A stretch of DNA of 64,000 bases from Miltoncostaea marina (GTDB lineage: Bacteria > Actinomycetota > Thermoleophilia > Miltoncostaeales > Miltoncostaeaceae), in the NCBI RefSeq assembly GCF_018141525.1, contig NZ_CP064655.1:2388501-2452500 (forward strand), read 5' to 3'. Position 1 is the first letter of the stretch; each line of letters begins with the position of its first letter. The position numbers were made by a program, and so were the translations under genes. Shown here in pieces: positions 1-64,000 of this stretch. The notes beneath the pieces were generated by a model, which did no database searches, had not been told where the DNA came from, and worked only from the letters and a program-made list of their open reading frames with translations.

Positions 1-1421
1 TCACCCCGCTGATGAGGGGGCAGATCACCTCCCTCGAGCCGGAGTTCCGCGCCGACGGCATCGCGATCGTCGCCCGCGGCTACGACCACTCGCACGCCCT
101 GGACCGCACGCGCCGCACCGCGACCTACCAGGACACGACCGTCGCCGAGGTGGTGCGGAAGGTCTGCCAGCGGGCCGGCCTGCGGGCGGCGACCGTGGAG
201 GACGCCGGCGGCGCGCAGCCGTTCGTGCAGCAGACCAACGAGACCGACTGGCGGTTCCTCTGGCGGCTCGCCCGGCGGGTGGGCTGCGAGGTGGAGGTGG
301 CCGATGGCGCCCTGCACTTCCGGCGCGCGGGCGGCGGCGAGCCCGCCGGCGAGCCGCTCGCCCTGCGCTACGGCGACGCCCTGCGCGCGTTCCGCCCCCG
401 CCTGACGGGGGTGCAGGGCGTCGAGGAGGTCGTCGTGCGCGGCTGGGACTACACGGCCAAGCGGGCGATCGAGGCGACCGCCGGGCCTCAGCCGCCCCGC
501 TCGTCGATCGGCGTCCCGCGGGACGAGGTGGCGCGCAGGCTGGGCGGCGGGTCGATGGCCGTCGCGGACGCGCCGGTCAACGACCAGGAGGAGGCCGACG
601 CGCTCGCGAAGGGTGTGATGGCCCGCATGGTGGAGGGCTACCTCGAGGCCGAGGGCGTCTGCCGCGGCGCGCCGTCGCTGCGGGCCGGGTCGAGCGTGCG
701 CGTGGAGGGCGTGGGCACCCGCTTCAGCGGGACGTACCGGGTCACCTCCACCACCCACCTGTTCCGCGGCGCGAGCGGCTACGAGACCCGCTTCCGCGTG
801 TCGGGCGAGGCGCCGCGCAGCCTGGTCGGCCTGATGACGCCCTCGGCCCGGGCCGGCTGGGAGCCCGACGGCGTGCAGGTGGCCGTCGTCACCCAGAACG
901 AGGACCCCGCCGGCCTCGGGCGGGTGCGGATCCGCCACCCGGAGCTGGGCGAGGACACCGAGGGCTGGTGGGCCCGCGTCGCCGGGCCGGGCGCGGGCCG
1001 CGACCGCGGGCTGCTGATGACCCCCCGCGTGGGCGATGAGGTGCTCGTGGCCTACGAGCACGGCGACGTGCGCCGCCCGGTCGTGCTCGGCGCCCTGTGG
1101 AACGGCGAGGACGCCCCCGGCGAGCTGGTGCAGGCCGACGGCTCCTTCCGGCTGCGCAGCGCCGAGTCGGTCGGCATCGCCGCCGACCGGACGATGCGGA
1201 TCACCGCCGAGGACGAGCTCGAGGTGGAGGTCGGCGGCGCATCGGTCGTGATGAAGAAGGACGGCGCGATCTCGGCCACCGGCAAGGAGGTCACCGTGAA
1301 GGGCGGCGGGTCGGTCACGGTGGAGGCCTCCGGCAGCCTCACCCTCAAGGCGGGCGCGGGCATCACGATCCAGGCGGGCGGCACGGTGCGGGTGACCGGC
1401 GCCCAGGTCCAGCTCGGGTGA
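1..1421 (+). CDS. VgrG-like spike/hub protein of a contractile injection system (5' truncated)
   Basis: Central spike of a phage-tail-like contractile injection system: a gp27-like hub carrying a gp5-like needle that pierces the target envelope. The reading frame is open to the window edge, and family-like sequence (TPLMRGQITSLEPEF) begins before the first ATG at 12, so the true start lies upstream. The first ~270 residues look like the phage late-control D/VgrG hub. An OB-fold follows (about 290-375, VVTQNEDPAGLGRVRIRHPE ... GDEVLVAYEHGDVRRPVVLG), then a short glycine/valine-rich repetitive stem ending in ITIQAGGTVRVTGAQVQLG, typical of the beta-helical needle base. It is followed 10 nt later by the gp25 gene. 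No effector extension is fused at the C-terminus. Confidence 0.88.
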   Translation, partial: TPLMRGQITSLEPEFRADGIAIVARGYDHSHALDRTRRTATYQDTTVAEVVRKVCQRAGLRAATVEDAGGAQPFVQQTNETDWRFLWRLARRVGCEVEVADGALHFRRAGGGEPAGEPLALRYGDALRAFRPRLTGVQGVEEVVVRGWDYTAKRAIEATAGPQPPRSSIGVPRDEVARRLGGGSMAVADAPVNDQEEADALAKGVMARMVEGYLEAEGVCRGAPSLRAGSSVRVEGVGTRFSGTYRVTSTTHLFRGASGYETRFRVSGEAPRSLVGLMTPSARAGWEPDGVQVAVVTQNEDPAGLGRVRIRHPELGEDTEGWWARVAGPGAGRDRGLLMTPRVGDEVLVAYEHGDVRRPVVLGALWNGEDAPGELVQADGSFRLRSAESVGIAADRTMRITAEDELEVEVGGASVVMKKDGAISATGKEVTVKGGGSVTVEASGSLTLKAGAGITIQAGGTVRVTGAQVQLG

Positions 1422-1431
1422 GGGGGCGGCG

Positions 1432-1848
1432 GTGGGCGGCATCCTCGGCTCCGGGCTCGCATTCCCCCTGCGGGTCGACGCCCGCGGCGGCATCGCGCTG
1501 GCGCACGAGGACGAGGACGTGCGCGAGGCGATCTCGGTGATCCTCGGCACGGCGCCGGGCGAGCGGCCGATGCGCCCCGAGTTCGGCTGCGGCATCCACG
1601 ACCACGTCTTCGAGGCGGTCGACGCCTACCTCGTGGGGCGGCTCGAGCAGGAGGTGCGCGCCGCGCTCGACCGCTGGGAGCCGCGCATCGAGGTGCTCGC
1701 GGTCGACATGTCGGCCGAGGAGCGCGCGGACGGGGGCAGCGTCAACGAGGTCGTCGTCATCGACGTCACCTACCGGCTGCGCTCGACGAACGACGTGCGC
1801 AACCTCGTGCACCCCTTCTACGTCATCCCGGCGGAGGAGCCGCGATGA
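1432..1848 (+). CDS. gp25/gpW-family baseplate wedge protein
   Basis: Baseplate wedge component (T4 gp25/P2 gpW lysozyme-like fold without lytic function) that nucleates sheath assembly. The 138-residue protein has the expected length. It shows the family layout: an N-terminal FPLRVDARGGIALAHEDEDV, then REAISVILGTAPGERPMRPEFGCGI, the conserved glycine/phenylalanine core of gp25 proteins. The GTG start at 1432 lies 10 nt after the spike gene. Its stop overlaps the start of the gpJ gene by 4 nt, implying translational coupling within one operon. The assignment rests on recognisable motifs and on the order spike-gp25-gpJ-tail protein I, which is standard in injection-system clusters. Confidence 0.9.
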   Translation: MGGILGSGLAFPLRVDARGGIALAHEDEDVREAISVILGTAPGERPMRPEFGCGIHDHVFEAVDAYLVGRLEQEVRAALDRWEPRIEVLAVDMSAEERADGGSVNEVVVIDVTYRLRSTNDVRNLVHPFYVIPAEEPR

Positions 1849-3857
1849 CCACGGGCCGCCTGCCCGCGGTCGCCCTGGACGACCGCGGCTTCCAGGACCT
1901 GGTGAACGAGGCCCGCCTGCGCATCGCACAGAGCTGCCCCGAGTGGACCGAGCACAACGTCTCGGACCCGGGCATCACCCTCATCGAGCTGTTCGCCTGG
2001 ATGACCGAGATGGTCATCTACCGGCTCAACCGCATCCCCGACAAGCTGCACGTGGCGCTGATGGAGCTGCTCGGGATCGCCCTCGAGCCGGCCACCGCGG
2101 CGCGCGCGGAGCTGCGCTTCCGCCTCTCCGCGCCGGCGACCGGCCCGGTCGTCATCCCGGCGGCCACGACGGAGGTCGCGACCCCGCGCACCCCCGGCGA
2201 GGAGCCGGTGGTCTTCCAGACGCTGGAGGACGTCACGATCCCGGCCGCGCGCCCGGCCGCGTACGTCGTGGAGCGCGGGCGCGCCGCGAAGGACGTGGGC
2301 GTGGCGGCGGGCGTCGCCAAGCCCAAGGGCCCCGACCAGATGCCGTTCGGCATGCCGCCCCAGGTGGGCGACGCCCTCTACCTGGGCTTCGACGCCCCGC
2401 TGGCGCGGCTGCTGGTGCGCGTGGACGTCGACTGCTCGCAGGCGCGCGGCGCCGGCGTCGACCCCGAGGACCCCCCGCTCAAGTGGGAGGCCTCGTGGGG
2501 CGAGGCGCCCGGCGGGTGGGGCGAGGCCGAGGTGCTGCTCGACTCGACCGGCGGCTTCAACTACGGCAGCGGCGTGGTCGAGCTGCAGATGCCCGCCGGC
2601 CACGACCCGGCCACCGTCGGCGGGGTGCGCGCCCACTGGCTGCGCTGCCGGCTGGACGACACCACGCGCCGCGGCGCCGCGGCGGCCGCCTTCTCCCACC
2701 CGCCGGAGATCTACGAGATCACCGCCGGCGCGCTCGGCGCGCTGGTGCCGGCGGCGCACAGCGTGCGCGTGGACGAGGAGCTGCTCGGCGAGAGCGACGG
2801 GACGCCGGGCCAGACGTTCCGGCTGCGCGACGCGCCGGTGCTCGCCCTGGAGGGCGACGAGGGCCTGGAGGTGCTCGAGCCCGAGTCGCCGGCCTGGCGG
2901 CGCTGGGAGCTGCGCGAGTCGTTCGCCGAGAGCGGCCCCGCCGACGAGCACTACGCGCTCGACCTGGCGAGCGGCGAGCTGTCGCTGGGCCCGGCCATCC
3001 GCGCCGGCGACGGCGCCTGGCGCCAGTACGGCGCCGTGCCGCCGAAGGGCGCCCGTCTGCGCATGCGCGGCTACCGGCACGGCGGCGGCCGGCGCGGCAA
3101 CGTGGCCGCCGGCGCCCTCAGCGTGCTGAAGAGCGCCATCCCGACCGTGGCCTCGGTCGTCAACCCCGGCCCCGCGGCGGGCGGCGTCGACCCCGAGTCG
3201 CTCGAGGGCGCCCGCCAGCGCGCCGCCATGGAGATCCGCACCCGGTACCGGGCGGTCACCCGCGAGGACTTCGAGTTCCTCTGCGGCGAGGCCTCACCAC
3301 GGGTCGCACGGGCGATCTGCGTGGAGCCGCCCGGCAGCGTGGGCGTGGCGCGGCTGCACATCGTGCCGCGCGTCGAGCCCGCCGACCGCCCGCTGACCCT
3401 GCGCGAGCTGACCCCCGACGAGGAACTGTTCGCCCAGGTCGCCGCCTATCTCGACGAGCGCCGCCTGATCGGCACCCGCGTGGAGCTGCTGCCCGCCCGC
3501 TACCGGGGCGTCAGCGTGGTGGTGAACCTGCAGGCGAGCCTGCGGGCCGACCCGCGACGGGTGGAGGAGGACGTCGCCCAGGCGCTCTACGCCTACCTCA
3601 ACCCGCTCGTCGGCGGCGCCATGGAGGGCCCCGGCCGGGGGTGGGCGTTCGGCCGCGCGCTCAACCAGGGCGAGCTCTACGGGGTGATCCACCAGGTGGA
3701 GGGCGTCGACTTCGTGCGGGTGCTGCGCGTCTACGAGACCGACCTCGCGAGCGGCGAGCAGCAGCCCAAGCAGGCGGGGAGCCACATCCCGCTGGAGCCC
3801 GACGAGGTGATCGCCTCCGGGCGGCACCTCGTGCGCGCGGAGCACTCTGAGCTGTGA
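1845..3857 (+). CDS. Baseplate J-like protein
   Basis: Large baseplate wedge subunit (gp6/gpJ family) that links wedge, sheath and tail-fibre attachment sites. The 670-residue protein starts MTTGRLPAVALDDRGFQDLV and then carries the family region around residues 25-80 (ITLIELFAWMTEMVIYRLNRI). A middle insertion holds beta-rich sequence. The C-terminal half (about 440-600) contains the conserved GGVDPESLEGARQRA and AVTREDFEFLC motifs of Baseplate_J proteins. ATG at 1845 overlaps the gp25 stop (ATGA), and the stop overlaps the following gene by 4 nt. The length fits the long gpJ variants of extracellular injection systems better than those of short phages. Confidence 0.9.
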   Translation: MTTGRLPAVALDDRGFQDLVNEARLRIAQSCPEWTEHNVSDPGITLIELFAWMTEMVIYRLNRIPDKLHVALMELLGIALEPATAARAELRFRLSAPATGPVVIPAATTEVATPRTPGEEPVVFQTLEDVTIPAARPAAYVVERGRAAKDVGVAAGVAKPKGPDQMPFGMPPQVGDALYLGFDAPLARLLVRVDVDCSQARGAGVDPEDPPLKWEASWGEAPGGWGEAEVLLDSTGGFNYGSGVVELQMPAGHDPATVGGVRAHWLRCRLDDTTRRGAAAAAFSHPPEIYEITAGALGALVPAAHSVRVDEELLGESDGTPGQTFRLRDAPVLALEGDEGLEVLEPESPAWRRWELRESFAESGPADEHYALDLASGELSLGPAIRAGDGAWRQYGAVPPKGARLRMRGYRHGGGRRGNVAAGALSVLKSAIPTVASVVNPGPAAGGVDPESLEGARQRAAMEIRTRYRAVTREDFEFLCGEASPRVARAICVEPPGSVGVARLHIVPRVEPADRPLTLRELTPDEELFAQVAAYLDERRLIGTRVELLPARYRGVSVVVNLQASLRADPRRVEEDVAQALYAYLNPLVGGAMEGPGRGWAFGRALNQGELYGVIHQVEGVDFVRVLRVYETDLASGEQQPKQAGSHIPLEPDEVIASGRHLVRAEHSEL

Positions 3858-4423
3858 GCGCGCCCGCCCGCGCCGACGGAGCGCCCCCGGCCGCCTCGGC
3901 GCGCGCCTACCTGCGGGGCGGGCTGCCCGCGATCTACCGCGAGTCCGACTTCGGCATGCGGTTCGTCGCGGCGCTCGAGACCCTGCTCGACCCGATCGTC
4001 GCCACCCTCGACAACCTGCCGTCCCGGTTCGACAGCCGGCTGGCCGACCGTCGCACCCTCGGGCTGATGGCGGCCTGGCTGGGGCTGGAGCTCGACGAGT
4101 CCTGGCCCGAGGACCGCCAGCGGGAGCTCGTGCGCCGGGCCTCGGAGCTCGCGCGCCGTCGCGGCACCCGCCGGGGCCTGGAGGAGGCGCTGCGCATCGC
4201 CTTCCCCGACCTGCCGCTGCGGGTGGAGGACGACGGCGGCGTGGTGCACGCGGGATCGGCCGGGGAGCTGCCGGCCGCGCCGCCGCCGCGGTTCGTCGTC
4301 TACTGCGACGTCCCGCTGGAGGAGCCGGCGGGGCTGGCCCGCATGATCGAGGTGATGAAGCCGGTGCACGTGGAGTACCGGCTGCGCATCCGCTCGCCCC
4401 GGCGCGGCCCGGAGGCGGCGTGA
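3854..4423 (+). CDS. Phage tail protein I-like baseplate protein
   Basis: Baseplate protein of the gpI/tail-protein-I family, placed at the baseplate periphery next to gpJ. The 189-residue product shows the family pattern GGLPAIYRESDFGMRFV, then LETLLDPIVATLDNLPSRFD, the DRRTLGLMAAWLGLELDESW block, and RRRGTRRGLEEALRI, a common gpI signature. The C-terminus ends with a KPVHVEYRLRI strand motif also found in the family. The start is GTG at 3854 inside the gpJ stop (GTGA overlap); the stop overlaps the next zinc-ribbon gene by 4 nt. This is the last recognisable structural baseplate gene before the accessory genes. Confidence 0.87.
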   Translation: MSAPARADGAPPAASARAYLRGGLPAIYRESDFGMRFVAALETLLDPIVATLDNLPSRFDSRLADRRTLGLMAAWLGLELDESWPEDRQRELVRRASELARRRGTRRGLEEALRIAFPDLPLRVEDDGGVVHAGSAGELPAAPPPRFVVYCDVPLEEPAGLARMIEVMKPVHVEYRLRIRSPRRGPEAA

Positions 4424-6349
4424 CGACCGTCTGCCGCGCGTGCGGGCAGATCGCCGAGGGCGACCCGGACTTCTGCCCCGCCTGCGGCGAGTACCTGCGC
4501 TGGGACCCCACCGACGTCCACGCCGCGGTCGAGCCCGCGGCGCCCGCCGTGCCCGCCGCCCCCCGCCGCCCGCCGCCCCGCCGCCCGCCGCCCCGCCGCC
4601 CGCCCGCCGCGCCGGCGCGGGCGCGCCCGCCGCGGCCCCGCCCCCTCGGCCCCGCCGGCGCCGGCCCCCGCGCAGCCCGACGCCGTGCTCATCGCGCTGC
4701 GGCGGCCCGACGACGAGGGCTACGCCGGCGAGCCGATCGAGCTGCGCGTGGAGCCGGGGGCGGCCGTGACCCTGCGCGCCCTGGTGCGCAACCAGAGCGG
4801 CATCGTCGACAACTACGACATGACGGTCGACGGCCTGCCCGAGGGCTGGTGGGAGGTCGCCCCCGCCACCGTCTACCTCGTCCCCTTCGGCGCGGCGGGC
4901 GGCTCGTACGAGCAGGAGGTCGAGGTGCGCCTGGCGCCGCCGCGCGCGCCCGAGGCCGAGGCGCGCGCGTGGGAGGTCGTGGTGGTGGCCACCTCGCGCG
5001 CCAACGGCACGCAGGTGCGCTCGGCGCCGAGCACGCTCGAGATCGCGCCCTACAGCGAGCTGGAGGCCGCCCTCACGCCCGAGCGGCGCTCCGGCCGCAT
5101 CGAGGCCGCGTTCACGCTCGCGCTCACCAACCGGGCCAACGCGCCCGTCGAGGTGGCGCTGAGCGGCGTCGACCCAGAGGAGGCCCTGGGCTTCGAGTTC
5201 CGCGAGCCGTTCGTGCCCGCCGCCCGGCGCACCCGCGACCCGCTCGACCGGGCGGAGTCGGCGTGGGACCGGGCGGAGGCCCTGGGGGTCGGCCAGGCCG
5301 GGGTGGAGGAGATCGGCAAGCGCGCCGTCCAGCGGGCCACCGCCGGCGCCGAGGGCACGGTGGTGCGCATCCTCAAGCGCCGCCGCCGTGTGGGGCGGCG
5401 CTTGAGCGGCGTGCGCCTGGCCCCCGGCGAGCGCGCCGAGGCGGTCGTGGCCGTCAGCCCGCCCAAGCAGATCTGGATCGGGCGGAGCGTGATGCACCCG
5501 TTCCAGGTGGTGGCGCGGCCGGCCGGTGCGGACGTGCCGGGGCCGCCGGTGGCGGGCACGTTCCGCCAGCGCCAGTGGCTGCCCTGGTGGCTGATGATCG
5601 TCGTGCCGCTGGTCGTGGTCGCCGGGATCTGGTTCCTCTCGACGCGCGGTGGCGAGGCGACGGTCCCCGACCTGGCGCCCGCCCCGGACGTGTTCGCGGC
5701 GAAGGCGCTGCTCGAGGACAGCGGGCTGACGCTCGGCGAGACGTTCGAGGAGGCCGCGCCCGACGCCGAGCCGGGCGCGATCATCGAGCAGACGCCGGCG
5801 GCCGGCGAGACCGCGGCGGAGGGCAGCGAGGTCTCGATCAAGGTCGCCGTCGCGCCCGAGCGCGCGGCGGTGCCCGACCTGACCGGCCAGACGACGGAGC
5901 AGGCGCGCGCCACCCTGACCGCGGCGGGGTTCCAGCTCGGGCGTCCGCTCAACGAGCCGGCCGACCCGGCGACCGCCGCCATCGCCAACCAGATCCCCGT
6001 GCCGGACACCGTCGAGGCGACCGGCGCGGCGATCGACGTGGCCTTCGCCGAGGCGGACGGCGACACGGTCACGGCGCCCACGGGCGCGCCGCCGCCGTCG
6101 ACGGCCCCGGGCGGCGCGCCGACCGCCCCCGCGCCCACGCCCACCGCGCCCGGCGGCGCCCCGCCGCCGCCGGCGACCGCGCCGACGCCGGCCCCGGCGC
6201 CGGGCGGCCCCGTCGTGGCCCCCGTCCCGGTGCCGGCCGGCGGGGCGCCGCCGCCCCAGCCGGCCCCGCCGGCGCCCGGCGGCGGGGTGCCGGTGCCCGA
6301 GGTGGTCGGGACCGGCCAGGACGAGGCGTCCGCGGTGCTGACGCGCGCC
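4420..6349 (+). pseudogene. Zinc-ribbon / Ig-like / TM / PASTA protein, frame broken
   Basis: N-terminal and middle parts of a membrane protein spread over three frames. Frame A (from ATG 4420) gives a four-cysteine zinc ribbon, CRACG...CPACG. Alanine/proline linker sequence then continues in another frame from about 4562, and from about 4645 in a third. This last frame carries a beta-rich Ig-like region (4700-5550), a transmembrane helix at about 5577-5640 (WWLMIVVPLVVVAGIWF), two PASTA repeats (5661-6045), a P/A/T-rich linker and the first half of a third PASTA. Coding sequence then resumes in yet another frame near 6350. All switches fall at C-runs, so single-base assembly errors are as likely as true decay. 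It overlaps the tail-protein-I stop by 4 nt. PASTA normally senses muropeptides on PknB-type kinases; here it sits on a non-kinase. Confidence 0.6.
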
Positions 6350-6353
6350 CCTC

Positions 6354-7376
6354 GTGCCCGCCGCCGCCCTCGCCGCCAGCGCGACCGTGCCGGCCGGCCG
6401 GGTCGCGGCGCAGGAGCCGGCCGCCGGCACGGAGGTCGCCGCGGGCGGCACCGTGGTGATCACGGTCTCGCGCGGCTACCCGGCCGTCATCCACGACGCG
6501 GACGGCGACGTCGTGCGGGTGGGCGGCGCGGCCGGCGACCCCGTGGAGCCCCTCGCCGCCTCCCCCGACGTGGAGGAGCAGGCGTCCGCGTCGTTCGCCA
6601 CGCCGCTGATCGTCTACCGGCGCGGGCCGGAGGGGGCCACGCGCGGCGTCGCCCCGTCGGCCCAGCTGTGGGCGGTCGACCCCTCCGACCCGCGCTCGGC
6701 CCGGCCGATCACCGACGAGGGCTTCGATGACCGCCGGCCGGCCATCGCGCCCGACGGCGCCGTGGTGGCGTTCGTCTCCAACCGGGGCAGCCGCCCCGAC
6801 GACTACGACCTCTGCTTCGCCCGGCTCGACCGGTCGCAGCAGGTGCCGCGCTGCATCGCCGACCGGGACGTCAACGTGAGCCGGCCGGCGTGGTCGCCCG
6901 ACGGCCGCTCCCTGCTCGTGACGGCCTCGGACGGCACCCAGACGGAGCTGCTGCTGCACACCTCCGTGGTCCCCTCGTCGGGGAGCCCCGCCGACTGGAC
7001 GCCGCAGGGGCTGGTCACCGACGGCATGCACGGCGAGCGCCGCAGCGACCAGGTGCTCTCGTCGGCGTTCTCGCCCGACGGCTCGCGCCTGGCCTTCTCG
7101 GCCAACTGGCGCAGCGCCACGTTCACGCTCTGGACGGTGCCGGTGGCGAACGGCGTGATCGGCGCCGAGGCCGAGCAGCAGCCCTTCGTGGCGGCGTGCG
7201 AGCTGGCCTGGCGCCCGGACGGCGCCGAGCTCGCGGTGACCCAGCGCAACCGCACCTGCGACGAGCGCGGGCGCATCGTGCGCGTGGACCCGGCCGCGCC
7301 CAACGCGCAGACCCTGCTGAGCCGGCTGGACGCCGCGTCGGGCAACCCGGTCTGGGCGCCCCCGGCGCCCGGCTAG
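6354..7376 (+). CDS. C-terminal part: third PASTA repeat and PD40 beta-propeller
   Basis: This open frame starts inside the third PASTA repeat (AQEPAAGTEVAAGGTVVITV) begun in the preceding frame, and continues into a TolB-like PD40 propeller with repeats such as RPAIAPDGAVVAFVSNRG, RPAWSPDGRSLLVTASDG and SSAFSPDGSRLAFSANW. It is almost certainly the C-terminus of the 4420 gene rather than a separate gene. No ribosome-binding site precedes GTG 6354, and the upstream residues in this frame (LV) fit PASTA sequence. The propeller would lie outside the membrane, on the same side as PASTA. It ends 13 nt before the FHA-M50 gene. Function is unknown; propellers of this type usually mediate protein binding. 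Confidence 0.65.
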   Translation: MPAAALAASATVPAGRVAAQEPAAGTEVAAGGTVVITVSRGYPAVIHDADGDVVRVGGAAGDPVEPLAASPDVEEQASASFATPLIVYRRGPEGATRGVAPSAQLWAVDPSDPRSARPITDEGFDDRRPAIAPDGAVVAFVSNRGSRPDDYDLCFARLDRSQQVPRCIADRDVNVSRPAWSPDGRSLLVTASDGTQTELLLHTSVVPSSGSPADWTPQGLVTDGMHGERRSDQVLSSAFSPDGSRLAFSANWRSATFTLWTVPVANGVIGAEAEQQPFVAACELAWRPDGAELAVTQRNRTCDERGRIVRVDPAAPNAQTLLSRLDAASGNPVWAPPAPG

Positions 7377-7389
7377 CGGGGGCGCGGGG

Positions 7390-9063
7390 ATGCTCTGCCG
7401 GAGCTGCCGGCGCGTGGTGGGCCGCCGTGACGCCGCGTGCCCGTCGTGCGGGCGCCCGCTCGACGGGCGGCCCGCGCGCTTCGAGCTCGTGCTGCCCGGC
7501 GGCGACCGCGTGCCGCTGGCCGCCGCGATGACCATCGGCCGCGCGCCGGGCAGCACGGTGCGCCTGGAGGACCGCACCGTGTCACGCGCGCACGCGCGGA
7601 TCGGCGTGGACGGCGGGGTGCCGGTGGCCGAGGACGCCGGATCGAGCCACGGCACGCTGCTCGACGGGCGGCCGCTGACCGGGCCGCGTCCGCTGGCCGA
7701 CGGCTCCCGGCTGACGGTGGGCGACGTGGAGCTGCGCGTGGAGCGCCACCGGGACGAGGCGGAGGCCGGCCGGACGGTCGTCGTGCCGGCCAACGGCAGC
7801 GTGGTGGTCGACCGGGCCGGCAGGGCGGCGGTCGACCAGGCCGGCACCCGTGCGGGCTTCCGGCCCGCGATGCGGCCCGGGTGGCGGCTCAAGCGGCTCG
7901 AGGAGGGCGAGGGGCGGCTGCGCTGGGTGCTCTCGAGCGAGCACATGCCCGACCTGCTGCGCATGGGCGCCGACGACGCGGCGATCGTGCAGATGCTGGA
8001 CGGCGAGCGTTCGCTGGCCGACCTGATGGCCGAGTCGGAGCGCCGCCACGGCCCGGCGGGCGTCGGCCGCCTGGCCCGCCTGCTGGCCGACCTGGGCGAG
8101 CGGGGCCTGCTCGAGGGCGTCGAGGGTCCGGCGCGCCACGCGCCGGAGGGCCGCCTCGCCCGGCTCACCCGGCCCCGGGAGCGCGCGATCGCCGGCATGG
8201 GCGAGCGCTTCGACCGCCTCTACCGCGCGGGCGCGTGGGTGCTGTTCACCCGCGGCGGCCTGGTCGCGGTGGCGGCCGTCGAGCTGGCGGGCATCGCCGC
8301 GTTCCTCGCCCTGATCGTGGGCCGCGGCGGCACGCCCTTCGTCGTGGCCGACCGCATCGGCGTCGGCGGCCTGGTGTTCCTCGCCGGCCGCTTCGTGGTC
8401 GTGGCGCTCCACGAGCTCGCGCACGGCCTGGCGATGTCGGCGTTCGGCCGCCGCGTGCCGCGGGCGGGCGTGAAGACGGTGATGGGCATCCCGTTCGCCT
8501 TCGTCGACACGACCGAGGCGTGGTTCGAGCCGCGCCGGCGGCGCATCGCCATCAGCGCGGCGGGCCCCGCGGCCGACCTCGCCGTCGGCGGCGCGGCCGC
8601 GCTCGCGGCCCTGGCGATCGACCCCGGCAACCTGCGCGACGTCGTCTACCAGGTGGCGCTCGCCGCATACGTCGGGGCCTTCTACAACCTCAACCCGTTC
8701 CTCGACCGCGACGGCTACCACATGCTCGTCGACCGGCTGGGCGAGCCCGGGCTGCGGCGGCGCGCCCGCGAGCGGCTGGAGCGGCGGCTGTCGGGACGCC
8801 CCGTGGCCGACGACGCCGGCTCGCGCGCGCTGGCGGTCTACGGGGCGGCATCGGTCGTGTGGATGGCGCTCGCGGCCGTGTTCGTGGGCGCGATGGGCGC
8901 GCTCTACCACGACCGCATGACCGCGATCGCCCCCTCCGGCGTGGTGTGGGCGGTGCTCGCCGCCTTCGCCCTGCTGCTGTTCGTGCCCGTCGGGATGACG
9001 CTCGGGCGGCCGCTGCTGCGACGGCGCCGCGCGGCGCGGGAGGTCGCCGGTGCCCCCGCCTGA
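7390..9063 (+). CDS. Zinc-ribbon/FHA/M50 membrane metalloprotease
   Basis: Predicted membrane protease with phosphothreonine-reading capacity. Residues 1-30 form a zinc ribbon (CRSCRRVV...CPSCGRPL). An FHA domain follows (about 45-115) with the phosphopeptide-binding set GRAPGS, VSRAHARI and SSHGTLLDG. Residues 160-240 resemble a small winged-helix/PqqD-like domain (LRMGADDAAIVQMLDGERSL). The second half is an M50/site-2-protease-type domain with several membrane helices, the zinc motif HELAH at about 342-346 and the distal NPFLDRDG motif near 435, so catalysis should be intact. It resembles the putative peptide zinc metalloproteases next to peptide-modifying systems, but the FHA fusion is unusual. 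ATG at 7390; its stop lies inside the next gene (14-nt overlap), so the pair is co-translated. Likely substrate: a regulatory or structural membrane protein of this locus (inference). Confidence 0.8.
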   Translation: MLCRSCRRVVGRRDAACPSCGRPLDGRPARFELVLPGGDRVPLAAAMTIGRAPGSTVRLEDRTVSRAHARIGVDGGVPVAEDAGSSHGTLLDGRPLTGPRPLADGSRLTVGDVELRVERHRDEAEAGRTVVVPANGSVVVDRAGRAAVDQAGTRAGFRPAMRPGWRLKRLEEGEGRLRWVLSSEHMPDLLRMGADDAAIVQMLDGERSLADLMAESERRHGPAGVGRLARLLADLGERGLLEGVEGPARHAPEGRLARLTRPRERAIAGMGERFDRLYRAGAWVLFTRGGLVAVAAVELAGIAAFLALIVGRGGTPFVVADRIGVGGLVFLAGRFVVVALHELAHGLAMSAFGRRVPRAGVKTVMGIPFAFVDTTEAWFEPRRRRIAISAAGPAADLAVGGAAALAALAIDPGNLRDVVYQVALAAYVGAFYNLNPFLDRDGYHMLVDRLGEPGLRRRARERLERRLSGRPVADDAGSRALAVYGAASVVWMALAAVFVGAMGALYHDRMTAIAPSGVVWAVLAAFALLLFVPVGMTLGRPLLRRRRAAREVAGAPA

Positions 9064-12000
9064 CGCCGCGGCCGCCCTGCTCGAGCGGCTGCTGACCGAC
9101 GACCGCTTCCGCGCCGAGTTCCGCGACGACCCGGCCGCCGCCGCGCGCGGCATGGAGCTGGGCGGCCTCGCCGACGAGCTGGCCGCCGAGTCGGAGCGGG
9201 CGTTCCAGACGCTCGAGATCCGCGAGTCGCGCTCCAGCCTCGCCGGCCTGCTGCTGGCCGCGGCGGCCGAGGGGGTCGGCATCGCCGAGCTCGTGCAGAC
9301 GCTGCGCGCCGCCGAGGGCCCCGACCGCTGGGAGGCCGCGGGCGCCCTGTCGGCCGTGATGCCGGCGGTGCGGGAGGCCGCGGACGCGCCCGTCCCGGGC
9401 GCCGCGCAGGGCGAGGCGCTGGCGAGCTGCCCGGTGTGTCTGCTGAAGGACCCCGAGCGGGTCCCGGCGGTGACGAAGTGCACGGTCTGTGGCGAGGCCG
9501 CCCCGCTCGGCTCGCTGCTGTGCCCGACGTGCCGCTCGGAGGGCCGCCGCCCGGTCGCCGCCCCGCGCCTCGGCGCGTCCCGCGCGCCGGCCGGCGGCGC
9601 CTCGGCGCTCGACCTGCTGCTGCGCCAGCAGGGCACCGAGCCCGGCGGCGGCCCCGGCGCGGGCGACCGGGTGGAGGCGCTGGCCGACGCCGCGCCCGCC
9701 CCGCCCGCCGCCGGCACGGCGAGCGTCGCGCCGGTCGACCCCTCGCAGATGAACAACACGAACGCCGGCGGCAAGCTGCACACCTCCGAGTTCCTGATGC
9801 GCGACGCCGAGGGCGCGCCCGGCTCGGGCGGCAACTTCCACGCCGCGTACGACCTGTTCGCCGAGGAGAACGCCCCGATCCGCTCGCCGGTGAGCGGGAC
9901 GGTCGTGGAGGTGCGGGCCTCGCGCGGCACGTCGGGGCAGGTGTTCGGCGGCACCGTGAAGGTGCAGGCGCCCGACGGACGCGTGTGGGTCTTCCGCCAC
10001 GTGACGCCCGGCGCGGTGGCCGTCGGCCAGCAGGTCGCCGCCGGCACCGAGATCGCGAAGGTCAGCCCGTGGACGGACGGCCCCGAGCACACGCACATCG
10101 AGCTCTGGAAGACGCTCTCGGGCGGCTACAACGTGGCGAACATGGAGGACCCGATGCCGGTCCTCGAGGCGCTCTACTCCGGCCGCGGCGTGCCGCCCGC
10201 GGCGGGCGCGCCGCCGGTCGCCGGCGTGCCGGCGCCCGGTGTCCCGGCCGGGGCGCCGCCGCCCGTCGCCGCGCCGCCCGCGACGGCCGCCGACGTCGTG
10301 GCCGACCCCAACGTGGTCGCGGTGCCCGCGGTGCAGGCTCAGCTCACCGCGGACGACCTCGACCCCCGCGTCGTCCCCATGCTGGCGTCGGTGGCCGGCC
10401 GCTACGAGATCGGCATCACGGCGGTCGAGCAGGGCGACGGGGTGAGCCGGGTCGTCATCGCGAGCGTCAACGGCAAGCCGGTCGACCCGACGAACGTCGA
10501 CGCCCGCGACCTGGCCCAGGAGCTGGCGGCCCTCGACCCGTCCGGCCGGCCGTCGGAGGTCGGCACGCCGTGGCGCATCAAGGGCGACGGCTTCTACACG
10601 GAGCCCGGCCTGCGCAACCGCATCGAGGTGGGCTTCCGCGCCGGCGACGCGCCAGCGCCCCCGGCGCCGCCGCCCGCCCCGGCCGTCGCGCCGGCGGCGC
10701 CCGCGCCGGCGCCGGCCGTGCCCCCCGCGGCCCCCGCGCCGGCCCCGGCCGTCGCGCCGGCGGCGCCCGCGCCCGCGGTCGCGCCGGCGCCCGCGGCCGT
10801 CCCGCCGCCCGCCCCCCCGGGGGCGCCGCCGGACCCGGGCGACCCCCTTCCGGCCGCCGCCGACGCGGCCGCCGCGCTGACCGGCGACGACGCGGCCCTC
10901 GCGGCGCAGCTCGACGCGTGGATCGCCCGCAAGAACCCCGGCGCGCCGCTGGAGGGGTACGGCGCGGTGTTCGTGCGCGAGGGCCGCGCCAACGGCGTCG
11001 ACCCCCGGGCGCTGGTCGCGATCGCGCGCGCCGAGAGCTCCCTCGGCTCCGACCCGGGCGCCCGCTCGATCAACAACGCGTTCGGCTGGGGCCCCCACAA
11101 GCCGTTCCCGAGCTGGGAGGAGAACATCGCGACCGTGGCGCGCGGGCTGCGCACGGGCTACATCGACGACGGCCTCGACACGCTGCCCGAGATCCAGGCG
11201 CGCTACGCGCCGGTCGGCACCGCCAACGACCCCACCAACCTCAACTCCAACTGGCTCCGCAACGTGCGCATCCTCTACGGGGAGCTCGGCGGCGACCCCG
11301 ACGGCTCGATCGCCCTGGCGCCGTCCGGCCAGGCCGCGGCGCCGGTCGCCCCCGCCGTGCCGGCCCCCGCCGCGCCGGCCCCCATCGCCGCCCCGGCGGC
11401 CGTCCCGCCGCCCGTGCCCGCCGCCGCCCCGGCCCCGGCCCCGGCCGCCGCCGGGCCGCCGGCGCCGCCGAGCGCCGGGCGGGCGTCGGCGGTCTTCGGG
11501 GCGGTGCCCGCCGACGAGCAGCGCATGGCCCGCCCCAACACGGCGCGCGACATGCCGGCGGTGGGGCGGCGGCCGGCGCCGGCGGCCCAGCCGCCCGCGC
11601 AGCCGCCCGCGGCGGCGCCTGGGCCGCCCGCCGGGGCGGCGCCCCCGGTCGACCCGGCGGCGCCCGCGCAGCCCGTCGCGACGGCGCTCGAGGCCTACCC
11701 TGGCGACGGCGCGCCCAAGGAGCAGCTCGCCCGCTGGATGGCCGCCCGGGCGCAGGCCGCGGGCCTGCCGCCGGAGTTGCCCGTCATGGCCGCGCTGGTG
11801 GAGAGTGGCCTTGCAAACCTGGACCACGGGCACGCCGACTCGCTGGGCTTCTTCCAGATGCGCACGAGCGTCTGGGACCGCGGCGAGTACGCCGGATACC
11901 CCGACCAGCCGGAGCTGCAGATGAAGTGGTTCATCGACCAGGCGCTCGCGATCCGGGAGAGGCGGGTCGCGTCCGGGATGGCCGGCTTCGGCACCGACCC

Positions 12001-12115
12001 GGCGGCCTACGGCGAGTGGATCGCCGACGTCGAGCGCCCGGCCGAGCAGTACCGCGGCCGCTACCAGCTGCGGCTGGACGAGGCGCGCCGCCTGCTGTCC
12101 GGGGGCGCCGCGTGA
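9050..12115 (+). CDS. Multidomain peptidoglycan hydrolase: zinc ribbon, M23, two lysozyme-like domains
   Basis: A 1021-residue cell-wall-degrading protein without a signal peptide. The N-terminal ~110 residues are helical (LLTDDRFRAEFRDDPAAAAR). Next comes a cysteine-rich zinc ribbon (CPVC, CTVCG, CPTC; about 127-165). An M23/LytM endopeptidase domain (about 235-370) has NFHAAYDLFA and HTHIELWK, the HxxxD and HxH zinc ligands. A P/A-rich linker leads to a lysozyme/glucosaminidase-like domain (about 620-745; ALVAIARAESSLGS). After a second linker a transglycosylase-like domain follows (about 890-1015; PVMAALVESGLANL, LGFFQMRTSVW). Lacking an export signal, it is probably loaded into the injection apparatus or released with it (inference). 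GTG start at 9050 overlaps the protease gene; the stop overlaps the next GTG. Confidence 0.82.
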   Translation: MPPPDAAAALLERLLTDDRFRAEFRDDPAAAARGMELGGLADELAAESERAFQTLEIRESRSSLAGLLLAAAAEGVGIAELVQTLRAAEGPDRWEAAGALSAVMPAVREAADAPVPGAAQGEALASCPVCLLKDPERVPAVTKCTVCGEAAPLGSLLCPTCRSEGRRPVAAPRLGASRAPAGGASALDLLLRQQGTEPGGGPGAGDRVEALADAAPAPPAAGTASVAPVDPSQMNNTNAGGKLHTSEFLMRDAEGAPGSGGNFHAAYDLFAEENAPIRSPVSGTVVEVRASRGTSGQVFGGTVKVQAPDGRVWVFRHVTPGAVAVGQQVAAGTEIAKVSPWTDGPEHTHIELWKTLSGGYNVANMEDPMPVLEALYSGRGVPPAAGAPPVAGVPAPGVPAGAPPPVAAPPATAADVVADPNVVAVPAVQAQLTADDLDPRVVPMLASVAGRYEIGITAVEQGDGVSRVVIASVNGKPVDPTNVDARDLAQELAALDPSGRPSEVGTPWRIKGDGFYTEPGLRNRIEVGFRAGDAPAPPAPPPAPAVAPAAPAPAPAVPPAAPAPAPAVAPAAPAPAVAPAPAAVPPPAPPGAPPDPGDPLPAAADAAAALTGDDAALAAQLDAWIARKNPGAPLEGYGAVFVREGRANGVDPRALVAIARAESSLGSDPGARSINNAFGWGPHKPFPSWEENIATVARGLRTGYIDDGLDTLPEIQARYAPVGTANDPTNLNSNWLRNVRILYGELGGDPDGSIALAPSGQAAAPVAPAVPAPAAPAPIAAPAAVPPPVPAAAPAPAPAAAGPPAPPSAGRASAVFGAVPADEQRMARPNTARDMPAVGRRPAPAAQPPAQPPAAAPGPPAGAAPPVDPAAPAQPVATALEAYPGDGAPKEQLARWMAARAQAAGLPPELPVMAALVESGLANLDHGHADSLGFFQMRTSVWDRGEYAGYPDQPELQMKWFIDQALAIRERRVASGMAGFGTDPAAYGEWIADVERPAEQYRGRYQLRLDEARRLLSGGAA

Positions 12116-13941
12116 GGCGGCGGGCGCCGGGCCCCGCGACCTGGGCGAGCGCCGCGGCGCTCGCCGCGTTCGCCGCGCTCGCGGGCACCGCGGCCGCCAC
12201 CCCGCCGGGGCTCAACGGCCTGCTCGCGCTGGACGGCGTGACCGGGGCGGGCAACATCCACACGACCACGCCCGCGCCGGGCGGCCCCCTCACCCGCATC
12301 ACGTTCGACGCCGCCCAGGAGGACGACGCGGCCTGGTCGCCGGACGGCACCCGCATCGCGTTCACCAGCCGGCGCGACGGCGGCAACGCCGAGATCTACA
12401 TCGTGGACGCGGACGGCTCGAACGCGGTCCGGTTCACGATCGACGGCTCGACGGACCAGGACCCCACCTGGTCGCCCGACGGCGGCCGCATCGCCTGGGC
12501 GTCCGACCGCGACGACAACTTCGACATCTACTCGGCCAACCTCGACGGGACCGGGCTGATCCGCCACACGCTCAACGGGGCGATCCCGGACGTCAACCCG
12601 GAGTGGTCGCCCGACGGCTCGGCGATCGCCTTCGAGAGCAATCGCACCGGCAGCGGCGACGTCTACCGACTGTCGCCGGCAGGCACGGAGCAGGAGGTGC
12701 GCCAGCTCACCTCCAGCCCCGCGGGCGACGGCTCGCCCACCTGGTCGCCCGACGGCTCGCGCGTGGCCTTCGACAGCGCCCGCGGCGGGAACACCGACGT
12801 CTGGTCGGTGTCGGCCACCGGCGGGCCCGAGACCGCCCTGCGCCGGCACACCACCCACGCCCAGCCCGACGTCGACCCGGTCTGGTCCCCCGACGGCGGG
12901 CGGATCGCCTTCAGCAGCTTCCGCAACACCAACAACTGGGACCTCTGGACGGTCGCCTCGACCGGCGACGCCGAAGCCGACCCGCGCCAGGTCACCTCAT
13001 CGGTGACGAACGAGCTGCAGCCGTCGTGGCAGTCGGTCGCGCCCGCCCCGGCGGTGGCGTCGCTGTCGCCGCCGTCGGCGTTCGCCGGCTCGGGCGACCT
13101 GGCCGTGATCGTCGACGGCTCCGGCTTCGTGCGGCGGTCGGTCGTGCGCTGGAACGGCGCGCCCCGCTCGACCCAGTTCGTCAGCGCCACGCGCCTGACC
13201 TTCGTGGTGCCGGCCGCCGACATGGCCGCCCCCGGCGAGGCGCGCGTCGACGTGCACACCTCGCCGGTCGGCGGCGGCACGTCGGCGTCGCTGCCGTTCA
13301 CGGTGTCGCCACCCACGGCCGGACCCGCGCTGACCATCACCCGCGCCACGATCCGGCCGCGCTGGAGGGCCAGCCGGCTGCGCGGCCGCCTGGTGCTGCG
13401 GGGCACCGCGGGCCGGCCGGCGCTGCTGCAGATGCGCGTGCTGCGCCCGAGCGGGCGCGGGAGGCCCCTGGTCACCCGCCGCTTCCGGGTGCGGGCGGCC
13501 GGGACGTTCAGCCGCACGCTGGCGTTGACGCCGACCCTGCTGCCGGGGCGGCACCTCATCCGCCTGCGCGAGGTCGGCGGCGGGGCGCAGCCGCTGCCCA
13601 CGGCCGACCGCATCGCCCGCCTGGCCGCGCCGCGTGAGGGCGTCGCCTCGCGCGCCTACTTCAGCTCGAAGATCGGCGGCCGGCCGATGAAGCGCATCTC
13701 GCGCCGGTCGATCATCTTCGCCCACTTCACGTTCGCGGCCCGGCCCAGGCCGGGCCGGCGGCTCACCGTGCGCTGGTACCCGCCGGGCGCGCGCCGGGTG
13801 GCCGCCGTCGACCGCAAGCCCATCACGCGCCAGGTGATCGCGTTCATCAAGAGCAGCGGCCCGCTGCCGACCGGCGCCTGGCGAGCGGAGCTGCGCTACG
13901 GGCGCACCCGCGTGGCCACGGCGACGGTCCGCCTTGGCTAG
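12112..13941 (+). CDS. Secreted PD40 beta-propeller/IPT protein
   Basis: Exported 609-residue protein. GTG at 12112 overlaps the previous stop (GTGA) and gives a signal peptide with an arginine-rich start and a hydrophobic core ending near GTAAAT. Residues 30-300 hold about six TolB-like PD40 repeats (WSPDGTRIAF, WSPDGGRIAW, WSPDGSAIAF, WSPDGSRVAF, WSPDGGRIAF). An IPT/TIG Ig-like domain follows (about 310-400; VIVDGSGFVRRSVVRWNG), then a basic C-terminal module (about 405-609) shared with the next gene. No catalytic motif is visible; it probably acts as an extracellular binding or scaffold protein. It is transcriptionally continuous with the injection-system genes. An alternative role as a surface receptor or tail-fibre-like adhesin cannot be excluded. 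Confidence 0.78.
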   Translation: MRRRAPGPATWASAAALAAFAALAGTAAATPPGLNGLLALDGVTGAGNIHTTTPAPGGPLTRITFDAAQEDDAAWSPDGTRIAFTSRRDGGNAEIYIVDADGSNAVRFTIDGSTDQDPTWSPDGGRIAWASDRDDNFDIYSANLDGTGLIRHTLNGAIPDVNPEWSPDGSAIAFESNRTGSGDVYRLSPAGTEQEVRQLTSSPAGDGSPTWSPDGSRVAFDSARGGNTDVWSVSATGGPETALRRHTTHAQPDVDPVWSPDGGRIAFSSFRNTNNWDLWTVASTGDAEADPRQVTSSVTNELQPSWQSVAPAPAVASLSPPSAFAGSGDLAVIVDGSGFVRRSVVRWNGAPRSTQFVSATRLTFVVPAADMAAPGEARVDVHTSPVGGGTSASLPFTVSPPTAGPALTITRATIRPRWRASRLRGRLVLRGTAGRPALLQMRVLRPSGRGRPLVTRRFRVRAAGTFSRTLALTPTLLPGRHLIRLREVGGGAQPLPTADRIARLAAPREGVASRAYFSSKIGGRPMKRISRRSIIFAHFTFAARPRPGRRLTVRWYPPGARRVAAVDRKPITRQVIAFIKSSGPLPTGAWRAELRYGRTRVATATVRLG

Positions 13942-15691
13942 GCGCCGCGCCGCCCTCGCCGGGCTCGCCGCGCTGCTCGCGTCCGCCCTGGCGGCGGGGA
14001 CCGCGACCGCGGCCTTCCCGGGCGTCAACGGCGTCATCGCCGTCGAGCGCGACGGGCAGATCGTGCTCAAGCAGCCGGGCGACCTGCTCGGGGGCACGCC
14101 CATCACGACCCTGGGCACGAACTCCGACCCCGCCTGGTCACCCGACGGGCTGAGGATCGCGTTCATCAGCACCCGGGGGCCGGGCGGCACGGCGGACGTC
14201 TGGGTGATGAACGCGGACGGCTCGGACCAGCGTCGGCTGACCCAGGAGTCCGCCGACGCCTCGGCGCCCTCGTGGAGCCCGGACGGCGGGCGCATCGCCT
14301 ACACCGTGACGGCGGCAGGCCACCAGGACGTCGCGGTGATGCCGTTCGGCACGTCGGGGCAGCGGGTCGTCATCGCCGGCGGCGACGGCGACCAGGGCCT
14401 GCCCGTGTGGACGCCGGACGGCGCGCGGGTCGTGTTCGACGACTCCACGGTCGGCGGCCTGTCGATCGTCGGGGCGACCGGCGCCGGACGCACCGCCTTC
14501 CTCTCGGACGCCGACCAGGCCGACTTCTCGCCCGACGGCTCCCGGCTCGTGGTGCGCCGCACCGACATCGAGCGCCTCCAGGTGGTGAACGCGGACGGCT
14601 CGGGCGGCATCCCCGTGCTCGAGGGCGCCCCGGGCACCCGCCCGGTGTGGTCGCCCGATGGGGCCCGCATCCTCTACCACCGGTTCGTCTCGAGCGGCCC
14701 GCCCTCGCCCAACTACCGGTTGTTCACCGTCGCCTCGGGCGGCGGCGGGGCCGAGACGCCGGAGTCGCAGGCGCCCGGGCTGAGCTTCTCGCCCGACTGG
14801 CAGCCGATCGGGCCGCAGCCGCGCATCGGCGCCCTGTCGGGGCTGCAGTCCGGCACCCCCGGAGCGACCCTCACCGTCGACGGCACCGGGTTCGTGCGCC
14901 GCTCCGTGGTGCGCTGGAACGGCACGGACCGCCCCACGACCTTCGTGGGCCTCACCCGCCTGACCGCCGTGCTCGGCCCGGCCGACGTCGCGTCGCCCGG
15001 AACGGCCCGGGTGACCGTGTACACGCCCCCGAGCGGCGGCGGGCTGTCGCCGCCCGCGACGGCGACCATCACCCCGCCCCCGCCCCCGCCGCCGCGCATC
15101 CTCGTGGGGCGCGCGGCCTTCGGCCGGGTGAAGTGGGCCGCCAGCCGCGCCCGCGGCACGCTGCGCGTCGCGGGGACCCTCGAGGCGGCCGGCCGGGTCG
15201 AGGTGGCGCTGCTGCGCGGCCGCCGGGTGCTGCAGCGGAGGGTGTACGCGCTGCCGGCCGGCCCGTTCGCCCGGCGCGTCCCGCTCGGCCCGCGGGTGCT
15301 CCCGGGCAGGCTCACGCTCCGCATCCAGGGGGTCGGCCCGACGGCGCTGATCCCCCTCACGCGCACCGTCGTCCTGCCCGCGCCGCCGCAGGGGGTCGCG
15401 GAGACCGCCTTCATCAGCGCCCTCCAGAACGGACCGCCGGCCCGGACCCTGCGCGACAAGGCGCGCATCTTCGCGACGTTCCGCTTCGCCGCCCTGCCGA
15501 AGGGCTCGCGCCGGATCACGACCCGGTGGATCCCGCCCGGCCGGGGCCCCACCGCCCCGGACGGCAGGCCGCGACGGCGGACGGTGACCTCGTTCATCGC
15601 GTCCTCCGGCCGCCTGCCGACCGGCGTGTGGCGCTGCGAGCTGCGGGTGGGCGGCGCGCTCGTCGCGGTCGCCCGGGTGCGCCTGCGCTGA
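13934..15691 (+). CDS. Secreted PD40 beta-propeller/IPT protein, paralogue of the preceding gene
   Basis: 585-residue exported protein, a tandem paralogue of its upstream neighbour. The TTG start at 13934 overlaps the previous stop by 8 nt and gives the signal peptide MARRRAALAGLAALLASALA. PD40 repeats occupy about 30-295 (AWSPDGLRIAFISTRG, SWSPDGGRIAYTV, VWSPDGARILYHR). The IPT domain has nearly the same signature as the paralogue (VDGTGFVRRSVVRWNGTDR). The C-terminal module ends in PTGVWRCELRVGGALVAVARVRL, compared with PTGAWRAELRYGRTRVATATVRL in the neighbour. This is the last plus-strand gene of the cluster; 6 bp separate its stop from the convergent kinase gene, with no room for a terminator between them. 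Confidence 0.78.
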   Translation: MARRRAALAGLAALLASALAAGTATAAFPGVNGVIAVERDGQIVLKQPGDLLGGTPITTLGTNSDPAWSPDGLRIAFISTRGPGGTADVWVMNADGSDQRRLTQESADASAPSWSPDGGRIAYTVTAAGHQDVAVMPFGTSGQRVVIAGGDGDQGLPVWTPDGARVVFDDSTVGGLSIVGATGAGRTAFLSDADQADFSPDGSRLVVRRTDIERLQVVNADGSGGIPVLEGAPGTRPVWSPDGARILYHRFVSSGPPSPNYRLFTVASGGGGAETPESQAPGLSFSPDWQPIGPQPRIGALSGLQSGTPGATLTVDGTGFVRRSVVRWNGTDRPTTFVGLTRLTAVLGPADVASPGTARVTVYTPPSGGGLSPPATATITPPPPPPPRILVGRAAFGRVKWAASRARGTLRVAGTLEAAGRVEVALLRGRRVLQRRVYALPAGPFARRVPLGPRVLPGRLTLRIQGVGPTALIPLTRTVVLPAPPQGVAETAFISALQNGPPARTLRDKARIFATFRFAALPKGSRRITTRWIPPGRGPTAPDGRPRRRTVTSFIASSGRLPTGVWRCELRVGGALVAVARVRLR

Positions 15692-15697
15692 GCGCCG

Positions 15698-18601
15698 TCA
15701 GCCGGTCTCGAAGTCGGGCGGCGTGGGGGTGGGGGTCGGGGTGGGCGTGGGGGTCGGCGTGGGGGTCGGCGTGGGCGTGGGGGTCGGCGGCGTCGCGCCG
15801 TCGGGCGTCTGCGGCGCCGGGGTCTCGGGCTGCGGCCGCGGCTCGGGGCGTCGCGTGGTGGTGACCGCGACGGCCGCGCCGCCGCGCACCGGGCGGACGG
15901 CGATCGCGGAGAAGTCGCCCCGCCCGGCGGCCAGCGACACCAGCAGGCGGCCGGCGCGCGGGGCCACCGAGACGCGGATGCCGGCCGCCCGCGCGGTGCG
16001 GACCCGCGTCCCGATCCCGCCCCCCCACAGCTCGAGCGCGGCCCGCCCGTCGCCGAGCGCGCGGTCCGCCACCCGCACCGCCCCGGCGCCCACCCGGCCG
16101 CCGCCGAGGTCGAGCGTGAGCGTGACCCGCCGCCCGCCGGCGTCCCCCGACACCCGCCGCAGGTCGACCGGCCGCGGCGCCGGCGCGCCGAGGCCCTCCA
16201 CCGGGGCCGGCGCGCCGGCCGTCCCCGCCGCCGGGTCGATCGGCACCAGCGCGCCGTCGGTCGTGAGCGCCGACACGCCGCCCGCGCCCGCGACGACGGC
16301 CGCCGGCGGGCCGCCCACATCGACCAGCCGGGGGGCCTCCTGCGGCCGCGCGGCGTCGATCACGGCGACCTGGCCCGTGCCCGGCAGCGCGGCGAGCACC
16401 AGCCCGGACGCCGACACCACCGCGACGTCGGCGGGCGTGACCGGCGTCGCGAAGGTGCCGACGGCGGCGCCCGTGGCGAGGTCGACGACCGCGACGCCGC
16501 GCTCCACCGCCACGTAGAGCCGGCCGCGGTCCTCCGCCATGCGGCCGTGCGGCGCCGCGCCGACCGGGATCGCCGCGGCCGCCGACAACGCCCCGCCGCC
16601 CGCGCGCAGCGGCACCACGGTGCCGCCGTCGCGGTCGGCCACGAACACCGCGCCGCCGCCCATGCCGATCCCGGCCGGGGCGAAGTCGAGGTCCGCGCAC
16701 GCGCCGAGCGCGCCGTCGCCGACCATGCAGACGCGGCCGCGCTCGTCGCCCTGCGCCGACGCCGCGGCCACCTCGCCGCCCGCGGCGGCGAGCCCCACGG
16801 CGCCGGGGAACGCGGCCGCCGACAGCGGGCGCAGGTCGCGGGCGCGCAACGTCGTGACGCCGTCGCCGTCGGCCACGAGCGCCCGGCCGCCCGAGGCGAC
16901 CACCGCGCGCGGCGCGGCCGGGTCGTCGAGGGTCGTCGCCGCCGCCCCGTCGCGCACGCGCACGACCCGGCCCGCGGGGTCGGCCACCAGCAGCGCGCCC
17001 CCCGCCGCCGCCAGGTCCGGCCGCTCGTCGAGCACCAGGTCGGTCACCGGCGGCGCCTCGGGCCCGCCGTCAGGCTGCTCGGCCGCGCCGCCCCCGCCGC
17101 CGCCGCCCGCGGCGGCCAGCACGACCGCGACCGCGACGCCCGCCACGACCACCGCGCCCCCGGCCACCAGCGCGAGCCGGCGCCTGCCCCCGCCGGCGGG
17201 CGGCGCGGGTGGCGGAGCGGCCTCGGCGGGCGGGGGCGTGCGCGACTGCGGCGGCACGGTGAGCTCGAGCCCGTCGCCCGGCGGCTCGGGCGCCGACGTG
17301 CCCCCGGACGGCTCCGGGGGGACGGTGGCGGGGCCGGGCGGCACAGTCGCGGGCCCCGGCGGCACGGTCGCGGGCCCCGCGGCGACCGGCGGCGGCGGGG
17401 CGGGCGGCGGCGGAGCGGGCGCCGCAGCCACCGGGGCCGGCGCAGGCGGAGGGGCGGCCTCGCGGGCGCGCGGCTCGAACGTGCGGAAGCCGTCGTCCGG
17501 CGCGGCGGCCGGGGCCGCCGGGGCCGGGGCGGCCGGGGCCGGGGCGCCCGGGGCGGGCGGCGGCGCCCCGCCGGGCGCGCCGCGCCCGAACGTCTCGAAG
17601 CCCGTGGGCGCGGGCGCGGGCGCCGCGGCGGCCGCGGGCGCCCCGGCGGCCGGCTCGTTGGCCGGCGGGGGCGTCGCCGGCGACTGCACGCTCTCGAACG
17701 GCGCCGGGGTGAGCGGCTTGGCCGCCGCGGCGGCCCGGCCCTCCAGCAGGCGGGCGTCGCGGCGCCAGCGCGGCCCGAGGATGCCGATCACGGCGTTCTC
17801 GAGCTGGTCCCAGGCCTCCGCCGCGTCGGCGGGCCGGTCGCCCGGCGACTTGGCGAGCATCGACTCGAGCCAGGCCGCGAGGTCGGGGTGCAGGTCCGGC
17901 CGCACCTCGGACGGACGCGGCAGCGGGTCGTTGACGTGCTGCATCAGCACGCCCAGCGGGGTGTCCGCGGTGAAGGGCACGCGGCCGACGAGCATCTCGT
18001 AGGCCATCACGCCCACGGCGTAGAGGTCGGTGGCCGGCCCCACGCCGCGAGCCATCGCCTGCTCGGGCGCCATGTAGGCCGGCGTGCCGACCGTCGTGCC
18101 CGTTGCGGTGGCGAAGCTGGTCTGGACCTCGTTGAGGGCCTTGGCGATGCCGAAGTCGGCCACCTTCACCGTGCCCTGGCGCGTGAGCATCAGGTTCTCG
18201 GGCTTGAGGTCGCGGTGGACCACGCCCTGGTCGGCGGCGTGCGCCAGCGCGGCGAGCACGCCCTCCATCACGCCCGCGACCTGGGCCAGGGAGAGGTCGC
18301 GCACGTAGGGGCGCAGCGACCCGCGCTCGAGGTACTCCATCGCGATGTACGGGGTGCCGTCGTGCTGCAGGTACTCGTGCACGGTGACGATGTTCGGGTG
18401 CCCCAGGGCGCCCGTGATGCGCGACTCCTGCAGGAAGCGCGCCGCCGCGGCCGGGTCGGTCGCGTGGAAGGCGCCCAGCTGCTTGAGGGCGACGTCGCGG
18501 TCGAGGTCGGCCTGCCGGGCGAGGTAGACGACCGCCATCCCGCCCCGCCCGATCTCGCGGACGATGCGGAAGCGGCCGACGCTCTCGCCCGGCGCCGGCA
18601 T
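15698..18601 (-). CDS. Transmembrane Ser/Thr protein kinase with extracytoplasmic beta-propeller-like domain
   Basis: PknB-family (Hanks-type) kinase of 967 residues. The kinase domain spans about 8-275 with the glycine loop GRGGMAVVY, catalytic lysine in VALKQLG, catalytic loop VVHRDLKPENLML, DFG in VADFGIAK and APE-like MAPEQAMARG, so it should be active. A long P/A/T-rich juxtamembrane region (about 290-465) precedes one transmembrane helix (LALVAGGAVVVAGVAVAVVL). The outer part (about 500-900) consists of repeated short beta segments (GRVVRVRDGAAATTLDDPAA, GGALLVADPAG) that read like a propeller sensor instead of PASTA repeats. A Pro-Thr tail ends the protein. It lies 13 bp downstream of the PAAR gene on the same strand. 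The FHA protein opposite is the obvious candidate phospho-reader (inference). Confidence 0.9.
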   Translation of the reverse strand: MPAPGESVGRFRIVREIGRGGMAVVYLARQADLDRDVALKQLGAFHATDPAAAARFLQESRITGALGHPNIVTVHEYLQHDGTPYIAMEYLERGSLRPYVRDLSLAQVAGVMEGVLAALAHAADQGVVHRDLKPENLMLTRQGTVKVADFGIAKALNEVQTSFATATGTTVGTPAYMAPEQAMARGVGPATDLYAVGVMAYEMLVGRVPFTADTPLGVLMQHVNDPLPRPSEVRPDLHPDLAAWLESMLAKSPGDRPADAAEAWDQLENAVIGILGPRWRRDARLLEGRAAAAAKPLTPAPFESVQSPATPPPANEPAAGAPAAAAAPAPAPTGFETFGRGAPGGAPPPAPGAPAPAAPAPAAPAAAPDDGFRTFEPRAREAAPPPAPAPVAAAPAPPPPAPPPPVAAGPATVPPGPATVPPGPATVPPEPSGGTSAPEPPGDGLELTVPPQSRTPPPAEAAPPPAPPAGGGRRRLALVAGGAVVVAGVAVAVVLAAAGGGGGGGAAEQPDGGPEAPPVTDLVLDERPDLAAAGGALLVADPAGRVVRVRDGAAATTLDDPAAPRAVVASGGRALVADGDGVTTLRARDLRPLSAAAFPGAVGLAAAGGEVAAASAQGDERGRVCMVGDGALGACADLDFAPAGIGMGGGAVFVADRDGGTVVPLRAGGGALSAAAAIPVGAAPHGRMAEDRGRLYVAVERGVAVVDLATGAAVGTFATPVTPADVAVVSASGLVLAALPGTGQVAVIDAARPQEAPRLVDVGGPPAAVVAGAGGVSALTTDGALVPIDPAAGTAGAPAPVEGLGAPAPRPVDLRRVSGDAGGRRVTLTLDLGGGRVGAGAVRVADRALGDGRAALELWGGGIGTRVRTARAAGIRVSVAPRAGRLLVSLAAGRGDFSAIAVRPVRGGAAVAVTTTRRPEPRPQPETPAPQTPDGATPPTPTPTPTPTPTPTPTPTPTPTPPDFETG
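15721..15789. repeat. GGCGTGGGGGTC-type tandem repeat encoding a Pro-Thr tract
   Basis: About 66 bp built from 6-bp units alternating GGGGTC/GGGGTG/GGCGTG. It lies inside the 3' end of the kinase gene, where on the minus strand it encodes (Pro-Thr)n before the terminal PPDFETG. Such a low-complexity tract can vary in copy number in units of 6 bp without changing frame. Confidence 0.8.
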
Positions 18602-18614
18602 CAGTCGGCGCGGC

Positions 18615-18950
18615 TCATGCGACGACCGTCGTCTGCCCCGGCGACACCACCATCACCGTGCCCGGCGGGACGCCGTCGGTGATCCCCGAGAGGCTCGCCA
18701 CGTGGGCGGGCAACCCGCCCACGGACACCGTCGGCGCGCTGCCCCCCGGCAGCACCGCGACCACGGTCGTGCACGGCTTGCTCGAGACCGTCGGCGGCTG
18801 TGCGCAGCCCACGATGGGCGCGCCGATGAGGTCGGTCTCCCGCAGGACCGGCGCGCCGGCGGCGGTCACCGCGCCCTGCCGCGGGGCGAGCGTCACCTGT
18901 CCTCCGTGGACGCACATGACGCGGGCGTTCGTGGTTAGCACCGGACCCAT
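18615..18950 (-). CDS. PAAR-like spike-tip protein
   Basis: 111-residue protein resembling the PAAR/PAAR-like tips that cap the spike of contractile injection systems. It begins MGPVLTTNARVMCVHGGQVT, the N-terminal signature of this family, with further VGGLPAHVASLSGI and GTVMVVSPGQTTV segments and scattered Cys/His residues that could hold a metal. ATG at 18950 is chosen because GGAGGG lies 4 nt upstream on the minus strand; the longer in-frame extension would read through the divergent promoter region. The kinase gene follows 13 bp downstream, making a PAAR-kinase transcription unit apart from the main structural operon. No effector domain is fused. Confidence 0.75.
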   Translation of the reverse strand: MGPVLTTNARVMCVHGGQVTLAPRQGAVTAAGAPVLRETDLIGAPIVGCAQPPTVSSKPCTTVVAVLPGGSAPTVSVGGLPAHVASLSGITDGVPPGTVMVVSPGQTTVVA

Positions 18951-19053
18951 GAGCCCTCCAAACGGGCTGGTCACCGCAGACCCACCCGAACTATATTTCG
19001 CAAACAGGGACACGGGCACGCGGGATGCGCCGCCCCCGACGAATCGACGGCCC
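18951..19053. promoter_or_regulatory. Divergent promoter region between PAAR-kinase unit and NarL-type regulator
   Basis: 103-bp gap between two divergent genes. It contains one of the few AT-rich patches in this region (CTATATTTCGCAAACA, 18991-19006). TATATT at 18992-18997 fits a -10 element for the rightward gene, and the complementary strand offers an equivalent for the leftward unit. The PAAR ribosome-binding site lies at 18954-18959. No clear dyad is visible. Confidence 0.45.
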
Positions 19054-19692
19054 GTGAAGGTCTTCGTCCTCGACCCCCACCTGATCTACCGGCGCGGCGT
19101 GACGTCCTGCCTGGGCGACGCCGACGGCATCACGGGGGTCGCCGAGGCGGGGTCGGTGCGCGAGGCGTGGCAGCAGGAGGGCCTGCGCGACGCGGCGGTC
19201 GTCGTCGTCGATCACGGCGTCCCCGGCGCCCTCGAGTTCATCCGCCAGGTGCGCGAGGCGACCGGCGCGCGGGTGCTCGTCTGCTCCGGGCGCGGTGACG
19301 AGACCGAGGTCGTGGCCGCCGTGACCGCCGGGGCGCTCGGCTACATCTGCAAGGACACGCTGACGCCCGAGTCGCTCGTCGCGGCCGTGCACGCGGCGGC
19401 CACCGGCTCCGGCGTGATGGCGCCCGAGCTGCTCGGCACGCTGCTGCGCAACATCTCGCGCGCCCACGAGGAGGTGCTCGCGCCGCGCGGGCTCTCGCTG
19501 ACGCGCCTCAACCCGCGCGAGCAGCAGGTGATGCGCCTGGTCGCCGACGGCCACCCCATCCGCGAGGTCGCCGAGCAGCTGCGCTACAGCGAGCGGACGA
19601 TCAAGAACGTGATCCACGACGTGGTCACGAAGCTCAACGTGCGCACCCGCTCACAGGCCGTGGCCCACGCCGTCAGGGAGGGCCTCATCTAG
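19054..19692 (+). CDS. NarL/FixJ-family response regulator
   Basis: Two-domain regulator of 212 residues. The receiver (about 1-120) starts MKVFVLDPHLIYRRG, has the likely phospho-acceptor aspartate in AVVVVDHG and the conserved lysine in GALGYICKDTLTPESLV. Only one acidic residue is present in the first-strand pocket. The C-terminal LuxR-type HTH (about 148-210) is canonical: LTRLNPREQQVMRLVADGHP and YSERTIKNVIHDVVTKLNVR. GTG at 19054 is preferred over ATG 18949, which would add an atypical 35-residue leader and swallow the presumed promoter. No histidine kinase lies nearby, so its partner is unknown. Position suggests control of the PAAR-kinase unit or of the injection cluster (inference). 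Confidence 0.88.
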   Translation: MKVFVLDPHLIYRRGVTSCLGDADGITGVAEAGSVREAWQQEGLRDAAVVVVDHGVPGALEFIRQVREATGARVLVCSGRGDETEVVAAVTAGALGYICKDTLTPESLVAAVHAAATGSGVMAPELLGTLLRNISRAHEEVLAPRGLSLTRLNPREQQVMRLVADGHPIREVAEQLRYSERTIKNVIHDVVTKLNVRTRSQAVAHAVREGLI

Positions 19693-19714
19693 CGACGACC
19701 CGGCGTACGCGGCA

Positions 19715-19768
19715 CCGCCTTCGGCGGGGCTGGCCGCCTCGGAACCGCGACGAGGGCTGCAGCCCTCG
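19715..19768. terminator. Two GC hairpins between convergent genes (bidirectional terminator)
   Basis: CCGCC-TTC-GGCGG at 19715-19727 contains a C(UUCG)G-type loop. A perfect 18-bp palindrome CGAGGGCTGCAGCCCTCG follows at 19751-19768. They sit between the convergent regulator genes (stops at 19692 and 19778). No T-tract is present, as is common for terminators in high-GC actinobacteria. Confidence 0.6.
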
Positions 19769-19777
19769 GCGAACACG

Positions 19778-20521
19778 TCAGCCGGCGGTCTCCGATGCGT
19801 CGACGGTCGCGAGGCAGGCGTCGTCGCCCCTCGCCCGGGTGGCCGAGACGCTCAGCGTGGCGTCCGGCGCCAGCGCGGCGAGCATGCCGCGCCAGATCGC
19901 GCGGTCCAGGCCGCAGATGCGCGCCGGGTCGTCGAAGGCCAGCTCCTCGAACGGGCACGCGCAGGCGCGCAGGCCCCCCGCGCCCTCGGCGCGGGCCGCG
20001 AAGCCGTAGCGCGACAGCAGGCGCACCACGCCCTCGGTGGCCTCCGTCAGCGAAGCGGGGGGCGTCTGGCGCCCCGCCGCGACCTCGGCGAGGCCGATCT
20101 CGAAGCCGAAGTCGTGGCCGACCCGCTCGAGCACCTCCTGGGACACCACCTCCGCCTCGCGGGTGGCGCGCAGCAGCAGGGTGGCCAGCAGCTCGTAGTG
20201 CCGCTCGGGCAGCGGCACGAGCAGCTCGCGCTCGGCCAGCCGGTAGCGCTTGGCCGGGCGCCCGGCGCCGGGGCCGCCGCGCCCCTCCGGGCGGCGGAAG
20301 CCCGCCTCGAGGAAGCCGTGCTCGACGAGCTTGTCGAGGTGGAAGCCCGCCAGGCGGCGATCGATCCCGACCTCGCGCGCGATGTCGTCCTTCGTCTGCT
20401 CGGCGCCGGCCGCGCGCACGGCGAAGAAGACCCTGCGACGGGTCGGATCCCCCAGGGCGGCCGCCAGCCGACCGATGTCCCGTTCCGCGCGCTCGTCCGC
20501 GCTCGTCGCTCGCACGCCCAT
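19778..20521 (-). CDS. ArsR/SufR-like winged-helix regulator with C-terminal cysteines
   Basis: 247-residue regulator. The N-terminal winged helix (about 12-95) reads IGRLAAALGDPTRRRVFFAV, EQTKDDIAREVGIDRRLAGF and LDKLVEHGFLEAGF. The remainder resembles the SufR/DeoR-type C-terminal domain, with cysteines in RACACPFEELAF, RICGLDRAIW and DDACLATV. That set is compatible with an Fe-S cluster, although the spacing needs alignment. SufR is the known Fe-S-responsive repressor of suf operons, and the complete suf operon starts only 1.6 kb away, with one secreted-protein gene between. Assignment as SufR is therefore favoured but not proven: related cysteine-containing ArsR-like regulators occur elsewhere. 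It diverges from the secreted-protein gene with a 64-bp gap. Confidence 0.7.
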   Translation of the reverse strand: MGVRATSADERAERDIGRLAAALGDPTRRRVFFAVRAAGAEQTKDDIAREVGIDRRLAGFHLDKLVEHGFLEAGFRRPEGRGGPGAGRPAKRYRLAERELLVPLPERHYELLATLLLRATREAEVVSQEVLERVGHDFGFEIGLAEVAAGRQTPPASLTEATEGVVRLLSRYGFAARAEGAGGLRACACPFEELAFDDPARICGLDRAIWRGMLAALAPDATLSVSATRARGDDACLATVDASETAG

Positions 20522-20572
20522 CCAGCCCCCTCCAGGCGCCCAGGTCGAGGGTCAGGATACACCCGTCCGTTG

Positions 20573-20578
20573 TACCGT
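20573..20578 (+). promoter_or_regulatory. Candidate -10 element (TACCGT) for leaderless transcription of the 20586 gene
   Basis: TACCGT fits the actinobacterial TANNNT -10 pattern and stands 7 nt before the ATG at 20586, so transcription would begin at or next to the start codon. The same arrangement recurs at several other starts in the window. Confidence 0.45.
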
Positions 20579-20585
20579 CCGGGAC

Positions 20586-21944
20586 ATGCCCCGCCGGCTC
20601 GCGCTCCTCGGCTCCGCCGCCCTCCTGCTGGGCGTCGCCGCCGCGCCGGGCCTCGGGGCCTGGGAGTCGCCGCGCCGCGCCTCGAGCGGGCCGCTCGACG
20701 CCCACTCCCCGGCCGTGGCCGCCAACGCCCGGGGGGACGCCGCCGCGGCCTGGGTGCGCGGAACCGGGCGCGACGCCATGATCGTCGTGAGCCTGCGCCC
20801 GGCGGGCGGCGGGTGGAGCCGCCAGGCCGCCATCTCGCGGCGCGGGCGCAAGGCCATCGACCCGCAGGTCGCCGTCGACGGCCAGGGCCGGGTCGTCGTG
20901 GTGTGGCGCCAGGTCGTCCGCACGCGGCTGGTGCGGGCGCGGGGCGGCCTGCGCCGGCAGGCGGTCTACGTCGCCCACGCGCGGGAGCGCGACGTGGCCG
21001 AGGGCCGCTGGGGGCGCATCACGACGCTCTCGAGCGACCGCCACAAGGTGGGCCCGCCCCAGCTCGCAGTCGACGAGGCGGGCGGCGCGGTGGTGGCCTG
21101 GCACTGGGGCACGGGCACCCGCCCGTCCGACAGGGGGTTCGTGGGCCGGGTGCAGCTCGTGGAGCGGCGGTCCGACGGCTCGTGGACGGCGCCCGCCCGG
21201 GTGTCGCGCTCGCCGCGCTGCCTGCAGGTGCGCCGGCCGAGGGTCGCGGCGGGGGCCAAGGGCGGCGCGGTCGTCTGGTGGCAGTGCGACCTGCCGCGCG
21301 GGCGCAGCACCGCCCTGGCGGTCGGCCGCCCGCCGGGCGGCGGCTTCGGCGACGAGGTGGAGCTGCCCTTCCGCAGCCGCGGCGACCTGGCGGCCGACCT
21401 CGCCGTCGCCGCGGGCGGGCGGGCGGTCGCGATCTCCGCGCCGCGCGGCGGCGCGCTGCGCTGGTGGCGCGGCACGGTCGCCCCGGTCGTGGCGCTGTCG
21501 CCGGTCCCCGCGCTCGCGAAGGGCGAGACGGCCGACCGGGGCGCCGGCGGGCCGCGCATCGCCGCCACGGCCGACGGCGACGCGCTGTCGGCCTGGACCG
21601 ACGCGCTCGGCCGCCCGCGCGCGGCCCCGCTCGCCGCGGACCTCGGCGCCGGCGCGGCCCGCACCCTCGATCGCCCCGGCCTGGGCGCCACCCGGCTGCG
21701 GGTGGCGATCGGCAGCGGCGTGCGCCGGGCGACGGTCGCCTGGGTCGCCGACGGGCGCGTGCACGCCGCCACCCGCGAGGCCGACGGCGCCGTGGAGCAG
21801 GGAATCGCCATCTCCGGCGACGGCGTCAGCGACGCCGACCCGCCCGCCCTCGCGGCCGACGGCGCCGGCGCGGCGGCGGTCTTCTGGACCCGCTCGGTGC
21901 ACGGGCGGCTGGTGGTGGAGCGGGCGGTCACGGCCGGGGCCTGA
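20586..21944 (+). CDS. Secreted repeat protein, propeller/sialidase-like
   Basis: 452-residue exported protein with the signal peptide [20 protein letters not shown] and likely cleavage near PGLGAW. The mature part shows spaced repeats of the kind [58 protein letters not shown] and [20 protein letters not shown], a recurring AVD-x-x-G-x-x-x-VVW pattern typical of sialidase-like or BNR-type propellers in actinobacterial secreted proteins. No catalytic residues are recognised, so binding or an undefined surface role is most likely. It starts 64 bp from the divergent SufR-like gene and ends about 165 bp before sufB. I do not recognise a specific family. Confidence 0.7.
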
Positions 21945-22065
21945 GGGCGCCGCCGCCCGTGCGCCGCGGGGGCCCCTGGGCTACGCTGGGCAGCGCTCGC
22001 GACCGTCGCCGCCGCCCGCTCCCACCGGCACGATCGCTCGCGCGACGCCGTTTCGGCAATGCGCG

Positions 22066-22071
22066 TATCCT
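22066..22071 (+). promoter_or_regulatory. Candidate -10 element of the suf operon
   Basis: TATCCT lies in an AT-rich patch (GTATCCTTTAGACGAG) 39 nt before the preferred sufB start. No convincing -35 is seen. GC-rich dyad-like sequence upstream (22030-22050, CGATCGCTCGCGCGACG) could be an operator, but this is weak. Confidence 0.4.
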
Positions 22072-22110
22072 TTAGACGAGCACGTGATCCCACGCGACCG
22101 GGGAGGGCCC

Positions 22111-23517
22111 GTGTCCACAGTCAAGCCGCCAGACATCGACCTCGGCCAGTACAAGTTCGGCTGGCACGACCCGGCCAACTACGTCTTCGAGCCGAAGCGC
22201 GGCCTGAACGCGGACGTCGTTCGCGAGATCTCGTTCCTGAAGGGCGAGCCGGAGTGGATGACCAAGTTCCGGCTCCGCGCCCTCGAGATCTTCGAGCGCA
22301 AGGCCATGCCCACCTGGGGCGCGGACCTGTCGGAGATCGACTTCCAGAACATCTTCTACTTCATCCGCGCGTCGGAGAAGCAGGGGAAGGACTGGGACGA
22401 GGTCCCGGCCGACATCAAGAACACGTTCGACCGCCTGGGCATCCCCGAGGCCGAGCAGAAGTACCTCTCGGGCGTGAGCGCCCAGTACGAGAGCGAGGTC
22501 GTCTACCACTCGATCCGCGAGGACCTCGAGAAGAAGGGCGTCATCTTCTGCGACACGGACACGGCGCTCCGTGAGCACGAGGAGCTCTTCCGCGAGCACT
22601 GGGCCACGGTCATCCCGCCCGGCGACAACAAGCTCGCCGCGCTCAACTCGGCCGTCTGGTCGGGCGGCTCGTTCATCTGGGTCCCCGAGGGCGTCGAGGT
22701 CGAGATCCCGCTGCAGGCCTACTTCCGGATCAACCAGGAGAACATGGGCCAGTTCGAGCGGACGCTCATCATCTGCGAGCCCGGCTCGTTCGTGCACTAC
22801 GTCGAGGGCTGCACCGCCCCGATCTACACGACCGACTCGCTCCACTCCGCGGTGGTCGAGATCATCGTGAAGGAGGGCGCGCGCTGCCGGTACACGACCA
22901 TCCAGAACTGGTCGACCAACGTCTACAACCTGGTCACCAAGCGGGCGGTCGCGCACGCGAACGCCACCATGGAGTGGGTCGACGGCAACCTGGGCTCGAA
23001 GGTCACGATGAAGTACCCGGCCGTCTGGCTCACGGGCCGCGGCGCCCGGGGCGAGGTGCTCTCGGTGGCGATGGCCTCCGAGGGGATGCACCAGGACGCC
23101 GGCGCCAAGATGGTCCACGTCGCGCCCGACACCTCCTCGACGATCGTCTCGAAGTCGATCTCGCGGGGCGGCGGCCGCACCAGCTACCGCGGCCTCGTGC
23201 AGGTGGAGCCGGGCGCCGAGCGGACGAAGGCGTCGGTGGTGTGCGACGCGCTGCTGCTCGACGAGGACAGCCGCTCGGACACCTACCCCTACATGGACAT
23301 CCGCGAGGAGAACGCCTCGATCGGCCACGAGGCCACGGTGTCCAAGGTCGCCGACGACCAGATCTTCTACCTCATGAGCCGCGGCCTCTCCGAGGACGAG
23401 GCGATGGCGATGATCGTGCGCGGCTTCATCGAGCCGATCGCGAAGGAGCTGCCGATGGAGTACGCGGTGGAGCTCAACCGCCTCATCGAGCTGCAGATGG
23501 AGGGCTCGATTGGCTGA
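22111..23517 (+). CDS. sufB: Fe-S cluster assembly scaffold SufB
   Basis: Core scaffold of the SUF system: SufB pairs with SufD on a SufC ATPase dimer and builds the nascent Fe-S cluster from persulfide sulfur. The 468-residue protein has all family blocks: [40 protein letters not shown] with the sulfur-accepting cysteine (E. coli Cys254 equivalent), and [20 protein letters not shown] near the C-terminus. No intein interrupts it, unlike several mycobacterial SufB proteins. GTG at 22111 is preferred because GGGGAGGG lies 3-10 nt upstream; a GTG at 22084 would add nine residues. The stop overlaps the sufD start by 8 nt. Confidence 0.96.
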
Positions 23518-24730
23518 GCGACCGACCTGGGCCGCGGACGTCCGCGACGCCGCCACCCAGACCCTGACCGAGCTCCCGGCCCTCACCGGCCGGGAGGAGG
23601 ACTGGCGCTTCACGCCGCCGGCCGACCTGGGCGTCGAGGGCCCCGAGCCCGACGCGCCCGGCCGCGCCGAGGTGCCGGAGCTGCCGGACGGGGAGCGGGC
23701 CGCAACGCTGCGGCTGGTGGACGGCGCGCCGGCCGCGCCGGCCCTGGGCGACCTGCCGGACGGCGTGATCGTGGCCGAGCTGGGCGCCGCGCTCACCGAG
23801 CACGAGGAGCTGGTGCGCAAGCACCTCTACGGCCTCGTGGGCTTCGACGAGCGGCCGGCCGCCCTCAACGCGGCCCGCTGGGACGGCGGCCTGTTCGTCT
23901 ACGTCCCCCGCGGCGTCGAGGTGACGCTGCCGGTGGAGGCCTTCGTCACCGCGACCGGCGCGGCGGGCCGGGTGGTCGAGCGCTCGCTCGTGGTGGTGGA
24001 GGACGGCGCCCGCGCGACCGTCATCGAGCGCTACGCCTCCGGCGACCTCGCCGGCCCGCTGAGCGTCTCGTCGGTCATGGAGCTCTACGCCGGCGAGGGC
24101 GCCGAGGTGGAGCACCTGTCGTTCATCGACTGGGGCGCCGGCGTGCGCCACCACGCGGTCGTGCGCGCCCGCGCGGCGCGCGACGCGCGCTTCCGCTCGG
24201 TGGTCGTCACGCTCGGCGGCGACGTCGTGCGCGTGGAGCCGACGGTCGTCTGCGCCGGCCCGGGCTCCGACGCGCGCGCCCTCGGCCTCTACTTCGCCGC
24301 CGGCGACCAGCACTTCGAGCACCGGGTGGTGTCGCGCCACGAGGCGCCCAACGCCTACTCGAACCTGCTCTACAAGGGCGCGATCCAGGACCGGGCGCAC
24401 ACCGTGTTCTTCGGCAACCTGGTCGTGCCGCCCGGCGCGCCGGGCACGGACGCCTACCAGACCAACCGCAACCTCGTGCTCAACGACGGGGCGCGGGCCG
24501 ACACGATCCCGTTCCTCGAGATCGAGACGGCCGAGGTGAAGTGCTCGCACGCCGGCGCGGTCGGCCGCGTGGACGACGAGCACCTCTTCTACCTGCGCTC
24601 GCGCGGCGTGCCGGAGGCCGACGCCAAGCGCCTCATCGTGATGGGCTTCCTCCAGGAGGTCCTCGAGATGGTGGCGTTCGAGGAGCTGCGCGCCGAGCTC
24701 GAGGCCGCCGTCCGGGCGAAGCTGGCGTGA
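23510..24730 (+). CDS. sufD: Fe-S cluster assembly protein SufD
   Basis: SufB paralogue forming the SufBC2D complex and contributing the iron-entry interface. The 406-residue product has a divergent N-terminus ([14 protein letters not shown], matching the family WRYT-type motif) and the conserved SufBD core: [59 protein letters not shown] and the C-terminal [20 protein letters not shown] with the histidine near the proposed cluster site. The start is TTG at 23510 within the sufB stop region (ATTGGCTGA), indicating tight coupling. The following Rieske gene starts inside the stop codon. Confidence 0.95.
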
Positions 24731-25065
24731 GCGAGGCGGTCGACGTGGCGGCGCTCGCGGACCTCCCCCCGGGGGAGCCCGTGCTCGTGCGCGTGGGCGA
24801 GACGCCCGTCTGCCTGGTGAACGTGGACGGCGACGTGCTGGCAGTGCACGACATCTGCACCCACGCCCTCGAGTCGCTCTCGGGCGGCTGGGTGGAGGGC
24901 GACACGATCGAGTGCCCGCGCCACGGCGCACAGTTCTCGCTGCGCACGGGCGAGGTGCTCACGCCCCCCGCCACCGTCGCGCTGCCGACCTACGGCGTGG
25001 AGGTCCGTGACGGGCGCGTCCTGCTCGACCCCACGCCGAGCCGTGAACATCCATTGACGCGCTGA
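24727..25065 (+). CDS. Rieske-type [2Fe-2S] ferredoxin
   Basis: 112-residue soluble Rieske protein, predicted to carry electrons in the cytoplasm. It has the two ligand boxes CTHALESLS (Cys-x-His) and CPRHGAQFS (Cys-x2-His), spaced as in bacterial dioxygenase-type ferredoxins. GTG at 24727 overlaps the sufD stop (GTGA), so it belongs to the suf operon. Such a small Rieske protein between sufD and sufC is common in actinobacteria and is thought to supply electrons or to be an early client of the pathway. No transmembrane anchor is present, arguing against a respiratory role. Confidence 0.92.
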   Translation: MSEAVDVAALADLPPGEPVLVRVGETPVCLVNVDGDVLAVHDICTHALESLSGGWVEGDTIECPRHGAQFSLRTGEVLTPPATVALPTYGVEVRDGRVLLDPTPSREHPLTR

Positions 25066-25073
25066 GGAGACCC

Positions 25074-25844
25074 GTGAGCGAACCGATCCTGAAGATCAGC
25101 GGCCTCGAGGTCGCCGTGGACGGCACCCCGATCCTGAAGGGGGTCGACCTGGAGGTGCCCCAGGGTGAGGTCCACGCGCTGATGGGGCCGAACGGCTCCG
25201 GCAAGAGCACGCTCGCCTACGCGCTCGCCGGCCACCCGCGCTACGAGATCACCGGCGGCTCGGTGCGGTTCGCCGGGGAGGAGCTCACCGAGCTCGAGGC
25301 CGACGAGCGCGCCAAGCTCGGGATGTTCCTCGCCATGCAGTACCCGGTCGAGGTGCCGGGCGTCTCGGTGATGAACTTCCTGCGCACGTCGATCAACGCG
25401 ATCCGCGGCGAGGAGATGTCCCCCCGCGAGTTCGTGAAGCTGTTCGACGCGAAGTCGAAGCTGCTCGGCTTCGACCGCGCCTTCGCCGACCGCTACCTCA
25501 ACGAGGGCTTCTCGGGCGGCGAGAAGAAGCGCCACGAGATCCTGCAGATGGCGATGCTCGAGCCGAAGTTCGCCGTGCTCGACGAGACCGACTCCGGCCT
25601 CGACGTGGACGCCCTGAAGGTGGTCTCGGAGGGCGTCAACGCGATGCGCGGCCCGGGCCTCGGCGTGCTCATCATCACCCACTACACCCGCATCCTGCGC
25701 TACATCCGCCCCGACGTGGTGCACGTGATGTACGAGGGCCGCATCGCCCGCACCGGCGGGCCGGAGCTCGCGGACTACCTCGAGGAGAACGGCTACGTGG
25801 AGTTCGGGTCGGCCGAGCAGGCCGCGGCGCCCGCCGCGTCGTAG
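25074..25844 (+). CDS. sufC: Fe-S cluster assembly ATPase SufC
   Basis: ABC-type ATPase that drives conformational change of the SufB-SufD scaffold. The 256-residue protein carries Walker A GPNGSGKST, the signature FSGGEKKRHE, Walker B FAVLDETDSGLD and a switch histidine in VLIITHYTRILR. It has no membrane partner, as expected for SufC. GTG at 25074 follows GAGGAG at 25064-25069, a well-placed ribosome-binding site, 8 nt after the Rieske gene stop. The SufS gene begins 2 nt after its stop codon. Confidence 0.97.
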   Translation: MSEPILKISGLEVAVDGTPILKGVDLEVPQGEVHALMGPNGSGKSTLAYALAGHPRYEITGGSVRFAGEELTELEADERAKLGMFLAMQYPVEVPGVSVMNFLRTSINAIRGEEMSPREFVKLFDAKSKLLGFDRAFADRYLNEGFSGGEKKRHEILQMAMLEPKFAVLDETDSGLDVDALKVVSEGVNAMRGPGLGVLIITHYTRILRYIRPDVVHVMYEGRIARTGGPELADYLEENGYVEFGSAEQAAAPAAS

Positions 25845-25846
25845 CG

Positions 25847-27082
25847 ATGTCGACGGCCGCGGCCATCGACGTGCCCGCGGTCCGGGCCGACTTCCCGATC
25901 CTCGGGCGGCGCGTCCACGGCGCGCCGCTCGTCTACCTCGACTCGGCGGCGACCTCGCAGAAGCCGGTCCAGGTGCTCGAGGCGATGGACGCGTACTACC
26001 GCGAGACCAACGCCAACGTGCACCGGGGCGTCTACGAGCTCGCCGCCGAGGCGACGGCCCGCTACGAGGCCGGCCGCGACGCGGTGGCCCGCCTGGTGGC
26101 GGCTCCGCGCGACACGGTCGTGTTCACGAAGAACGCCAGCGAGGCGATCAACCTCGTGGCCTGGGCGTGGGGCGTCCGCAACCTGCGCGAGGGCGACGAG
26201 GTGCTCGTCACGGAGATGGAGCACCACTCCAACATCGTCCCGTGGCAGATCGTGGCCGGCATCACCGGGGCCACGGTGCGCTTCGTGCCCGTCACCCCGC
26301 GGGGCGAGCTCGACCTGGACGCCCTGCGGGAGATGCTCACCGAGCGCACCCGGATGGTGGGCGTCGTGCACGTCAGCAACGTGCTCGGCACGATCAACCC
26401 GGTCGCCGAGATCGCCGCCATGGCGCACGCGGCCGGCGCGCTGGTGACGGTCGACGGCTCCCAGAGCGTCCCGCACATGCCGGTCGACGTGCCGTCGCTC
26501 GGCTGCGACTTCTTCGCCTTCACCGGCCACAAGATGCTCGGCCCGACCGGCATCGGCTGCCTCGTGGGCCGCGCGGAGCTGCTCGAGTCGATGGAGCCGT
26601 TCCTCGGCGGCGGGGAGATGATCTCCAACGTCTCGGTCGAGGGCTCGAGCTGGGCCGAGGTGCCGTGGAAGTTCGAGGCCGGCACGCCGCCGATCGCCGA
26701 GGCGATCGGGCTCGGCGCGGCCGCTGAGTACCTGATGGGCGTCGGGCCCGAGGCGGTGCGCGCGCACGAGATCGCGCTCACCGCCCACATGCTGGCCGCC
26801 CTCTCCGAGGTGGACGGCATCACGGTCTACGGCCCCACCGACCCGGAGACCCGCGGCGGGGCGGTGTCGTTCAGCCTGCCCGACCTCCACCCGCACGACC
26901 TGGCCCAGCTCGTCGACCAGGAGGGGGTCTGCGTGCGCGCCGGCCACCACTGCGCCAAGCCGCTCATGCGGGTGCTGGGCGTGGGCGCGACGGCCCGCGC
27001 GAGCACCTACCTCTACAATTCGCACGACGAGATCGACGCGCTCGTGCGGGCCCTCGGCACCGCCCGGCGGGCGTTCGCGTAG
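25847..27082 (+). CDS. sufS: Cysteine desulfurase SufS
   Basis: Type II PLP-dependent cysteine desulfurase that takes sulfur from cysteine and passes it as persulfide to SufU. The 411-residue protein shows the PLP lysine in FTGHKMLGPTG, the active-site loop RAGHHCAKPLM with the persulfide cysteine, and the SufS/CsdB N-terminal motif LVYLDSAATSQKP. Length and motifs are those of group II (SufS) enzymes rather than IscS. It begins 2 nt after sufC and is followed by sufU 9 nt downstream. The gene order sufC-sufS-sufU is the standard Gram-positive arrangement. Confidence 0.97.
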   Translation: MSTAAAIDVPAVRADFPILGRRVHGAPLVYLDSAATSQKPVQVLEAMDAYYRETNANVHRGVYELAAEATARYEAGRDAVARLVAAPRDTVVFTKNASEAINLVAWAWGVRNLREGDEVLVTEMEHHSNIVPWQIVAGITGATVRFVPVTPRGELDLDALREMLTERTRMVGVVHVSNVLGTINPVAEIAAMAHAAGALVTVDGSQSVPHMPVDVPSLGCDFFAFTGHKMLGPTGIGCLVGRAELLESMEPFLGGGEMISNVSVEGSSWAEVPWKFEAGTPPIAEAIGLGAAAEYLMGVGPEAVRAHEIALTAHMLAALSEVDGITVYGPTDPETRGGAVSFSLPDLHPHDLAQLVDQEGVCVRAGHHCAKPLMRVLGVGATARASTYLYNSHDEIDALVRALGTARRAFA

Positions 27083-27091
27083 CGGAGGGAC

Positions 27092-27541
27092 ATGGGCGGC
27101 CTCGACGACCTCTACCAGGAGCTCATCCTCGACCACTACCGCCGCAAGCGCGGCGAGGGGACGCTGGACGACCCGAGCGTGGCGGTCGACCAGAACAACC
27201 CGCTCTGCGGCGACGAGGTGCACCTCGAGCTGGCCATCGAGGACGGCCGGGTGACCCAGGTGGCCCACACCGGCCAGGGCTGCTCGATCTCGCAGGCCTC
27301 GATCTCGATGATGAGCGAGGCGCTGGCCGGCCGGACGCTCGACGACGCGCTCGGCCTGGTCGAGCACTTCCGCCAGGTGATGCACGGCGGCGAGGAGGCC
27401 GACGAGGAGCGCCTGGGCGACGCGATCGCCCTGCAGGGCGTCGCGAAGTACCCCGTCCGGATCAAGTGCGCGCTGCTCGGCTGGATGGCGGCCAAGGACG
27501 CGATCCAGACCTACGAGCGCGAGACCCAGGAGGCGATCTGA
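27092..27541 (+). CDS. sufU: Sulfur-transfer protein SufU
   Basis: Zinc-dependent sulfur acceptor for SufS (IscU-like fold, not a scaffold in Gram-positives). The 149-residue protein begins LDDLYQELILDHYRRKRGEG and has the three cysteines expected: NNPLCGDEV, TGQGCSISQASISMMSE and RIKCALLGW. It also keeps the 18-20-residue insertion between the first two cysteine motifs that separates SufU from IscU. GGAGGG sits 3 nt upstream of the ATG. The sufT-like gene follows 2 nt after the stop. Confidence 0.95.
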   Translation: MGGLDDLYQELILDHYRRKRGEGTLDDPSVAVDQNNPLCGDEVHLELAIEDGRVTQVAHTGQGCSISQASISMMSEALAGRTLDDALGLVEHFRQVMHGGEEADEERLGDAIALQGVAKYPVRIKCALLGWMAAKDAIQTYERETQEAI

Positions 27542-27543
27542 CG

Positions 27544-27855
27544 ATGGTCACCGAGGACGACATCCGCAGCGCGATGAAGCAGGTCGAGGACCCCGAGCTC
27601 GGGGTCAACGTGGTCGACCTCGGGCTGCTCTACGGCGTCAACATCGACGACGAGGGCAACGTGATCCTCGACATGACGCTCACCTCGATGGGCTGCCCGC
27701 TCACCGAGCAGATCCTGGGCGACTCCAAGGCCGCCCTCGAGCCCCTCGACGGCGTGCGCAGCGTTGACGTCAACTGGGTCTGGGACCCGCCGTGGTCGCC
27801 CGACGCGATGACCGAGGAGGGCCGCTTCCTGATGAAGGTGATGGGGTATGGCTGA
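27544..27855 (+). CDS. sufT: SufT/MIP18-family (DUF59) Fe-S assembly factor
   Basis: 103-residue protein of the MIP18/SufT family, which assists Fe-S cluster maturation or transfer to clients. It has the family blocks VEDPELGVNVVDLGLLYGVN and LDMTLTSMGCPLTEQI with the single conserved cysteine, then VNWVWDPPWSPDAMTEEGR. ATG at 27544 lies 2 nt after the sufU stop, and its 3' end overlaps the A-type carrier gene by 8 nt, so it is part of the suf operon. The product is about the minimal length for the family. Confidence 0.92.
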   Translation: MVTEDDIRSAMKQVEDPELGVNVVDLGLLYGVNIDDEGNVILDMTLTSMGCPLTEQILGDSKAALEPLDGVRSVDVNWVWDPPWSPDAMTEEGRFLMKVMGYG

Positions 27856-28285
27856 GGCCGCCGCGCCCGACCGCCCGCTCACCCTCGAGGAGAAGAAGGC
27901 GGCCGCCCGGGCGCGCGCCCGGGCCGCCCGCCAGGCCCAGGAGGCCGGACAGGCCTTCGTCACCATCTCCCCCGCCGCCGCAGACTACATCCGGCAGGCG
28001 GCCGCCGAGCGGGGGCGACCCGAGGGCGTGCGGCTGCGCATCCTGGCCGGCGGCTGCTCGGGCCTCGAGTACAAGCTCGACCTGCTGGAGCCCGGCGAGG
28101 CGGCCGGCCCGGCCGACCGCGAGATACGCTCGAACGGCGTCACGATGCTCATGGACCTGAAGAGCGCGATCCACGTGACCGGGTCGGTCATCGACTACGA
28201 GCAGGGGCTGCTGCGGCGCGGGTTCCGGATCAACAACCCGAACGCCACCTCCACCTGCTCCTGCGGGGACTCCTTCGGCACCTGA
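27848..28285 (+). CDS. A-type Fe-S carrier (HesB/IscA/ErpA family)
   Basis: 145-residue carrier that receives a cluster from SufBCD and delivers it to apo-proteins. The conserved cysteines are in LAGGCSGLEYKLDL and the C-terminal TSTCSCGDSFGT (CxC). Residues 1-35 form an extra N-terminal helix rich in Ala/Arg/Lys/Glu (LEEKKAAARARARAARQAQE) that most ErpA/SufA proteins lack. ATG at 27848 overlaps the sufT-like stop by 8 nt. This is the last gene of the suf operon; 18 bp later the convergent hydrolase gene ends. Confidence 0.92.
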   Translation: MAEAAAPDRPLTLEEKKAAARARARAARQAQEAGQAFVTISPAAADYIRQAAAERGRPEGVRLRILAGGCSGLEYKLDLLEPGEAAGPADREIRSNGVTMLMDLKSAIHVTGSVIDYEQGLLRRGFRINNPNATSTCSCGDSFGT

Positions 28286-28303
28286 GCCCCCGGCGGGCCG
28301 CCC

Positions 28304-29014
28304 TCAGCGCGGCCCCAGGAAGTCGAGCAGCTCCCGGTTGAGCTCGTCGGGCCGGTCGAGCATCGGCACGTGGCCGGCCCCGGCGATCACGCGCACGCGG
28401 GCGCCCGGCAGCGCCCGGGCCACCCAGCCGGCCCCGCCGATCGGCACCAGCGCGTCACGCGCGCCCCACACGACCAGGGTCGGCACCGGCGGCGCCACCT
28501 CCAGGCCCGGATCGCCGGCCCGCGCGAGGATCTCCCCCGCCGCGCGCAGCAGGGCGGCCGGCGAGCGGGTGGCGATGTCCCAGGCCACCATCAGCGCCGC
28601 CGCGGGCGGCAGCTCGAGCACGGTGCGCAGCGCCGGCAGGGCGTTGCCGAGCAGCGCGGGCGAGGCCGTCCGCACCGGGCAGCCGATCAGCGCCAGCCGC
28701 TCGACCGCCCGGGGACGCTCGGCCGCCACGGCGAGCGACACGAGGGCGCCGAACGAGTGGCCCACCAGGCCCGCGCGTCCGCCCGCGACGCGGTCGACCA
28801 GCCCCCCCAGCACCTCCGGCGCGTCGGCCAGGGCGAACGGGCGGCCGCCGACCGAGTACCCGAAGCCCGGCAGGTCGGGGACGATCACGCGGTGGGCGCG
28901 CGCGAGGGCGGCCTCCGTCGCCGCCCACCAGCGGGCCGTGCCGCCGAGGCCGTGCACCAGCACGACCGGCGGCCCCGCGCCCGCCACCCGGTAGCGGACG
29001 AGGTGCCCGGCCAC
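28304..29014 (-). CDS. Alpha/beta hydrolase
   Basis: 236-residue alpha/beta-fold hydrolase with no visible signal peptide. It has the oxyanion motif VVLVHGLGGTARWW, the nucleophile elbow GHSFGALVSLA, the acid region WGARDALVPIGG and the catalytic histidine in GAGHVPMLDRP. The substrate is unknown; the size and cap segment fit small esterases or lactonases. GTG at 29014 gives MAGHLVRYRVAGAGPPVVL. This 5' end overlaps the head-to-head neighbour by 12 bp if both starts are right. A later GTG about 20 nt downstream would remove the overlap but also part of the first strand. Confidence 0.82.
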   Translation of the reverse strand: MAGHLVRYRVAGAGPPVVLVHGLGGTARWWAATEAALARAHRVIVPDLPGFGYSVGGRPFALADAPEVLGGLVDRVAGGRAGLVGHSFGALVSLAVAAERPRAVERLALIGCPVRTASPALLGNALPALRTVLELPPAAALMVAWDIATRSPAALLRAAGEILARAGDPGLEVAPPVPTLVVWGARDALVPIGGAGWVARALPGARVRVIAGAGHVPMLDRPDELNRELLDFLGPR

Positions 29015-29818
29015 CCGGATCCGCGCGCGCTCTCGGTCTGGACGGCGATCGACGGGGTGCGCGTGCACGCGCGGCTGCTGCGCCCGCCCCGCGCCGTCGC
29101 CGGCCCCACCCTGATGCTGCACGGCCTCGGGGTGTCGGCCGCCAGCCTCGGGCCGCTCGCCGAGATCCTCGCCCGGCGCTCGCTCACCCTCGTGCCCGAC
29201 CTGCCCGGCTTCGGCCGCAGCGAGGCGCGCGAGGTGTGGACCACCGCCCGCATCGCCGCCGCCGCGGCGCGCCTGCTCGAGGCGCGCGGCCTGGGGCCGG
29301 TCGTCGTCGTGGGGCACTCCTACGGCTGCCACGTTGGCGTCCTGCTCGCCCGGCGGCGGCCGGAGCTCGTGAGCGCGCTGGTCATGCTGAGCCCGGCCTT
29401 CGCCCGGCCGCCCGGCTCGGCGCTCGGGCAGGTGGTGCGCCTGGCCGCCGACGCCCCGCTCGAGCGGCCCTCGCTCGTGGCCGGCGGCGTGCGCGACTAC
29501 CTGCGCGCCGGGCCGGGGCGGGTCGTCCGCACCCTGCGCGAGGCCGCCCGCCTGCCGCTGGACGGCCTCGTCGCCGGGCTCGCGCCGCCGCTGCTCGTGG
29601 TGCGCGGCGGCCGGGACCCCCTCACCCCCGCCCGCTGGGCCGAGCGCCTGCGCGCCTGCGCGCCGCGGGCCGAGGTCGCCACCATCCCGCGCGCGGCCCA
29701 CGGGCTGGGGCACGACGCCCCGGCCGCCACGGCGGGGGCCGTCGAGCGGTTCCTCGGTCGCGACGGTCACCCGGCGAGGATGGCACGCCTCGGCGAGCCG
29801 TCCCGCAGGGCGGGCTGA
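29003..29818 (+). CDS. Alpha/beta hydrolase
   Basis: 271-residue alpha/beta hydrolase divergent from the preceding one. Motifs are TLMLHGLGVSAASLGP (oxyanion hole), VGHSYGCHVGVLLA (nucleophile serine), VVRGGRDPLTPARW (acid) and RAAHGLGHDAP (histidine). The start is set at GTG 29003 (MPGHPDPRALSVWTAIDGVR), which keeps the first beta strand; GTG 29057 is an alternative. It ends 19 bp before the convergent M23 gene. Sequence similarity between the two hydrolases is only that of the fold, so they are not a recent duplication. The substrate cannot be predicted. Confidence 0.8.
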   Translation: MPGHPDPRALSVWTAIDGVRVHARLLRPPRAVAGPTLMLHGLGVSAASLGPLAEILARRSLTLVPDLPGFGRSEAREVWTTARIAAAAARLLEARGLGPVVVVGHSYGCHVGVLLARRRPELVSALVMLSPAFARPPGSALGQVVRLAADAPLERPSLVAGGVRDYLRAGPGRVVRTLREAARLPLDGLVAGLAPPLLVVRGGRDPLTPARWAERLRACAPRAEVATIPRAAHGLGHDAPAATAGAVERFLGRDGHPARMARLGEPSRRAG

Positions 29819-29837
29819 ACGGGAACCGCCGCCGGGC

Positions 29838-31214
29838 TCAGGAGGCGGGGGTCGCCAGCCCGTCGGCCGGCGCCGGCGCGGCGTCGACCTCCGGCGCGCC
29901 GTCGACCAGCACCGCGCCCGCGGCGGGCGTCGGCGATGTCGAGCGCACCGCCTGGCGGAACGCCCGTGGGATGTCGCCGCCGCGCTCCCAGGCCAGCAGG
30001 AAGGGGTACGGGTTGACGCTGTCGCCCGCCGCCGGGTGGATCTCGAAGTGCAGGTGCGGCGGGGTGGTGATCGCCTGGCCGGTGTTGCCGACGAAGCCGA
30101 TCACCTGGCCGGCCGTCACCCGCGCCCCCTCCACGGCGGCGGGCGCGTAGGCCGACAGGTGCGCGTAGTAGAAGGCGTTGCCGGCGTCGTCGGTCAGCCA
30201 CAGGCGGTTACCGCCGAGCGTGTTGACCCCCACCCGCGAGAGCGTGCCATCGGCCACGGCGACCACCGGCGTGCCGGTCGCGGCGAAGATGTCGTTGCCG
30301 TGGTGCCAGCCGGTGCCGGCGCGCGGCGCGGCGTAGTCGTCGATGTACGAGGATTCGCCCGCCACCGGGAAGGCGTAGGCGCCGGAGCGCCGGAGGCCGT
30401 CGAGCCGCTCCGGCGCGGCGCGGCGCGGCAGGCCGAGCGGGGCACGCGGCGCCAGCGGCCCGGGCGTCGCCGGCGCCTCGGCGGCCGGCGCGACCGTGCG
30501 GGACGGCGCGGTGGCCGCCGTGCGCGGCCGGGCCGGGGCGGTGCGCGGCGGCGCCGTGGCCGTGCCCTCCCGCGTCGTCGCGGGCGGGGCCGGCGCCGGG
30601 CCGGCCGTGGCGGTCAGCTCGAGGTGCCCCACCACGAAGGGCTGGCCGATCAGGCCGGCCGCGCCCGGGTCGGTCACCTCCACCCGCAGGGCGTTGGCGC
30701 GCAGCGCCCCGGCCCCGTCGCCCACCTGCTCGAAGAACACCAGCGCGCCGACGCCGGCGACCTCGACGCGCGAGCCCGGGCCCACCTCGACGGCGCGGCC
30801 GTCGACCGTCACCCCGCTCGCCCGGGCCTCGGTCAGGCCGCCCTGTGGCCCGGCGGCGGCGGCCATCCGCAGCGAGCCGACGCTCACCCGCCCGTCGATC
30901 AGCGTGATGCCGTCGGCCTCGACGACCCCCTCGGCGAGGCCGTCGGCGCCCCGCGTCGTGGCGCCGAGGCGCACGCGGGCCGCGGCGATCACGCCCCCGC
31001 CCGCCGGCCGCAGGCCGCCCGCGGAGCCCTCGGCCGCGGGGCGCCCGGCCGTGCTGGCCGTCGCCGCCCCGTGCGCGCCGCCGGGCAGCAGCGCGGCGTA
31101 GCCGCGCGCCTGCGCGGACGGCGCGCCGCCGTCCTGGGCGGTCGCCAGGGCTGCCGCGAGGACGGCCGCCAGGCAGGCGAGGGCGAGCGCTGCGAGGAGC
31201 CGCACGCGCCCCAT
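29838..31214 (-). CDS. Exported M23-family peptidoglycan endopeptidase
   Basis: 458-residue cell-wall hydrolase. ATG at 31214 gives the signal sequence MGRVRLLAALALACLAAVLA; a slightly longer start exists at 31241. The N-terminal half (about 40-210) is a beta-rich region of unknown family with repeated short Val/Gly strands. A P/A/T-rich linker follows, then the M23 LytM domain (about 285-400) with zinc ligands in GWHHGNDIFAATG and the HLHFEI motif, so it should be active. It cleaves peptide cross-links in peptidoglycan. It diverges from the NlpC/P60 gene, and this stretch forms an envelope-hydrolase block. Confidence 0.88.
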   Translation of the reverse strand: MGRVRLLAALALACLAAVLAAALATAQDGGAPSAQARGYAALLPGGAHGAATASTAGRPAAEGSAGGLRPAGGGVIAAARVRLGATTRGADGLAEGVVEADGITLIDGRVSVGSLRMAAAAGPQGGLTEARASGVTVDGRAVEVGPGSRVEVAGVGALVFFEQVGDGAGALRANALRVEVTDPGAAGLIGQPFVVGHLELTATAGPAPAPPATTREGTATAPPRTAPARPRTAATAPSRTVAPAAEAPATPGPLAPRAPLGLPRRAAPERLDGLRRSGAYAFPVAGESSYIDDYAAPRAGTGWHHGNDIFAATGTPVVAVADGTLSRVGVNTLGGNRLWLTDDAGNAFYYAHLSAYAPAAVEGARVTAGQVIGFVGNTGQAITTPPHLHFEIHPAAGDSVNPYPFLLAWERGGDIPRAFRQAVRSTSPTPAAGAVLVDGAPEVDAAPAPADGLATPAS

Positions 31215-31274
31215 GATCACGGCTCCGGGCGGCCGCATCAACGGCGCGGGGGCCGTCGCGGGCGGCCCCGGCCC

Positions 31275-31302
31275 CTCAAGGATTTGTTGTCTCGGGTCGA
31301 CA
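31275..31302 (+). promoter_or_regulatory. FliA/WhiG-like promoter motif upstream of the NlpC/P60 gene
   Basis: CTCAAG (31275-31280), 16 nt, then TCGACA (31297-31302) followed by TCCGG. The same arrangement with the same spacing occurs before the next gene. It resembles the TAAAG-N15-GCCGATAA class read by FliA/WhiG-type sigma factors. An overlapping housekeeping-like pair TTGTCT (31287) / TAGCGT (31311) is also possible. Confidence 0.5.
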
Positions 31303-31378
31303 TCCGGTGGTAGCGTGCCCGGGTCGGATCCGGAGCGCTGCCCAGCTCCCAGTACCGTCCCCCGTCCGGGAGTCCTTT

Positions 31379-32554
31379 CTGAGACCCACGCGCAACTTCG
31401 CAGGCCTCGGTCTCGCCCTGATCGTCGCGGCCGCGGCCCTGCTCGCGTTCGGCGCCGGGCTCGCCACCACCGAGCCCGCCGTCATCGAGGCCCAGCGCGC
31501 CGAGGTGGCGCGCATCCAGTCCGAGCTGGAGAGCATCAACACGCAGGTCGCGGTGGCCGCCGAGGCGTACAACGGCGCCCGGTACGAGCTCGGACAGGTC
31601 AACGCCCGGATCAAGCAGAACGGCGACCGCCTCACGGCGACCGGCCGCGACCTCGAGACGTCCCGCGAGAAGCTGGCCGACCGGCTGCGGCGCCTCTACG
31701 CCACCCCCGAGCCGAGCCTCATCGAGGTGCTCGTCTCCACCGGCAGCATCGCCGGCGCGGCGGACCAGCTCGAGATGCTCGACCGGGTCGGCCGGCAGGA
31801 CGCCGCCGTCGTCGGCGGGCTGCGCGAGCAGAAGGCGCGCCTGAAGGAGCTGCGGGCCCAGCTGGTGGAGGACCGCCAGGCCGCCGAGCAGGCCGTCGAG
31901 ACGCGCGAGCGCCAGAAGCAGAAGGTCGAGTCGCTGCTGTCCCAGCGCCAGGCGGTCCTCGACAGCGCCAGCGCCGAGCTCCGCCAGCTGCTGGCGGCCG
32001 AGGAGGCCCGCAAGCGCCGCGCGGCCGCCGCCGAGGCCGCGGCCGCGCGCCAGCGCCAGCAGGCGGCCGCCGCCGCGAGCCAGGCGTCCGCGTCGGGCCC
32101 GGCGTCCTCCGGCTCCTCCGCGTCGTCCGGCTCGTCCGGCTCCGCGGCGGCCGCCCCGGCGGCGCCCGCCGCGGCCTCCGCCCCCTCCGCCCCCCTGCCG
32201 AGCGGCAGCGGCAACGCCGCCGCGGCCCAGCACGCGATGTCGCAGCTGGGCGTGCCGTACGTCTGGGGCGGCGCCTCGCCGGGCAGCGGCTTCGACTGCT
32301 CCGGCCTCGCCTCCTGGGCCTACGCCCAGATCGGCAAGAGCGTCCCGCACTACACGGTCGCGATCTACAACGCGTTCCCGAAGGTGCCCTCCGGCCAGCT
32401 CCAGGCGGGCGACCTCGTCTTCTGGCGCGGCCTCGGCCACATGGGCATCTACATCGGCGGCGGGCAGTACGTGCACGCCCCGCAGACGGGCGACGTGGTC
32501 AAGGTGTCCAGCATGAGCAGCCGCAGCGACTACGTGGGGGCCGTCCGGCCCTAG
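31379..32554 (+). CDS. Exported NlpC/P60 peptidoglycan hydrolase (RipA-like)
   Basis: About 391 residues. An N-terminal signal/anchor segment (FAGLGLALIVAAAALLAF) is followed by a long coiled coil (about 30-215; EAQRAEVARIQSELESINTQ), a Ser/Ala-rich linker and a C-terminal NlpC/P60 cysteine-peptidase domain (about 275-391). The catalytic set is complete: GFDCSGLASW (Cys), GHMGIYIGGG (His) and YVHAPQTGD. It cleaves the D-Glu/diamino-acid bond region of stem peptides; the coiled coil probably docks to a divisome or ABC-type regulator, as in RipA/FtsEX-linked enzymes (family knowledge). The start is uncertain: CTG 31379 has GGGAG 7 nt upstream and yields a clean signal peptide, while GTG 31307 would add 24 residues and lies at the predicted transcription start. 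Confidence 0.85.
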   Translation: MRPTRNFAGLGLALIVAAAALLAFGAGLATTEPAVIEAQRAEVARIQSELESINTQVAVAAEAYNGARYELGQVNARIKQNGDRLTATGRDLETSREKLADRLRRLYATPEPSLIEVLVSTGSIAGAADQLEMLDRVGRQDAAVVGGLREQKARLKELRAQLVEDRQAAEQAVETRERQKQKVESLLSQRQAVLDSASAELRQLLAAEEARKRRAAAAEAAAARQRQQAAAAASQASASGPASSGSSASSGSSGSAAAAPAAPAAASAPSAPLPSGSGNAAAAQHAMSQLGVPYVWGGASPGSGFDCSGLASWAYAQIGKSVPHYTVAIYNAFPKVPSGQLQAGDLVFWRGLGHMGIYIGGGQYVHAPQTGDVVKVSSMSSRSDYVGAVRP

Positions 32555-32574
32555 GCGGCGCAGTCGTGCCCCGG

Positions 32575-32606
32575 CCCGCCCGGCGCCTCAAGCGGCGCCG
32601 GGCGGG
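32575..32606 (+). terminator. 13-bp GC hairpin after the NlpC/P60 gene
   Basis: Perfect stem CCCGCCCGGCGCC / GGCGCCGGGCGGG with a 6-nt loop TCAAGC, 20 bp after the stop codon. There is no T-tract. The loop and right arm also hold the -35 side of the promoter for the next gene, so terminator and promoter overlap. Confidence 0.6.
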
Positions 32607-32614
32607 ATCCGATA
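32587..32614 (+). promoter_or_regulatory. FliA/WhiG-like promoter motif of the 32624 gene
   Basis: CTCAAG (32587-32592), 16 nt, CCGATA (32609-32614) followed by TCCGG. It is the better match of the two copies to the FliA/WhiG-type consensus. The -10 ends 9 nt before the ATG, so the transcript would have almost no leader. Confidence 0.55.
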
Positions 32615-32623
32615 TCCGGGGGG

Positions 32624-34006
32624 ATGGCCCGCCGTCCTCCCCGCCTGCGCCGCCGCGCCCTCTGCCTGGGGCTCGCCGCCGGCGTGCTCGCGACCTCGGT
32701 CGCGCCCGCGGTCGCCGCCACCGGCGCCGAGCTGCGCGAGGCGCAGCGGCGCATCGACCGCACGTCGGCCGAGCTCCTCGCGGCGCGCAGCGCCGCCGAG
32801 CGCCTGGGCGGCGCCGAGCGCGACGCGCTCGAGCGGGTGGAGCGCCGGCTGCAGCGGCAGAAGCAGGCGCTGCTCGACCTGGAGAACGGGATCGAGGCCC
32901 GCCACGTGCAGCAGCGCGTCGCGGCGGCGGAGGCCGCGGAGGCCGAGCGGGCGCGCGACGACGGCGCCGCCGTGTACCTGCCCGCCGCCGCGGCGCCCCG
33001 GCCGGTGGGCGTGGCCGGGTATCGCGACGACCCCCTGCTGAACGGGGCCGCCGCCGCCCCGGCCGCCCCGGCCGTCCTGCGCGGCGACGACGCCGCGATC
33101 GCCGCGGAGATCGACCGCTACCTCGTCGCCAAGGGGAGCCCGCTCGCGGGCCTCGGCGCCGTCTTCACCGCCGAGGCGCGGGCCGCCGGCCTCGACCCCC
33201 GCTTCCTGGTCGCCATCGCCGGCGCCGAGACCAGCTTCGCGACATACGGCCCGTCGCAGCCGATCCACAACCCGTTCGGGCTCGGGCCGGGCCTCCGCTA
33301 CCCGTCGTGGGCGGACGCCATCCGGGCGGCCGCCCGCAACCTCGCCGGCGAGCTCTACGCCGGCGACGGCCGCGACACGATCGTCGCCATCCAGCAGCGC
33401 TGGGCGCCCAACCACGCGGCCAACGACCCGACCGGCCTCAACAGCCACTGGACGCGCAACGTCTCCCACTACTACGCCGAACTGGGCGGCGACCCCTCGC
33501 GGTCGGTCTTCACCGCCCGCCCCGGCGCCGCCGCGCAGGTCGCGATCGCGCCGTCGGTCGCCGTGCCGGGAGCCGACCGCGCCACCGTGGCCCGCCCGGT
33601 GGCCCTCGCCGCGGCCAGGCCCGTGCTGGGCGCCTCGGGACGCGGGCGCGACGCCGCCGCCGAGGCCGTCACGCAGGTCGGCGCGCGCTCGGTGCGCTCG
33701 GGGGCGAGCCCGGCCACCGGCTTCGACGCCGCCGGCTTCGTCCGCTGGGCCTTCGACCGCACCGGCGTGGTCCTGCCCCGCACCGCGCCCGCCCAGGCGC
33801 AGGCCGGCGCGCCGGTCGCCGCCGACGACCTGCGCCCCGGGGACGTCCTCTTCTTCGCCGACCCCTCGGGCTACATCCACCACGAGGGGATCTACCTCGG
33901 CGCCGGCGTCTTCGTGCAGGCGCCCGGCGAGGGGGGCGCCGTGACGGTCACCTCGCTCACCGACGCCTTCTACGCCGAGTCGTACGCGGGGGCGCGCCGC
34001 TTCTGA
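32624..34006 (+). CDS. Exported lysozyme-like protein with catalytically dead NlpC/P60 domain
   Basis: 460-residue secreted protein. A signal peptide (RRRALCLGLAAGVLATSVA) is followed by a helical/coiled-coil region (about 30-110). A lysozyme/glucosaminidase-like domain (about 150-290; FLVAIAGAETSFATYG, NPFGLGPGLRYPSW) closely resembles the middle domain of the 9050 hydrolase. A C-terminal NlpC/P60 fold (about 340-460) follows. There the expected GFDCSG box reads GFDAAGFVRW, replacing the nucleophile Cys by Ala (codon GCC at 33727-33732), and the third catalytic position is Gln (FVQAPGEGG); only the His (HHEGIYLG) remains. The domain is therefore probably a binding or regulatory pseudo-enzyme. 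ATG at 32624 is nearly leaderless behind the CTCAAG/CCGATA promoter. Confidence 0.85.
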   Translation: MARRPPRLRRRALCLGLAAGVLATSVAPAVAATGAELREAQRRIDRTSAELLAARSAAERLGGAERDALERVERRLQRQKQALLDLENGIEARHVQQRVAAAEAAEAERARDDGAAVYLPAAAAPRPVGVAGYRDDPLLNGAAAAPAAPAVLRGDDAAIAAEIDRYLVAKGSPLAGLGAVFTAEARAAGLDPRFLVAIAGAETSFATYGPSQPIHNPFGLGPGLRYPSWADAIRAAARNLAGELYAGDGRDTIVAIQQRWAPNHAANDPTGLNSHWTRNVSHYYAELGGDPSRSVFTARPGAAAQVAIAPSVAVPGADRATVARPVALAAARPVLGASGRGRDAAAEAVTQVGARSVRSGASPATGFDAAGFVRWAFDRTGVVLPRTAPAQAQAGAPVAADDLRPGDVLFFADPSGYIHHEGIYLGAGVFVQAPGEGGAVTVTSLTDAFYAESYAGARRF

Positions 34007-34021
34007 CGCCCGCCCCGGCCG

Positions 34022-34510
34022 TCAGCGGTCGGGGCCGATCCTCCACTCGCCGGCCTCGCGCTCGAAGAGGATGTCCTCGCTGCGGCCCCCCGCCACGCTG
34101 ACCGCCGTGGCCCGGTCGCCCGCGATGCGCAGGTCGCGGATGTCGATGCGCGGCGCGCTGCCGTAGTAGGCCTGGGCGAGCCGCGCGCCCTGCTCCATGC
34201 GCTCGGCGCATGTGCCGCCCCAGCCGGCCGCCCGCGGGTCGCCCAGCAGCCGCCGGCGGGCCGACTCGGAGAGCAGGTCGCACGCCGCGGCACCGTCGCC
34301 GCGGAAGAACGCGGTCAGGTAGCGCCGGGCCAGATGCCGGATGGCGAGCGCGTCGTCATCCGCGGCCGGTGCCGCCGCGCTCGCCGGCGCTGCCGCGCTC
34401 GCCGGTGCCGCCGCGCCGTCCGGCCGCTCGCCCTCGCCGCCGCCGCACCCCCAGGCGGCCGCCGCCACGACCGCCGCGAGGGCCAGCCCCGCCACCACGG
34501 ACCTCGTCAC
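34022..34510 (-). CDS. Small exported lipoprotein
   Basis: 162-residue protein with a lipoprotein-type signal (AGLALAAVVAAAAWGCGGGE). An Ala/Pro-rich spacer follows, then a globular part (about 50-162) resembling NTF2/SnoaL-like small domains: AIRHLARRYLTAFFRGDGAA, a cysteine in AACDLLSE, and RIDIRDLRIAGDRATAVSVA. The cone-like NTF2 fold is an inference from the helix-then-sheet pattern. GTG at 34510 is preceded by a strong GGAGGAGGGG site. The gene is convergent with the lysozyme-like gene (15-bp gap) and divergent from the M15 peptidase. Function unknown. Confidence 0.75.
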   Translation of the reverse strand: MTRSVVAGLALAAVVAAAAWGCGGGEGERPDGAAAPASAAAPASAAAPAADDDALAIRHLARRYLTAFFRGDGAAACDLLSESARRRLLGDPRAAGWGGTCAERMEQGARLAQAYYGSAPRIDIRDLRIAGDRATAVSVAGGRSEDILFEREAGEWRIGPDR

Positions 34511-34619
34511 CCGCGCCCCCTCCTCCCGCTGCCGGCCGCCGGCCGCGATCATCGCCCCTGGCCCCCCGCGGCGCCAGCGCGCCGCGCCGCCGGGCCGGCG
34601 CGGACGGGACGGCGCCGGG

Positions 34620-34666
34620 GGAGATGTCCAAATGGACCTCGGCCCGAGGTCCATTTGGACATCTCC
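34620..34666. repeat. 47-bp perfect palindrome in a divergent intergenic region
   Basis: Two 23-nt arms (34620-34642 and 34644-34666) are exact reverse complements around a single C at 34643. Each arm contains its own smaller dyad, GTCCAAATGGAC on the left and GTCCATTTGGAC on the right. The composition is far richer in A/T than the surroundings. It stands between the divergent lipoprotein and M15 peptidase genes, 64 bp before the latter. It could be a tandem operator, or a strong hairpin if transcribed. Confidence 0.85.
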
Positions 34667-34729
34667 GCGCCGCGCCCCGCACGCCGGGCCCCCGTGACCC
34701 GGCCCGTGGCCTCGACTAACGTGCCCGCG

Positions 34730-35437
34730 ATGCCGCCGCGCACCCGCCACCCGCGCCCGCCGCGCGCCCTGGGCGCCGCGCTGGCGGCGGCCGCCGCGGC
34801 GGCGGGGGTCGCCGCCGCGCCGCCGCCCGCCGCGCTCGCCGGACAGGGGGCCGACCGGCTGCCGCCCTACCGCGCGACGGTGCGGCTGCTGACCCCCGCC
34901 GAGCGGGCCGACATGACGCCGGGCGTCTGGCGGCGCGGCTGCCCGGTCGGCCTCGGCGCGCTGCGACACGTGAGCGTGCCGTTCGTGGGCTTCGGCGGGC
35001 GGCCCCGCCGCGGGGCGCTCGTGGTGCACTCGGGCGCGGCGCGCGACGTCGTGGCGGTCTTCCGCGAGCTCTACCGGGCGCGCTTCCCGATCCGGCGCAT
35101 GCGGCCGATCCAGGCGTACGGCGGGGACGACTTCCGCAGCATCGAGGCCGACAACACCTCGGCGTTCAACTGCCGGCCGGCGACGGGGTCGCGCCGGTGG
35201 TCGCAGCACGCCTACGGCCGGGCGATCGACCTCAACCCGCTCGAGAACCCCTACGTCTCGGGCGGGCGGACGTCGCACCGGCGCAGCGTGCCGTACCTCG
35301 ACCGCTCGCGGGCCCGGCGGGGGATGATCCGCGACGGCGGCGTCGTGGTGCGGGCCTTCGAGCGCCGGGGCTGGGAGTGGGGCGGCCGCTGGAGCGGCGT
35401 GCGCGACTACCAGCACATCTCCGCCGACGGCGGCTGA
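34730..35437 (+). CDS. Exported M15-family (VanY-like) D,D/L,D-peptidase
   Basis: 235-residue secreted protein with a signal peptide (ALGAALAAAAAAAGVAA). The catalytic domain (about 105-232) matches M15 carboxypeptidases: RRMRPIQAYGGDDFRSIEAD, FNCRPATGSRRWSQHAYGRA with the zinc histidine and IDLNP aspartate, and a C-terminal RDYQHIS zinc ligand. It trims stem peptides of peptidoglycan. ATG at 34730 is preceded by TAACGT-N7 and no ribosome-binding site, consistent with a leaderless mRNA. It is followed 6 nt later by the RNB gene, so the two are probably co-transcribed. Confidence 0.85.
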   Translation: MPPRTRHPRPPRALGAALAAAAAAAGVAAAPPPAALAGQGADRLPPYRATVRLLTPAERADMTPGVWRRGCPVGLGALRHVSVPFVGFGGRPRRGALVVHSGAARDVVAVFRELYRARFPIRRMRPIQAYGGDDFRSIEADNTSAFNCRPATGSRRWSQHAYGRAIDLNPLENPYVSGGRTSHRRSVPYLDRSRARRGMIRDGGVVVRAFERRGWEWGGRWSGVRDYQHISADGG

Positions 35438-35443
35438 GGCGGG

Positions 35444-36883
35444 GTGCCCGCCCGGCCGCTGCGACTGCGCCCGCCGGCGGGCCCGCTCGCCGAGGGGTTC
35501 GCCGCCATCCGGGCGGAGCTCGGCATCGCGGCCGCATTCCCCGCCGAGGCGGAGCGCGAGGCCGAGCGGGCGGCGGCCGCCGTCGCCGCGGGCGCGACGG
35601 GCGGCGGTCCGCGCGCCGACCGCCGCGACGTGGCGCTGCTCACCATCGACCCCGAGGGCTCCCGCGACCTCGACCAGGCGCTCGCCATCGAGCCGCTGGG
35701 CGACGGGCACCGGGTGCGCTACGCGATCGCCGACGTGGCGGCCGTGGTGGCGCCGGGCGGCCACCTCGACGCCGCGGCCCGCGCGCGCGGGCTGACCGTC
35801 TACATGCCGGACGCCCGCGCGCCGCTGCACCCGCCGGTGCTGAGCGAGGGCGCCGCGAGCCTGCTGCCCGGCGAGGACCGGCCCGCGCTGCTGTGGACCA
35901 TCGACCTCGACGCGCGCGCCGAGCCGGTGCGCGCGGACGTCGAGCGGGCGACCGTGCGCAGCCGGAGGGCGCTGAGCTACGCCGAGGCGCAGGCCGCGAT
36001 CGAGACGGGCGCCGAGCCGGCCCTGACGGGGCTGCGCGAGGTGGGCCTGGCCCGCCTCGCGCGCGAGGCCGAGCGCGGCGGCGTGAGCCTGACGGTGCCC
36101 GTGCAGGAGGTCGTGCCCGTGCAGGGCGGGTTCGACCTGCGCTACGAGGCGGCCCTGCCGGTGGAGGACTGGAACGCGCAGATCTCGCTGCTCACCGGCA
36201 TGGTCGCGGGGCGGATCATGGCCGAGGGCGGCGTCGCGCTCGTGCGGACGCTCGATCCGGCCGACCCGGAGGACCTCGCCGCGCTGCGGCGCACCGCCGC
36301 GGTGCTGGGCGTCGATTGGCCGGAGGGCGCCGCCTACGGCGACGTGGTCCGCGCGCTCGACCCGGCCGAGCCCGGGCACGCGGCCTTCGCCGCCCGGGCG
36401 GCGCGCCTGTTCCGCGGCGCCGGCTACGCCGCCTGGACCCGCGAGGCCGGCGGCGCGCCGCCCCGGCACGCGGCGATCGCGGCGGTCTACACCCACGTCA
36501 CCGCGCCGCTGCGACGGCTGGCCGACCGCGTCGCCAACGAGATCGTGCTCGCGCTGGCGGGCGGCGCCGCGCCGCCCGCGTGGGCCCTCGAGGCGCTGCC
36601 GGCCGTCCCGGGCCTCATGGCGACGGCCGGCGCGCGGGCGCGGGCGGCCGAGCGGGCGTCCGTCGATCTGGTCGAGAGCGCGCTGCTCGCCGGCCGCGTG
36701 GGCGAGGAGTTCCCCGCCGTCGTGATCGACGCGCGCGGCGAGCGGGCGACGGTGCAGCTGGCCCACCCCGCGGTGGTCGGGCCGCTCGAGGACGGCGCAG
36801 CCCGGCCCGGCGAGGCGCTGCGGGTGCGCCTGGCGGCCGCCGACCCGGCCGCCCGCCGGGTGGCCTTCACCCGCGCCGGCTAG
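35444..36883 (+). CDS. RNB-domain (RNase II family) exoribonuclease
   Basis: 479-residue 3'-5' exoribonuclease. The RNB domain occupies about 55-380: VALLTIDPEGSRDLDQALAI carries the metal-binding aspartates (the fourth is Gln, usual in actinobacterial members), then RVRYAIADVAAVVAPGGHLD, YMPDARAPLHPPVLSEG and YTHVTAPLRRLADRV. The N-terminal cold-shock domains of RNase II/R and a recognisable S1 domain are absent, although the last ~90 residues could hold a degenerate OB fold (VVIDARGERATVQLAH). GTG start at 35444. The stop codon TAG overlaps the convergent adenosyltransferase stop through CTAG at 36880-36883. Confidence 0.88.
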   Translation: MPARPLRLRPPAGPLAEGFAAIRAELGIAAAFPAEAEREAERAAAAVAAGATGGGPRADRRDVALLTIDPEGSRDLDQALAIEPLGDGHRVRYAIADVAAVVAPGGHLDAAARARGLTVYMPDARAPLHPPVLSEGAASLLPGEDRPALLWTIDLDARAEPVRADVERATVRSRRALSYAEAQAAIETGAEPALTGLREVGLARLAREAERGGVSLTVPVQEVVPVQGGFDLRYEAALPVEDWNAQISLLTGMVAGRIMAEGGVALVRTLDPADPEDLAALRRTAAVLGVDWPEGAAYGDVVRALDPAEPGHAAFAARAARLFRGAGYAAWTREAGGAPPRHAAIAAVYTHVTAPLRRLADRVANEIVLALAGGAAPPAWALEALPAVPGLMATAGARARAAERASVDLVESALLAGRVGEEFPAVVIDARGERATVQLAHPAVVGPLEDGAARPGEALRVRLAAADPAARRVAFTRAG

Positions 36884-37482
36884 CCCCGCTCCCCGGCCCC
36901 CGGACCGGCGCCCGTGGAGCGGTGCTCGCCGGGCACCCACAGCACGTCGCCCCCTGCGCCGCGGTTGGCGGCCCGGGCGAGGATGAACAGCAGGTCGGAG
37001 AGCCGGTTGAGGTAGGCGAGCGCCGCCGGCGTGACCGGCTCGGCGTCCGCCAGCGCGACGCACGAGCGCTCCGCGCGGCGGCAGATCGTCCGCGCCAGAT
37101 GCAGCGCGGCGGCTGCCGGGCTGCCCGCGGGCAGGACGAAGCTCGTCAGGTCGGGCAGGGTGGCGTTGAGCTCTTCGCACCACGCCTCGAGCCGCTCGAC
37201 CTGCGCCGGCTCCACCCGCAGGCGCGAGCGTTCGGCGTCGCCGCCAGGCGGCACGCAGAGGTCGGCGCCGAGGTCGAAGAGGTCGTTCTGCACCACCGCG
37301 AGCCACGCGTCGATGCGGCCGTCGACGCCGTGCGCGCGGGCGACGCCGATCGCGGCGTTGAGCTCGTCGACCTCGCCGTAGGCGACCACGCGCGGGCTGG
37401 TCTTGCGGGCCCTGCTCATGTCGCCGAGGTGGGTGTCCCCCTCGTCGCCGAGCCGGGTGTAGATGCGGGTCAGCCGGACCAT
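36880..37482 (-). CDS. PduO-type corrinoid adenosyltransferase
   Basis: ATP:cob(I)alamin adenosyltransferase of 200 residues, making adenosylcobalamin. Diagnostic motifs are YTRLGDEGDTHLGD (ATP binding), VAYGEVDELNAAIG and FVLPAGSPAAAALHLARTIC, followed by RRAERSCVAL; all match the PduO/MmaB family. ATG at 37482 is preceded by TAGGGT-N8 with no ribosome-binding site, consistent with leaderless expression. The neighbours are unrelated in pathway (exoribonuclease, CAP protein), so no operon context supports a specific B12-dependent client enzyme in this window. Confidence 0.93.
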   Translation of the reverse strand: MVRLTRIYTRLGDEGDTHLGDMSRARKTSPRVVAYGEVDELNAAIGVARAHGVDGRIDAWLAVVQNDLFDLGADLCVPPGGDAERSRLRVEPAQVERLEAWCEELNATLPDLTSFVLPAGSPAAAALHLARTICRRAERSCVALADAEPVTPAALAYLNRLSDLLFILARAANRGAGGDVLWVPGEHRSTGAGPGAGERG

Positions 37483-37522
37483 GGCCGCCGACCCTACACC
37501 GGTCCGCGGCCGCGCCGGGCGG

Positions 37523-37996
37523 TCACGAGCGCGGGGGCGGCCCCATGAAGTTGACCGTGAAGTAGAGCAGGCCGTCGCAGCTGCGGGCGGCGCCGACCGC
37601 GGCGAACCGCCACTGGCGGCTGCGGATGTTGGCGAGGTGCGGCGCGCTGCGGCGCATCGCGGTGAACGCCTGCCGCACGGTGGAGGCGAGCGCGAGGTTC
37701 TGACCGGCCGCGCGCCCGTTCGCCCAGGGCATCGCGTCGCGCGAGTGGGCGAAGGCCGCGCCGCGCGCCATCGCGACGCTCTTGGTGCGGCCGGCGCGCA
37801 GCAGCGTGCGGTGCTTGCGCACCTTCGGCGCGTCCGCGTCGGCGCGCTCGGCGGCGATGAGCTGCGTCATGGCCTTCTCCTGGGCGGGGGCCACCTCGGC
37901 CGAGCAGGCCGGCGCGGCGGCCGCCACCCCGGGCAGCGCCGTGGCCGCGACCCCGGTCAGGGCAGCGGCGATCCCCGCGCGCATGCGTCCGCGCAT
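37523..37996 (-). CDS. Exported CAP/SCP-domain (YkwD-like) protein
   Basis: 157-residue secreted protein of the CAP superfamily. A signal peptide (MRAGIAAALTGVAATALPGV) is followed by a compact CAP domain: AMTQLIAAERADADAPKV, AFAHSRDAMPWANGRAAGQN and FTAMRRSAPHLANIRSRQWR, ending with YFTVNFMG. Two cysteines (ACSAEV and ARSCDGL) could pair. Bacterial CAP proteins are often spore- or envelope-associated, and no reaction is established for them. ATG at 37996 has GGGAGGA about 8 nt upstream. The 102 bp before it, up to the cca stop, hold no further gene. Confidence 0.85.
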   Translation of the reverse strand: MRGRMRAGIAAALTGVAATALPGVAAAAPACSAEVAPAQEKAMTQLIAAERADADAPKVRKHRTLLRAGRTKSVAMARGAAFAHSRDAMPWANGRAAGQNLALASTVRQAFTAMRRSAPHLANIRSRQWRFAAVGAARSCDGLLYFTVNFMGPPPRS

Positions 37997-38098
37997 CGTG
38001 TGTTCCTCCCGGGTCGTGGGCACTTCTCCGGGCCGTCAGGGCACGACGGCGAACCTACGGGCCGTCGGCGGCGGTCTCAACCCCGGTTGCGGATTTCA

Positions 38099-39532
38099 TT
38101 ACGTTCGCGGCCCGACGTTGCGCTGTTCTGACCATCTCCGCGCGAAGCGGAGCACCTGGTCGCGGGTCCGGAGCGCGCCCACGACCTGACCTTCGCCCAC
38201 CTCCCCCAGCAGCTCGGCGAGCCAGGGGCCGGGCGCCCGGCCCAGCTCGCGGGCGAGCTCGTCGCCGGCGATCAGCGGCCGCACCGGCCCGCGGTCGACG
38301 AGCGTGAAGTGGGCGTCCATCACCTCGCGCGCCAGCACCAGGTGGCGGCGGATCGCCGACTCGGTCGTGCGCGGGCCGGCCGTGGCCAGCCGGTCGGCCA
38401 CCGTCAGCACGATGATCTCCGCCTCCGACGGCGCGGTGAGCCGCAGGTAGCGGTGGATCTGGCGCAGGGAGAGCGGCGCGCGGTGCACCATGAACCCGAG
38501 CGGCAGGTGCCACCGGATGCCCCGCACGACGAACTCGCGCAGCCGGGTGGACGTGCGCAGCCGCCGCATGAGCGCGTCGGCCTGCTCGGCGCCGAGGCGG
38601 TCGTGCGCCATGAACGTGACCCGCCCCTCGGGCGTGACCGCGTGGGTGTCGGCCTTGGCCATGTCGTGCAGCAGGGCCGTGATGACGAGGCCCTCGCGGG
38701 CGCGCAGCTCGTCGGCGAGCGGCGCCTCCAGCACCGCGCGCACGCGGCCGGCGCGCGAGCGGAAGACCGGCTCGGGGTCGCGGGCGATCTCGGCGACGTG
38801 CTGCACCACCTCGATCGTGTGCCCGAGCACGTCCTTGTGGTGGTACGGGCTCTGGTCGAGCCCGCGCGCCCGCTCCAGCTCGGGCACCAGCGCCCCGAGC
38901 CCGCCCAGCTCGTCGAGGCGCTCGAACGCCCGGTCGGGGCGCGGGAGCCGGGCGATGCGCCCCAGCTCGTCGGCGAGCCGCTCGCCCGCCGTGTCCCAGA
39001 CGAGGCGGGCGTCGGCGCGGGCGCGGGCGACCGCCGCCGGGTCGGGCCGGAACCCGAGCGCCTCACCGAGCCGCGCCATGCGCAGCAGCCGCACGGGGTC
39101 GTCGGCGAGCGCGCGGGCGTGCACCAGCCGCAGCCGGCGCGCCGCCAGGTCGCCGAGCCCGCCGTACAGGTCGACCACCCGGCCGGCCTCCGGCCCCGCG
39201 GCGGGGACGGCGAGCGCGTTGACGGTCAGGTCGCGGCGGCCGAGGTCCTCCGCGAGGTCCGCGCCCTGCAGCGGGGTGATGTCGACGTGGTACGGCAGCG
39301 CGCCGCCCTGCACCCGCCACGCCCCGAAGGCGCGGGAGAGCCGGAAGCGGGTCGCCCCGTGCGCCCGCGCCAGCGCGGCGGCGGCCGCCCTGCCGTCGCC
39401 GGCGACGGCGACGTCGAGGTCGTCGACCGCGCGGCCGAGCAGCGCGTCGCGCACGCCGCCGCCCACCGCCCAGGCGCGCTCGCCGAGCGGCGCCAGCGGC
39501 GCCACGAGCGCCCTGAGCGCGTCCTCGCTCAC
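38099..39532 (-). CDS. cca: tRNA CCA-adding enzyme / polynucleotide adenylyltransferase family
   Basis: 477-residue class II nucleotidyltransferase with a C-terminal HD domain, as in actinobacterial CCA enzymes that mature tRNA 3' ends. The nucleotidyltransferase core is AVGGGVRDALLGRAVDDLDV (G-G-x-V-R-D and D-x-D), then ALPYHVDITPLQG and GRRDLTVNALAV. The RNA-binding domain has LVHARALADDPVRLLRMARL, and the HD domain has VLGHTIEVVQHVAEIA and ALLHDMAKADTHA. GTG at 39532 overlaps the alr stop by 4 nt. It is the last gene of the long minus-strand run starting at rplM. Confidence 0.92.
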   Translation of the reverse strand: MSEDALRALVAPLAPLGERAWAVGGGVRDALLGRAVDDLDVAVAGDGRAAAAALARAHGATRFRLSRAFGAWRVQGGALPYHVDITPLQGADLAEDLGRRDLTVNALAVPAAGPEAGRVVDLYGGLGDLAARRLRLVHARALADDPVRLLRMARLGEALGFRPDPAAVARARADARLVWDTAGERLADELGRIARLPRPDRAFERLDELGGLGALVPELERARGLDQSPYHHKDVLGHTIEVVQHVAEIARDPEPVFRSRAGRVRAVLEAPLADELRAREGLVITALLHDMAKADTHAVTPEGRVTFMAHDRLGAEQADALMRRLRTSTRLREFVVRGIRWHLPLGFMVHRAPLSLRQIHRYLRLTAPSEAEIIVLTVADRLATAGPRTTESAIRRHLVLAREVMDAHFTLVDRGPVRPLIAGDELARELGRAPGPWLAELLGEVGEGQVVGALRTRDQVLRFARRWSEQRNVGPRT

Positions 39533-40644
39533 CCCGAGTGGGCCCGCGGCACGCGCGGCCCCACCGCGCAGGTCACCTCGTAGTTGATCGTGCCGCGCCA
39601 GGCGGCCACCTCCTCGGCGGTCACGCGCGCCTCGCCCTGGGCGCCGATCAGCACCACCTCGTCCCCCACCCCCTCGGCGCCCTCGGGCCCGAGGTCGACC
39701 GTCACCTGGTCCATCGACACGGCGCCGATCACCGGCACGCGCCGGCCGCCCACGAGCACCTCGGCCCGGCCGCCGAGCGCCCGGGCGTAGCCGTCGGCGT
39801 AGCCCACGGGCACCACGGCCACCCGCGTGCCGCGGGCCGCCCGCCACCGGCGCCCGTAGCCGACGCTCTCGCGCGAGCGGATCGTCTTGACCGAGGCCAC
39901 GTACGAGACGAGCGACATCGCCGGCCGCAGGCCGTGCGCGGCGGGATCGGCGCCGAACGGGTCGCAGCCGTAGAGCGCGATGCCGCAGCGCACCACGTCG
40001 AGCGCGGCCGCCGGATCGCGCAGGGTGGCGGCCGAGTTGGCGATGTGGGCCCGGGCCCCCGGGAAGCGCGGCCGCAGCCCCGCCGCGGCGGCGCGGAAGC
40101 GCAGCAGCTGCTCGCCCATGAAGCCCGCGTTCTCGCCGGCCACCTCGTCGGCCGTGGCGAAGTGGCTCATCAGCCCCACCACCTCGACCGTCCCCGCGCC
40201 GGCCGCGCCGGCGGCGGCGTCCGCGAGCGCCGGGACGTCCTCCGGCCGCGCGCCGAGCCGGCCCATGCCCGTGTCCAGCTTGAGGTGGACCGGCCGGCGC
40301 GCCCCGCCGGCGGCCGCGGCGGCCAGGCCCTCGGGGGTCCACACCGCCACCTCGGCCCGGGCGGCGGCGGCGCGCGCCCACTCGCCCCCGGCCAGCGGGC
40401 CCATCACGAGCAGCGGCCCCCCGAGCCCGGCGCCGCGCAGCTCCTCGGCCTCGGCCACCGTCGCCACCGCCAGCCGCCGCGCGCCGCCCGCGAGCGCCGC
40501 CCGCGCCACCGGCGCCGCGCCGTGGCCGTAGCCGTCCGCCTTCACCACCGCCATCAGCTCCGCCCGGCCCGCGGCACGGGCGAGCAGCGCCGCGTTGTCA
40601 CGCACCGCGGCGAGGTCGATGCGCGCGAGCGCCCGCCCGCTCAC
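39529..40644 (-). CDS. alr: Alanine racemase
   Basis: PLP enzyme making D-alanine for peptidoglycan, 371 residues. The PLP lysine lies in MAVVKADGYGHGAAPVA, the second catalytic base tyrosine in ESVGYGRRW, and further family blocks are HLKLDTGMGRLG, VVRCGIALYGCDPFG and VSMDQVTVDLG. GTG at 40644 overlaps the nnrDE stop; its own stop overlaps the cca start. The context alr-nnrDE-acpS is common in bacteria and supports the call. Confidence 0.96.
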   Translation of the reverse strand: MSGRALARIDLAAVRDNAALLARAAGRAELMAVVKADGYGHGAAPVARAALAGGARRLAVATVAEAEELRGAGLGGPLLVMGPLAGGEWARAAAARAEVAVWTPEGLAAAAAGGARRPVHLKLDTGMGRLGARPEDVPALADAAAGAAGAGTVEVVGLMSHFATADEVAGENAGFMGEQLLRFRAAAAGLRPRFPGARAHIANSAATLRDPAAALDVVRCGIALYGCDPFGADPAAHGLRPAMSLVSYVASVKTIRSRESVGYGRRWRAARGTRVAVVPVGYADGYARALGGRAEVLVGGRRVPVIGAVSMDQVTVDLGPEGAEGVGDEVVLIGAQGEARVTAEEVAAWRGTINYEVTCAVGPRVPRAHSG

Positions 40645-42185
40645 CCGGCCCGCCCCGCGAGGGCGGCGGGCAGCGCCTCGAGCACGTCCGAGGCGACCGT
40701 GCCGTCGCCGCGGCCCGCCAGCTCGCCCGCGCGCGCGTGCGCCGCCGCCGCGGCGGCCGCGGCGACGAGCGGCTCCAGCCCCTTCGCCAGCGCGGCCGCG
40801 ACCACGCCGGTGAGGACGTCGCCGGTCCCGGCCGTCGCGAGCGCCGGCGAGCCGCCCTCGACCACCACCGGCGGCCCGTCCGGCGCCGCGACGATCGTGC
40901 CCGGCCCCTTCAGCAGCACGACGGCGCCCGAGCGGGCGGCGAGCTCGCGGGCGGCGTCCAGCCGGCCGGCCTCCACGTCGGCGCGCTCCGCGCCCAGCAG
41001 GCGCGCCGCCTCGCCGGCGTGCGGCGTGATCACCGTCGCGGCCGGCCGCTCGCGCAGGCGCTCGGGCCGGTCGCCCAGGTGCCAGAGGCCGTCGGCGTCG
41101 ATCACGAGGGGCAGCCCGAGCGCGTCGATCAGGGCCTCCACGGCCGCCGTCGTGGGCTCGCCCCGGCCCAGGCCGGGGCCGAGCGCCACCGCGCCCGCCC
41201 GGCGGGCCTGGGCCAGCGCGGGCCCGACCGAGGCGGGGGCCAGGCGGCCGTCGTCGTCGGGGAGGGGCGCGGTCATCACCTCGAGCAGCTGCGCGGCGAC
41301 GGCCGGCTGCACGGCGGCGGGCGCGGCCAGCACGGCCAGGCCGGCGCCCGCGCGCAGGGTGGCGCGCGCGGCGAGCACCGCCGCCCCCGTGAGCCCGCGC
41401 GAGCCGGCGATCACGAGCACCGCGCCGGAGGCGTACTTGTCGCCGGCGGGCGCCTTCGCGGGGACGGCGGCGGCCGCGCCCGCGCCGGCCAGCCACGCGG
41501 CCGGCTCCACGCGCACGGCCGACGGCACCCCGATGTCGGCCACGACCACCCGGCCCGCCCGCGCGCGGCCCGGCTCGACCCGCAGGCCGACCATGTCGCC
41601 GTGGAAGGTGACGGTCATGTCGGCGCGGACGGCCGCGCCCGGCACGCGGCCGCTGCCGGCCTCGACGCCCGAGGGCGCGTCGAGCGCCACCACGGGGCCC
41701 CGGTGCGCGGCGATCCACGCGATCGCGTCGGCCACCGGGCCGCGGGGCGCGCCGGTCGCCCCGGTGCCGAGCAGGGCGTCGACCACGACGCCGTCGAGGT
41801 GTGGCGACCGCGGCTCGAAGGGCGCGGCGATGAGCCCCAGCGAGCCGGCGACCGCGGCCATGACGCCCGCGTCGCCCGTGGCGGCCACCCGGCCGCCCGG
41901 GGCCAGCACGGCCACCCGCCACCCGGCGTCGAACAGGTGCCGGGCCACCACCATGCCGTCCCCGCCGTTGTTGCCGGGGCCCACCAGGACGGTCGCCGCG
42001 CCGGCCGCGGGCCACGCGTCGAGGATCGCCCGCGCGGCCGCAATGCCGGCCCGTTCCATGAGCAGCACCGACGGCATCGAGTGGCGTGCGGCGGCCGCCG
42101 CGTCGGCCGCGCGCATGCCCGCCGCGTCGAACAGCGGCGTGCAGCCCGGCAGGGGGGCGGGCGATGTCGTCTGCGCGAGGGCCAC
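40641..42185 (-). CDS. nnrDE: Bifunctional NAD(P)HX epimerase/dehydratase
   Basis: Metabolite-repair enzyme of 514 residues that restores hydrated NADH/NADPH. The N-terminal epimerase (NnrE/YjeF_N, about 20-215) shows VLVGPGNNGGDGMVVARHL and VVDALLGTGATGAPRGP with VVALDAPSGVEAGSG. The C-terminal ADP-dependent dehydratase (NnrD, about 235-505) shows KYASGAVLVIAGSRGLTGAA, ATVITPHAGEAARLLG and LATAGTGDVLTGVVAAALA with the catalytic aspartate. GTG at 42185. It is co-transcribed with acpS upstream (49-bp gap) and alr downstream (4-nt overlap). Confidence 0.94.
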   Translation of the reverse strand: MALAQTTSPAPLPGCTPLFDAAGMRAADAAAAARHSMPSVLLMERAGIAAARAILDAWPAAGAATVLVGPGNNGGDGMVVARHLFDAGWRVAVLAPGGRVAATGDAGVMAAVAGSLGLIAAPFEPRSPHLDGVVVDALLGTGATGAPRGPVADAIAWIAAHRGPVVALDAPSGVEAGSGRVPGAAVRADMTVTFHGDMVGLRVEPGRARAGRVVVADIGVPSAVRVEPAAWLAGAGAAAAVPAKAPAGDKYASGAVLVIAGSRGLTGAAVLAARATLRAGAGLAVLAAPAAVQPAVAAQLLEVMTAPLPDDDGRLAPASVGPALAQARRAGAVALGPGLGRGEPTTAAVEALIDALGLPLVIDADGLWHLGDRPERLRERPAATVITPHAGEAARLLGAERADVEAGRLDAARELAARSGAVVLLKGPGTIVAAPDGPPVVVEGGSPALATAGTGDVLTGVVAAALAKGLEPLVAAAAAAAAHARAGELAGRGDGTVASDVLEALPAALAGRAG

Positions 42186-42234
42186 GGCGGCCCCGATCCT
42201 CGCAGATGGGGCGGCGCGCGCCGCCCGCCGCGCC

Positions 42235-42606
42235 CTACGCCGCGGTCTCGGCCACCGCGACCGCCAGCGCCGAGTCCCGCCCGTGGGTCAGCGAGACGTG
42301 CACCCGCTCCACGCCCAGCGTGCGCGCGCGCTCGGCGTAGCGGCCGTGCAGCGCGATCGACGGCGCCCCGCGGCCGCGCACCACCTCGACCTCGCGCCAG
42401 CGGGTCATGCCGATGCCGAGCGCCTTGCCCACCGCCTCCTTGGCGGCGAAGCGGGCGGCGAAGTGCTGCGGCGGGAACGGCTTGGCGAGGCAGTAGGCGG
42501 CCTCGGCCTCGGTGAAGCAGCGCTCGGCGATGCGCGGGCGGCGGCGGAGCGTCTCCGCGAAGCGCGAGATCTCCATCACGTCCATGCCGACGCCCGCGAT
42601 CGCCAT
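42235..42606 (-). CDS. acpS: Holo-[acyl-carrier-protein] synthase
   Basis: 123-residue phosphopantetheinyl transferase that activates acyl carrier protein. It has both AcpS signatures: GVGMDVMEISRFAETL with the metal-binding aspartate, and FAARFAAKEAVGKALGIG with the glutamate and lysine. HVSLTHGRDSALAVAVA closes the fold. ATG at 42606 lies 10 nt after the glmS stop, placing it in the same operon. Confidence 0.95.
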   Translation of the reverse strand: MAIAGVGMDVMEISRFAETLRRRPRIAERCFTEAEAAYCLAKPFPPQHFAARFAAKEAVGKALGIGMTRWREVEVVRGRGAPSIALHGRYAERARTLGVERVHVSLTHGRDSALAVAVAETAA

Positions 42607-42616
42607 GCCGAACCCT

Positions 42617-44458
<1,842 letters not shown>

Positions 44459-44500
44459 TCGCGCGTCTCCCTCCGACGACTCCGGCCGCGGGGCCCGCGG

Positions 44501-45844
44501 CTACCTGACCGACCCGCCCCCCAGCTCGCGCTCCACCACCTCGGCGAGCGAGGCGCACCAGCGCTCGCACTCCTCGGCGGTCGGGGCCTCGACCATCACG
44601 CGCACGAGCGGCTCGGTGCCGGACGGGCGCACCACCACGCGCCCGTCGTCGCCGAGGACCGACTCGCACTCGCGCACGGCCTCCCAGACACCATCGGCCG
44701 ACGGGAGGTCCGACTTTCGCTCGACGCGGATGTTGACGAGCTTCTGGGGCAGGCGCTGCACCACGGCGGCCGCCGTCCCCAGGTCGTCGCCGCGGCCGAC
44801 GAGCGCCCGCAGCAGGTGCAGGGCCGCCGCGAGGCCGTCGCCGGACGGGCCGTGGGCGAGGTTGATGAGGTGGCCGCTCTGCTCGCCGCCGAGCACGTAG
44901 CCGCCGCGCTGCATCTCCTCCAGCACGTAGCGGTCGCCCACGTCGGTCCAGCGTACCTCGATGCCCTCCGCGGCCATCGCCCGCCGGAAGCCGAGGTTGG
45001 TCATCGTGGTGGTCACGACCGCGTCGCCCGCCAGCAGCCCGCGCTCGCGCATGTCGAGGGCGCAGACCGCCAGGATCTGGTCGCCGTCGACCGGCGTGCC
45101 GGCCGCGTCGACCGCCAGCACGCGGTCGCCGTCGCCGTCGAACGCGAGCCCGAGGTCGGCGCCGAGGCGCGGCACCTCGCCGCTCAGCAGGCCGAGGTCG
45201 GTCGAGCCGCAGCCGACGTTGATGTTGAGGCCGTCGGGCTCGACGCCCAGCTCGGTGACCGAGGCACCCAGCGCGCGCAGCACCTCTGGCGCCGTGGCGA
45301 CCGTCGCGCCGTGGGCGCAGTCGACCACGATCGACAGCCCGCGCAGGTCCACCGAGGCCCGGCGCAACAGCGAGGCGACGTAGCGTTCGCGCCCCTCCGG
45401 CCAGTGCTCGACCTCGCCGAGCTCGCCGGCCTCCGGCCGCTCGCCGGGCTCGTCGAGGCCGCCCTCGACCGCGGCCTCGTCGGCGTCGGCCAGCTTGAAG
45501 CCGTCGGCGCCGAACAGCTTGATGCCGTTGTCCGGGAACGGATTGTGCGAGGCGCTGATCACGGCGCCGGCGGCGGCGTCCGTGCCGGCGACCAGCTCCG
45601 CGACGGCCGGCGTCGGCACCACGCCCAGCAGCACGGCGTCCGCGCCCGCGCTGGCCAGGCCGGCGGCGAGCGCGCCCTCCAGCATCGGTCCGGAGCGGCG
45701 CGTGTCGCGGCCGATCAGCACGCGCGACCCCGCGCCGACGCGGGCGGCCAGCGCCCGCCCCAGCGCGAGGGCGAGCTCGGGCGTCAGGTCGCGGTTGGCG
45801 ACCCCCCGCACCCCATCCGTGCCGAAGAGCCTCCGCGGCGGCAC
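44501..45844 (-). CDS. glmM: Phosphoglucosamine mutase
   Basis: Converts glucosamine-6-phosphate to glucosamine-1-phosphate; 447 residues. It starts RRLFGTDGVRGVANRDL and has the phosphoserine loop AVISASHNPFPDNGIKLFG, the metal-binding loop GLAFDGDGDRVLAVD, the sugar loop GGEQSGHLINL and the C-terminal phosphate loop VVRPSGTEPLVRVMVE. The start is GTG at 45844, 25 bp after the rpsI stop, so translation and transcription probably continue from the ribosomal genes. Confidence 0.97.
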   Translation of the reverse strand: MPPRRLFGTDGVRGVANRDLTPELALALGRALAARVGAGSRVLIGRDTRRSGPMLEGALAAGLASAGADAVLLGVVPTPAVAELVAGTDAAAGAVISASHNPFPDNGIKLFGADGFKLADADEAAVEGGLDEPGERPEAGELGEVEHWPEGRERYVASLLRRASVDLRGLSIVVDCAHGATVATAPEVLRALGASVTELGVEPDGLNINVGCGSTDLGLLSGEVPRLGADLGLAFDGDGDRVLAVDAAGTPVDGDQILAVCALDMRERGLLAGDAVVTTTMTNLGFRRAMAAEGIEVRWTDVGDRYVLEEMQRGGYVLGGEQSGHLINLAHGPSGDGLAAALHLLRALVGRGDDLGTAAAVVQRLPQKLVNIRVERKSDLPSADGVWEAVRECESVLGDDGRVVVRPSGTEPLVRVMVEAPTAEECERWCASLAEVVERELGGGSVR

Positions 45845-45869
45845 GGAGGTCGGCCGAGCCGGCAGGCGA

Positions 45870-46280
45870 CTACCTCTTCGAGAACTGCGGGCGCTTGCGG
45901 GCGCCCTTGAGGCCGGCCTTCTTGCGCTCCTTGATGCGCGCGTCGCGCGTGAGGAAGCCCTCGCGCTTGAGGTCGGGCCGCAGGTTCTCGTCGGCCACGG
46001 TCAGCGCCCGCGCGATGCCGTGGCGCAGCGCGCCGGCCTGGCCGGACACGCCGCCGCCGTGCAGGAGCGCGACGACGTCGAACGCGCCCTCGGTGCCGGT
46101 CGTGGCGAGCGGCGCCTTCGCCTGGGTGACGAGCACCGGGCGGCCGAAGAACTGCTCGATCGGCCGGCCGTTGCAGGTGATCTGGCCGGTGCCGCCCGGG
46201 ACGAGGGTGACGCGGGCGACGGCGTTCTTGCGCTTGCCGGTGGCGCGGATGCGCTGGGCGGCGGGGGCGTCGGTGCTCAT
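45870..46280 (-). CDS. rpsI: 30S ribosomal protein S9
   Basis: 136-residue S9 with the usual blocks: [60 protein letters not shown] and the terminal QFSKR that reaches the P-site tRNA. ATG at 46280 overlaps the rplM stop (ATGA), the classic L13-S9 coupling. Confidence 0.98.
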
Positions 46281-46729
46281 GCGGGGACCTCCGCGACGCG
46301 GGTGAGGCGCAGCGGCTCGGGCTGCTGGGCGGTGTGGGGGTGCTCCGGGCCGGCGTAGACCTTCAGCTTCGTGAGCTGGGCGCGGCCCAGGCTGTTCTTC
46401 GGCAGCATCCCGCGGACGGCGCGGCGCAGGACCTCCTCGGGGCGGCGCTGGAGCTGCTCGCCGAGGCTGCGGCTGCGGATGCCGCCGGGGTACCCCGAGT
46501 GGCGCCAGTACTTCTTGTCGCGGAGCTTGTTGCCGGTGACGGCGATCTTCTCCGCGTTGACGACGACGACGAAGTCGCCGGTGTCGCAGTGGCGGGTGTA
46601 CCAGGGGGACCGCTTGCCGGCGAGCGTCTCCGCGATGACGGCGGCGAGGCGGCCGAGGGTCTGGCCCTCGGCATCGACGACGTACCAGCGGCGCTCGACG
46701 GTGCCGGGCTTTGCGCTCTGAGTGCTCAC
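46277..46729 (-). CDS. rplM: 50S ribosomal protein L13
   Basis: 150-residue L13: [60 protein letters not shown] and [20 protein letters not shown] are canonical. GTG at 46729 is chosen because GGAGG lies about 13 nt upstream on the minus strand and the extension beyond it has no L13 similarity. It is the promoter-proximal gene of the rplM-rpsI-glmM-glmS run; its promoter carries an inverted repeat. Confidence 0.98.
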
Positions 46730-46761
46730 GGTCCGGGGGTGACCTCCACCGACATGACGAC

Positions 46762-46824
46762 GCGGCGCAGTGAGCGCCGCGAGAACGACCGCGGAGTCTA
46801 GGGAACCCGCGGTCGTTCTCGCAA
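46762..46824 (-). promoter_or_regulatory. rplM promoter with 14-bp inverted repeat and leader hairpin
   Basis: On the minus strand: -35 TTGCGA (46824-46819), an 18-nt spacer, -10 TAGACT (46800-46795). A perfect 14-bp inverted repeat brackets the -10: GAGAACGACCGCGG at 46781-46794 and its complement at 46807-46820. The early leader also has the hairpin GCGGCGC-N5-GCGCCGC (46762-46780). The ribosome-binding site GGAGG lies nearer the GTG. This suggests an operator or structured start region controlling ribosomal protein synthesis. Confidence 0.65.
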
Positions 46825-46932
46825 GTTCGGCATCGCCCGCGCGCTGGACTTGTGCCCCTTCGGGCATTACAAACGCTACACCGGGTAACAGCCTCGCGTG
46901 AGAGGCGGTCGCCCCCGGCGCGTGGAGGAGCC

Positions 46933-47364
46933 ATGGAGACCCGTTCGGTGAGCCGGTGCGTCGCGATCGCCGCGCACGGCAAGCGCTGCCAGCAGAGCCC
47001 GTTCCGCGGCAGCCCGTACTGCTGGCACCACACGCAGAGCCGCAAGATCTGGGCGCCAAGCCGGCCGCCGTCGGCCGCCCGGCCGGCGACGGGCGCCGCG
47101 GCCGGCGCGACCGCCGACGGCGCCGGGCGCAACGGGCGGGCGGGCGCGCACGACGACGCAGACCGCCGCGCCGGGCGCGCGGCGGAGGAGGCGGCGGCCC
47201 TGCGGCTCGCCCACACCCTCGGCCCGGAGAAGGTCGAGGAGCTCATCGAGTTCCTCGAGGGGCCGTCGCACGGCGCCTACCTGCTCGTGCGCGACGAGGC
47301 GGGGATCATGAGCGAGCGCAGCGTCTCGGGCCCGGCGGCCGAGCGGCGGAGCGCCTCGGCCTGA
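46933..47364 (+). CDS. Hypothetical protein with small Cys/His-rich N-terminal motif
   Basis: 143-residue protein. The first 35 residues hold a C-x9-C-x10-C-x2-H pattern: [17 protein letters not shown] then SPYCWHHT, reminiscent of small zinc-binding modules in which a processed or nucleic-acid-binding knuckle reads RC...C..H. A low-complexity Ala/Gly/Arg/Asp linker (about 45-85) and a C-terminal helix ([20 protein letters not shown]) follow. GGAGGAG lies directly upstream of ATG 46933. It diverges from rplM. I do not recognise the family; a regulatory or nucleic-acid-related role is only a guess. Confidence 0.7.
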
Positions 47365-47371
47365 GCCGCGG

Positions 47372-48046
47372 TCAGGCGGCGGCCGGCGTGGCCGCCCACT
47401 CCACGTCGTCGCGGTAGGCCTCCCAGGCGGCGGAGTACTCCATCACCCGGGCCACCTCGGCGATCGCCCCGTCGTCCCAGCCCGCTCGGCGCAGCAGGTG
47501 GAAGCCCATCTCCATGCCCGAGGTGATGCCGCCGGCCGTCACGATGCGGCCCGCATCGACCACCCGGGCGCGGCTGATGCGGCACCCCGGCGCGATGTCG
47601 GCCAGGCGGTCGAGCGGCACCTTGCCGTTGGGCCCGGACTCCACGCGGTCGGGCTCCTTGCGGTTGGTGGCCGCGACGCCGTCGAGCAGCCCCATGGCGC
47701 CGTAGATCCACGAGCCGGTGCAGACGCTCGTGAGCAGCGTCGCGCCCGGCAGCGCGCCGATGAACTCGTGCAGCCGCCGGTTGTGCATCTCCTGGCGGGT
47801 GCCGAAGCCGCCCGGGATGAGGAACGCGTCCATCGCCGGCCGGTCGGCGAACGAGTAGTTGGGCAGCACGGTGAAGCCCGCCTGCGCCTGCACGGGCCGG
47901 TTGGCGTCGGCGATGAGGAAGGCGTCGAGCTCGGGGTCGAAGCGGCGCGCCACCGAGAACACGCCGTGGGGCGCCGCGAAGTCGACGATCTCCGCGTCCT
48001 TGAAGACGTAGATGCCGAGCCTGAAGCCTGCGATGCGGTCGCTCAT
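47372..48046 (-). CDS. DJ-1/PfpI-family protein
   Basis: 224-residue protein of the DJ-1/PfpI superfamily, subgroup near isonitrile hydratases and AraC-type amidase domains. The nucleophile elbow is TLLTSVCTGSWIYGAMG (Cys), preceded by DAFLIPGGFGTRQE; ATNRKEPDRVES and VTAGGITSGMEMGFHLL are also typical. A precise reaction cannot be given. ATG at 48046 overlaps the TetR gene stop by 4 nt with AGGGAC as ribosome-binding site, so it is the second gene of a TetR-controlled operon. Confidence 0.88.
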   Translation of the reverse strand: MSDRIAGFRLGIYVFKDAEIVDFAAPHGVFSVARRFDPELDAFLIADANRPVQAQAGFTVLPNYSFADRPAMDAFLIPGGFGTRQEMHNRRLHEFIGALPGATLLTSVCTGSWIYGAMGLLDGVAATNRKEPDRVESGPNGKVPLDRLADIAPGCRISRARVVDAGRIVTAGGITSGMEMGFHLLRRAGWDDGAIAEVARVMEYSAAWEAYRDDVEWAATPAAA

Positions 48047-48642
48047 GGTCCCTCCCGGGGTGATGGGACGACGCCGGACAACAGCCGCGCCGCCGCGTCG
48101 CGGGCGCGCAGCGCCGGCGCGGCGTCGCCCTCGATCAGCGCGGTGACGATGGAGCCCTCGGCGAGCAGCAGCAGCGCGGGCGCCGCGGCGGCCGCCGCGG
48201 CGTCGTCCGCGCCGGCCTCGCGCACCAGGCGCTCGAGGTACCCGCCGAGCAGGCGCTTGTGGGCGCGGACGGCCTCGCGCGCCGGGTGCGCCGGGTCGGC
48301 GATCTCGGCGGCGGCGTTGATGAACGCGCAGCCGCGGAAGTCGTCGGAGGCGAACCACTCCCCCAGCGCGTCGAACACCGCGAGCGGCCGATCCGCCGGC
48401 GCGGGCGCGAGGCGCTCCACGGCGCCCTCGAGCCACTCGCGCCAGCGCACGTCGCGCCGCTCGAGGAACGCGTCGACGAGGGCGTCCTTCGAGGGGAAGT
48501 GGCGGTAGAGGGTCGCCTTCGCCACCCCGGCCGAGGCGACGACCGCGTCGACGCCCACGGCCCGGATGCCCTCTCGGTAGAACGCCGTCGAGGCGGCGTC
48601 GAGGATCCGCTCGCGCGCGGCGCCGCCGCGGGGTCCGGTCAT
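48043..48642 (-). CDS. TetR-family transcriptional repressor
   Basis: 199-residue TetR regulator. The HTH is typical: RERILDAASTAFYREGIRAV, GVDAVVASAGVAKATLYRHF and PSKDALVDAFLERRD. The ligand domain contains FRGCAFINAAAEIADP, as in AcrR/YxaF-like TetRs. ATG at 48642 is preceded on the minus strand by TAGCCT-N6 with no ribosome-binding site, and by a 14-bp dyad in the promoter spacer, so autorepression is likely. The DJ-1 gene downstream is coupled by a 4-nt overlap and is the presumed target. Confidence 0.92.
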   Translation of the reverse strand: MTGPRGGAARERILDAASTAFYREGIRAVGVDAVVASAGVAKATLYRHFPSKDALVDAFLERRDVRWREWLEGAVERLAPAPADRPLAVFDALGEWFASDDFRGCAFINAAAEIADPAHPAREAVRAHKRLLGGYLERLVREAGADDAAAAAAAPALLLLAEGSIVTALIEGDAAPALRARDAAARLLSGVVPSPREGP

Positions 48643-48655
48643 GGGGCAAGGCTAT

Positions 48656-48669
48656 ACAGACAGGTCTGT
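48656..48669. promoter_or_regulatory. TetR operator dyad ACAGAC-N2-GTCTGT
   Basis: Perfect 6-bp inverted repeat around AG, located just upstream of the -10 (TAGCCT, 48654-48649) of the tetR-DJ-1 operon, i.e. in the promoter spacer. This is the usual site and size of a TetR-family autoregulatory operator. Confidence 0.65.
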
Positions 48670-48712
48670 CTCTGTCGAGCCCCCGTCGCCGGCGGGCGGG
48701 GCGGTCCGCCGG

Positions 48713-49207
48713 TCAGGCGTCGGGCACGCCCGGCGCCGGCCGCGCGGCCCGCAGCAGGACGAGCAGCCGCTCGCCCACAGGGTCGCCGGGGCCCCCGCCG
48801 ACGTCCGGCAGCGCGCGCCGCAGCAGCCGGCGCACGTGGCGCCGCGCCAGCGCGCCGGCCTGCACGCGGCGCAGCGGCTCCGGCGTGCCGACGTCGGCGT
48901 ACTTGACCAGCCAGACGAGCAGCGCCGTGGCGCGATCGGGCGCGGCCCCCGACGTGAGCGCCCGGCGCACGTCCGCGGCCGCGGCGTCGCCGATGGCCCG
49001 GCGGTCGCCGGCGGGCGGCGCGATCGGGCCCGCCGTCACCCAGTCGTCGGGCGCCGGCCCGCCGGCCAGCACCTCGTCCATCGCCAGCGCGAGGCCGTCG
49101 AGCAGGCGGGCGCCGCGCAGGCGCCCGCCTGCCGTGGCGCCGGCGGTGAGGCAGGCCCACCGCTCCGCCACGCCGCCGGGCCGGGGCGCCGCGCCGTCGC
49201 CCATCAT
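48713..49207 (-). CDS. Hypothetical protein
   Basis: 164-residue Ala/Arg-rich protein of unknown family. It starts at ATG 49207 (ATGATG, overlapping the S4 gene stop), so it is likely translated with that gene. Visible features are VAERWACLTAGATAGGRLRG, a hydrophobic helix ATALLVWLVKYADVGTPE and a helical C-terminus RRVQAGALARRHVRRLLRRA. No signal peptide or catalytic motif is evident. Codon use fits a real gene (high GC3, no stops), and the overlap supports it. Confidence 0.6.
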   Translation of the reverse strand: MMGDGAAPRPGGVAERWACLTAGATAGGRLRGARLLDGLALAMDEVLAGGPAPDDWVTAGPIAPPAGDRRAIGDAAAADVRRALTSGAAPDRATALLVWLVKYADVGTPEPLRRVQAGALARRHVRRLLRRALPDVGGGPGDPVGERLLVLLRAARPAPGVPDA

Positions 49208-49602
49208 CGGGCGCGCCGCTGCGCCGCTCGCTGCGCCTCGATGCGGCGGCGGTCGCGCTTGCTCGGCCGGCCCTGCAGGTCGGCGCCGAGCGGCGGGGCC
49301 ATGCGGCGCAGCTCGCGCTGGCGCTCGCGGCGCTCGCGGCTCTCTGCGGTCTCCTCGTAGAGCAGCGCGGCCGCGGAGGCCGGCCCGCGCTTGTCGGCCA
49401 GCCCACGCACGACGACGGCGAAGGTCGCCTCGCCGATCGTCACCTCGAGACGGTCGCCCACGTGCACCTCGCGGGCGGGCTTCACCCGGGCGCCGTCCAC
49501 GTGGACGCGCCCGCCCTGCACGGCCTCCGTGGCCAGCGTGCGCGTCTTGAAGAAGCGCGCCGCCCAGAGCCACTTGTCGATGCGCACCTTCTCCGCGGTC
49601 AC
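49204..49602 (-). CDS. S4-domain RNA-binding protein (Hsp15/HslR-like)
   Basis: 132-residue protein with an N-terminal S4 RNA-binding domain: VRIDKWLWAARFFKTRTLAT, GGRVHVDGARVKPAREVHVG, DRLEVTIGEATFAVVVRGL. The basic tail GRPSKRDRRRIEAQRAAQRR is typical of Hsp15, which recycles stalled 50S subunits carrying nascent chains. GTG at 49602. It follows the citrate-synthase gene with a 7-bp gap. Confidence 0.9.
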   Translation of the reverse strand: MTAEKVRIDKWLWAARFFKTRTLATEAVQGGRVHVDGARVKPAREVHVGDRLEVTIGEATFAVVVRGLADKRGPASAAALLYEETAESRERRERQRELRRMAPPLGADLQGRPSKRDRRRIEAQRAAQRRAR

Positions 49603-49609
49603 GGGCGGA

Positions 49610-50806
49610 TCATCCCACCGGTGCCGGGCCGCGGTAGCGCGAGCGAGGCCGGATGAGGCGCGCGTCGTCGCGGGTCTCCAGCGCGTGGGCGATCCAGCCC
49701 GCCGAGCGCCCGAGCGCGAAGAGCGCGAAGGCGGCCCCGGACGGCAGGCCGAGCGCCCGGGCGAGGGCCGCGAGGCCGAAGTCGAGGGTCGGCGCCTCGC
49801 CGAGCTGCTCGGCCGCGAGCGCGACGAGCCCCTCCACCGCCGGGTCGGGCGCCGTCGAGCGCCCGCGGGCCAGGCGCAGGAGCTCGGCGGCGCGGGGGTC
49901 GCCGCCGGGGTGGAGCGGGTGCCCGAAGCCCGGCAGGCGGCCGTCGCCCTCGAGGGCGCGGCCGGCGGCCGCTGCCGCGCCGTCGTGCGCGGCGGCGCGG
50001 ACGAGCGCCTCCACCCGGTCGGTGAGGCCGCCGTGGCGCCGCCCGCGCAGCGCGCAGAGGGCCGCGAGGACGACGTGCTCCAGCGCCGCGTCGGCCGACG
50101 CCACGCAGCGCGCGGTGAACGAGCTGACGTTGAGGTCGTGGTCGGCGCACAGCACCAGGGCCGCGTCCAGCTCGCCCGCAGCGTCGGCGACCCCCCAGCC
50201 GGCCGCCAGGCGCTGCGCCAGGCGGCCGCCGCCGCGGGCGCCGGCCGCCCCGAACAGGCCCTCCACGAGCCGCGCCGCCGCCCGCCACACCACGGCGTCG
50301 CCCGCCCCCAGCGTCAGCAGCGCGCCCTCCCCCGCCGCGACCAGGTGCGCGGCGAGCGCGCCGGCCGACGGGGGCCCGGCCGCGGGGGCGTCCCCGGCCG
50401 GCGGGCCCGCGCCGTCGCCCGCGGGGGCGAAGAGCGACGCCGCGACGTCGGGGTCGGCGGCCCAGAGCAGCGCGGCGACGCGCTCGAAGGGCTCCGACCG
50501 GGAGAGCGCCACCACGTCGCGCCCGCGCAGGAAGACGCGGCCGTCCTGGATGAGGGTGAGCTCCGAGTCGAGCACCGGCAGCCCCCAGTGGAGCGATCCG
50601 TGCGCGGCGAGCTCGCGGTCGCGCGCCCGCTCGCGCCGCCCGGCGAACGCGTCGATCGAGGACGCCGGGTAGCGCCGCGCGCGGCTCGGCCCCGGCCCGG
50701 GCGCCGACTCGATCAGCCCGCGGCTGACGTAGGCGTAGAGCGTCGCCTTCGAGACCCCCAGGCGGGCGGCCGCCTCGCCGGCGCTCAGGTACTCGTCCGC
50801 GGTCAT
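49610..50806 (-). CDS. HTH-citrate synthase fusion protein
   Basis: 398-residue protein joining a DNA-binding module to a citrate synthase. Residues 5-60 form a MerR/excisionase-like HTH (LSAGEAAARLGVSKATLYAY, VSRGLIESAPG). The rest (about 75-390) is citrate synthase with all three catalytic positions retained: LVLCADHDLNVSSFTARCVA (His), LPGFGHPLHPGGDPRA (His) and PTLDFGLAALARALGLP (Asp), then FALFALGRSAGWIAHALE. It could sense oxaloacetate/acyl-CoA and regulate directly (inference). ATG at 50806 (a 12-residue longer start is possible) has TATCAT-N6 upstream and no ribosome-binding site. An AT-rich dyad overlaps this promoter and that of the divergent DRE-TIM gene. Confidence 0.85.
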   Translation of the reverse strand: MTADEYLSAGEAAARLGVSKATLYAYVSRGLIESAPGPGPSRARRYPASSIDAFAGRRERARDRELAAHGSLHWGLPVLDSELTLIQDGRVFLRGRDVVALSRSEPFERVAALLWAADPDVAASLFAPAGDGAGPPAGDAPAAGPPSAGALAAHLVAAGEGALLTLGAGDAVVWRAAARLVEGLFGAAGARGGGRLAQRLAAGWGVADAAGELDAALVLCADHDLNVSSFTARCVASADAALEHVVLAALCALRGRRHGGLTDRVEALVRAAAHDGAAAAAGRALEGDGRLPGFGHPLHPGGDPRAAELLRLARGRSTAPDPAVEGLVALAAEQLGEAPTLDFGLAALARALGLPSGAAFALFALGRSAGWIAHALETRDDARLIRPRSRYRGPAPVG

Positions 50807-50809
50807 GGG

Positions 50810-50858
50810 TTGATGATATCGATCAATATTGACGCACGCCACGGGGGGCTCCTACCGT
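50810..50858. promoter_or_regulatory. Shared divergent promoter/operator of HTH-citrate synthase and DRE-TIM gene
   Basis: AT-rich island (50810-50832) with two overlapping dyads: TTGAT-N7-ATCAA (50810-50826) and TCAATATTGA (50823-50832). The second overlaps the rightward -35 TTGACG (50829-50834), followed by 18 nt and -10 TACCGT (50853-50858). The first overlaps the leftward -10 TATCAT (50818-50813). One protein bound here could control both genes. Confidence 0.65.
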
Positions 50859-50865
50859 CCCGGCC

Positions 50866-52179
50866 ATGGACACCTCATACGACATCACCGACCCCGCCGC
50901 CCCCGAGCTGTTCGCCGACGCGTTCCCCCGGGACGGCTTCCCCCGCTACAGCTGGACGGAGCGGCCCGCCGACATGCCGGCCGCCGCCTGGACCACCGAG
51001 ACCACCCACCGCGACGGCCAGCAGGGCGGCCTGCCCCTCTCCGTCGAGGACGGCGTGCGGATCTACGACCTGATGTGCGCCTTCACCGGCGACAGCGGGG
51101 CGATCCGCCAGGCCGAGTTCTTCGTCTACCGCCCCGCGGACCGGCGGATGCTCGAGGCGGCCCTGGAGCGCCACGGCGGCGGGGCGCCGGTCGAGCCGAC
51201 CACCTGGATCCGCGCGAGCCGGCGCGACGCCGAGCTGGTCGGCGGCCTCGGCGTCCGCGAGACCGGGATGCTCGCCTCGGCCAGCGACTACCACACCTTC
51301 CACAAGTTCCGGCCGGGCGGCCGGCGCCAGGCCGCCGCGACGTACCTCGACGCCGTCCGCGCCGTGCTGGACGCGGGCCTGCGCCCGCGGCTGCACCTGG
51401 AGGACGCCACGCGCGCCCCCGAGGAGTTCGTGCTGCCGTTCGCGGCCGCCGTGATGGAGCTGTGCGAGCCGTTCGGCCGCGACCTGCGGCCCAAGTTCCG
51501 GGTCTGCGACACGATGGGCCTGGGGCTGCCGTTCGACGACGTCGCCCCGCCGCGCTCCGTGCCGCGCTGGATCCGGCGCCTGCGCGAGCTGGGCGTGGCC
51601 GGCGAGGACCTCGAGTTCCACCCGCACAACGACACCCACCTGGTGGTGGCGAACTGCCTGCGGGCGATCCGGGCCGGCTGCGCCGTGATCAACGGCACGC
51701 TGCTCGGCACCGGCGAGCGCACCGGCAACGCGCCGCTCGAGGGGGTGCTGCTGCACGCCATCGGCATGGGCCTCGTGCCGGAGCCCGGGCCCGACTTCCG
51801 CGTGCTCAACGAGCTGGCCGGGCTCTACGCCGACCTGGGCCGGCCGGTCCCGCCGGCCTACCCGCTGTACGGTCGCGACGCCCACCGCACGCGGGCGGGC
51901 ATCCACGCGGACGGCCTCAACAAGTTCTGGTGGATGTACGCGCCGTTCGACGTGCCGCGGCTCGTCGGCCGGCCGCTGGAGGTGAGCCTCACCCGCGACT
52001 CGGGGCTCGCCGGACTCGTCTTCCTCATCCGCCAGCACACCGGACGCGAGCTCGCCAAGGACGACCCCGAGCTGCTGCGCGTGCACGGCGCGCTGACGGA
52101 GCAGTTCGACGCCGGCCGTCAGACGGCCGTCGAGTGGGAGGAGGTCGAGGCGCTCCTGGCGTCACCCGTGGCCTCCTAG
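50866..52179 (+). CDS. DRE-TIM metallolyase-family acyl-CoA condensing enzyme (isopropylmalate/homocitrate synthase-like)
   Basis: 437-residue TIM-barrel enzyme that should condense an acyl-CoA with a 2-oxoacid, or run the reverse lyase reaction. The metal/substrate motif TTETTHRDGQQGG opens the barrel; EFHPHNDTHLVVANCL supplies metal-binding histidines and NGTLLGTGERTGNAPLEG is the DRE-TIM signature. The C-terminal LeuA regulatory domain is absent, so it is not a standard feedback-inhibited LeuA. The substrate could be pyruvate, 2-oxoglutarate, oxaloacetate (Re-citrate synthase type) or another oxoacid. It is divergent from an HTH-citrate synthase fusion, whose substrates overlap. ATG at 50866 sits 7 nt after TACCGT. 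Its stop TAG overlaps the convergent epimerase stop (CTAG, 52176-52179). Confidence 0.85.
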   Translation: MDTSYDITDPAAPELFADAFPRDGFPRYSWTERPADMPAAAWTTETTHRDGQQGGLPLSVEDGVRIYDLMCAFTGDSGAIRQAEFFVYRPADRRMLEAALERHGGGAPVEPTTWIRASRRDAELVGGLGVRETGMLASASDYHTFHKFRPGGRRQAAATYLDAVRAVLDAGLRPRLHLEDATRAPEEFVLPFAAAVMELCEPFGRDLRPKFRVCDTMGLGLPFDDVAPPRSVPRWIRRLRELGVAGEDLEFHPHNDTHLVVANCLRAIRAGCAVINGTLLGTGERTGNAPLEGVLLHAIGMGLVPEPGPDFRVLNELAGLYADLGRPVPPAYPLYGRDAHRTRAGIHADGLNKFWWMYAPFDVPRLVGRPLEVSLTRDSGLAGLVFLIRQHTGRELAKDDPELLRVHGALTEQFDAGRQTAVEWEEVEALLASPVAS

Positions 52180-53150
52180 CGCGCGGGGGCCGGGGCGGCC
52201 GGGCGCGCCTCGCGCGCGACCGCCCCGGCGCCGCCCTGGCCGTAGGCCTCGGCGAAGCCCTCGCGCCAGGTCGGGTGGCGCAGCGTCCATCCCAGCTCGC
52301 GCTTGGCCTTCGCGTTCGACGCGCCGCGCACCTGGGTGCTCAGGTTGACGACGAACTCGCCGGCCAGCACCCGGGCCAGCCAGCGCGGCACACGGCGCGG
52401 CGGCGGCGCGCCGAGCACCTCGGCGAGCGCCGGCAGCCACTCGCGCACGGGGGCCGGGTCGTCGTCAACGACGTTGTAGACGCCCGGCATGCCGTGCTCG
52501 AGCGCCAGCACGGTCGCGGCGGCGCCGTCGTCGAGGTGGATCCACGAGACGATGCCGCCGCCGTCGCCGACGATCGGGAACCAGCGCCGGCGCACGGGCT
52601 CCACGAGCCCGTCGTCGCCCGCCCCGTAGAACGTCCCGTAGCGCAGCACGATGCCGCCGGCGCCGAGCACGGACGCCTCGAGGTGGCGCATCGCGGCAGC
52701 CGACTCGCGCGCCGGGCGCGGCGGGTCGGTGTCGAGCGGGTCGTCCTCCGTCTTCACCGGCCCGCCCACCCGCGCGTACATCGTGGTGTTGCCCTGGGCC
52801 ACGAAGCGGCGCACGCCGGCCTCCCGCGCGGCCGCCAGCAGCGCGTCGGTGCCCGCCGTGCGCAGCAGGTTGGTCCGCGCGAACACGCGGTCCACGTTGC
52901 GCAGGCTGCGCAGCCCGGTCAGCGCCGTCGCCTGGTGGACGACCGCGTCGGGCTCGGCCGCGAGCACGACCTCGCGCACCGCGCGGGCGTCGAGCGCGTC
53001 GAGCTGCGCCGGACGGGCGCCCATCGCGCGCACCCGCTCGGCGCCGCCGGGCGAGTGGTACGTGCCCGTCACCTCGTGGCCGCGGTCGATCAGCTGCCGG
53101 ACCAGCGGCGCGCCGATGGCGCCGGTGGCCCCGATCACGAGAACCCGCAT
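52176..53150 (-). CDS. NAD-dependent epimerase/dehydratase (extended SDR)
   Basis: 324-residue extended short-chain dehydrogenase. The NAD motif MRVLVIGATGAIGAPLV (GxxGxxG) begins the protein; VVHQATALTGLRSLRNVD, a degenerate active-site region around GNTTMYARVGGP and LRYGTFYGAGDD follow, as in atypical SDRs. ATG at 53150 has GAGGAG upstream. It is divergent from the ECF sigma gene, and the gap contains a candidate ECF41 promoter pointing to it. Epimerases are one of the three known partner classes of ECF41 sigma factors, so it is the probable target gene. Confidence 0.88.
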   Translation of the reverse strand: MRVLVIGATGAIGAPLVRQLIDRGHEVTGTYHSPGGAERVRAMGARPAQLDALDARAVREVVLAAEPDAVVHQATALTGLRSLRNVDRVFARTNLLRTAGTDALLAAAREAGVRRFVAQGNTTMYARVGGPVKTEDDPLDTDPPRPARESAAAMRHLEASVLGAGGIVLRYGTFYGAGDDGLVEPVRRRWFPIVGDGGGIVSWIHLDDGAAATVLALEHGMPGVYNVVDDDPAPVREWLPALAEVLGAPPPRRVPRWLARVLAGEFVVNLSTQVRGASNAKAKRELGWTLRHPTWREGFAEAYGQGGAGAVAREARPAAPAPAR

Positions 53151-53189
53151 CCCGCTCCTCCTCGTTCCGTCGTGTGGTCGTTCGGTGGT

Positions 53190-53218
53190 ATGACCCGCGG
53201 CGGGAGGTGGATGTGACA
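53190..53218 (-). promoter_or_regulatory. Candidate ECF41-type promoter of the epimerase gene
   Basis: On the minus strand TGTCACA (53218-53212), 16 nt, then GGTC (53195-53192). The ECF41 consensus as I recall it is TGTCACA with a CGTC-type -10. The -35 overlaps the first base of the sigma gene's own ATG. Predicted transcription start is about 35 nt before the epimerase ATG. Confidence 0.5.
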
Positions 53219-54090
53219 TGGACGAGCGCGACCGGCTCGCGGGGCGGTTCGAGCAGCGGCGCGGCCGCCTGCGGGCGGTGGCCTACCGCATGCTCGGATC
53301 GCTGAACGAGGCCGACGACGCCGTGCAGGAGGCCTGGCTGCGGCTCGACCGTGGCCGCGCGGACGAGATCGAGGACCTCGACGCCTGGCTCACGACGGTG
53401 GTCGGCCGGATCTCCCTCAACATGCTGCGGGCCCGCGCGAGCCGGCGGGAGCAGCCGCTCGGCGTACGGATGGCCGACCCCGTCGTGGACCCGGTGGACG
53501 GGACCGACCCCGAGCACGAGGCGCTCGTCGCCGGCGCCGTCGGGCTGGCGATGCACGTCGTGCTCGACCAACTGGGCCCGGCCGAGCGCCTCGCCTACGT
53601 CCTCCACGACATGTTCGCCGTGCCGTTCGACGACGTCGCGACGGTGCTCGACCGCTCGCCCGACGCGGCCCGCCAGCTCGCGAGCCGGGCGCGCCGGCGG
53701 GTGCGCGAGGCCACCCCGGTCGCCGACGCGGACGCGGGCGCCGGCTGGGAGGTGGTCGACGCGTTCATCGCCGCCGCCCGTGAGGGCGACCTGGAGGGGC
53801 TCGTGGCCGTCCTCGACCCGGACGTCGTGCTGCGGGCCGACCTCGGGCCGCTCAAGCCCACGCGCATCATGCGCGGCGCGCAGGCGGTCGCGAAGGGCGC
53901 GCGGAGCTTCCAGCGCCCCGGCCTCGTCGTGCGCCCGGCGCTCGTCAACGGCGCCCCGGGCGCGGTGTCGACGCTCCACGGCGAGCCGTTCTCGGCGGGC
54001 TCGGTGGTCATCCGGGGCGGTCGCATCGTCGCGATCGACCTGCTCGCCGACCCGGAACGCCTGCGGGCGCTCGGCCCGTTCCCCGTCTGA
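53218..54090 (+). CDS. ECF41-like RNA polymerase sigma factor with C-terminal SnoaL-like domain
   Basis: 290-residue extracytoplasmic-function sigma factor. Region 2 is AVAYRMLGSLNEADDAVQEAWLR; region 4 is LGPAERLAYVLHDMFAVPFD followed by DAARQLASRARRRVRE. A SnoaL/NTF2-like domain (about 175-285) replaces an anti-sigma factor and ends in LADPERLRAL, near the NPDKL-like motif of ECF41. Such sigma factors are self-regulated by this domain and usually pair with a carboxymuconolactone decarboxylase, oxidoreductase or epimerase gene; here the divergent neighbour is an epimerase. ATG at 53218 has GGGAGG upstream. Confidence 0.9.
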   Translation: MDERDRLAGRFEQRRGRLRAVAYRMLGSLNEADDAVQEAWLRLDRGRADEIEDLDAWLTTVVGRISLNMLRARASRREQPLGVRMADPVVDPVDGTDPEHEALVAGAVGLAMHVVLDQLGPAERLAYVLHDMFAVPFDDVATVLDRSPDAARQLASRARRRVREATPVADADAGAGWEVVDAFIAAAREGDLEGLVAVLDPDVVLRADLGPLKPTRIMRGAQAVAKGARSFQRPGLVVRPALVNGAPGAVSTLHGEPFSAGSVVIRGGRIVAIDLLADPERLRALGPFPV

Positions 54091-54112
54091 GCGGCGGGGT
54101 ACGCTCGGCGGC

Positions 54113-54460
54113 GTGGAGCTCTGGCACCACCCCCGCTGCTCGAAGTCGCGTGCCGCGAAGGGGCTGCTCGAGGAGCGTGGCGTCCCGTTCGCCGAGCGCC
54201 GCCACCTGGAGCGGCCGCCCTCGCCGGCCGAGCTCGACGCCGTGCTGCGCGCGCTGGGCCGCGAGCCGTGGGAGCTCGCCCGCCTCGGGGAGCCGGTGGC
54301 CCGCGAGCTGGGCCTGCGCGACGCGCCGCGCGACCGCGCGCGGTGGATCGCGCTGATGACGGAGCACCCCGTGCTCATCGAGCGGCCGATCCTCGTCGCC
54401 GGCGACGGCCGGGCGGTGCTCGGCCGGCCACCCGAGGCGGTGCTCGCGCTGCTGGGCTGA
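54113..54460 (+). CDS. ArsC/Spx-family thioredoxin-fold protein
   Basis: 115-residue protein resembling glutaredoxin-dependent arsenate reductases: ELWHHPRCSKSRAAKGLLEE has the catalytic cysteine and CxxS-like surround, and HPVLIERPILVAGDGRAVLG is the typical C-terminal block. It could reduce arsenate or be one of the ArsC-like proteins of unknown substrate; no other arsenic genes are present. GTG at 54113 stands 7 nt after TACGCT with no ribosome-binding site, so it probably has its own leaderless transcript rather than depending on the sigma gene 22 bp upstream. Confidence 0.85.
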   Translation: MELWHHPRCSKSRAAKGLLEERGVPFAERRHLERPPSPAELDAVLRALGREPWELARLGEPVARELGLRDAPRDRARWIALMTEHPVLIERPILVAGDGRAVLGRPPEAVLALLG

Positions 54461-54538
54461 CGGTGGGCAGCGGTCGGCCCGATGCCCGCCGCCGTGTTGG
54501 CGAAGTGAACTCGGTACCACGGTCGCGCCATCGCCACC

Positions 54539-54772
54539 GTGGGGATGCACGAAGCGACGACGAAGCCGTCCCAGCCCGTCGAGCGCGCTGAGGACGGCGA
54601 GGAGATCGTGATCGCCCGCCGCGGCGAGCCGGTCGCACGGCTGGTGGCGATCCGGCGCGGCTCCGGGCTCGCGTCGGTCCGAGGCGCCATGCGTGATCGC
54701 ATCGCCGTCGCAGACGACTTCGACGAGCTCCCGGAGGACATCGCCCGGGCGTCCGGCGCAGGCTGCGACTGA
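54539..54772 (+). CDS. Phd/YefM-family antitoxin
   Basis: 77-residue antitoxin-like protein. VERAEDGEEIVIARRGEPVA and the tail VADDFDELPEDIARASG are characteristic of the Phd/YefM family, which neutralises a downstream PIN-type or Doc-type toxin. The N-terminus (VGMHEATTKPSQ) lines up with the usual T-V-G-x-H-E-A-K start, which suggests the original start codon was about nine bases upstream, where ATC (54530) now stands; GTG 54539 is the first usable codon. The partner toxin gene immediately downstream is broken, so this may be an orphan antitoxin. Confidence 0.7.
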   Translation: MGMHEATTKPSQPVERAEDGEEIVIARRGEPVARLVAIRRGSGLASVRGAMRDRIAVADDFDELPEDIARASGAGCD

Positions 54773-54993
54773 TCCTCGACACCACGCGGTGCCGTGGTGG
54801 GCGGCCGGCGACGAACGCGTCGGCGACGCCGCTGCGATGTGGATCGCGAGCGGGTCCAACACGGTGCTGCTGGGCGCGGCGGTCGCATGGCAGACCGGCA
54901 TCGAGCAGGCGCTCGGCCGGTTGACGGCCGACGGCGACGTGGTGGCCCTCCTCGTCGACGCCGGGGCGCAGCCGCTCCGGTGGCCGACTGCCC
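54763..54993 (+). pseudogene. Remnant of a VapC/PIN-domain toxin gene
   Basis: Directly overlapping the antitoxin stop, frame 1 reads LRLILDT and a different frame continues HAVPWWAAGDERVGDAAAMW and then VAWQTGIEQALGRLTADGDV and VALLVDAGAQPL, together a PIN-toxin N-terminus. A single missing base near 54782 breaks the frame. The conserved glutamate of the VWE-x-x-I motif is Gln (AWQTGI), and the C-terminal half with the acidic cluster is missing. A start codon is also not evident (CTG at 54763). The toxin is inactive. Confidence 0.6.
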
Positions 54994-55021
54994 GCGGCAC
55001 GCTCCGAGGCCGGCGGACCGC

Positions 55022-55280
55022 TCAGACGTCGGGCCAGGCCGCGTACAGGACCCGCGCCTGCTGCATGACGAGGTTGATGATCTCGTCGATGCTCATGGCC
55101 CCGCCGCCGTGGAGCTCCGCTGCTTCGTCGGGGCCGTGTGGCGCGTCCGGCGCAGGAGCCGCTTCACCGTGCGCCGGATGGCGGCCTGCGCGCTCTCGCG
55201 GCCCGTCCGGTCTTCGCGTCGAGCGTGTCTGCGCGAGGGGCAGATCGCCGCCAGCCGCTGATGCGTTCGTCTGTCGCCAT
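55022..55280 (-). pseudogene. Degenerate C-terminal fragment resembling a type I restriction HsdR subunit
   Basis: Minus-strand frames together give SAQAAIRRTVKRLLRR, then after a frame change MSIDEIINLVMQQARVLYAA ending WPDV and a stop at 55022. HsdR/DUF3387 proteins typically end in just this way (a basic RRxVKRxLRR segment, then a helix ending LVxxQAxxLxxxW). No start or upstream domains remain. The 25-codon ORF at 55022-55096 is probably not a gene in its own right. Region 54994-55315 holds nothing else I can support. Confidence 0.4.
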
Positions 55281-55315
55281 GCCGACTGCGTACCGACGGC
55301 CCCGCACGGACGCGC

Positions 55316-55939
55316 TCAGGGCAGCACGCGCACGTGCCCCTCGCCGAGGAAGTCGGCCGTCTGCCGGTTGTCCCAGAGCCGCAGCTCGGCCACCCGCGCG
55401 CCGGCGGGCACGACGAACGGGAGCGTCTCCGTGACGGTGCGGCCGCGGCGGATGCCGGTGCAGGTGCGGTTGCCGGGCACGACGTAGACGCGCCGGTGCG
55501 GCTCGTACTCGCGGCCGCGCCGGTCCACCAGGCGCGCGCCGCCCCCACCGCAGAACGGGTCGGCGACGGCGCCGGAGTGGTTGCGGAGGTCCACGACGGC
55601 CACCAGCAGGCGGCGCCCGGCGGGCGCCCGCAGCGGGGCGGCGAACGGGACCCGGATCGGCGCCGACGCCGCGATCCGGCGCACGGTGAACGTGATGGCC
55701 CCGTCGCGCCCCGGCGCGCCGACGCGCCGCGTCACGACCCGGGGGTCGCCGGTCGGCGCCGGGTCCGGCGCGGTCGTCGCCGGGGCGGCGGGGGCCGTCG
55801 TCGCAGGGGCGGTGGCGGCGCCGGCGTCCGGTACGGCGGCCTCCTCGCCGCCGCAGCCGGCCGCGGCCAGCGCGGCGATCACCGCGGCCGCGGCGGCGGC
55901 CGCCCCCGCGCGGGGACCCCCGCGTGCGCGCCGCTCCAT
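55316..55939 (-). CDS. Exported lipoprotein, DUF4352-like
   Basis: 207-residue lipoprotein. The signal has a long Ala-rich core ending in ALAAAGCGGEE (lipobox cysteine near residue 30). A P/A/T-rich spacer is followed by an Ig/telokin-like beta domain (about 85-207): GAITFTVRRIAASAPIRVPF, GRRLLVAVVDLRNHSGAVAD and LPFVVPAGARVAELRLWDN, a pattern seen in DUF4352 lipoproteins that measure change in a bound partner. Two cysteine-containing segments (DPFCGGGG and GNRTCTGI) may form a disulfide. ATG at 55939 follows a G-rich site. It lies next to a remnant zone and is divergent from the anchor-L-like gene. Role unknown. Confidence 0.75.
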   Translation of the reverse strand: MERRARGGPRAGAAAAAAAVIAALAAAGCGGEEAAVPDAGAATAPATTAPAAPATTAPDPAPTGDPRVVTRRVGAPGRDGAITFTVRRIAASAPIRVPFAAPLRAPAGRRLLVAVVDLRNHSGAVADPFCGGGGARLVDRRGREYEPHRRVYVVPGNRTCTGIRRGRTVTETLPFVVPAGARVAELRLWDNRQTADFLGEGHVRVLP

Positions 55940-56155
55940 CCACACCCCCCTCGCGTCGTGCTCGTGCTCGTGCGCTCGGCCCCGTGTCCGGGCCGCCCCG
56001 GCGGGCGCCGGGGGCACATGTTCCGTCACCGGGCGGGGCCACCGCCACCCGCCGGACGTCGAGATCGTCGGGCGATTCCAGCGGTTTCGCACCGGACCGC
56101 CCGTCTACGGCGGGGAGCAGCCGATGCCCGGACGATCCGAGACGAGGTGGAGCGC

Positions 56156-57613
56156 ATGATCGTTCGTCGTCGAACCCGAGGGCTCGCCGCGGCGGCCGCC
56201 GCGGCGCTCGCCCTGCCGGCGGCCGCCGCCGCGGCACCCCCGGCGCTGCAGATCACGGACGCCGGGCCCGGCGTCGCCGGCCTCTCGACCGCCGACGGGA
56301 TCGCCGGGGAACTGCTCGGGCCGGGCGTGGCGCTGGCCGCGCCGGCGACGATCAACGGCAGCGCGGACCCGGCCGCCTACGCCGCCGCGCTGCCGTCGTT
56401 CGGCCGCTTCGGGCAGGGCGCCGGCGACGTCGGCATCGAAACGGGCCTCGTGATCGGGGCCAACGCCCGGGCCGGCTCGTTCGCGGCCGCCTCCATCCAG
56501 GCCGGCATCGCGGCGGAGCGCGACGACGCCGAGCTGTTCGGCGTCGTCCACGACGCGGGCCTCTGCCAGACGCCGGACCCGGCGCAGTGCATCAACAACG
56601 CCACCAGCGTCGAGTTCTCGGTAGTGCCCACGGCGCGCTACCTCAAGTTCGAGTACGCGCTCGCCATCACCGAGGCGGGCACCTTCAACGCCGGCACGGG
56701 CGCCTGGAGCGGGGCCGTGCACGGCTACCCCGACGGCTTCGCGCTGTTCGTCGGCGGACGCCGGGTGGCGGACAACTGCGCCGTCGTGCCGCGCACGTCC
56801 ACCTACGTCACGATGCAGACGGCCGGCATCGTCGCGCAGGCGGCGACCGGCACCAACCGCGCGCTCGCGCAGGCCAACCTCGCGGCCCGCGTGGCCGACA
56901 CGGCCACCCCGCCGATCACGCCCGCGGGCGTCGCCTACGCGGCGCAGAACGGCCAGTGGGGGGTGCGGTTCCTCACCGTCCCCCTGACCTGCGTCGCCGA
57001 CGTGGAGGCGGCGCGCCTGGCCGGCACGCCGGCGGACATCAAGATCGTCGTCGCCGACGTCAACGACGGCGCCGTGCCGCCGGCCGTGTTCCTGAAGGGC
57101 GGCTCCGTGCGCTTGTCGGCCAACGACACGCCCTCCGACGTCGCCGACCCGGAGCCCGCGCCGCCCGCCCCGGCGCCGGCCGCCCCCGCCGCCCCGGCCC
57201 CCGCCCCCGCCCCCGCCCCCGCCCCCGCCGAGGGCGTCGCCACGCCGCTGGCCCCGCCGACCGTGCTGGCGCCGACGCGGCAGGACCCGGCAGAGGGCGC
57301 CGGGGTGCGCACGGTGCACCGCGTGCAGCTCGACGGGGTCGGCCGCTACACGTTCCTCTACGTCGACGCCGCGACCGGCGCCCGCATCGTGCAGCGCCCG
57401 GGCAGCCGCGTCGGCCGGCGGTGGCTCACGAAGCGCTACAGCGCGCCGGTGCTGGACAACCAGGCCCCCGGCCGGCGGATCGTGCTCGCCGGGCGCTTCG
57501 ACCGCAGGACCTCTCCGCGCGACGCGAGCCGGGTGCGGCTGCGCATCGTGCTCCGCTCGCCCGACGGGACGCTCTCGGAGGTGCGCATGCAGCCGGACGG
57601 CTCGCTGCGCTGA
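56156..57613 (+). CDS. Secreted choice-of-anchor-L-like protein
   Basis: 485-residue exported protein: an Arg-rich start, then an Ala-rich signal core (RGLAAAAAAALALPAAAAAA). The main domain (about 30-330) matches the bacterial family annotated choice-of-anchor L: GVAGLSTADGIAGELLGPGV, TGLVIGANARAG, then NNATSVEFSVVPTARYLKFE and YPDGFALFVGGRRVADNC. A Pro/Ala-repeat linker (57190-57235, PAPAPAPAPAPA) leads to a basic C-terminal domain of about 110 residues. Such proteins are extracellular with no known reaction. ATG at 56156 follows GGTGGAG. A GC hairpin terminates it. Confidence 0.75.
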   Translation: MIVRRRTRGLAAAAAAALALPAAAAAAPPALQITDAGPGVAGLSTADGIAGELLGPGVALAAPATINGSADPAAYAAALPSFGRFGQGAGDVGIETGLVIGANARAGSFAAASIQAGIAAERDDAELFGVVHDAGLCQTPDPAQCINNATSVEFSVVPTARYLKFEYALAITEAGTFNAGTGAWSGAVHGYPDGFALFVGGRRVADNCAVVPRTSTYVTMQTAGIVAQAATGTNRALAQANLAARVADTATPPITPAGVAYAAQNGQWGVRFLTVPLTCVADVEAARLAGTPADIKIVVADVNDGAVPPAVFLKGGSVRLSANDTPSDVADPEPAPPAPAPAAPAAPAPAPAPAPAPAEGVATPLAPPTVLAPTRQDPAEGAGVRTVHRVQLDGVGRYTFLYVDAATGARIVQRPGSRVGRRWLTKRYSAPVLDNQAPGRRIVLAGRFDRRTSPRDASRVRLRIVLRSPDGTLSEVRMQPDGSLR

Positions 57614-57624
57614 GGTCGCCACCC

Positions 57625-57649
57625 GGGCCCCGGCGCGAGCCGGGGGCCC
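57625..57649 (+). terminator. GC hairpin after the anchor-L-like gene
   Basis: GGGCCCCGGC-GCGA-GCCGGGGGCCC (one bulged G) begins 11 bp after the stop codon. No T-tract is present. It separates this gene from the convergent small membrane-protein gene. Confidence 0.55.
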
Positions 57650-57699
57650 CTGCGGGCCCGCGCCGCGGGCGACCATCCCCGCGGTCGCGGCGTCGGCGC

Positions 57700-57780
57700 T
57701 CAGGCGCGGCCCCGCAGCACGGTGAGGAGGCCGATCACCGCGAGCACGATGACGACGATCACCAGGATGGTCCAGAGCAT
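57700..57780 (-). CDS. 26-residue single-pass membrane protein
   Basis: Tiny ORF reading MLWTILVIVVIVLAVIGLL then TVLRGRA: one transmembrane helix with a basic C-terminal tail. It is supported by a near-perfect ribosome-binding site GGAGGGG 4 nt before the ATG (57785-57791 on the minus strand), unusual for chance in this GC-rich sequence. Similar one-helix proteins are often found in actinobacteria, with unknown roles in the membrane. It has no neighbours in the same orientation close enough to be translationally coupled. Confidence 0.7.
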   Translation of the reverse strand: MLWTILVIVVIVLAVIGLLTVLRGRA

Positions 57781-57893
57781 GGTCCCCTCCGCAGGGTCGG
57801 CGTGGCGTGCCCGTTCCTGCCCGCGTGCCCGGCGGCGAAACCCGGCGCGTGGGGGGCCGGGGCGACGCGTGCGGCCGCGGGGGGCCGCCGCGC

Positions 57894-58322
57894 CTAGCGC
57901 ATGCCGCGGATGAGCTGGCGCGCCAGCGCGTCCTGGGGCATCACGCGCTCCCCGGAGACGAGGAACGCCGCGGTGGCGCCCTGACCGGAGGGGACGAGCC
58001 GCACCCGGGCCGTGACCATGTGCGTGCGGCCGGTCGGGTCCGCCACCACGCTCCAGTCGACGTCGAGCTCCTCGCCGCGGCCGGCGGCCCCGCGCTCCAT
58101 GTCGCCGAGCCCGGGCGCCGCCGCGCGGCGTGCCTGGTCGAGGGCCGCCGACTCCGCCTGGCTGCCGGAGACGATCATTGCGGACAGGGCCCAGCCGCCC
58201 AGCACGACCGCCGCGATCGACACGACGACGATCAGCCAGCGCCGGCCCCGCCCCGGGCGCCCGGCATCCGTGGCCGCGGGCGCCCCCTCCGCCGCCCCGT
58301 CGCCCCCCTCCGGCCGGCTCAC
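57894..58322 (-). CDS. Single-pass membrane protein of unknown function
   Basis: 142-residue protein with an N-terminal cytoplasmic Gly/Ala-rich region, one transmembrane helix at about 29-50 (RWLIVVVSIAAVVLGGWALS) and an outer domain of about 90 residues (LDVDWSVVADPTGRTHMVTA, ATAAFLVSGERVMPQDALAR). GTG at 58322. It lies 34 bp downstream of guaA on the same strand and may be co-transcribed. No family recognised. Confidence 0.65.
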   Translation of the reverse strand: MSRPEGGDGAAEGAPAATDAGRPGRGRRWLIVVVSIAAVVLGGWALSAMIVSGSQAESAALDQARRAAAPGLGDMERGAAGRGEELDVDWSVVADPTGRTHMVTARVRLVPSGQGATAAFLVSGERVMPQDALARQLIRGMR

Positions 58323-58356
58323 CGGCGGCGGGCCGCCACGGCCCCGCGCCCGCCGA

Positions 58357-59934
58357 TCACTCCCACTCGATCGTCCCCGGCGGCTTGCTCGTGAGGTCGA
58401 GGGCCACCCGGTTGACCCCGGGGACCTCGTTGATGATGCGGTTGGAGATGCGCTCGAGCAGGTCGTAGGGCAGGCGCGCCCAGTCGGCGGTCATCGCGTC
58501 GTCGCTCGTCACGGCGCGGATCACGATCGGGTAGGCGTAGGTGCGCTCGTCGCCCTGCACGCCGACGCTCTTCACCGCCGGCAGCACGGCGAAGCTCTGC
58601 CACAGCTCGCGGTAGAGGCCCGCGCGGCGGATCTCCTCCTGGAGCACGAAGTCGGCCCGGCGGAGGATCTCGAGCCGCTCCGCGGTGACCTCGCCGATGA
58701 TCCGGATCGCGAGGCCCGGGCCGGGGAACGGCTGGCGCCACACCATGCTCTCGGGCAGACCCAGCTCCTCGCCGACCACCCGCACCTCGTCCTTGAACAG
58801 CTGGCGCAGCGGCTCCACGAGCTCCACGACCATGTCCTCGGGCAGGCCGCCCACGTTGTGGTGGCTCTTGATCTTCGCCGCGTCGCGGCTGCCCGACTCG
58901 ATGACGTCGGAGTAGAGCGTGCCCTGCACGAGGAAGCGGGCGTCGGAGAGCTTCTCCGCCTCGCGCTCGAAGATGCGGATGAACTCGCGCCCGATGGTCT
59001 TGCGCTTCTGCTCGGGGTCGGTCACGCCCGCCAGCGCGCGCAGGAAGTGCTCCTGCGCCTGCACGTGCACGAGGGGCACGCCGAAGTGCCGGCCGAACGC
59101 GCTCTCCACCTGCTCGCCCTCGTCCAGCCGCAGCAGGCCGTGGTCGACGAAGACGCAGGTGAGCCGGTCTCCGACGGCGCGGTGGACGATGAGCGCGGCG
59201 ACGGCCGAGTCGACGCCGCCGGACAGGCCGCAGATCACGCGCGAGTCGCCCACCTGCGCGCGCACGCGCTCGACCTGCTCCTCGATGACGTGGGTCGCGG
59301 TCCAGGTGGGTGAGCAGTCGCACGCCTCGAACAGGAACCACTTGAGCAGGTCGGTGCCGAACGGCGTGTGCACGACCTCGGGGTGGAACTGCACCCCGTA
59401 CATGCGCCGCTCGGGGCTCTCCATGGCCGCCACCGGGGCGCCCTCGGTCTCGGCGCTGATGGCGAAGCCGGCCGGCGGCCGGGCGACGCCGTCGCGGTGG
59501 CTCATCCAGCAGACCTCGGCCGGCAGGGCGTGGAACATGCCCTCGCGCGAGCGCACGGTGAGCGACGTCTTGCCGAACTCGCCGGCGCCGGTGCGGGCGA
59601 CCTCGCCGCCGAGCGTCAGCGCCATGGCCTGCATGCCGTAGCAGATGCCGAGCACGGGGACGCCCAGCTCCAGGAAGCGCGGGTTGAGCGCGGGCGCGCC
59701 GGGCTCGTAGACCGAAGCCGGCCCGCCCGAGAGCACGAGCCCGGCCGGCCGGAGGGCGGCCACCTCGTCGGGCGAGGCGTCGTGCGGCACCACCGCCGAG
59801 AACACCCGGCACTCGCGGATGCGGCGCGCGATGAGCTGGCTGTACTGGGCCCCGAAGTCGATGACCAGCACGCCGCCGGGGGCGGCGGCCGCGAGGGCCG
59901 GGTCGAGGGCGGGTGCGTGGACCGACGTCGTCAA
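58357..59934 (-). CDS. guaA: GMP synthase (glutamine-hydrolysing)
   Basis: 525-residue enzyme converting XMP to GMP. The class I glutaminase domain has [20 protein letters not shown], the nucleophile in [12 protein letters not shown] and [13 protein letters not shown]. The ATP-pyrophosphatase domain has [20 protein letters not shown]. The dimerisation domain ends [11 protein letters not shown], as usual for GuaA. The start is TTG at 59934, set by alignment of the N-terminus and by TACACT-N8 just upstream, suggesting a leaderless transcript. Confidence 0.97.
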
Positions 59935-59976
59935 GGGCAGGGAGTGTACCGTCGCGGCGCCAGCCGGCGCCGGGCC

Positions 59977-61365
59977 CTATTCACCGGCTTCGTGGTGACG
60001 GCCGTCGCCGGGCACGGGCACCTCGCTCGGCTGCACCACGGCCCGCCGCCCGGCCGCCGCCAGGGCGTCGCGCAGCGACTCCAGGGCGCCGGGCTCGCCG
60101 TGCACCAGGCGCACCTCCGCGTCGCCGGACGATCGCACCCAGTCGAGCAGCTCCGTGCGCCCGGCGTGCGCCGAGAGGCCGCCGACCGTCACCGTGCGGG
60201 CGCGGACCCGCGTCTCGCGGCCCATGATGCGCACGGTCTCGTGGCCGTCGATCAGGGCGCGGCCCAGGCCGCCCGAGGGCTGGTACCCGACGATCAGCAC
60301 CGTGGTGTCGGGGCTGCCGGCGTGCGCCCGCAGGTGGTGGAGGATCCGGCCGCCCGAGAGCATCCCCGACCCGGCGATCACGATCGCCGGCCCGCCGGCC
60401 TCGGCGATGCGGCGCGACTCCTGCACCGAGCGGGTGTAGCGCAGGTGCTTCGGCTCGAACGGGTTGCGGCCGGTGGCGACCACGAGCCGCAGCTCGTCGG
60501 ACAGCTCCTCGGGGAAGCGGTCGTAGACCTCGTCCACCTTCGCGGCCAGCGGCGAGTCGACGTAGACCGGCATCGAGGGGATGTCGTGCGAGCGCTCGAG
60601 CCCGGCGACGGTGTAGAGCACCTCGTGGGCGCGCTCGAGCGCGAAGGACGGCACCAGGATCATCCCGCCCCGCTCCCAGGCCTCGCGGAGCACGCGGGCG
60701 AGCTCCTCGATGGTGTCCTCGTAGGGCCGGTGGTCGCGGTCGCCGTAGGTCGACTCCATCACCACGACGTCCGCCGGCGGGCAGGGGGCCGGGTCGGGGA
60801 GGATCTCCTTGCGCGCGTTGCCGATGTCGCCGCTCACGACCAGCCGCCGGCCGGCCGCCTCGATCAGGAAGCTGGCCGACCCGGGGATGTGCCCGGCCCG
60901 CCGGGCGGTCACCCGCAGCCCGCCGACCTCGGCGGCGACGTCGTAGGCGAGCGGCTCGAAGCGGGCCAGGGTGCGCCAGACGTCGTCGTCGTCGAACGTC
61001 GCCGGGTCGGCCTCGCGGCCGTTGCGCCGGTCGCGCTCGGCGTCCTCGCGCTGGATCTTCGCGGCGTCCAGCAGCAGGTGCTCGCACAGCTCGCGCGTGG
61101 CCGGCAGGGCGTGGACCGGCCCCGCGTACCCGCCGCGCAGCAGCAGCGGCAGCCGGCCGGAGTGGTCGAGGTGGGCGTGGGTCACCAGGACGCCGTCGAG
61201 CGACGCCGGGTCGAACCCGAGCGGCCCGCGGTTGCGGGCGAAGAGCTCGCGCGAGCCCTGGAAGGCGCCGCAGTCCACGAGCAGGCGGCGGCCGTCCGCC
61301 TCCACCAGGTGGCAGGAGCCCGTCACCGTCCCGGCCGCCCCGTAGGAGCGGATGGCCACGTCCAC
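59977..61365 (-). CDS. Beta-CASP metallo-beta-lactamase-fold ribonuclease-like protein
   Basis: 462-residue protein of the RNA-processing beta-CASP group (CPSF73/RNase-J-like, single-chain bacterial YSH1 type). Zinc motifs are VLVTHAHLDHSGRLPLLL (HxHxDH), ARRAGHIPGSASFLIE and VVSGDIGNARKEILP; the beta-CASP part has STYGDRDHRPYED, GSGMLSGGRILHHL and GGLSAHAGRTELLDW. It probably acts as an endo- or exoribonuclease. GTG at 61365. It lies between guaB3 and guaA on the same strand, but a role in purine control is not implied. Confidence 0.92.
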   Translation of the reverse strand: MDVAIRSYGAAGTVTGSCHLVEADGRRLLVDCGAFQGSRELFARNRGPLGFDPASLDGVLVTHAHLDHSGRLPLLLRGGYAGPVHALPATRELCEHLLLDAAKIQREDAERDRRNGREADPATFDDDDVWRTLARFEPLAYDVAAEVGGLRVTARRAGHIPGSASFLIEAAGRRLVVSGDIGNARKEILPDPAPCPPADVVVMESTYGDRDHRPYEDTIEELARVLREAWERGGMILVPSFALERAHEVLYTVAGLERSHDIPSMPVYVDSPLAAKVDEVYDRFPEELSDELRLVVATGRNPFEPKHLRYTRSVQESRRIAEAGGPAIVIAGSGMLSGGRILHHLRAHAGSPDTTVLIVGYQPSGGLGRALIDGHETVRIMGRETRVRARTVTVGGLSAHAGRTELLDWVRSSGDAEVRLVHGEPGALESLRDALAAAGRRAVVQPSEVPVPGDGRHHEAGE

Positions 61366-61423
61366 GCGGATCGCGGGCGCCCGCCGCCCCCGCCCCGCGC
61401 GCGGGGCGGGAGCGGCCGAGCCC

Positions 61424-62581
61424 CTACCCCATGCCCACGGACTGGGCCTGCTGGAGCTTCTTGCCCTCGGTCTTGAGCGCCGGCGCCACCATCACCTCGC
61501 ACTTCTGGAAGCTCTGGATGGACTCGTAGCCGCAGGTGGCCATCGCGCTGCGCAGGCCGCCGACCAGGTTGAGCGTGCCGTCGTTCTCGTGCGCCGGGCC
61601 GACGAGGATCTCCTCGAGCGTGCCGATCGTCTCGGTCTTGACCCGGGTGCCGCGCGGCAGCTGCGGGTGGAAGGTCGCCATCCCCCAGTGGTAGCCGCGG
61701 CCCGGGGCCTCGGCCGCCTTCGCGAACGGCGAGCCGATCATGCAGGCGTCGGCGCCGCAGGCGATCGCCTTGGCGAGGTCGCCGGCGTAGGCCATGCCGC
61801 CGTCGGCGATGACGTTGACGTACTGGCCGGTCTCCATGAGGTGCTGCATGCGCGCGCCGGCCGCGTCCGCGATGGCGGTGGCCTGGGGCACGCCCACGCC
61901 GATCACCTGGCGGGTGGTGCAGGCGGCGCCGGGCCCGACGCCCACGAGCACGCCCACGGCGCCGGTGCGCATGAGGTGCAGGGCGGCGTGGTAGGAGGCG
62001 CAGCCGCCGACGATGACGGGCACCGGCAGCTCGGCGATGAAGCGCTTCAGGTTGAGCGGCTCGGCGACCGAGGAGACGTGCTCGGCGGAGACGACCGTCC
62101 CCTGGATGACCAGGATGTCGAGGCCCGCGTCGAGCACCACGTCGATGTACTCGGTGACCCGCTGCGGGGTGAGCGACCCGGCGGCGAGCACGCCCTGGGC
62201 CTTGATCTCGCGGATGCGCTGGGCCATCAGCTCGGGCTTGATGGGCTCGCGGTAGATCTCCTGCAGGCCGCGCGTCGCCTCCTTGGGCGGCATCGCCGCG
62301 ATGCGCTCCAGCTCGGCGTCGGCCTCCTCGTAGCGGGTCTGGATGCCCTCGAGGTTGAGGACGCCGAGGCCGCCGGTCTTGCCGATGATCCCCGCCGTGC
62401 GGGTGTCGACCACGCCGTCCATCGCCGAGGCGAGGATGGGCAGCTCGAGCTCGTGCCCGTCGAGGCGCCAGGTCAGGTCGACGTCCTCCGGGTCACGCGT
62501 CCGGCGGCTGGGGACGATGGCGATCTCGTCCAGCCCGTACGCCCGCCGCCCCTTCTTTCCACGCCCGATCTCGATCTCCAC
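61424..62581 (-). CDS. guaB3: GuaB3-family IMP dehydrogenase
   Basis: 385-residue IMPDH-fold enzyme of the actinobacterial GuaB3 family, without CBS domains. It has the family start MEIEIGRGKKGRRAYGLDEI, PILASAMDGVVDTRTAGIIG, the active-site loop GVGPGAACTTRQVIGVGVPQ with the catalytic cysteine, and VIADGGMAYAGDLAKAIACG. The C-terminus (GGLRSAMATCGYESIQSFQK) is also characteristic. It oxidises IMP or a related purine nucleotide with NAD; the physiological role of GuaB3 in addition to the main GuaB2 is less certain. GTG at 62581, after a leader that contains a hairpin. Confidence 0.93.
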   Translation of the reverse strand: MEIEIGRGKKGRRAYGLDEIAIVPSRRTRDPEDVDLTWRLDGHELELPILASAMDGVVDTRTAGIIGKTGGLGVLNLEGIQTRYEEADAELERIAAMPPKEATRGLQEIYREPIKPELMAQRIREIKAQGVLAAGSLTPQRVTEYIDVVLDAGLDILVIQGTVVSAEHVSSVAEPLNLKRFIAELPVPVIVGGCASYHAALHLMRTGAVGVLVGVGPGAACTTRQVIGVGVPQATAIADAAGARMQHLMETGQYVNVIADGGMAYAGDLAKAIACGADACMIGSPFAKAAEAPGRGYHWGMATFHPQLPRGTRVKTETIGTLEEILVGPAHENDGTLNLVGGLRSAMATCGYESIQSFQKCEVMVAPALKTEGKKLQQAQSVGMG

Positions 62582-62747
62582 TCAGCGCCCTCCGCCCGGT
62601 CCGGCCGACCCGCCCCTGAGACGAGACGACCCAGGCCGGCCTGCGCCGCCGCCTGGGTCGGTCACCCCGTGGTACGTGGTTCGGTGCTCACGAAGAATGA
62701 TCGGACGATTCTAGCGCCGGGCCCGGCCGGGCGCCGGGGGACGCGCG
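62582..62747 (-). promoter_or_regulatory. Promoter and structured leader of guaB3
   Basis: On the minus strand, -10 TAGAAT lies at 62715-62710, so transcription starts near 62703 and leaves a leader of about 120 nt. The leader contains the stem GACCCAGG / CCTGGGTC (62628-62635 with 62652-62659) enclosing a GC-rich loop. Just before the promoter, a G/C-rich near-palindrome (62716-62740) directly after the kinase stop may terminate the upstream gene. Confidence 0.45.
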
Positions 62748-63698
62748 TCACTGGTCGGCCACCACCTCGACCCGCCGCATGAAGGCCTCCACGTCGGCCG
62801 GGTCGAACACGCCCGCCCCGAACCGCTGGGTGCTCGCCGCGCCGCAGGCGACGGCCAGCGCGAGCGCCGCCTCGGGGGGCTGGTGGCCGTGGCGCCCGGA
62901 CAGGTAGCCGGCCAGCATCGCGTCGCCCGAGCCGACGGTCGACACCACGTCCGTGCGCCGCGGCAGGCGCGCGCGGTAGGTGCGCCCGCGCTTGCCGTGC
63001 TCGGTGCGGATGCGCGCCACGCAGCCGTCCTCGTGATGGATGAGCGCCGTCTCGGCGCCCATCTGGGTGAGCGTCTCCGCCGCGGCGGCCATGTCGTCCT
63101 CGTCGGCGAACTCGTGGCCCACGATCTCCTCGGCCTCGCGCACGTTGGGGCTCACCACGCCGGGCTCGGCGGCGAGCGCCGCGCGCAGGGCGGGCCCCGC
63201 CGCGTCGACGGCCACCACCACCTTCTCGCGGCGCAGCTCGCGGGTGAGCTGCTCGTAGTAGTCGGCCGGCACGTCGCGCGGCAGCGAGCCCGCCAGCACC
63301 ACGATGTCGGCGCCCTTGCACAGGTAGCGCATCTTCTCGTGGAAGAGCTCCAGCTCGGCCGGGAGCACGGACGGGCCCAGCTCGTTGATCTCGGTCTGCG
63401 AGCCGGTCGTCGGGTCGATCACGGCGGTGCTGGTGCGCGACTCCTCGGCGATCCGCACGAAGTCGTTGAGGATGCCCTCGCCCGTGAGCTCCTCGATGAT
63501 GTAGGTCCCCACCCGCCCGCCGGCCATGCCGGTGGCGATGACCGGCTGGCCGAGGCGCTTGAGGGCCCGCGCCACGTTGACACCCTTGCCGCCCGGCAGC
63601 CGCAGCGAGGCGTCCGCGCGGTGGCGGTTGCCGATGTTGAAGTTGGGCACGCGCACCGTGCGGTCGAGCGCCGCGTTGAGGGTCACCGTGACGATCAC
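62748..63698 (-). CDS. PfkB-family 1-phosphofructokinase/hexose-phosphate kinase
   Basis: 316-residue kinase of the FruK/LacC type. N-terminal signature LRLPGGKGVNVARALKRLG (PfkB motif 1) and C-terminal DVVSTVGSGDAMLAGYLSG (motif 2 with the catalytic aspartate in GSGD). MIVTVTLNAALDRTVRVPNF at the start is typical of 1-phosphofructokinases. It should phosphorylate fructose-1-phosphate or tagatose-6-phosphate; no PTS or sugar transporter genes accompany it to decide. GTG at 63698 overlaps the upstream gene stop by 4 nt. Confidence 0.9.
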   Translation of the reverse strand: MIVTVTLNAALDRTVRVPNFNIGNRHRADASLRLPGGKGVNVARALKRLGQPVIATGMAGGRVGTYIIEELTGEGILNDFVRIAEESRTSTAVIDPTTGSQTEINELGPSVLPAELELFHEKMRYLCKGADIVVLAGSLPRDVPADYYEQLTRELRREKVVVAVDAAGPALRAALAAEPGVVSPNVREAEEIVGHEFADEDDMAAAAETLTQMGAETALIHHEDGCVARIRTEHGKRGRTYRARLPRRTDVVSTVGSGDAMLAGYLSGRHGHQPPEAALALAVACGAASTQRFGAGVFDPADVEAFMRRVEVVADQ

Positions 63699-64000
63699 GG
63701 CAGCAGCGACTCCACGCCGGCCCGCAGGCGGTCGAGGAACCCGGGCTCCGCGGCACCGCGCACGGCGACGAGGTCGCGCCGCCCGACCACGCGGCCGCCC
63801 TGGCGCATGGTGATCGTGCCGATCACCTCGCCCGCGCTGACCGGCGCCCGCACCTCGGTGGGCGCCACGATCGTCTCGGTGAGCGGCTGCCCCAGCCGGA
63901 TCGGCGCGCTCAGCGGGCGGTCGGGCCGGTAGGGCACCCGCACCCCGGGCGCGTCGTCGACCGGCGCCTCGCCCACGATCGCGCCGGCCGGCAGCAGCGT
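63695..64000 (-). CDS. D-alanyl-D-alanine carboxypeptidase, C-terminal part (truncated by window edge)
   Basis: The last ~101 residues of a PBP5/DacA-type protein: the penicillin-binding protein 5 C-terminal beta domain (VGEAPVDDAPGVRVPYR, RLGQPLTETIVAPTEVRAPV, GEVIGTITMRQGGRVVGRRD) and a short terminal helix (GFLDRLRAGVESLLP). The peptidase domain with the SxxK motif lies beyond the window. The frame is open to the edge. It is translationally coupled to the PfkB kinase downstream by a 4-nt overlap. Confidence 0.75.
   Translation of the reverse strand, partial: TLLPAGAIVGEAPVDDAPGVRVPYRPDRPLSAPIRLGQPLTETIVAPTEVRAPVSAGEVIGTITMRQGGRVVGRRDLVAVRGAAEPGFLDRLRAGVESLLP

Follow-up and report, generated by a model that had tools for sequence, protein, structure and literature searches.

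PutA, BirA, and NadR are trigger enzymes or enzyme-derived regulators, and in them, as in the Caulobacter citrate synthase CitA and, as we propose, in the protein described here, the fold of a metabolic enzyme also serves to control transcription or a cell programme. To our knowledge, no known trigger enzyme is a citrate synthase that is joined to an HTH domain and has a conserved operator of its own. CitA is a case of a moonlighting citrate synthase (PMC7083601), and the citrate-responsive LysR-type regulator CcpC (PMC8514465) controls genes of the citrate branch, as may the fusion protein studied here, although the sensor domain of CcpC is unrelated. Our search of the open-access literature retrieved no description of HTH-citrate synthase regulators; subscription journals lay outside this search, and an earlier description is possible.

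The C-terminal part of the fusion shares its fold and active site with Si-citrate and 2-methylcitrate synthases (PF00285; PrpC, 3o8j, and the T. maritima protein, 2p2w), from which the fusion differs by its N-terminal HTH, a shortened N-terminal part of the synthase, NCBIfam scores below the cut-offs, and a cognate operator. The product of the divergent neighbour, P0002, belongs to the same family as an enzyme of phosphinothricin and phosalacine producers, which we take to be 2-phosphinomethylmalate synthase, joining acetyl-CoA to the oxaloacetate analogue phosphinopyruvate. The two are 58 to 60% identical and have the same E45/H48 motif, but the antibiotic enzyme is encoded in the phosphinothricin cluster, with neither an HTH-citrate synthase beside it nor the operator. 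P0002 also has the DRE-TIM fold of the Re-citrate synthases of the Clostridium kluyveri type (Kuenenia KSMBR1_RS10820, Syntrophus), to which it is 38 to 41% identical over the full length and with whose clade it has in common the residues Q52, Y88, D92, E132, R175, H177, R230, T342, K398, and R418. Known Re-citrate synthases, oxygen-sensitive as reported (PMC12016533), serve organisms that have no Si-citrate synthase, whereas the P0002 family stands beside a full Si-citrate synthase, carries Glu at the position of a metal-ligand Asp, and lies under an HTH-citrate synthase operator.

Here, we examine this pair computationally and consider it fairly likely, taking the proposal as a whole, that the fusion is a one-component regulator with a citrate synthase fold, probably a repressor, which controls a Re-type citrate synthase.

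The divergent pair and its fusion protein

Both genes lie in the window—the whole 64-kb stretch that was analysed, part of a closed, G+C-rich chromosome of 3.37 Mb—and profile matches confirmed the domains and positions that the initial annotation had given for a fusion gene divergent from a DRE-TIM gene (Table 1). The chromosome belongs to the Actinomycetota, with a Thermoleophilia MAG as the closest relative that bears a name. The fusion, P0001 (open frame 49610-50842, minus strand), matched HTH_17 (PF12728) with 40 bits against a cut-off of 27 and Citrate_synt (PF00285) with 167 bits; P0002 matched HMGL-like (PF00682) with 79.5 bits. The fusion is likely to start at the ATG rather than at the upstream GTG, because the GTG frame crosses the operator and the residues before M13 lie outside the conserved HTH. 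This ATG stands 3 bp from the operator island, the distance originally claimed.

Table 1. Features of the gene pair and its spacer, in window coordinates
Feature	Coordinates	Strand	Remarks
HTH-citrate synthase fusion gene	49610..50806	-	398 aa from ATG at 50806-50804; frame open to GTG 50842
HTH_17 (MerR/excisionase-like) DNA-binding domain	50636..50791	-	Residues 18-69 of P0001; recognition region TLYAYVSRG
Citrate synthase domain, active-site residue set complete	49619..50587	-	Profile match, alignments, model
Operator TTGATGATATCGATCAATATTGAC	50810..50833	.	Dyad TTGAT-N7-ATCAA plus third half-site TTGAC
Possible −10 TATCAT of fusion gene	50813..50818	-	Inside operator; position not conserved
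Probable −35 box TTGACG of DRE-TIM gene	50829..50834	+	Inside operator
Probable −10 box TACCGT of DRE-TIM gene	50853..50858	+	Spacer 18 bp; ATG 7 nt downstream
DRE-TIM condensing enzyme gene	50866..52179	+	437 aa; sister group of (most likely) Re-citrate synthases

The retention of all catalytic residues, also part of that annotation, holds for the window fusion: H235, H270, H308, R317, D354, R379, and R398 of P0001 align with seven active-site positions of pig citrate synthase, H238, H274, H320, R329, D375, R401, and R421 in what we take to be the numbering of the pig enzyme. Four of these (H238, R329, R401, and R421), which bind oxaloacetate, are kept in the 37 fusions compared except in the one at L095, where the citrate synthase domain is degraded and the operator lost; 31 of the 37 retain all seven residues. 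Together with the higher mean pairwise identity of the catalytic half of the citrate synthase part (49%, compared to 34% for its N-terminal half), this conservation speaks for a true trigger enzyme, namely, an enzyme that still has citrate or 2-methylcitrate synthase activity, acts as a repressor besides, and stays on DNA for a time set by its own turnover. We regard this as possible but somewhat doubtful, since five fusions—L085 (H320Q, D375E), L087 (H320A), and L106, L135, and L146 (D375E)—keep HTH and operator intact despite their changed catalytic His or Asp, so that full turnover seems dispensable there. These five point to sensing, the role that we favour for the citrate synthase fold.

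The best-conserved segment of the fusions is the HTH recognition region, with a mean pairwise identity of 61% and a nearly invariant TLYAYVSRG. An AlphaFold2 model of the fusion (pLDDT 88.5), based on an alignment from which plasmid-derived rows were left out, comprises the N-terminal HTH, a weakly predicted linker, and a citrate synthase fold whose nearest structures are 3o8j and 2p2w. No NCBIfam citrate or methylcitrate synthase cut-off is reached by the fusion, the best of these models scoring 116 bits against a cut-off of 550.

Some loci hold natural variants of this architecture. The genes at L085:6748-7971 and L087:6737-7915 encode catalytic-His variants with an intact operator. At L127:7723-7995 and L218:4298-4570, an HTH-only protein of 84 to 90 aa with the motif YAYVSRG and no attached citrate synthase domain is encoded directly upstream of the DRE-TIM gene, with which its gene shares one operon. 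Only the DNA-binding part has been retained at these two loci.

The DRE-TIM enzyme and its likely product

P0002 carries the motifs RDGxQ, HxHND, and GERxGN in its DRE-TIM/HMGL-like domain. Its family forms one clade with the Re-citrate synthases (support 100), as their sister group and not nested inside them, and P0002 matches them with 271 bits and 38% identity, compared to 63 to 122 bits and 27 to 32% for LeuA and NifV types. An identity as LeuA, citramalate synthase, or homocitrate synthase (NifV) was rejected, given scores far under the cut-offs (for the NifV model TIGR02660, 126.6 against 462.9 bits) and a separate branch in the tree.

The members of the sister clade come from Clostridia, small-genome Actinomycetota, and Planctomycetota, and we identified the clade by a sucC/sucD context like that of Kuenenia, in a tree built without the C. 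kluyveri sequence itself. PF00285 is absent from all eight genomes of Clostridia and Actinomycetota with sister-clade homologues and present in 30 of 30 others (Fisher p 2e-8); aconitase-family proteins are found in the genomes lacking PF00285, although the same family also covers LeuC. The planctomycete members adjoin sucC and sucD, the context of the Kuenenia Re-citrate synthase gene, whose product and the C. kluyveri enzyme share 55% identity (PMC8027424). Given the missing PF00285 in eight of eight carriers and these Kuenenia-like neighbours, the sister clade most likely consists of C. kluyveri-type Re-citrate synthases.

The family of P0002 itself departs from this type at the metal site. 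All sister sequences have Asp as the metal ligand in the DRE motif, whereas Glu (E45) takes its place in 98% of the family and in the phosphinothricin members, and the family also differs from Re-citrate synthases at H48, P253, W355, and other sites, so that the substrate may differ as well. The window genome retains a full Si-citrate synthase, and PF00285 is likewise present in 30 other carriers, those of the sister clade alone lacking it. Because of the Glu, and because carriers keep a normal citrate synthase, we do not file P0002 as a Re-citrate synthase, although it probably works like one. Its most likely product is citrate, a prediction drawn from the relatives on both sides, which use acetyl-CoA with oxaloacetate or an analogue, and from G010, a genome of the window genome's family in which a Si-citrate synthase gene has taken the place of the DRE-TIM gene at this operator.

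The dedicated carboxylic-acid pathway that had been suggested for the pair finds no such backing. Clustering of the flanking open reading frames of about 70 loci yielded no third conserved gene near the pair, which is a two-gene module. Citrate itself is suggested by the phylogeny, by the exchange of partners, and by the lack of a Si-citrate synthase in genomes that carry sister-clade members. We consider it unlikely that the enzyme serves a secondary pathway with another product, such as 2-methylcitrate, a substituted malate, or a phosphinate or phosphonate analogue. Homologues from phosphinothricin clusters (Streptomyces viridochromogenes DSM 40736 and Kitasatospora phosalacinea; at L136, the cluster is recognised by its PEP mutase and B12-dependent radical SAM neighbours) do nest inside the P0002 family and share with it the Glu at the metal site, yet they have neither the operator nor a close fusion beside them, and no gene family of a further pathway recurs next to the pair. 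Among the genes tested beside the window pair, none carries a domain of phosphonate or phosphinate clusters. The DRE-TIM gene of the Isosphaeraceae locus L131:8001-10481, with a D-2-hydroxyacid dehydrogenase gene after it, branches as sister to the phosphinothricin-cluster enzymes; the antibiotic enzyme may stem from a source related to this gene.

Operator and proposed regulator across genomes

The window operator, 24 bp of the form TTGAT-N7-ATCAATATTGAC, lies in an A/T island between the genes. The rarity that the initial annotation ascribed to this island is borne out: 17 of its 26 bases are A or T, a level reached nowhere else in the window. TTGAT-N6/7-RTCAANNTTGAC has a single match in the 3.37-Mb genome, at the pair, against an expectation of 6e-5 from base composition. 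The same annotation had placed dyads over both promoters: the right half-site TTGAC reads as the −35 of the DRE-TIM promoter; the −10 proposed for the fusion's own gene is plausible, but a fixed −10 sought on the fusion side across loci was not found. The DRE-TIM mRNA is probably leaderless, as only 7 nt separate the −10 from the ATG.

Using the DRE-TIM protein as query, we scanned about 85,000 species genomes and obtained 70 loci; 72 loci with a readable upstream region were scored, including the window, its relatives, and two Deinococcus plasmids, on both of which the pair is present. An adjacent divergent HTH-citrate synthase gene was found at 45 of the 72. The hosts of the pair are Actinomycetota, Deinococcota, Chloroflexota, and Verrucomicrobiota, along with single MAGs labelled Spirochaetota, Bacteroidota, and Acidobacteriota, which may be misbinned and their taxonomy wrong; L009 and L098, with identical proteins, are probably one genome. 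Calling the operator as the best match to the consensus ATATTGAT-N6-ATCAATATTGACAA, which was itself read from the spacers of these DRE-TIM loci, against shuffled copies of each spacer, we found it in 43 of the 45 linked pairs (15 to 22 of 22 matches compared to shuffled maxima of 12 to 17), whereas no more than 4 of the loci that have no linked fusion possess it. Apart from the operator, little in the spacers is conserved. The co-occurrence in other genomes that the initial annotation proposed to look for is therefore extensive, and fusions unlinked to such dyads, the case named there as contrary, are limited among the pairs to L095 and L110; on computational grounds, its notion of a trigger enzyme acting at a double operator gains good support from this wide co-occurrence and from the overlap of the operator with the DRE-TIM −35. 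Since the consensus was taken from these very loci, greater weight falls on independent tests. When 30 whole genomes were searched, 20 proved to contain TTGAT-N6/7-RTCAANNTTGAC, nearly always as a single copy and in most cases at the pair; the reversed control pattern had no hit. With about one site per genome, the 15-base pattern gives no sign of a global regulon.

A TAnnnT element follows TTGAC at 17 to 18 bp in 33 of 43 loci; each of the remaining spacings between 8 and 29 is represented by zero to two loci. This spacing also bears on the direction of control. MerR-like HTH proteins are often activators, and the half-sites reach upstream of the −35, as might be expected if the fusion activated the DRE-TIM gene instead of repressing it. 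Promoters activated by MerR, however, typically have spacers of 19 to 20 bp, whereas here the spacer has the optimal length of 17 to 18 bp and the half-site is the −35 itself; we judge activation improbable and retain repression as the preferred reading.

The operator is not confined to loci with a DRE-TIM partner. The fusion faces a Si-type citrate synthase gene in Agrobacterium fabrum pAt and in G010, a family III CoA transferase gene in Azospirillum, Comamonas, and G019, and a DUF2332 gene in Roseomonas and Pseudoroseomonas, and the operator is present in each case, as it is at an unannotated fusion locus of Niveispirillum; in all these loci, the matches exceed the shuffled maxima. It was not found at two distant fusion paralogues, one beside an MFS transporter and one beside a CMD protein. 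Conversely, four DRE-TIM loci have the operator without an adjacent fusion (L094, L114, L118, and L139), and, as predicted, all four have a full-length fusion elsewhere in the genome (251 to 492 bits), whereas among 19 DRE-TIM loci that lack the operator, 17 have no such protein and just 2 have any (Fisher p = 0.0017). The operator kept with other partners and the unlinked fusions elsewhere indicate that the operator follows the regulator and not the partner. The fusion behaved like a DNA-binding regulator throughout these comparisons. That the spacer is merely A/T-rich by chance or composition, with incidental dyads, is scarcely credible and was rejected, for although promoters of G+C-rich genomes are often A/T-rich, the operator is conserved across phyla, found about once per genome, kept with unrelated partners, and accompanied by unlinked fusions.

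The loci L188:4474-7254, L219:1434-4206, and L214:2952-5592 (Azospirillum, Comamonas, and a relative of the window genome) have the fusion opposite a family III CoA transferase, a partner that suggests a CoA-ester ligand. On Roseomonas and Pseudoroseomonas plasmids (L222:1873-4203 and L220:1896-4185), the fusion lies opposite DUF2332 across the operator, and this partnership may offer a lead on the function of DUF2332. A second type of HTH-citrate synthase paralogue, in Ktedonobacteria (L217:5550-8337 and L215:4015-5990), lacks the usual operator and faces an MFS transporter gene or a carboxymuconolactone decarboxylase-like gene. At L120:259-879, in a member of the Trueperaceae without a fusion, a gene for a GntR-family regulator, perhaps a replacement, lies directly upstream of the DRE-TIM gene.

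Proposed regulation and its implications

From the operator and its overlap with the promoter, we infer that the fusion is a one-component regulator of transcription that most likely acts as a repressor and has the citrate synthase fold as its sensor. A dimer of the fusion would bind TTGAT-N6/7-ATCAATATTGAC between the genes, where it would cover the −35 of the DRE-TIM gene and abut its own start codon, keeping RNA polymerase off the DRE-TIM promoter; the simplest reading is that both genes would be repressed. Once the synthase pocket holds oxaloacetate, acetyl-CoA, or citrate, the fit to DNA might change and the protein be released. Citrate synthases close over oxaloacetate, and such a domain closure could be passed on to the HTH pair of the dimer. 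The target would be a metal-dependent DRE-TIM enzyme that condenses acetyl-CoA with oxaloacetate and so provides the cell with another citrate synthase, non-homologous to the first and of Re type, whenever these substrates outrun the housekeeping Si-citrate synthase. On the other hand, given the Si-citrate synthase of the window genome, the DRE-TIM enzyme is not needed there as the sole citrate synthase, and the CoA transferase and DUF2332 partners make it plain that the tie between regulator and citrate synthesis does not hold for all lineages.

A broader view, for and against which we see the case as evenly balanced, is that HTH-citrate synthases form a widespread, undescribed family of regulators with one operator code across phyla, and that, in this branch, a Si-citrate synthase, whether retired or still active, both controls a non-homologous Re-type citrate synthase of aerobic bacteria and senses the substrates of that enzyme. 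Plasmid records name proteins of the fusion family only by terms such as "citrate synthase family protein," an annotation behind which a regulatory role would stay hidden. If this view is true, citrate synthase would be added to the short list of enzymes that are known to have turned into transcription factors, and the natural variants that kept HTH and operator while losing catalytic residues would let the roles of enzyme and sensor be separated. Likewise, Re-type citrate synthases, known from anaerobes, would have relatives in aerobic lineages, and the fusion with its operator would constitute a compact, single-site biosensor module for substrates of the citrate cycle.
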